Of a stretch of DNA of 20,310 nt, positions 1 to 20,310 are shown one piece after another. The number at the start of each line of letters is the position of its first letter. The stretch's first letter is position 1. The translations under genes were made by a program, and so were the position numbers. Origin of the DNA: a virus; the IMG/VR virus record IMGVR_UViG_3300020437_000092, positions 1 to 20,310 of that record, one strand, 5' to 3'. The notes under the pieces are model-generated. The model made no database searches, had not been told where the DNA came from, and worked only from the letters and a program-made list of their open reading frames with translations.

Positions 1-125
1 GCACCATATTGTAGATATTCAGCTATGTCTAACTGAACAGGTGTAGGGTCTGGTAGGTTTAGATGTCTCCAAGTAACAATTAAGAAATATCTAAAGTCTT
101 GTAGTTTCTTTGGTAAGGGTTCCAA
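1..125 (-). CDS. Terminase large subunit (DNA maturase B), N-terminal fragment cut by window edge
   Basis: This is the N-terminus of the phage packaging ATPase/nuclease, equivalent to T7 gp19; about 41 codons are visible before the window ends. The peptide FRYFLIVTWRHLNLPDPTPV followed by QLDIAEYL matches the T7 gp19 pattern in which FxxFLFxxWxxLNLPxPTxxQxDMA precedes the Walker A motif, which lies outside the window. The frame opens directly after the TAA of the small terminase gene, and the first codon is TTG (125-123). No ATG or GTG occurs in frame in the visible part and no Shine-Dalgarno is evident, so initiation at this TTG, probably coupled to the upstream gene, is inferred. Identity is recognised by family resemblance and by its position after the small terminase. 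Confidence 0.8.
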   Translation of the reverse strand, partial: MEPLPKKLQDFRYFLIVTWRHLNLPDPTPVQLDIAEYLQYG

Positions 126-347
126 TTATAGATCAGCTAAAGGTACGGCATCTAAATCTGGTAAACCTTTCATAAGTTCTCCCATTGGATTATCTTCTAC
201 AGGAATACACTCAACTCCATTATCTTTTAAAAACTGTCTTGCAACATTAAGATCACCTGCTTTTGCATCACCACTTTTTACTTTATCTAGTAGCTCTTTA
301 GCTAACTCATAGTGCAAAGTTTTCATTATCTTTAAACTTTTTTCCAT
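126..347 (-). CDS. Terminase small subunit (DNA maturase A-like)
   Basis: This 73-aa protein is probably the DNA-recognition subunit of the packaging terminase, the equivalent of T7 gp18. The pattern LHYELAKELLDKVKSGDAKA, then GDLNVARQFLKDNGVECIP and a short acidic tail, is one I recognise from small terminases of marine and other T7-like podoviruses: an amphipathic helix, a G-(D/E)-A-x-x-x-DL turn and an ARQFLKDNG helix. The start is ATG at 347-345, preceded by a purine-rich AAGAAG. The large terminase frame begins immediately after its TAA stop. Its length is close to the 89 aa of T7 gp18, but direct similarity to gp18 is weak, so the call rests on pattern plus synteny. Confidence 0.72.
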   Translation of the reverse strand: MEKSLKIMKTLHYELAKELLDKVKSGDAKAGDLNVARQFLKDNGVECIPVEDNPMGELMKGLPDLDAVPLADL

Positions 348-375
348 GATTAAGCTTCTTTTTTAAATAATATAA

Positions 376-684
376 TCACTTCTGATCTGTCTTGCCAGAT
401 AGAAGATACCTTATTTTACCAAAGAATCCTAGTTTTCTAACCTTTTTGTATAGTCTCATACCCTTTTCATAGCGAATTAATTTTGTTTCTATTTCTGATA
501 TACGCATTATTGCTGAAGTTAAAAGTAAATCTTGTAGCTTAGTGTATTTAACTAAGTCTAAACAGTATGCCCTTACAGCTTCATCAGGCATTTGTTCTGT
601 CTCACGTTGTTTAATCTCAATTTCAAACTCTATTTCTGGCGGTGGGTTGCCAATAAGTACTTTGAAAAATTCTTTATGTGTCAT
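376..684 (-). CDS. Conserved-type phage protein of unknown function
   Basis: This 102-aa protein has no function I can name. It has an acidic N-terminal third (PPPEIEFEIEIKQRETEQ), a helical centre with an MPDEAVRAYCLDLVKYTK stretch followed by LLLTSAIMRISEIETKLI, and a strongly basic C-terminus ending GKTDQK. No signal peptide or transmembrane segment is visible. The ATG at 684-682 lies one base after the TGA of the preceding gene, and the small terminase gene starts 28 bases after its stop, so the three are almost certainly one operon. It sits near where T7 places its Rz-type gene 18.5, but it lacks the N-terminal membrane anchor expected of an Rz protein, so I do not call it a spanin. Confidence 0.6.
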   Translation of the reverse strand: MTHKEFFKVLIGNPPPEIEFEIEIKQRETEQMPDEAVRAYCLDLVKYTKLQDLLLTSAIMRISEIETKLIRYEKGMRLYKKVRKLGFFGKIRYLLSGKTDQK

Positions 685-685
685 A

Positions 686-850
686 TCAGTTCAACTTAGG
701 AAACAACTGTTGCTCCAACATATCAACAGCACGGTCATCTAGCGTGTTAGTGGTTTGTTTACAGATTGCTCTAAGTAAATCAACTACTAATCTCTTCACA
801 GCAGTTGTAGTAAAGAACTTTAGTAGTATTGGTTTTAAAATTTTTAGCAT
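686..850 (-). CDS. Small protein in the holin (gene 17.5) position
   Basis: This 54-aa protein starts at ATG 850-848. It has an N-terminal hydrophobic/basic helix (MLKILKPILLKFFTTTAVKR) and a polar C-terminus with LLRAICKQTTNTLDDRAVDM and a final LFPKLN. An upstream in-frame TTG at 874 would add eight residues; I prefer the ATG because the added residues lack any obvious role and neither start has a clear Shine-Dalgarno. The K(K/Q)TxNTLDDxAV motif is one I recall from small phage proteins found near lysis genes, but I cannot assign a family. It is the first minus-strand gene after the reversed island and is coupled to the next gene (TGA, one base, ATG). A holin-like role is inferred from position only. 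Confidence 0.5.
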   Translation of the reverse strand: MLKILKPILLKFFTTTAVKRLVVDLLRAICKQTTNTLDDRAVDMLEQQLFPKLN

Positions 851-917
851 AATTAGTATTGTGTTACTTTCCAAACATAGCTACATTGTTAGTATTAAAC
901 AAGAGTCTTAACTTTTC
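851..917. promoter_or_regulatory. Divergent intergenic spacer, likely promoters for both directions
   Basis: This 67-base AT-rich gap separates minus-strand gene 850-686 from the plus-strand island starting at 918. Both directions need a start of transcription here, because the minus-strand operon upstream is terminated near 2110. On the plus strand a poor sigma70-like pair can be drawn (TTTCCA, 17 bases, TAGTAT, 4/6 matches each). No clear T7-type phage promoter is visible on either strand. The location is inferred from gene orientation; the exact boxes are speculative. Confidence 0.25.
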
Positions 918-1157
918 ATGGAAGATCAAGAGCCTAGTAAAGTCGAAACCATTGTGAAAGTTTGCGTACTTTTGTGGTCGGCAACGCTATTATCTCTCTC
1001 ATATTATGAACCGCCATCTGGCAAAAAGATAGTAGATTTTGACCCAACATTTATTGCAAGTATTTTCAGCGCGTCAACTGCGTCACTTGGGTTTTCGATA
1101 AAAAAGAAAAAAGACACTATAGTAGATAATAAGAACTCAAAAGTAGGCATCAAATGA
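918..1157 (+). CDS. Small two-helix membrane protein, holin-like in form
   Basis: This 79-aa protein is encoded against the direction of the surrounding late genes. A short acidic N-terminus (MEDQEPSKVE) is followed by a hydrophobic segment at residues 13-28 (KVCVLLWSATLLSLSY), a charged loop, and a second hydrophobic segment at residues 45-60 (IASIFSASTASLGFSI) flanked by KKKKD. Two membrane passes with a basic C-terminal tail is the general form of small phage holins, but no family motif is recognised, so holin is only one option. Its last four bases (ATGA) overlap the start of the next gene, which encodes an exported protein, suggesting translational coupling and a shared envelope function. 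An AAGAG lies about 12 bases before the ATG. Confidence 0.6.
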   Translation: MEDQEPSKVETIVKVCVLLWSATLLSLSYYEPPSGKKIVDFDPTFIASIFSASTASLGFSIKKKKDTIVDNKNSKVGIK

Positions 1158-1513
1158 AGAAACTATTATTACTAGGTTTGTTTTTAGTTGCACCTTGTTA
1201 CGCAAACGGAGTGCCAACGTGGACTACTGGTTCAAGTAATAGAACTGAAAACACTACACAAACTATAACTCGCAGCGTAGTTACAGAAAAATATGGGTCT
1301 ACTATAAATACTTGGGAAGGTTCTAATATAAGCGTGGCTGCATCAGCAGGTATATCGGGCGGTGATGCAGTATTTACAGTTGCAGATACTTCAAAAGATT
1401 GGTCATTAAATGTAACTACAAGAGCATCAGGTTTAATGATTGAAAAGATCACACAAAATGACACGATTAACACTACTAGCGTTATCACTTCTTTGTCTGT
1501 CTTTAGTCAGTAA
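1154..1513 (+). CDS. Exported Thr/Asn/Ser-rich protein with signal peptide, function unknown
   Basis: The 119-aa product begins with a textbook Sec signal peptide, MKKLLLLGLFLVAPCYA, with likely signal peptidase I cleavage before NGVPTW. The Cys at residue 15 is preceded by VAP, which is a poor lipobox because of the Pro, so a lipoprotein is unlikely. The mature part of about 102 aa is rich in Thr, Asn and Ser, predicted by eye to be beta-strand, and contains WTTGSSNRTENTTQTIT and DWSLNVTTRASG. I recall small exported proteins with a WTTGxSNxT pattern in marine cyanophage genomes, but this could not be checked. The ATG overlaps the preceding stop (ATGA) and AGTAGG lies upstream. Its 3' end overlaps the next gene in another frame. 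Periplasmic or cell-surface location is inferred. Confidence 0.7.
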   Translation: MKKLLLLGLFLVAPCYANGVPTWTTGSSNRTENTTQTITRSVVTEKYGSTINTWEGSNISVAASAGISGGDAVFTVADTSKDWSLNVTTRASGLMIEKITQNDTINTTSVITSLSVFSQ

Positions 1514-1985
1514 TAAAGCAAGAGCTGAAGGCGATACAAACGTACAGGCTCAACCAAATGCTATTGGTAATTCCAGTATTATCAATCAGAATATGAATAT
1601 TAATAATGGAATGACAGGTAAACAGCAGTTTGGAAACTTGGTTTGTAGTCAACCTACTTTAGCTGTAACTCCTTTTTATACAGGAAATGATGCTCAAGGA
1701 GAAGATACATATTCTATAAACGAAGGTTGGGGATTACAAATGAGTTTTATGATACCTCTGGGAGATAATCAAACTTGTAACGAATTATCCAAAGTAAAGC
1801 TAGACCTAGCCAAAGAAGAACTAGACAAGCAAGTGCATGATAAACAGCTAGTTCGTGTTTTGAAATGTAGTCAGCTTCACGCAAGCGGTTACATGATAAA
1901 TCCTAAGTCTAAGTTCGCATATATCTGTAATGATGTAATCAATATACGAAGTTATGTTAAAGCTAATCCTGAAAAATTTAAGTAG
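1458..1985 (+). CDS. Exported four-cysteine protein with signal peptide, function unknown
   Basis: From ATG 1458 the product is 175 aa with a signal peptide MTRLTLLALSLLCLSLVSNK followed by ARA and probable cleavage before EGD. An in-frame TTG at 1440 would add MKRSHK, lengthening the basic n-region; it has an AGG about 9 bases upstream and cannot be excluded. The mature chain has an Asn/Gln-rich linker, a segment with TYSINEGWGLQMSFMIPLG that looks like alternating beta strands, and a helical region (LSKVKLDLAKEELDKQVHDK). Four mature cysteines could form two disulphides, fitting a periplasmic location. I recall marine-phage exported proteins with the same Y-S-(V/I)-x-E-x-WG...F-M-(V/I)-PL pattern ending in a VRVLKC helix; unverified. 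The gene overlaps the preceding exported-protein gene by 56 bases in a different frame. Confidence 0.68.
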   Translation: MTRLTLLALSLLCLSLVSNKARAEGDTNVQAQPNAIGNSSIINQNMNINNGMTGKQQFGNLVCSQPTLAVTPFYTGNDAQGEDTYSINEGWGLQMSFMIPLGDNQTCNELSKVKLDLAKEELDKQVHDKQLVRVLKCSQLHASGYMINPKSKFAYICNDVINIRSYVKANPEKFK

Positions 1986-2109
1986 GAACTGACGTTCTGT
2001 AGAGGAGGTATGGAGCTGAAGCTTCCGCTTACATTTGGCATTTCATAAATCCGTTGCTTTGCATTGACGGATTCTTGAGTTCAACGAGATCAAGCAGGTC
2101 TGGTTCCTA
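1983..2109 (+). ncRNA. Candidate structured RNA downstream of the plus-strand island
   Basis: About 125 bases after the last plus-strand gene can fold into a closed multi-branch shape. TAGGAAC (1983-1989) pairs perfectly with GTTCCTA (2103-2109). Inside are AATCCGT/ACGGATT (2048-2054 with 2067-2073, with a further TGC/GCA inside the loop), CTTGA/TCAAG (2074-2078 with 2090-2094) and GGAGCT/AGCTTCC with one bulge (2012-2025). An alternative hairpin, GAAC-TGAC-GTTC (1986-1997), would compete with the closing stem. AGGAGG sits at 2004-2009, only one base from an ATG that opens a 12-codon frame. The minus-strand terminator ends just before this element, so only plus-strand transcripts should carry it. 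It matches no RNA family I recognise, and folding was judged by eye. Confidence 0.35.
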
Positions 2110-2169
2110 AAAAGCAATCAACAATCCTTAACTACAGAGGTCTTAGACTTGGTTAAGGGGAAGATTGCT
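2109..2169 (-). terminator. Rho-independent terminator ending the minus-strand fibre-side operon
   Basis: On the minus strand the complements of 2169-2163 and 2119-2113 (AGCAATC/GATTGCT) form a 7-bp outer stem. CCTTAAC/GTTAAGG forms a 7-bp inner stem, with further weaker pairing in the loop. A run of five Ts follows (2113-2109). It lies 15 bases after the stop of the last minus-strand gene (2184) and would stop late transcripts from running antisense into the plus-strand island. On the plus strand the hairpin is not followed by a T run, so its effect there is doubtful. Confidence 0.65.
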
Positions 2170-2183
2170 AATATTACTATACC

Positions 2184-2651
2184 TTATTTCTTTTTATCCG
2201 CAATCTCTTTCTTAAGTACTTTCTTAAATATCTTTGTCATTATTTTCTTTAGTTGATTAATAACGCTTTGCAAAACTATAGAACCTGTTACTGCTGCTGT
2301 TGCTGATACTCCACTAGCTATAACACTTGATGCTATGACCTCTGGTGCAGGTATAGGCATTTCTCCAAAAAAAGGTATATTAAATGTAGCTACAGGTTCT
2401 TCAGTTGATAAAGTTTCTTTGGGGTTTAGCAGGTCTTTCGGTATTGTTTCTGGTGTTAGCTGTAACTCTTCCTCCTTTGAAGATGATGTTTCTTCTTCAA
2501 CAGACGATTCCTGACCTCCCAGACCCGACTCTACCTGTTCCAGACTTGGAAGAAGTACAGGGTCTAGATATGGAACTTCCGCCACAGGTGGATAAAAAAT
2601 TGTTTTAGGAGGATTTAAGGTTTCTGGTATATCAATATTTGGATAATCCAA
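2184..2651 (-). CDS. Proline-rich protein with C-terminal hydrophobic helix and basic tail
   Basis: This 155-aa protein has three zones. Residues 1-40 are Pro-rich (NPPKTIFYPPVAEVPYLDP). About residues 41-95 are acidic and Ser/Glu-rich. The C-terminal third has an Ala/Ser/Val-rich hydrophobic stretch (VIASSVIASGVSATAAVTGS) that could insert in a membrane, followed by a strongly basic helix ending KKEIADKKK. I recall similarly arranged small proteins beside tail-fibre genes of marine cyanophages, without known function. The start is TTG at 2651, directly abutting the TAA of the upstream gene and preceded by GGGAG; no ATG occurs until deep in the protein. It is the last gene before the terminator at 2169-2109. 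A virion or membrane-contact role is only a guess. Confidence 0.6.
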   Translation of the reverse strand: MDYPNIDIPETLNPPKTIFYPPVAEVPYLDPVLLPSLEQVESGLGGQESSVEEETSSSKEEELQLTPETIPKDLLNPKETLSTEEPVATFNIPFFGEMPIPAPEVIASSVIASGVSATAAVTGSIVLQSVINQLKKIMTKIFKKVLKKEIADKKK

Positions 2652-2909
2652 TTACTCCCAATTAATCTCTTTTTTTGCTGCTGCTAATTTATCAGAATCA
2701 GTAATCTTAGTTAAAGTAACAGTACTATTAGTGCATATACTAGGGTCAAAGCCTGTTTCTGCTACAACAACAGTTCCTATTTTTAACCATTTTTTTAATT
2801 TTTTAGGGTCATCTGTTACTTCTCTCATACCAGTACCCCACTCTTCCTCTTTACCTGTAAAAGCTAAACGGTAAAATTCTGAATAATCAGTTGCTTTAAA
2901 CTGTGCCAT
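2652..2909 (-). CDS. Small protein following the large tail fibre, function unknown
   Basis: The 85-aa product starts at ATG 2909, which has one of the best ribosome binding sites in the window (AGGAG, 9 bases upstream), formed by the last codons of the fibre gene. An upstream in-frame codon at 2960 would extend the frame into the fibre gene and is not needed. The protein is acidic/basic mixed, with FKATDYSEFYRLAFTGKEEE at the N-terminus, a central KKLKKWLKIGTVVVAETGFD and a C-terminal NWE. No membrane segment is seen. Its position directly after a fibre gene (4-base gap) is typical of fibre assembly factors or small tip proteins, but nothing in the sequence proves this. Confidence 0.65.
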   Translation of the reverse strand: MAQFKATDYSEFYRLAFTGKEEEWGTGMREVTDDPKKLKKWLKIGTVVVAETGFDPSICTNSTVTLTKITDSDKLAAAKKEINWE

Positions 2910-2913
2910 AAAA

Positions 2914-5900
2914 TTAATCTCCTGTAAATTGATTCCAGTTTGATCGAATCCAACAACCATAACTAGAGTTATGATAATCTCCTAACATATACCAACTGTT
3001 ATCTCCCTGTCTATACCACTCTCCTGACTTAGTAATAATAGAACTAGAAGTTTCACTATTACCTGAGTGATGATGTGAAAATCCACCTTCAGTAATTGTT
3101 TCGGGAGTACCCCACCAAGGTACAAAATAATTTGTCCATGAGTTGTTACTGTGGAAATAAGCGTTGTTACCGTCAGCTTCAAGATATGGAGTAGTTACAT
3201 AGTTCCAATAACCTGCAACAAATAGCCTTCCTTCATCATCTTCTAATACAACTCTGTTTGCATTATCACCATCACCACCTCTAGGGTGAATCTTTACAAT
3301 AGTTCCTATTGCTAATTTTTTATAGTTTGCGTGTGATGTATCATCACGGAATGTATGTATAGTTCCAAGTACTTCATTTGGTCTGGAATCATTAGAACCA
3401 TTTGTATTTAAACTTGGGTCTCCGAAATCTCTAAACTGTATCTCTGCACCAAACCAATCTGTACTGTTGTTGTTGGCACTTGTAGTTCTACCAGTTCCTT
3501 GTTGTCCATAATCGTTGTAACCAGTAGCATATATTTTCTGGTTATAGCCAGTAGTTCCTCCATCAGTAATAAAGTATAAAGTTGAATATCTGCAATTATT
3601 ACAAGCCATATATACTACCTTTTGATTATCACTATTCCACATAGTACTTGAGTTAGTTAGTAGCTCTGGCAAAGTCAAGTTGCTTGGACTACTTGCATAA
3701 ACTCCACCACTTGCTCCATGTGCGTGACCATGATAACCACAGAAATATACTTTACCTTCATCAGTTAATATCCAAACTTTACCTTCATCATCACCATCTT
3801 GATTAGCAACAACATGAACTACCTTTTTACCATTAATAGGCGAACCTGTTACTGCTGTCATTTCTTGTGGTGTTGTGTAGTAGCCAGTAGTGTTACCTAA
3901 ACCAAGCTGACCATTACCATTTCTACCCCAAGCCCATAGTTTACCTGACTCTGTTATTGCATAAACGGAAGTATAATAGTAACCACTTGAGCATATATAT
4001 ATAATCTTTTCATTACCAACTCTACTCATAGGCATTTGTTTTGCGTAATAGTTAGTGCTAGTACTGTTATCTCCTAACTGTCCATATCCGTTATAACCCC
4101 ATGTATATAGCTTTCCGTTTGTATCTATACATCTAGTGGAGTAGTAACTATCGTTATCTCCTGAGAAAGTATGAGCATTAGAAAACTCCATCATTTTAAT
4201 TTTAGGGTGATTTGCTCCTGTTAATCTTGCTCCTGAATCATCATAAAAAACAACACCCATAGCTGCTGCGTTTAAATCCCAAGTAGTACCATTACCCCAT
4301 ATTCCATAACCTGCATAACCACCCGCCATGACCATGCCATTTTCAAACAACTGAAAACCATGCCTACCAGATTTGTGCATTTGCATTAATCTAGGCCATA
4401 AATATTTTACTTTTCCATCAGCATCATATAAATCAAGAGTATTACCGTTTAAATCAGTTAATAAGTGTGCATAGTCAGGGTGTCCCGCTAGTGCTTCCTC
4501 CCAGAATTTAGGTGTTCTATTGCACCCATCAGCAGGGTAACTATGAGTTCCGCTATAAGCACTATGACCATAAACTCCATAGCCACTACCATAAGTGTAA
4601 TCATAACCACTTGTATGATAGTGATTACCAAATTCAAAATACTTTCTCTTACCTAAAGCACCTGCTCTTCTATAACCTGCCATGGTGCAACCATATAAAA
4701 ATCCTCTACCACTTTTTTTCAGGTATGCAGGTAAAGCCCATAGACTTTCTGTATAGTTATTTATTGTTGCGTTTGGAAATAGACAGAATCCTTTGACTAA
4801 ATCTTTTGCTACTTCATAAGGCTGTTGAACTACATCTTTTTTATAAACAGTAGTACCCGCCCAAGAAGGAACTAACTTTAAATCTTTTAAAGATAAAGTT
4901 ATCATATCCGCTTGGTTTGCTTCATCACGAATAACAACGCTAGTTAATGTACTATCCGCAGGGGGTGTGTAAGTTATCGTTCCTCCGTTAGTCACATTTT
5001 GAGGTGCAGCACTACCGTCTGTTATTCTTCCACCGTTACCTGCTCCGCTATATCCACTAGCAGCAGGGTTTTTAACTGAATAAGTTAAACCGTTAGCAGG
5101 GAAAGTAAATGAATATGATTTTCCTTTTGTGATATTGATGCTTGATGTTGAAATATTGTTTCTATATATTCTTGGTATTTCTGAACCTGTAGCAGAAGTA
5201 CTGTATGAAGTGTTTATCGTACCAACTAACATGGCACTATGAACAGAACAACCATATTGTAAAATATATAAAGCAGGTGCTTTTGGAGTAAATGTAACTG
5301 TTGCTCCCGCCTGACCTGCTGTACCGTTTCTTGTAATTCCGAAATCAGATTCACTATATCCACTACCATTAACGAAGGCATAAGATTGAGTAGATGACCC
5401 ATACCAATATTTAAAAGCAAAAACGTGGCCTGTATTACTAGCGTCACTAACATCAAAAACATATTGTGAGCCAACTTTAATAGTTATTGCAGGTCTTTCA
5501 ACAGTTCCAGAAAGACTACCGCCACTAAGATAAAATTGATTTGCACTATTAGTACCTGTTGCAACTGTAACTGTATAATTAACAGATTCATAGGTTTCTC
5601 TTTCATCACCTGTTACCCATGCGTGTCTAGTTCCTTGAACAAGTACTGGATTATATTCATAGTTACCTTCATTTGCTATATCTTCTAAAGGTTTTTCTAC
5701 TACACTTAACTGAGAACCTACTGGACCAATAGGCAACTGAACATTTGTTGTATCATCATTATCTCTAAATATCATTCCTCCTGACGCATTTAATACAGCA
5801 GCACTAGGAGCATTAACTAAAGTAGCAAAATTAGAATCAAGGCTAGGGTTACTAGATTGAGAACTAATAACATAGTTTAAAACTGTGCCTTTATAAATAT

Positions 5901-6165
5901 AAGTTGCGTTGTTGTATGTAACTAAATCACCTTTTCTAAACCCTTGACCGAATGAATAATTACCTCTGTAATTAAGACCACTAGCCATTACGTTGTAATT
6001 AGTGCCATCTTGTGACGGTGCTATGCTTTGAGTACTAGGTAAATCCTGTACTACTACATAACTTGTGCCATCAAAATAAACAATGTCATCTACTTCATAT
6101 GCTGTGTTAGCAGCCCAAGTTCCTTTCCATTGAAACTTCAGTTTACCTAAATCAATTTGTGCCAT
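2914..6165 (-). CDS. Large modular tail fibre with cupredoxin-like domain and RCC1-type repeats
   Basis: The 1083-aa protein is the probable host-recognition fibre. Residues 13-45 and 64-95 are chitin-binding-like repeats (WKGTWAANTAYEVDDIVYFD; YRGNYSFGQGFRKGDLVTYN); a third, degenerate copy lies at about 434-455. Residues 196-318 resemble a cupredoxin sandwich with TGHVFAF and YGCSVHSAM, giving His247, Cys306, His309 and Met312 as candidate type 1 copper ligands. Residues 326-425 form another beta domain. Residues 512-546 are rich in His, Tyr and Gly. From about 684 to 1070 come RCC1-type propeller blades (KLYTWGYNGYGQLGDNSTST, KLWAWGRNGNGQLGLGNTTG, KIYATGYNDYGQQGTG). The gene starts 2 bases after the gp17-like gene, with no Shine-Dalgarno. 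A fibre role is inferred from position, size and the binding-type modules. Confidence 0.8.
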   Translation of the reverse strand: MAQIDLGKLKFQWKGTWAANTAYEVDDIVYFDGTSYVVVQDLPSTQSIAPSQDGTNYNVMASGLNYRGNYSFGQGFRKGDLVTYNNATYIYKGTVLNYVISSQSSNPSLDSNFATLVNAPSAAVLNASGGMIFRDNDDTTNVQLPIGPVGSQLSVVEKPLEDIANEGNYEYNPVLVQGTRHAWVTGDERETYESVNYTVTVATGTNSANQFYLSGGSLSGTVERPAITIKVGSQYVFDVSDASNTGHVFAFKYWYGSSTQSYAFVNGSGYSESDFGITRNGTAGQAGATVTFTPKAPALYILQYGCSVHSAMLVGTINTSYSTSATGSEIPRIYRNNISTSSINITKGKSYSFTFPANGLTYSVKNPAASGYSGAGNGGRITDGSAAPQNVTNGGTITYTPPADSTLTSVVIRDEANQADMITLSLKDLKLVPSWAGTTVYKKDVVQQPYEVAKDLVKGFCLFPNATINNYTESLWALPAYLKKSGRGFLYGCTMAGYRRAGALGKRKYFEFGNHYHTSGYDYTYGSGYGVYGHSAYSGTHSYPADGCNRTPKFWEEALAGHPDYAHLLTDLNGNTLDLYDADGKVKYLWPRLMQMHKSGRHGFQLFENGMVMAGGYAGYGIWGNGTTWDLNAAAMGVVFYDDSGARLTGANHPKIKMMEFSNAHTFSGDNDSYYSTRCIDTNGKLYTWGYNGYGQLGDNSTSTNYYAKQMPMSRVGNEKIIYICSSGYYYTSVYAITESGKLWAWGRNGNGQLGLGNTTGYYTTPQEMTAVTGSPINGKKVVHVVANQDGDDEGKVWILTDEGKVYFCGYHGHAHGASGGVYASSPSNLTLPELLTNSSTMWNSDNQKVVYMACNNCRYSTLYFITDGGTTGYNQKIYATGYNDYGQQGTGRTTSANNNSTDWFGAEIQFRDFGDPSLNTNGSNDSRPNEVLGTIHTFRDDTSHANYKKLAIGTIVKIHPRGGDGDNANRVVLEDDEGRLFVAGYWNYVTTPYLEADGNNAYFHSNNSWTNYFVPWWGTPETITEGGFSHHHSGNSETSSSIITKSGEWYRQGDNSWYMLGDYHNSSYGCWIRSNWNQFTGD

Positions 6166-6167
6166 AA

Positions 6168-7124
6168 TTAAAGATCAATAATTAGATGTCCATCAGAGTT
6201 CAATGTAATCTTTGGAGCATTGGGAGCATTGGAGCTAAGAATGTCATCACCTAAAAAATAGGCTAAAGTCTCTCCTTTTGCAACAAAATCAGAAGTCTTG
6301 TAGACAACTGAATTTGCGTCACTAGCTAAATTATATATCATTCGCAACATACCGCTAGTTAATCTTTTAAATCCTACAAATACCGTAGCTCTAGTTAGGT
6401 TCTGAGCTGTAGACGCTGCGTTGGTTGCAGTAACCGCAGAGGCAGCAGCTTGTGTCGCACTTGCAGCAGCTTGTGTCGCAGACGAAGCAGCAGCAGTAGC
6501 ACTAGCACTCGCTTGTCCAATCGCTGTGTTTGCGTTTGCTATACCTGCGTCTAGCTGTCCTTTGGTAACAGCGTCAGTTGCAGCAGAGCCATCAGCAAGA
6601 TTAGAAATTTTATTTGAATTTGCATTTAATGTACCTGCCATACTGACAGAACCATCAGCTTTTATAAATGCTTGTGTATCTAAAAAGTTTTTTGTAACAG
6701 CGTCTTGTGCATCAGTAGGGTCAGCTACATTCTTTATTTGTTTATTACTAGCACTTAAGTTAGCTCCTAAAGGTACAATACCTGCTGCTGTGTCATCTGC
6801 TGCTTCTTGCAAAGCAAAGATAAGTTGATCTGTATTAGCGTCTAAATCTGCCTCTGTTAAAACACTACCATCTGAAAAATCTACTTGTTTTGCACTAATA
6901 TTTGTATTTCTTTGAAATCTAATACTGGAACCATTAGCAGGTGCAACAGTAAATTGAATCGTTGTTGGACTAGGAAATGTATAGTCTGTATTTAGAGTTT
7001 TTGCTACACCATCTACAGTTACATCTACCTCTGCTTCCGATAAATAATTAAAAGAAACTGCATAAGGACCAACTGTATTATTAGAAACGTGATCTGTAAA
7101 TGAAGGAGTAGAGTTGGTAGCCAT
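6168..7124 (-). CDS. Tail fibre adaptor with T7 gp17-type N-terminal domain
   Basis: This 318-aa protein begins with the T7 tail-fibre attachment domain (residues about 8-115). It shows the family pattern of an F-(T/S)-x-x-(Y/F) start, DVTVDGVAKTLNTDYTF, a PANGSSIRFQRNT strand and a DLDANTDQLIFALQE helix. Two fibre repeats follow, each NK(Q)I-x-N-(V/L)-A-D-...-DAVTK-...-LD, at residues 127-149 and 171-192. Residues 200-240 are an Ala/Ser/Thr heptad region, probably a trimeric coiled coil. The C-terminus (245-318) is a short beta-rich domain with no match I know. T7 gp17 is 553 aa, so the usual receptor-binding part is missing here and probably supplied by the next gene. This protein likely anchors the fibre to the tail. 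Confidence 0.87.
   Translation of the reverse strand: MATNSTPSFTDHVSNNTVGPYAVSFNYLSEAEVDVTVDGVAKTLNTDYTFPSPTTIQFTVAPANGSSIRFQRNTNISAKQVDFSDGSVLTEADLDANTDQLIFALQEAADDTAAGIVPLGANLSASNKQIKNVADPTDAQDAVTKNFLDTQAFIKADGSVSMAGTLNANSNKISNLADGSAATDAVTKGQLDAGIANANTAIGQASASATAAASSATQAAASATQAAASAVTATNAASTAQNLTRATVFVGFKRLTSGMLRMIYNLASDANSVVYKTSDFVAKGETLAYFLGDDILSSNAPNAPKITLNSDGHLIIDL
6442..6480. repeat. Tandem 21-base repeat inside the fibre adaptor coiled coil
   Basis: An 18-base sequence, GCAGCAGCTTGTGTCGCA, occurs at 6442-6459 and again at 6463-6480, an exact period of 21 bases. It encodes two copies of the heptad ATQAAAS in the minus-strand fibre adaptor. Near-perfect DNA identity suggests recent tandem duplication of one heptad unit. 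Confidence 0.8.
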
Positions 7125-7126
7125 GA

Positions 7127-10100
7127 TTAATTAGATAAATTCCTTAGATATTTGTCAGAGTAATCTATTTGAATACCAGACTTATAATCCATTATACGGT
7201 CTTGTTCATTTGATGAAAAGTTATTATCAATATATTCTTGTTCTACTATTCCAATATAAGTTTTATTTATATAAGTAAGTTCTGCAAAGATAGCGTTAGC
7301 TGCTATTTGACCTGCCTGACTATTTAAACCTTCTTCTTCAATAATATCTCTATTTGATTTGTAATCATCTGTTTTTAAATAGCTATTCATACTTTCAAGT
7401 ATAGTTCCTTCTCCATATCCAACATCAACTTCCACAGTATTGATTCTTATTTTCAAAGCATTGTAATCATTTGTATTTAACCTTATTGGTACAAAATCTT
7501 CTTTATTAAAGTCACCTGTTATAAATTCACTAGGTTCTTGTATTCTTCTTCCTATCTGAGTTAGTGCTGTCCATATAGGTTGATTTTTACTTTTACTTGT
7601 AACACTTATACCAAATACATTACCTCCTATTCTGTTTGGATATTCGATTGGTTCATTTGTTATATGTTCTACATCAAATGGTATGTCAGCACCGATTCCA
7701 TATTTTGCTGTGAATTGATTAAGAATAGCACGATTTATAATTGACCAATTACCACTTTTTTCATAGTTAGGGTCTGTTGGGTCTCCTGTTGTTAAAACAT
7801 CACCTGCTCTTACTTTTGTATCTGGTCGTTGTTGATTTGCTCTAAATGGACCTAAGTTACCTTTTATTTCTTTTATTTCTTTATGACTAAATCCCATAAC
7901 TCTTAATATGTCATTTGGGTATCTTCTTAAATCTGATACCAAACCAGAAAAAGGTAAACGAGAAGCAAATTGCCTACCTACAAAATCTCCTACTTTTTTC
8001 ATTCTGTAATTTTTAACAGCATCACCACTAGAATCTGTAGGAGCTGAACCATCACGGAATATGTTTATAAATTCTTCAAATTGTGAAGTCCATGAATCGT
8101 TGTACATATTTTGTACTACAGATGCAATTAGACCAGTTGTTAAATCGTCATAAGGTTTACCATCAAACATACCTAAAGAATTTGTAACATCTACGATAAT
8201 CTTCATAGTTCCCGCAAAAGGTTCAAGCCAACCTTCGTATGAATCGTATCTATAAACAGGTTTACCATCTTCACCTATTTTTGGTTCTCCGTTTTCTTCA
8301 TACTGTAATCTACCAATACTGTATGGTCTCCAACCATTTTTATACTTATTAATCCACATATTTTTTCCTTCTTCTTTTCCAAAATCAGGACCACCACCTG
8401 TCAATATAAGTGGAGGTATATATGTAGGGTCTGACATTAACATATTTGCGCTTACAGTAAAACCACCAATAGCAGTTACTACAGCTATTGCATTATTAAT
8501 ATCTCCAATAGCTAAAGCTCTTACCTTTGGGTCTGGACTATTTAGTTGTTTTGCTAACTGTGGTATGAAAACTTCACTTAGAGGATTTAAGTTTCTACCA
8601 CCTATTACTGGCAAACTCTTAGGATAGTTTATTGGTTGCATATTTACAGGATTAACTATTGGTACAAACAAAGGATTCATACGATAGTTGGCTTCCTTAA
8701 GGTTTGTAGGTGTTCTTGTAAAAGAAAGCATAAATCTTAATGCAGGGAACTGATTAGCTTTATCATCAGCGTATTTTGAGATACCTCCAAATGGACCAGT
8801 AGTATCTATTTCTTGTGTAAAGGTTGCAAATTTAGCTTGTTTTTTTGCATGAATTAAAAATCTTTTTGTTAAATCATCAAGTTTTTTATTACCATTTTGT
8901 GCATACCACTCAAGAACTGCCATCTTGTGTTTATTTATAAATTTATTTATATCATCACCTTGTAGTGATCTTCTCTTAGCTTCTAAGAAAGCCATGTAAG
9001 TAATATCTGCTATAAGGTTTGGAGCCTGTACCATAGCGTCAGTAGCGGTCATATTTCTTCCAGAAAATCTAATTGCTTGACCTGACTTATTAATTATCCC
9101 TGCACCAAGTCCACCTCCGTCACTTTTAATTGCAAATTTATTTTCAAATTTTCTATTACCTATATTGATAAAATTATCTTCTAATTTCATAGATTTTTTA
9201 TAAGCTGTTCTCATGAAATGATAATTAGTATGTAAAGCTACAAGATGTCTCATAGCTGCTTCAAATGCTTCTGGATTTCTTGCACCATAAAAAAGTTTTA
9301 ATTGTCTGTAGTAAGTATTTAAAGTTGCAGAAATAAAGTTTGCTGTATTAGTACCAAATCTAAACAACATACCATTAATACCTATTTCATTAACTACTCT
9401 CATACTTTGGTTGAAAGGATTATCATCTTTTACTCGGAAAGCATTAACTTTAGTAAGACCAAATAATGTTTCTGGTTCTCCTTCTGCTGCTTGTATCATT
9501 TTCCCAATTCTGTATAGTTCTGAATAATCTCCTGTTTGCTTAGAAAGTTCTAATTGTCTTGTTAAATCTTTCTTCAAATCATCTGCACTAAAAGTAACTT
9601 CATTTATAGTATTCGCAAATTTTTCTTCATTAAGAGTTTTTGTTTGTGGTACTTCGTCAGCCATATAATCTGCTGCTGTTTTTCCACCCATATCTTTCTT
9701 AACTTCTATATTTAATTTTTCTAAAGTCTGACCTGCCCTACTTGCAGGTACTAAATAATTAGTTAGCCATTTTTTCATGTCATTTATTTTGTTTGATAAT
9801 TCAACTATTGCTGTTTCTATAGCTTCTGGATTCTTACTATTTAAAGCTTTAAGGTATGCGTTATTAGCATTGTTAAGATTTTCTGCTGACATAACTGCTG
9901 TTATTGCTAAAGCAGCATTAACTTCTTTTGTTTTTGTAATACCATGAAAGTTTTCTATTTTTTGTGCTTCACTTTCTATTAATTGTGTTTTAGATATATC
10001 AATTATTTTCTTTGAAAAATCTTTTTGTTCTGGGTCAAATAGTCCTAAAGCTTTTATTAATGTCTCTTGATCTGATTCAGATTCAAGGCTAGTCCAACCT

Positions 10101-11983
10101 TTACTCTTCAAAGCTTTAACTATATTTTTAAAGTTTGTAACATTAGGTTCATCAACATATTTAAGTAATACTGTCTGTGTTGGATTGAGATTTGTGTCTC
10201 CTAATTCAGGTGAAGAAAGGTCTTTAGAATTTGCTTTTACAAATGCTTGATCTGTTGGTACATCTATTTTTAATCCTTGAGTACCTTCTCCTGTTGCTTT
10301 AAAAGAACCTGTTTGGTCTTTTACTAAGTTCTTAATTTTTTCATGTATCTTGTCTCCATATTTTTTTACTGCACTTACACTTATACCTTGTTCTTCAAGT
10401 AATCTTGTTAATCTTTCTTGTGTTCTTATTTGACTTTCAGTTGGTTTTTTCTTAAAAAACCTATTACCTCTTAATATATATGCAACCTTATCTATATCAG
10501 AATTAAAATTTAATTGAACATTTCCGTATCTTGGAGACATTTTGACATAACCTTTTGGTAAAACAAAATCACCTATGCTTATATTTCCTATGTTGAATTT
10601 CTTTTTAGTTGCATTATCTATAGACTCGTCTAAATTTTTTACTTCAGGTTCTACTTGACCATCAACCATTTTTATTTTATTAGCTTCAAGATCGTCACCA
10701 TTTACATTTGCTTTTTTAGTTGGATTATCATCAACAGCTTTTTTAAATTTATTAAGAACTGAAAAAATTTTATCTAATTTCTTTTTATCGTTTTTTGTAA
10801 TAAGCTTATTTATTTCATCAGCACTTTTATCAGCAAACTTATTAATGTACTTTTCAAGTTGATTCATAGTGCCTTTAAAAGTCGCACCAAAACTACCTCC
10901 TAAACCTATAGCTGTTAAATATTCTTGTACGCTAGGAAATCTTTTTTCGTCTATTAAAGTTCTAATCGTTAATTCTGTACCTGCTAAAGTACCACCAAAA
11001 ATACCTGATTGCCTTATACCTTTCCAACCTTTAGCTGTAGAACCAAAAGGTATAGCTTGGACTACAGCAGCAGCAAAAGCTTCTCCATAATTTATTTGTC
11101 CACCAAAACCTACTTTTGCTTTATCGCCTAATCTTGCTTTTTGTGAAGCAATATTTAACTCCCAACCAACACCAAAATTAATAACAACATTAGCTGTAAC
11201 TCCCCATGGACCCATACCAAGTAGAGGTGCAGTAGCAACATCAGTAGCCAAACCTCCACCAATTTCTAAACCAAGACCTTGCACCTGTCTAACCCAAGGT
11301 CTTAAATTATTTCTATTTGGAATCTCCCACTCAATACCTTTTGCGTCATAATAACTTATAACTTTATTTAATCCTTCTTGAAAGTTTTCACTTTCAACTA
11401 CATTCAAAGGAATATTATCATTTAAAAAATCCCAAAACTTAATGCCTGTATTTTCTTCAAATACTCTTTGCGCTTCTATTCTATCTTTAGGTCTTTTTAT
11501 ACTTCTAAGAATATATTCTTTATAGCCAATAAATTCTAAAGCTCCATCACTTATATGAGAATTTATTTGTTCTTTTTCTTTTTCATTATCACCTTCAGCT
11601 TGCAGATATAAAGATGTTAATTCTTCTGAAGGGTCAAAATTAACTTCTTTATAAAAAGAAAAATTACCACCATCATCTGTTTCGTCATCATCATTTATCA
11701 TTGAAAACTCATTATCTTTAAATAAAGAGTTATAAGTATCTTTCATACTTATATCTTGGTTCCAATCAAAATAACTATTTTTTTGTGTATTATCTCCACC
11801 TGTATTTTCTGGTTCATACGCAACATTCTTGTCGAACTTTATAAACGTATTATCAAAAGGGTCAAGTGATATAGGTTCAGGTGCTTCAATCTTATCTGTT
11901 ACATTTTCTTGTACAACTTCTTTTTCTTCTTTTTCTTCTACCTCAATCTCTTGAGTATTCTCATTGTTAATTTCAGTAGCCAT
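7127..11983 (-). CDS. Internal virion protein, gp16-like ejection protein
   Basis: The 1618-aa product is the longest in the window and sits where T7 encodes gp16 (1318 aa), the inner-core protein that forms part of the DNA-ejection channel across the host envelope. The N-terminal 110 residues are very acidic (EIEVEEKEEKEVV; NDDDETDDGG). No lytic transglycosylase motif, which T7 gp16 carries at its N-terminus, is visible. Residues 236-370 are Gly/Ala-rich and hydrophobic (GLEIGGGLATDVATAPLLGM), a plausible membrane-penetrating zone. A further hydrophobic stretch reads IAVVTAIGGFTVSANMLM. The middle is Lys/Asn-rich and helical. It starts 1 base after the gp15-like gene stop with no Shine-Dalgarno. 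The function rests on synteny and size rather than residue-level similarity. Confidence 0.8.
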   Translation of the reverse strand: MATEINNENTQEIEVEEKEEKEVVQENVTDKIEAPEPISLDPFDNTFIKFDKNVAYEPENTGGDNTQKNSYFDWNQDISMKDTYNSLFKDNEFSMINDDDETDDGGNFSFYKEVNFDPSEELTSLYLQAEGDNEKEKEQINSHISDGALEFIGYKEYILRSIKRPKDRIEAQRVFEENTGIKFWDFLNDNIPLNVVESENFQEGLNKVISYYDAKGIEWEIPNRNNLRPWVRQVQGLGLEIGGGLATDVATAPLLGMGPWGVTANVVINFGVGWELNIASQKARLGDKAKVGFGGQINYGEAFAAAVVQAIPFGSTAKGWKGIRQSGIFGGTLAGTELTIRTLIDEKRFPSVQEYLTAIGLGGSFGATFKGTMNQLEKYINKFADKSADEINKLITKNDKKKLDKIFSVLNKFKKAVDDNPTKKANVNGDDLEANKIKMVDGQVEPEVKNLDESIDNATKKKFNIGNISIGDFVLPKGYVKMSPRYGNVQLNFNSDIDKVAYILRGNRFFKKKPTESQIRTQERLTRLLEEQGISVSAVKKYGDKIHEKIKNLVKDQTGSFKATGEGTQGLKIDVPTDQAFVKANSKDLSSPELGDTNLNPTQTVLLKYVDEPNVTNFKNIVKALKSKGWTSLESESDQETLIKALGLFDPEQKDFSKKIIDISKTQLIESEAQKIENFHGITKTKEVNAALAITAVMSAENLNNANNAYLKALNSKNPEAIETAIVELSNKINDMKKWLTNYLVPASRAGQTLEKLNIEVKKDMGGKTAADYMADEVPQTKTLNEEKFANTINEVTFSADDLKKDLTRQLELSKQTGDYSELYRIGKMIQAAEGEPETLFGLTKVNAFRVKDDNPFNQSMRVVNEIGINGMLFRFGTNTANFISATLNTYYRQLKLFYGARNPEAFEAAMRHLVALHTNYHFMRTAYKKSMKLEDNFINIGNRKFENKFAIKSDGGGLGAGIINKSGQAIRFSGRNMTATDAMVQAPNLIADITYMAFLEAKRRSLQGDDINKFINKHKMAVLEWYAQNGNKKLDDLTKRFLIHAKKQAKFATFTQEIDTTGPFGGISKYADDKANQFPALRFMLSFTRTPTNLKEANYRMNPLFVPIVNPVNMQPINYPKSLPVIGGRNLNPLSEVFIPQLAKQLNSPDPKVRALAIGDINNAIAVVTAIGGFTVSANMLMSDPTYIPPLILTGGGPDFGKEEGKNMWINKYKNGWRPYSIGRLQYEENGEPKIGEDGKPVYRYDSYEGWLEPFAGTMKIIVDVTNSLGMFDGKPYDDLTTGLIASVVQNMYNDSWTSQFEEFINIFRDGSAPTDSSGDAVKNYRMKKVGDFVGRQFASRLPFSGLVSDLRRYPNDILRVMGFSHKEIKEIKGNLGPFRANQQRPDTKVRAGDVLTTGDPTDPNYEKSGNWSIINRAILNQFTAKYGIGADIPFDVEHITNEPIEYPNRIGGNVFGISVTSKSKNQPIWTALTQIGRRIQEPSEFITGDFNKEDFVPIRLNTNDYNALKIRINTVEVDVGYGEGTILESMNSYLKTDDYKSNRDIIEEEGLNSQAGQIAANAIFAELTYINKTYIGIVEQEYIDNNFSSNEQDRIMDYKSGIQIDYSDKYLRNLSN

Positions 11984-11984
11984 G

Positions 11985-14702
11985 TTAAATAATTACTTTT
12001 GAACCTGTTGGGTCTATATTCCATAGAATATCAATTACTCGTTTCAATGTCTCTTCATTCTCTTTTATTGGTGCTTTTTCTAATAATTGTTCTTTAGTTG
12101 TTACCCCTGCATCTTTTAATCCAACATACTGATAAGGTCTAAGCATTTCTGTAATTATATCTTTTGAATATACTCCATAAGGATATTCTCTAACTCCTAG
12201 TCTTGCTCTTGCTACGCGCATTAGAACTGATTGCATTACACCAAATATATCATCTTCACTACTTAGATTTGCTTCAGTAAGAATCATTTGTGCTATTGCA
12301 TATTTAGCTTCTATATTTTCTTTTGTGTTATTCATAACTAGATCAGTATATATTTCTTTTGCTTTGTCTATAACTTGTTTAGATGACTTGTCCGCGTATG
12401 AGTGACTATATCCATTTTCTTCAATCTTAATTATAAAGTTTTTATCATTCTCTAAATTAGTACCTCTTGCAGCACTACCATAAGAAACAGCACCTTCAAA
12501 CTTATCAAATTTACTAAGAGTTAATTGTAAATTATTTTGTAATACACCACCTTCAGTTCTATCCATATCTTCTCCTCCTTCAGTAGGTACTTCAGAACGA
12601 CCTTCCCCTGCTAATTGTTGTGTCTTAGTTATTAAACCTTCACCAATTTCTAATTCTTTTATTTTCTCTTTTTCAAGTTTATTAAAATTACCATCATTTG
12701 TATTAGATACTGGTATGACTCCACCGTCTGTAGTGTTCATACTTACGTCATCTGTATCTGTAAATAAGTTTTTAAGCCAACCTTTGAATCCACCATTTTT
12801 ATTTTCATTACCTGTTTTATCTGGAATAATATCAATTCGTCTACCATCATCTACTCTATTAAAATTACCCTCACCATCTTCTTCTATTCTGCCTTTTTCA
12901 AGTAGTTTATTAAATTCTTCTTGTGATACTTTTATTGGAGGTGCATCTTTTCCTTCATCTATAAGATCAATACCTAATTCTTCTTGTGCTTCAAACCATA
13001 AACCACTCTGTTTCAACTTATAAGTTTTAAGTGTTTTATCATTATTTAATCGTAAAATATCTTTTCTATAGTTTTTCATAGCTTCTTCTATGCCTGTTTG
13101 AAACTCTTCAGTTGTTTTAGCTGTTTTTGAAATTCTTATAATTTCTTTATTGAAAAATTGTGTTGCATCAGAAAAATAAAGTTCTACATTAGTTCTTTTT
13201 CTCCAAGGCTTTACTTGATTATTACCGCCTAATAAATCTTTGCTATCTTCTATTAAAGTTTTTATTTGTGGTCTGTATAAAGCTAATCTATCTTTACCTA
13301 AATGAGTTGTAATCATTGTTTTTAATTCGTTTAACTCTGTAGTATCTTCGTCTGTAATTGTTTTTCCAAGACTAATTTCAAATTTTCTTAGTTCATTCAA
13401 TGCCTGTAACGGACTAGCAAAGTTTTTGTTTATTATTTTTGTAGCAAAGTCATCATAAAATTCATCACGAGATACATCTAAATCTTCTATAACATCTAAA
13501 AATACATCTGGGGTATCTTTAAAAATTACTGCTAATTTATTCAAAGCCTCTGTATTGCGAATTGTCTCTCCGCTTTCTCCTGTTGTAGTAAATTCAAAAT
13601 CTTTTAAAGCTTCTTCAATCCTTGGTTTAATTATTTTACTTATTTTCTTTTCTTTAAAAGTATCGTAATTATTTTCAGCAGTAATCATACGAGACATCAT
13701 CTGGTTCCAATCTTTACCAAGATATTTCAATAAGCTATCTTGAACTACTGTGCCATCTTCTAGTGTTATTTTTGGTCCTACTTTTACTTGACCAATAAAG
13801 TTTTTAAAATTTCTTACTGCAACAACTCCGCTTTTACCTTTCTTTAAATTAATATCAAATATTACTTCTGCTAAATGCAAAGCATTTTTTTTCATACCTG
13901 TAGGACTAACACTAGATGTAGCTCCTAGTGAATCTAAAAGTGTTACCTCTTCATTTACGTTCTTTAAAGCAAGACTTAGTTTTGAATCAGGATTAGTTAA
14001 ATCTATATCTTCTAATTTGTTAAAGTCTATTGTTGAAAAATTTGCTAAGACCGTATCTGTAAAACTGCTGTTTTGTAAATTAGCAACAAATTCTTGATTA
14101 TTTTTTTCTTGATTAACATATGCTTTTGAAACTGCTTTAGCTGCTTCTGGCATAAAATAATTATTAACAAATTCAGGTCTTACACCTTTTAAATCAGCTC
14201 TATTTAGTTCATTAAATTCAGCAATAGAACCTTTAAATTCATCTGAATTAACATCAAATTCTTTTAAAGGTACTTGTCTTACACTTCCATCATCACCTTG
14301 TACCTCTATTAATTTGTTGTTTAAAAAATGATTTAATTTACCTTCTTGCGATAATCCATGATTTATTGCTATTCGTTTTTCAATACCTGCCCTAACAAAT
14401 AAATTTTTACTTAATACGTTTTTTGCTACATTTTTATCTTGTGTTTTTAAGGCATCTGTAATTTCTTTAAGTCTTTCAGGATTAGCCATCAAAACTTCTA
14501 TTTCACCTTGTAATACTCCTTTTGCTTTTTCTTCTTCAATAACATTACCTAAATATCTTTGCAGGTCTGGATTATTATTTTTTAATGCTCTTGCAACACC
14601 CATAATTCCTGTCTCTGGCAAAACCGAAACAGGATTATAATAAGTATTAACAGCTTGATCGTAAATGTTTGTAGCTGCTGTGCTTTTAAAACTGTCTGTC
14701 AT
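11985..14702 (-). CDS. Internal virion protein, gp15-like, with C-terminal SleB-like hydrolase domain
   Basis: The 905-aa product occupies the gp15 slot (T7 gp15 is 747 aa), a core/ejection protein that enters the periplasm with the DNA. Most of it is helical and charged. Residues about 795-905 carry a pattern like the SleB cell-wall hydrolase family: AIAQMILTEAN with a candidate catalytic Glu at 810, GVMQSVLMRVARAR in place of the usual VxxVxxNR helix, GVYSKDIITEMLRPYQY in place of V-x(n)-QF, and a terminal DPTG, which in SleB proteins usually precedes GAxxF but here runs into SKVII at the C-terminus. The start ATG is 3 bases after the gp14-like gene. The domain call is by motif recognition only; activity is inferred. 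Confidence 0.8.
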   Translation of the reverse strand: MTDSFKSTAATNIYDQAVNTYYNPVSVLPETGIMGVARALKNNNPDLQRYLGNVIEEEKAKGVLQGEIEVLMANPERLKEITDALKTQDKNVAKNVLSKNLFVRAGIEKRIAINHGLSQEGKLNHFLNNKLIEVQGDDGSVRQVPLKEFDVNSDEFKGSIAEFNELNRADLKGVRPEFVNNYFMPEAAKAVSKAYVNQEKNNQEFVANLQNSSFTDTVLANFSTIDFNKLEDIDLTNPDSKLSLALKNVNEEVTLLDSLGATSSVSPTGMKKNALHLAEVIFDINLKKGKSGVVAVRNFKNFIGQVKVGPKITLEDGTVVQDSLLKYLGKDWNQMMSRMITAENNYDTFKEKKISKIIKPRIEEALKDFEFTTTGESGETIRNTEALNKLAVIFKDTPDVFLDVIEDLDVSRDEFYDDFATKIINKNFASPLQALNELRKFEISLGKTITDEDTTELNELKTMITTHLGKDRLALYRPQIKTLIEDSKDLLGGNNQVKPWRKRTNVELYFSDATQFFNKEIIRISKTAKTTEEFQTGIEEAMKNYRKDILRLNNDKTLKTYKLKQSGLWFEAQEELGIDLIDEGKDAPPIKVSQEEFNKLLEKGRIEEDGEGNFNRVDDGRRIDIIPDKTGNENKNGGFKGWLKNLFTDTDDVSMNTTDGGVIPVSNTNDGNFNKLEKEKIKELEIGEGLITKTQQLAGEGRSEVPTEGGEDMDRTEGGVLQNNLQLTLSKFDKFEGAVSYGSAARGTNLENDKNFIIKIEENGYSHSYADKSSKQVIDKAKEIYTDLVMNNTKENIEAKYAIAQMILTEANLSSEDDIFGVMQSVLMRVARARLGVREYPYGVYSKDIITEMLRPYQYVGLKDAGVTTKEQLLEKAPIKENEETLKRVIDILWNIDPTGSKVII

Positions 14703-14705
14703 AAT

Positions 14706-15266
14706 TTATGCAATTTTAGTAGCTGCGGTAAAACTGTTAAGACCACCTACACCTATTTGTAACACCGTTTCAGCTAGTGTGGGTATTTGATTATATGCTT
14801 CATTTATATTACTTTGTATTTGATTTCTGCGATCCATATAAGTTGCTTCAGTTGCATCAATATTTCTTAAGTATTGCCTTCTATAAGACTCCATAGTTTG
14901 ATTTATTGATTCATTAAAGTTAGCTCCTTGTAATCCTTGATCTCTTAGCAGTAGTGCCACAGTAGTACCAGATTGTTCTGAAGCTCTTATAGATGACATA
15001 GCTTGTAAAGTTCTTATATTATTAGCAAATTTATTTTGTGCTTCTGCTTTTTCTTTAGCTTCTTTTTGTTCAGCTAAAGCTCTTTGTTGTTGTCTCTTAT
15101 CATCTTCAGCATTTTTAAAAGCTATTCTTCCTTGTTGTGCTACTTGTTTAGCTTTTGATCTGGCAGCCATATTTCCAACTACAGCATTTGCAGCAGTAAG
15201 ACCTAAACCAACATTAAAAGCTAAAGCTGCTTTACCTGTTAATCCTATTGCAGCAGCAAGACACAT
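14706..15266 (-). CDS. Internal virion protein, gp14-like
   Basis: This 186-aa protein has the size and position of T7 gp14 (196 aa), a core protein that forms a pore in the host outer membrane on ejection. The N-terminal 35 residues are hydrophobic and Ala/Gly-rich (IGLTGKAALAFNVGLGLTAA). Residues about 55-85 are a charged Ala/Glu/Lys/Gln helix (RQQQRALAEQKEAKEKAEAQ), and a second helical stretch includes MESYRRQYLRNIDATEATYM. The C-terminus is hydrophobic again. The ATG abuts the TAA of the gp13-like gene with no gap, and GAGG lies about 9 bases upstream. Confidence 0.85.
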   Translation of the reverse strand: MCLAAAIGLTGKAALAFNVGLGLTAANAVVGNMAARSKAKQVAQQGRIAFKNAEDDKRQQQRALAEQKEAKEKAEAQNKFANNIRTLQAMSSIRASEQSGTTVALLLRDQGLQGANFNESINQTMESYRRQYLRNIDATEATYMDRRNQIQSNINEAYNQIPTLAETVLQIGVGGLNSFTAATKIA

Positions 15267-15719
15267 TTACGCTATCCTCAAAAATTCGTAAAAAGGTTTT
15301 TGTTCTTTACCATACTCTTTGTGATAATTTACAAAAGTAAACCCAAGAGCTTTTAACCATTTTATAGCAGAGGTGTTCTCTGCATATACATAATTATAGA
15401 GTATTTTATAAGACTCAAGTAAATTATCAACCCATACCCTGCCTTGTCTTATTAATTGTATGCGATATTTTTTATTAGAATACAAACCATCAGTAGCAAC
15501 ACACCATATACAACCATCTTCAATAACACCACATAGCCCTATTGGTTGATCATTATCGTCAGCAATAGCCATATTTATTTGACTACCTAAAAACGTATAA
15601 CTTAAAGCTAACTCTGGTTCCAAACCTGTTTGATATTTTGCTTCTATTTTATCCATAACCCTCATATTACTTACAACATATTTAAAGTCTTTTAGACTAG
15701 CTTTTCTTAAATATCCCAT
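15267..15719 (-). CDS. GNAT-like protein, T7 gp13 homologue
   Basis: The 150-aa product is the counterpart of T7 gp13 (138 aa), needed for virion assembly and internal core formation. Shared features are an N-terminal (I/Y)LRKASLKDF start, GLEPELAL, a central GDGxxW-like strand (EDGCIWCVATDGL), and the C-terminal block LLESYKILYNYVYAENTSAI followed by KWLKALGF, which matches T7 gp13 MLEKYDTLWNYVWVGNTSHI and RFLKTIGA. That last block is the N-x-x-(A/H)-I-x-(W/F)-L-(K)-x-x-G-(F/A) motif of GNAT acyltransferases. A clear acetyl-CoA pyrophosphate loop (Q/RxxGxG/A) is not seen, so catalysis is doubtful. The gene abuts its neighbours on both sides with zero intervening bases. Confidence 0.85.
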   Translation of the reverse strand: MGYLRKASLKDFKYVVSNMRVMDKIEAKYQTGLEPELALSYTFLGSQINMAIADDNDQPIGLCGVIEDGCIWCVATDGLYSNKKYRIQLIRQGRVWVDNLLESYKILYNYVYAENTSAIKWLKALGFTFVNYHKEYGKEQKPFYEFLRIA

Positions 15720-18179
15720 TTACATTCTTCTAGCTTTCATATGGAATATTCCTTCATATTCTGCACTAGCAATTCTTGTTGGAAGAAATGTATTGTTCTT
15801 TATATCTATATCTACTCTGTCTGACTTACTCATAACAGGTACTTTAAAAGTTCCAGTATCTAAATTTATTTCTCCAATAACACTAGAGTTAGAACCAAGT
15901 AATCTACCACTAAATTTATGAATACTTGTATCTCTATTTTCAGGAGTAACTTCTACTTGAAAGAAAGATGAATCTTCATATTTAATATAAAAATGATGTA
16001 TTTGTAATCTGCCACTAAGTAATTCACTAGCACCCGCTTGTCCAGTTAATCTTTGTTTACTAAATCTATAGTGCATTTCAAAAGGTTCACCAATAATAAA
16101 TTTACTATTTCTATAATCACCGTTAGCAATAATAGTAGATGTGCTTCCGTCAGTTAAATTTGTAGTTCCAATAACTTGACCTGCTAATAAATTTTTAGTT
16201 TGTCCGTTTGTATTAACAAATGTACTGGTTTCAGTAGACGATAAATATCTACCAACAACTGTCATCTTTGCTCTTAGTCTATAAGGTACAGAAAATTCAG
16301 TTTTATCTGTTACTGCGTTATAACTAACTCCGACTCCTGTAGTTGCTTCAGTTACTTTATGGTCTAAATAAAATTCAAATTTAGAATTAGGTTCTGTAAA
16401 ATCTGTCTCAAACGGTATCTTTTCTAGTGTTACTTTATTATCTTCTTCTATAACTGCAAACAAATCTGTACCAATAAAATCAATATTTAAAAATTTTCTA
16501 TTAGGATTTATTGTATAAGTAAACCAAGCATTTAAAACCTTAGAAAAATTTTCACCATATAACCATCTATTTAAAAATAATTTATTAGGATTATCAGAAC
16601 CAAGTAAAACTAATATATCTTGGTTGTTTGAAACAGCCATTTTAAAAATACCACTTGGTATAAGTTTTGGTACGTGAACTGTAGTATTAGCAGCGTCTTT
16701 GATTTGACTATCACCTTGCGTTATATATTCTCTAATACCTGCAAAAGAACCTTTTTTTGTAAGGAAATAAATTGAACTACCAGAACCAACAGGTGCAGCA
16801 GCAGCACTACTTTCAAATTCAGTTGCTACGAGTACGTTAGCTGATTTAGGTGTAAGGTTATCTGACGAACTTGTTAAAGTAAATTGAGTTTGTTCAGAAA
16901 ATAATATTAATCTTTCTCCCATAGTTACTGCGTGTTTTAAAATAGCTACTTTTGTGTGTGAAGCTGCAACGTCTATAGGTTCACTATCTAAAACAGATAT
17001 AACTGTCTCTGGAAAAAAATTAAAAAATTTAGATACTTCAGAAAGAATTACATTATCACCTGCTAAAAACCCTAATCTATTTCTAAAAAAGAAAACATTA
17101 TTTATGTTTCTACCTATAAAAGAAGGGTCAGGTGCAGACTCAAGATCACCCGCAGTACGTTCACCCCATTTAGGTAGAGTATAACTTGCTGTTGTACTGC
17201 CTACAGTAACGGTATATGTATCTCCATCAACTCTTGCAAACCTAAAATTACCATCAGCTTGACGTATAAGAACGTGTGGCATTGTGTCGTAATTAAATTT
17301 AAAAGGTATGCCATCTTCAACAGTTTCTTCCCATTGTCCCTCTTCAAAAGTACCACCATTATTAGTAACAAATTTCACATAGTAATTATCAAAATTTGTA
17401 TCTTCATCACCTTTTACTTCTACGACATAACCATTAGGAGAGACAGTTGGAAGATCAGTAAATCTTTGTACTGAATCTTTTATTATTGTCATCTTGGTAT
17501 CACCTTGAGTATCACTACCATCTATAGAAAAATTAGACCCATCATTTTTTTTAATATGTAATACTGGTCCATTTCTTTCTATAGTGAAACCAGTTAATCC
17601 AGAATCAAGACCAGATTTTATATCGGCAGCAACAGTATCAGTTGATAATGGATTATCGCCAGAGGTGTTATCTGTAACTGTAACCCCATCAACAGTTACG
17701 GTGTAAGTTGTGTTTGCTGTGGCTTGATTAATAAAAACAATAGCTTGCGTATCTGTACCCGCAGACAAAGCGGAATCCATAACAGGTGTAATACTTGTAT
17801 TCACAACAAAAGTGTAGTCAGCAATAGTAACTGTTTTTATTACGCTTCTTGCGTTAGTTGTAGATAAATACGCAACACCATCTGGCTTTTCAACATTTAA
17901 AGAATTACCTGCTAAATCATAAACTTGTACATTACCATTACTAAATATTGCTACATACTGTTCACTTGTATCTCTATTTATAGTTTGTATATGAACATTA
18001 CCTAAAGGACTATTAGCCAAAGCAGTTACATAATTCAAACCAGACCTTTTTGTAAGACCGAGAACTGGATTACTATCTGCATTGTCTTGTATATCCGCGT
18101 GATCTGCTTGTTTTAAAGAGTCAGATGATTGAGATACACCTCTTAATAAAGTGGGTATAGCTCTTGAAATTAATGGCAT
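15720..18179 (-). CDS. Tail tubular protein B (gp12-like nozzle)
   Basis: The 819-aa product matches T7 gp12 (794 aa), the nozzle of the short tail below the gp11 adaptor ring. The N-terminus IPTLLRGVSQSSDSLKQADH followed by NADSNPVLGLTKRSG is the family signature (IPxLxxGVSQxPDxLRxxxQ ... N..P....GLxKRP). The rest is beta-rich, with strands such as NRLGFLAGDNVILSEVSKFF and FTLTSSSDNLTPKSANVLVA that are typical of gp12 proteins, and ends IFHMKARRM. It starts 2 bases after the gp11 stop. The fibre adaptor (7124-6168) is expected to attach near this protein and the gp11 ring. Confidence 0.93.
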   Translation of the reverse strand: MPLISRAIPTLLRGVSQSSDSLKQADHADIQDNADSNPVLGLTKRSGLNYVTALANSPLGNVHIQTINRDTSEQYVAIFSNGNVQVYDLAGNSLNVEKPDGVAYLSTTNARSVIKTVTIADYTFVVNTSITPVMDSALSAGTDTQAIVFINQATANTTYTVTVDGVTVTDNTSGDNPLSTDTVAADIKSGLDSGLTGFTIERNGPVLHIKKNDGSNFSIDGSDTQGDTKMTIIKDSVQRFTDLPTVSPNGYVVEVKGDEDTNFDNYYVKFVTNNGGTFEEGQWEETVEDGIPFKFNYDTMPHVLIRQADGNFRFARVDGDTYTVTVGSTTASYTLPKWGERTAGDLESAPDPSFIGRNINNVFFFRNRLGFLAGDNVILSEVSKFFNFFPETVISVLDSEPIDVAASHTKVAILKHAVTMGERLILFSEQTQFTLTSSSDNLTPKSANVLVATEFESSAAAAPVGSGSSIYFLTKKGSFAGIREYITQGDSQIKDAANTTVHVPKLIPSGIFKMAVSNNQDILVLLGSDNPNKLFLNRWLYGENFSKVLNAWFTYTINPNRKFLNIDFIGTDLFAVIEEDNKVTLEKIPFETDFTEPNSKFEFYLDHKVTEATTGVGVSYNAVTDKTEFSVPYRLRAKMTVVGRYLSSTETSTFVNTNGQTKNLLAGQVIGTTNLTDGSTSTIIANGDYRNSKFIIGEPFEMHYRFSKQRLTGQAGASELLSGRLQIHHFYIKYEDSSFFQVEVTPENRDTSIHKFSGRLLGSNSSVIGEINLDTGTFKVPVMSKSDRVDIDIKNNTFLPTRIASAEYEGIFHMKARRM

Positions 18180-18181
18180 AG

Positions 18182-18790
18182 CTATCTAATAAGTCCATTG
18201 GCAGGGCTGTAAGTACCGAATACAGTTGTTAATGAAGGGTCTCCTCTTAAGATATTATGATCTCCATTACACAAGTCTGTTTCTGTAAGAGTAACTCTTG
18301 CTCTTATTTCATCTTCTTTTGTATAGGTTCTTAATCCTTGGTCACTAACAAGTCTATCTACAAAAATTCTTGCAGCTCTTATAGTTATGTAGTTTCTTGC
18401 TTGTTCTGGTATTTCGTCAAAATCTCTAAAATAAACAACAGTACAAATCAAATCATCATCAAATTGGAAAGTATTATTTAACCTGTCATATAATTTTAAA
18501 CCTCTTTGTATTGGGTCTACATCTGGGTTTTGATGTATATTTGCATCAATCCTTAAAACATCTGTAGGTAGAACAATTTGCTTTGAACTATTAGGACTAA
18601 AGGTTACATCTATTTCAGTATTGAAAGACCACCCTTCACCTTGAACAGATTTATTTATTTCTACTAAAGTTGATTGTGCTATTTTTACATCTACAGGAAG
18701 CGAGCCTGTCAGTTTGTTTACAGGTGCTTCGCCTATAGCAGCAAGCATTATGTTGATTGCTTCAAGTTCCGTGGTTGCAGCTACAGCCAT
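18182..18790 (-). CDS. Tail tubular protein A (gp11-like adaptor)
   Basis: The 202-aa product matches T7 gp11 (196 aa), the dodecameric adaptor between portal and nozzle. The diagnostic N-terminus TTELEAINIMLAAIGEAPVN followed by KLTGSLPVDV corresponds to the family pattern ELxAVNxxLxxIGExPVxxL. QGEGWSFNTEIDV corresponds to the conserved (S/G)xGWxFN motif. IRAARIFVDRLVSDQ fits the conserved late helix. The stop is TAG, unusual here because most genes in the window end in TAA. The start lies 3 bases after the small Lys-rich gene. Confidence 0.93.
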   Translation of the reverse strand: MAVAATTELEAINIMLAAIGEAPVNKLTGSLPVDVKIAQSTLVEINKSVQGEGWSFNTEIDVTFSPNSSKQIVLPTDVLRIDANIHQNPDVDPIQRGLKLYDRLNNTFQFDDDLICTVVYFRDFDEIPEQARNYITIRAARIFVDRLVSDQGLRTYTKEDEIRARVTLTETDLCNGDHNILRGDPSLTTVFGTYSPANGLIR

Positions 18791-18793
18791 GAT

Positions 18794-18889
18794 TTAATAC
18801 TTTTTTTTTGATGTTAATTTTAAAGATTTTCTCCCATCTTTTTTCATGGGTTTTTTCTTTTTTATCTTGTAAGCTTTTCCTTCAGGCAT
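18794..18889 (-). CDS. Tiny lysine-rich protein between capsid and tail adaptor genes
   Basis: A 31-codon frame, beginning MPEGKAYKIKKKKPM and ending LKLTSKKKY, fills the gap between the capsid terminator and gp11. About 40 percent of residues are Lys. It is too short for ordinary gene finders, but its stop lies 3 bases before the gp11 ATG, the same tight spacing as other genes here. I recall comparably small Lys-rich proteins near capsid genes of marine podoviruses. The ATG lies only 3 bases after the terminator T-run and has no Shine-Dalgarno, so expression would depend on read-through transcripts or on the ATG itself. DNA binding or capsid filling is a guess from charge. Confidence 0.45.
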   Translation of the reverse strand: MPEGKAYKIKKKKPMKKDGRKSLKLTSKKKY

Positions 18890-18892
18890 AAT

Positions 18893-18923
18893 AAAAAAAA
18901 GGGTATCTAATAATAAGATACCC
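18893..18923 (-). terminator. Rho-independent terminator after the major capsid gene
   Basis: GGGTATCT (18901-18908) and AGATACCC (18916-18923) form a perfect 8-bp stem with a 7-base loop. On the minus strand it is followed at once by eight Ts (18900-18893). It lies 12 bases after the capsid stop codon, the same place as the T-phi terminator after gene 10 in T7, where it lowers expression of tail genes relative to capsid. Confidence 0.92.
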
Positions 18924-18935
18924 TATAAATTGAAA

Positions 18936-19922
18936 TTAGGTATTAGATAACTTAATAGTAGCTGCGCACTCTGGTCTTAGGATTCCATGACCAAGAGCAT
19001 ATTTAGCAACCATTAATGTACCTTGGTACATGATTCCATAGTCAGAACCAGAAATCTCAGTTGTCATATCCATAAGTTTTACTGTACCAACAGCAGACTT
19101 ATGAAAGACCATACCAATAGTTTTACTATCGTCACCTGAGTAAGTGTTATTCGCACCACTTGGGTTAGAAGATACGTTACTCTGAGGTACGTTGTTTGAC
19201 ATCATTACAGGAATACCCGCAATTTGTGTAATCATACCTGAAGCAAACGAACCGTTTCCTTGTGGGTTGAAATCAGTATTAACTGTTCTGGTAGCAGATT
19301 CAGCTAGTTTGTAATACTCCGCAGGGGGTAACACACAAAAGCGATCTGTTTTAGGAATATCATTTTCATCAAACGATTGAGCAATATCGTAAATAGCTGC
19401 TGCTAATTCGTCACCGTCTACGTTTGCTGAAGTTGTATTACCAGTAGGTAGTGTTAGAACTGTACCTCCTTGACCACCTGTTAAGGTTGCAGAGGCACGA
19501 CTAGCATTACAAATTACCTTGGCTACGTTTTGATCGTATGTACGAGCCAAAGCTTTACCTAGTTCGTCAGCGTAAGTTGCCCTAACGTCATAGTGATTTT
19601 TTAATTCATCTATGTTCGCTACAAAACTTTGGGCGATTAAGAGATCATCTATTGAAATGATCATTTCATTCGCTTGGATTTGGTTAGCACCAACCAAGGG
19701 AGTACCTACTGTGTGGTAGGCAGCAGTAGCAGTTCCTAAAACTGGAAAGCTTGCTGATTTTCCGCTTGTGATAGTACGAACAGAATGGAGTTGCTCATTA
19801 AAAATGTTGTTCTGAGCAAAACTTGTTAGCACCTCCCCCGAAAAGACCTTTAAAAAAAGTTCGTTGAAGTTAGTACCAGTATTCTTAACCAAACCAAGGC
19901 GAGATACAGTAGCATTAGCCAC
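18936..19922 (-). CDS. Major capsid protein (gp10-like)
   Basis: The 328-aa product is the T7-type HK97-fold capsid subunit (T7 gp10A is 345 aa). Recognisable blocks are LFLKVFSGEVLTSFAQNNIF, HSVRTITSGKSASFPVLGTA, the IDDLLIAQSFVANIDELKNH-YDVR block with the following DELGKALARTYDQNVAKVI, the DRFCVLPPAEYYKL strand, IAGIPVMMSNNVP, and the C-terminal GHGILRPECAATIKL typical of the family. The start is GTG (19922-19920), chosen because AAGGAG lies 7 bases upstream, the strongest ribosome binding site in the window. No slippery site for a gp10B-like frameshift product is seen near the end. A promoter candidate lies upstream and a strong terminator downstream, so the gene can be expressed at a high level on its own short transcript. 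Confidence 0.95.
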   Translation of the reverse strand: MANATVSRLGLVKNTGTNFNELFLKVFSGEVLTSFAQNNIFNEQLHSVRTITSGKSASFPVLGTATAAYHTVGTPLVGANQIQANEMIISIDDLLIAQSFVANIDELKNHYDVRATYADELGKALARTYDQNVAKVICNASRASATLTGGQGGTVLTLPTGNTTSANVDGDELAAAIYDIAQSFDENDIPKTDRFCVLPPAEYYKLAESATRTVNTDFNPQGNGSFASGMITQIAGIPVMMSNNVPQSNVSSNPSGANNTYSGDDSKTIGMVFHKSAVGTVKLMDMTTEISGSDYGIMYQGTLMVAKYALGHGILRPECAATIKLSNT

Positions 19923-20015
19923 GTTAAACTCCTTGATTAAATTTACATTTGATTAAAAACTTACATTCCTTTCGTCTATTTCTTACAAGCGTTATCTACC
20001 TCAGTAGGCACTTGT

Positions 20016-20038
20016 GATATATAGAGTAATCGTCATTA
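20016..20038 (-). promoter_or_regulatory. Candidate phage RNA polymerase promoter for the capsid gene
   Basis: On the minus strand, TAATGACGATTACTCTATAT (20037-20018) resembles the T7 class III promoter TAATACGACTCACTATAG, sharing TAAT, ACGA and an ACT(C)TATA core, with small insertions. It lies about 100 bases before the capsid GTG, just inside the end of the upstream gene, the position of phi10 in T7. A short hairpin (CTAC-TGAG-GTAG, 20006-19995) follows. The core TACTCTATA recurs only inside the gp13-like gene (15403-15395) as far as I noticed, so support from a repeated motif is weak. Confidence 0.33.
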
Positions 20039-20041
20039 AGT

Positions 20042-20299
20042 TTATACAGACCCACAATTCCATTTGCGTAGTGCAAGGGCTTTGCGAGTTAGCTTGCCAT
20101 CTTTTTTTAATGGTCCTTTTACTTTTGACATTCTGGCGCAAAAAGATTTTCTTCTTGCTTTCTGTCTAGCTGAAAGTCCACTTGTCCTAGTAACAGGAGG
20201 TTTTAAATTACCACCTGTTGCTCTGTTGTATTTCGCACGACCTTCAGGAGTAAGACCACCTGTGGGGTCTTTATCCTTTTTGGTCATTGATACAGACAT
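20042..20299 (-). CDS. Small basic marine-phage protein upstream of the capsid gene
   Basis: This 85-aa, strongly basic protein has the recognisable layout KDPTGGLTPEGRAKYNRATG, GNLKPPVT, a Lys/Arg linker, then RRKSFCARMSKVKGPLKKDG and RKALALRKWNC. I recall this family as a common small protein in marine cyanophages and pelagiphages, and also in other tailed phages, with no established function; a DUF number was not verified. ATG 20299 is used; a second ATG at 20287 (MTKKDKDP) is equally plausible because neither has a Shine-Dalgarno. In T7 order the scaffold gene should lie just upstream, outside the window. Position and charge hint at a capsid or DNA-associated role, which is inference. Confidence 0.72.
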   Translation of the reverse strand: MSVSMTKKDKDPTGGLTPEGRAKYNRATGGNLKPPVTRTSGLSARQKARRKSFCARMSKVKGPLKKDGKLTRKALALRKWNCGSV

Positions 20300-20310
20300 A
20301 AAAAATGTAA

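Follow-up and report, generated by a model that had tools for sequence, protein, structure and literature searches.

In phage T7 the holin gene 17.5, terS (gene 18) and the spanin genes 18.5/18.7 lie together. A survey by Kongari et al. (2018; PMC6139136) identified 91 phages in which no spanins were found, including 20 that had been isolated on Prochlorococcus or Synechococcus; the authors suggested that the outer membrane of the host may be fragile. Their spanin-less list includes P-SSP7, P-SSM2, P-SSM4, P-HM1, Syn1, Syn9 and S-RSM4, and the genes of the cassette described here were present in all seven (7/7). Among the cyanopodoviruses, P-SCSP1/2 belong to the MPP-C lineage and lack a DNA polymerase gene (PMC9860041). 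The cassette consists of three genes (the trio) and is common to podo-, sipho- and myoviruses of marine cyanobacteria. Families represented in it and next to it (DUF6322, DUF6450, phrog_650, 848, 1755, 721, 2738 and 9426) are already catalogued as proteins of unknown function; the literature searched contained no account of the linkage of the trio as a module, of the overlap that switches frame or of the RNA downstream.

The DNA analysed here (the window) is a viral stretch of 20,310 nucleotides. Its nearest named relative was Prochlorococcus phage P-SCSP2, with 88% DNA identity over the trio region, followed by the P-SCSP1 isolates and P-RSP2; as judged from its sequence, the window is a Prochlorococcus podovirus contig of the MPP-C lineage. 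This replaces the pelagiphage context proposed in an earlier, sequence-only reading, which had rightly recognised the phage as T7-like. The same reading had described three plus-strand genes flanked by minus-strand genes, encoding a two-helix membrane protein and then two exported proteins. The genes lie as described (Table 1), and the nature of their products was borne out by hydropathy analysis and A-x-A sites; the signal-peptide cleavage sites in genes 2 and 3 were taken from these motifs by inspection. On the fibre side, the fibre protein (window 2914-6165, minus strand) contains RCC1-like repeats, TESGKLWAWGRNGNGQLGLGNT, read by eye.

Table 1. Features of the trio and its surroundings in the window.
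Feature	Position	Strand	Evidence
Terminase small subunit (terS)	126..347	-	PF11123 69 bits; phrog_891
102-aa protein, also in cyanosiphovirus-type contigs beside the same cassette	376..684	-	Profile E 2e-23 to 1e-9 in L291, L276, L298, L004
p2738, 62-aa amphipathic protein, conserved cassette neighbour	686..874	-	phrog_2738/402
Gene 1, DUF6450 (PF20048), 79 aa, two predicted membrane helices	918..1157	+	PF20048, phrog_21865, phrog_721
Gene 2, exported beta-rich, DUF6322-related, 119 aa	1154..1513	+	phrog_650 E 2.4e-14
Gene 3, exported four-cysteine protein, 175 aa	1458..1985	+	phrog_1755 E 3.2e-22, phrog_848 E 3.5e-21
56-base gene 2/gene 3 overlap, encodes gene 3 signal peptide out of frame	1458..1513	+	
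Structured RNA element	1983..2109	+	Invariant core in 11 other contigs; also in P-SCSP2
Proline-rich protein, one C-terminal hydrophobic segment, conserved fibre-side neighbour	2184..2651	-	phrog_9426; PSSP7_042 homologue

Gene 1 was assigned to DUF6450 with a score of 63.8 bits against PF20048 (curated cut-off 25). Hydropathy analysis indicated two membrane segments, with peaks at residues 11 and 45, and the C-terminal tail is charged and lysine-rich. A short protein with two membrane helices and a charged C-terminus has the features of class II holins, and on these sequence features gene 1 is holin-like. The polypeptide shares 97.5% amino acid identity with its counterpart in siphophage MED4-184, while DNA identity is just 80%. 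A literature search for DUF6450 found no paper. In several MPP-C relatives (L003, L022, L023, L025, L029, L033, L042 and L044) a hairpin resembling a terminator, showing compensating changes and followed by a T-run, ends a few bases short of the start codon of gene 1. It might be an attenuator in which the U-tract has a second role in translation; no such hairpin was present just upstream of gene 1 in the window. Around the trio of the window, searches for terminators and for sigma-70 promoters gave nothing above chance. A candidate conserved phage promoter upstream of gene 1, TGTTACTTTCCAAACATA, occurred only once in the window and is not a repeated promoter.

Gene 2 begins with a hydrophobic segment identified by hydropathy and a signal peptide with cleavage between PCYA and NG, and ends in a conserved C-terminus, SLSVFSQ. 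The window protein itself had no Pfam match and stayed below the curated cut-off of DUF6322 (PF19847), a model that matched 57 of 80 aligned relatives at E values up to 1 (best 7.3e-17); kinship with DUF6322 is thus supported, at scores for the window protein that fall short of membership. An AlphaFold2 model built from 80 sequences (pLDDT 90, pTM 0.49) was almost all-beta, with two strands of 23-24 residues, contributed by both ends of the chain, forming a long beta-ribbon joined by a small domain. With a best E of 0.013 at a probability of 0.41, the nearest solved folds in Foldseek were lower-collar proteins of phages and stems of ring-forming pores, which we treat as a lead only because long hairpins match such stems easily.

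The signal peptide of gene 3, MTRLTLLALSLLCLSLVSNKARA followed by EG, was likewise recognised by inspection and coincides with an N-terminal hydrophobic segment in the hydropathy profile. Four cysteines are invariant in 91 relatives and, apart from these and a few other residues, the protein evolves fast. The AlphaFold2 model (91 sequences; pLDDT 68, pTM 0.38) comprised a beta-hairpin of two 15-residue strands and a helix of 39 residues. A fold search gave no significant match; its weak matches included OprN-type, TOprJ, SilC and OprM chains. Weak matches to the outer membrane efflux family OEP (PF02321, TolC) were obtained for 22 of the 91 relatives at E values up to 1 (best E 0.013), gene 3 of the window had none, the family cut-off was not reached, and profile-profile comparison by hhalign gave probabilities of 25-51%. 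Kinship of gene 3 to the OEP/TolC family is suggested but not proven by this evidence, and the structures predicted for genes 2 and 3 weakly suggest ring- or barrel-forming envelope proteins. A literature search for the function of cyanophage gp165 found no paper. Relatives of gene 3 are also encoded on 11 contigs (L226-L236) from cyanobacterial and other marine genome assemblies, possibly phage sequence. In P-GSP1 (L013, 1154-1813, minus strand) gene 3 continues at its C-terminus into a fused p2738 homologue, hinting that the two proteins act together.

The three genes are joined by the two overlaps that the sequence-only reading had pointed out. Genes 1 and 2 share four bases (ATGA), an arrangement kept in 30/30 MPP-C loci where gene 1 was found, and gene 3 starts within gene 2 in the +1 frame, the overlap being 56 bases in the window; the open +1 frame inside the window's gene 2 exceeds those in synonymous-codon shuffles (p = 0.004). 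Overlap of genes 2 and 3 was seen in nearly all relatives and is conserved in podo- and myoviruses, with a reading frame that depends on the lineage. MPP-C loci use the +1 frame and keep an ATG that precedes the reference point in the signal peptide by 12-13 codons. Myovirus-type loci are in the -1 frame in 73 of 77 cases, with an ATG at -16 spanning the xxA-TGG codon pair of gene 2, and in the +1 frame with TTG starts in the remaining four. MPP-A/B podoviruses are also in the -1 frame; their candidate starts lie at -17 or -32, and those of the NATL group at -64 and -116. In NATL-type loci (L006, L011, L063, L068, L073, L080-L090) this frame is open through all of gene 2, for up to 124 codons, with per-locus shuffle p values mostly <0.05. 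One gene 2 3' end thus supplies the signal peptide of gene 3 in two reading frames, according to lineage. The start of gene 3 is missed or misplaced in several database entries since, with starts so varied, entries either truncate the gene (PSSP7_045) or extend it across gene 2 (the gp165 entries of NATL1A-7 and 9515-10a). In P-RSP2 the trio is inverted and the -1 frame nevertheless retained, which suggests that the inversion is older than the frame change. A programmed -1 frameshift fusing genes 2 and 3 was considered and rejected: no slippery heptamer was seen near the overlap, the frame varies by lineage, and the A-x-A site implies an N-terminal signal peptide.

Across cyanophage families the genes travel as a unit; they were neither scattered nor absent at random, which would have been the main outcome refuting the sequence-only reading. 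When whole records were searched, the gene 3 profile and DUF6450 were found in the same 21 of 27 cyanophage records and both were absent from the same six, a count in which 16 records had been chosen for matches to gene 1, 2 or 3 and related phages are mixed. The DUF6322 model matched 14 of the 21 cassette-bearing records; the other seven are all podoviruses, and their gene 2 was recovered with tblastn or recognised as an open reading frame ending in SVFSQ. Because of the preselection, the fair test of co-occurrence is provided by the 11 records that came from the list of spanin-less phages in the literature, five of which contained gene 3, gene 2 and DUF6450 and six none of them; the five positives are not independent, as all are T4-like cyanomyoviruses. 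In cyanomyoviruses the cassette is located near psbA or talC, and gene 2 is preceded by a gene for an exported protein that resembles gene 2 by eye.

The orientation of the trio separates the podovirus lineages. In 50 MPP-A/B-like loci all genes run in one direction, in the order fibre, PSSP7_042, gene 1, gene 2, gene 3, p2738, terS, HNH and terL. MPP-C and P-RSP2-like loci have the same neighbours on either side and the trio alone reversed: it is opposite to the fibre and p2738 genes in every such locus with neighbours, and in 0/50 MPP-A/B-like loci. Siphovirus contigs of the MED4-184 type carry the 102-aa gene and p2738 on the minus strand, then DUF6450, a gene 2 relative, gene 2 and gene 3 on the plus strand, and after gene 3 the RNA, followed by the proline-rich gene and fibres on the minus strand. 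Since both flanks match the window, the reversed layout is shared with siphoviruses, and it has probably been exchanged as a module between phage families, as far as gene order and sequence indicate; contigs other than the MPP-C and MED4-184-type ones were identified by gene content only. The reversed island noted in the sequence-only reading is therefore real and is not peculiar to this genome, being the layout of MPP-C, P-RSP2 and cyanosiphovirus-type contigs. An invertible DNA switch was rejected, since the trio is not bounded by long inverted repeats. In three loci (L003, which is P-SCSP1g, L035 and L036) terS and terL are on the strand of the trio, a second rearrangement of the late region.

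The structured RNA proposed to follow the trio is supported by an element of 127 nt whose core is invariant in 11 further contigs and which P-SCSP2 has as well. The UAG stop codon of gene 3 falls within the closing helix of the element, UAGGAAC..GUUCCUA. Searches with three separate exact patterns all retrieved the same 11 contigs (L262-L272), always at the end of gene 3, with a long form of 127-162 nt. The core is unchanged in 12 aligned copies while the adjoining gene 3 varies; in a peripheral hairpin, which does vary, three pairs show paired changes. A 66-nt relative was found in 26 contigs (L273-L298), two of MPP-C and 24 others, including siphovirus-type contigs. It has the ends ACTGACGYTCT..GAGG.GGTA and AGGTCT.GTT in common with the long form, and its sameness is partly forced because the search pattern was an exact 27-mer. 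At least 21 of the 26 have gene 3 upstream on the same strand, at a distance of -3 to 203 nt, and among the other five at least one contig ends too early to tell. The 66-nt form fits a three-way junction in which one helix contains two covarying pairs; 0/500 shuffles reached its covariation score, which counts as support and not proof, as related sequences can exceed shuffles. A model of the 66-nt form found the window element (22 bits, E 0.03) as its only other match in 0.7 Mb. No Rfam 15 family matched the element at its gathering score. In named phages the 66-nt form gave no blastn match, and no model match in 28 records, a search that under-calls the long form, P-SCSP2 being a long-form carrier that was also missed. 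Many MPP-C relatives have other sequences in the place of the element. The downstream RNA is a strongly conserved element tied to the cassette and without an Rfam family. The idea that it is an attachment site was dropped after a search of 41 Prochlorococcus genomes, run without a positive control, gave no match.

Based on these sequence comparisons, we regard the trio as a candidate lysis or outer-membrane module of cyanophages that is not of the spanin type, and assign this reading a probability of about 0.42. Lysis is favoured because of the T7-like position (in MPP-A/B podoviruses the trio is found between the fibre genes and terS, where T7 has its lysis genes), the holin-like gene 1, the exported overlapping pair and the seven spanin-less carriers. 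It is weakened by the psbA/talC location in myoviruses, the closeness to fibre genes and six spanin-less cyanophages without the cassette (P60, Syn5, S-CBS4, Pf-WMP4, PSS2 and S-PM2); because of these six, the cassette is not a general answer to spanin-less lysis. As a lysis module, gene 1 would act as a holin-like two-helix protein of the inner membrane. The products of genes 2 and 3, their translation probably coupled by the overlap, would be exported by Sec, and gene 3, with its four conserved cysteines, would be oxidised in the periplasm. The two might then assemble, at the outer membrane or across it, into a multimeric complex of beta structure, gene 3 contributing an outer-membrane-length beta-hairpin on a long helix and gene 2 a two-stranded beta-ribbon, and after holin triggering and wall degradation this complex could rupture or permeabilise the outer membrane. 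Where the cassette is inverted, as in MPP-C and P-RSP2, it must be transcribed separately. A named, conserved candidate in seven checked spanin-less phages makes the question of the outer-membrane step testable.

Superinfection exclusion or surface remodelling, in which the products of genes 2 and 3 would reach the outer membrane during infection and hide or change the receptor there, gene 1 serving as their membrane partner, cannot be told apart from lysis, or from each other, by sequence; we consider such a role rather unlikely. The cassette has tail-fibre genes beside it in loci of the podo- and siphovirus types, moves between phage families (as the 97.5% identity of gene 1 to MED4-184 illustrates) and has many gene 1 alleles in MPP-C; the rapid evolution of gene 3 outside the cysteines and a few residues would also fit, and a transcription unit of its own in MPP-C would allow early expression. 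In MPP-A/B, however, the trio sits in the late operon and runs in the direction of the fibre and terminase genes; the late expression predicted from this would come too late for exclusion, and the holin-like partner would be unexplained. To extend the lysis reading into a general scheme, in which cyanophage families share an undescribed lysis module of a holin-like protein and two exported proteins from overlapping genes that jointly build a complex breaching the outer membrane and so replace spanins, with a nearly invariant structured RNA that marks the 3' end in some lineages and controls or delimits the cassette, is unlikely to be correct as a whole.

Decidedly unlikely, in our estimate, is a channel in the outer membrane or across the envelope that would serve uptake or export during infection and consist of the TolC-like hairpin and helix of gene 3 and the beta-ribbon of gene 2. 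The weak OEP and fold matches of gene 3, the resemblance of gene 2 to ring-pore stems and the psbA/talC neighbours in myoviruses point in this direction, but no sequence or fold match was significant, and gene 3 of the window had no OEP match. Virion- or fibre-associated accessory proteins would account for the fixed neighbourhood with fibre genes; both proteins carry Sec signal peptides, whereas tailed phages assemble in the cytoplasm, and gp32-gp35 go unmentioned in the text of the P-SCSP1u cryo-EM paper (PMC10575957), making this role very improbable. A divergent canonical two-component spanin pair, suggested by overlapping exported genes beside a holin-like gene, is scarcely credible, being contradicted by the missing lipobox, the missing uncleaved N-terminal anchor with coiled coil and the all-beta structure predicted for gene 2.

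Among known systems, the proteins of the trio and its neighbours fall into the same families as the catalogued DUF6322, DUF6450 and phrog entries, or into related ones. Like the class II holins T7 gp17.5 and S21, gene 1 is shorter than 100 aa, has two predicted membrane helices and ends in a charged tail, and in MPP-A/B it is placed after the fibre genes; it differs in that DUF6450 lies 2-9 kb from the gene 2/gene 3 pair in cyanomyoviruses. Gene 3 shares with TolC/OprM (OEP, PF02321) a membrane-length beta-hairpin with an IPLG/VPLD turn at its end, followed by a long helix, but has one hairpin only, about 150 aa, four cysteines and no match above the family cut-off. With two-component spanins (lambda Rz/Rz1, T7 18.5/18.7) the trio has in common two exported envelope proteins encoded by overlapping genes in different frames, and a place near a holin-like gene and the terminase in T7-like phages. 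The earlier caution against calling the pair spanins was justified, as lipobox and anchored coiled coil are absent from both families. In aligned relatives the gene 3 signal peptide ends in A-x-A followed by E/Q, with no cysteine at +1 as in an o-spanin lipobox, and the LVAPC of gene 2 has proline at -1 and a cysteine that is not conserved. Instead of an inner-membrane-anchored coiled coil as in i-spanins, gene 2 is beta-rich and gene 3 combines its hairpin and four cysteines with a 39-residue helix, both behind cleavable signal peptides. Neither protein has the lipobox and C-terminal membrane segment of unimolecular spanins. On sequence grounds the trio may work like a spanin system, without being a member of the spanins.
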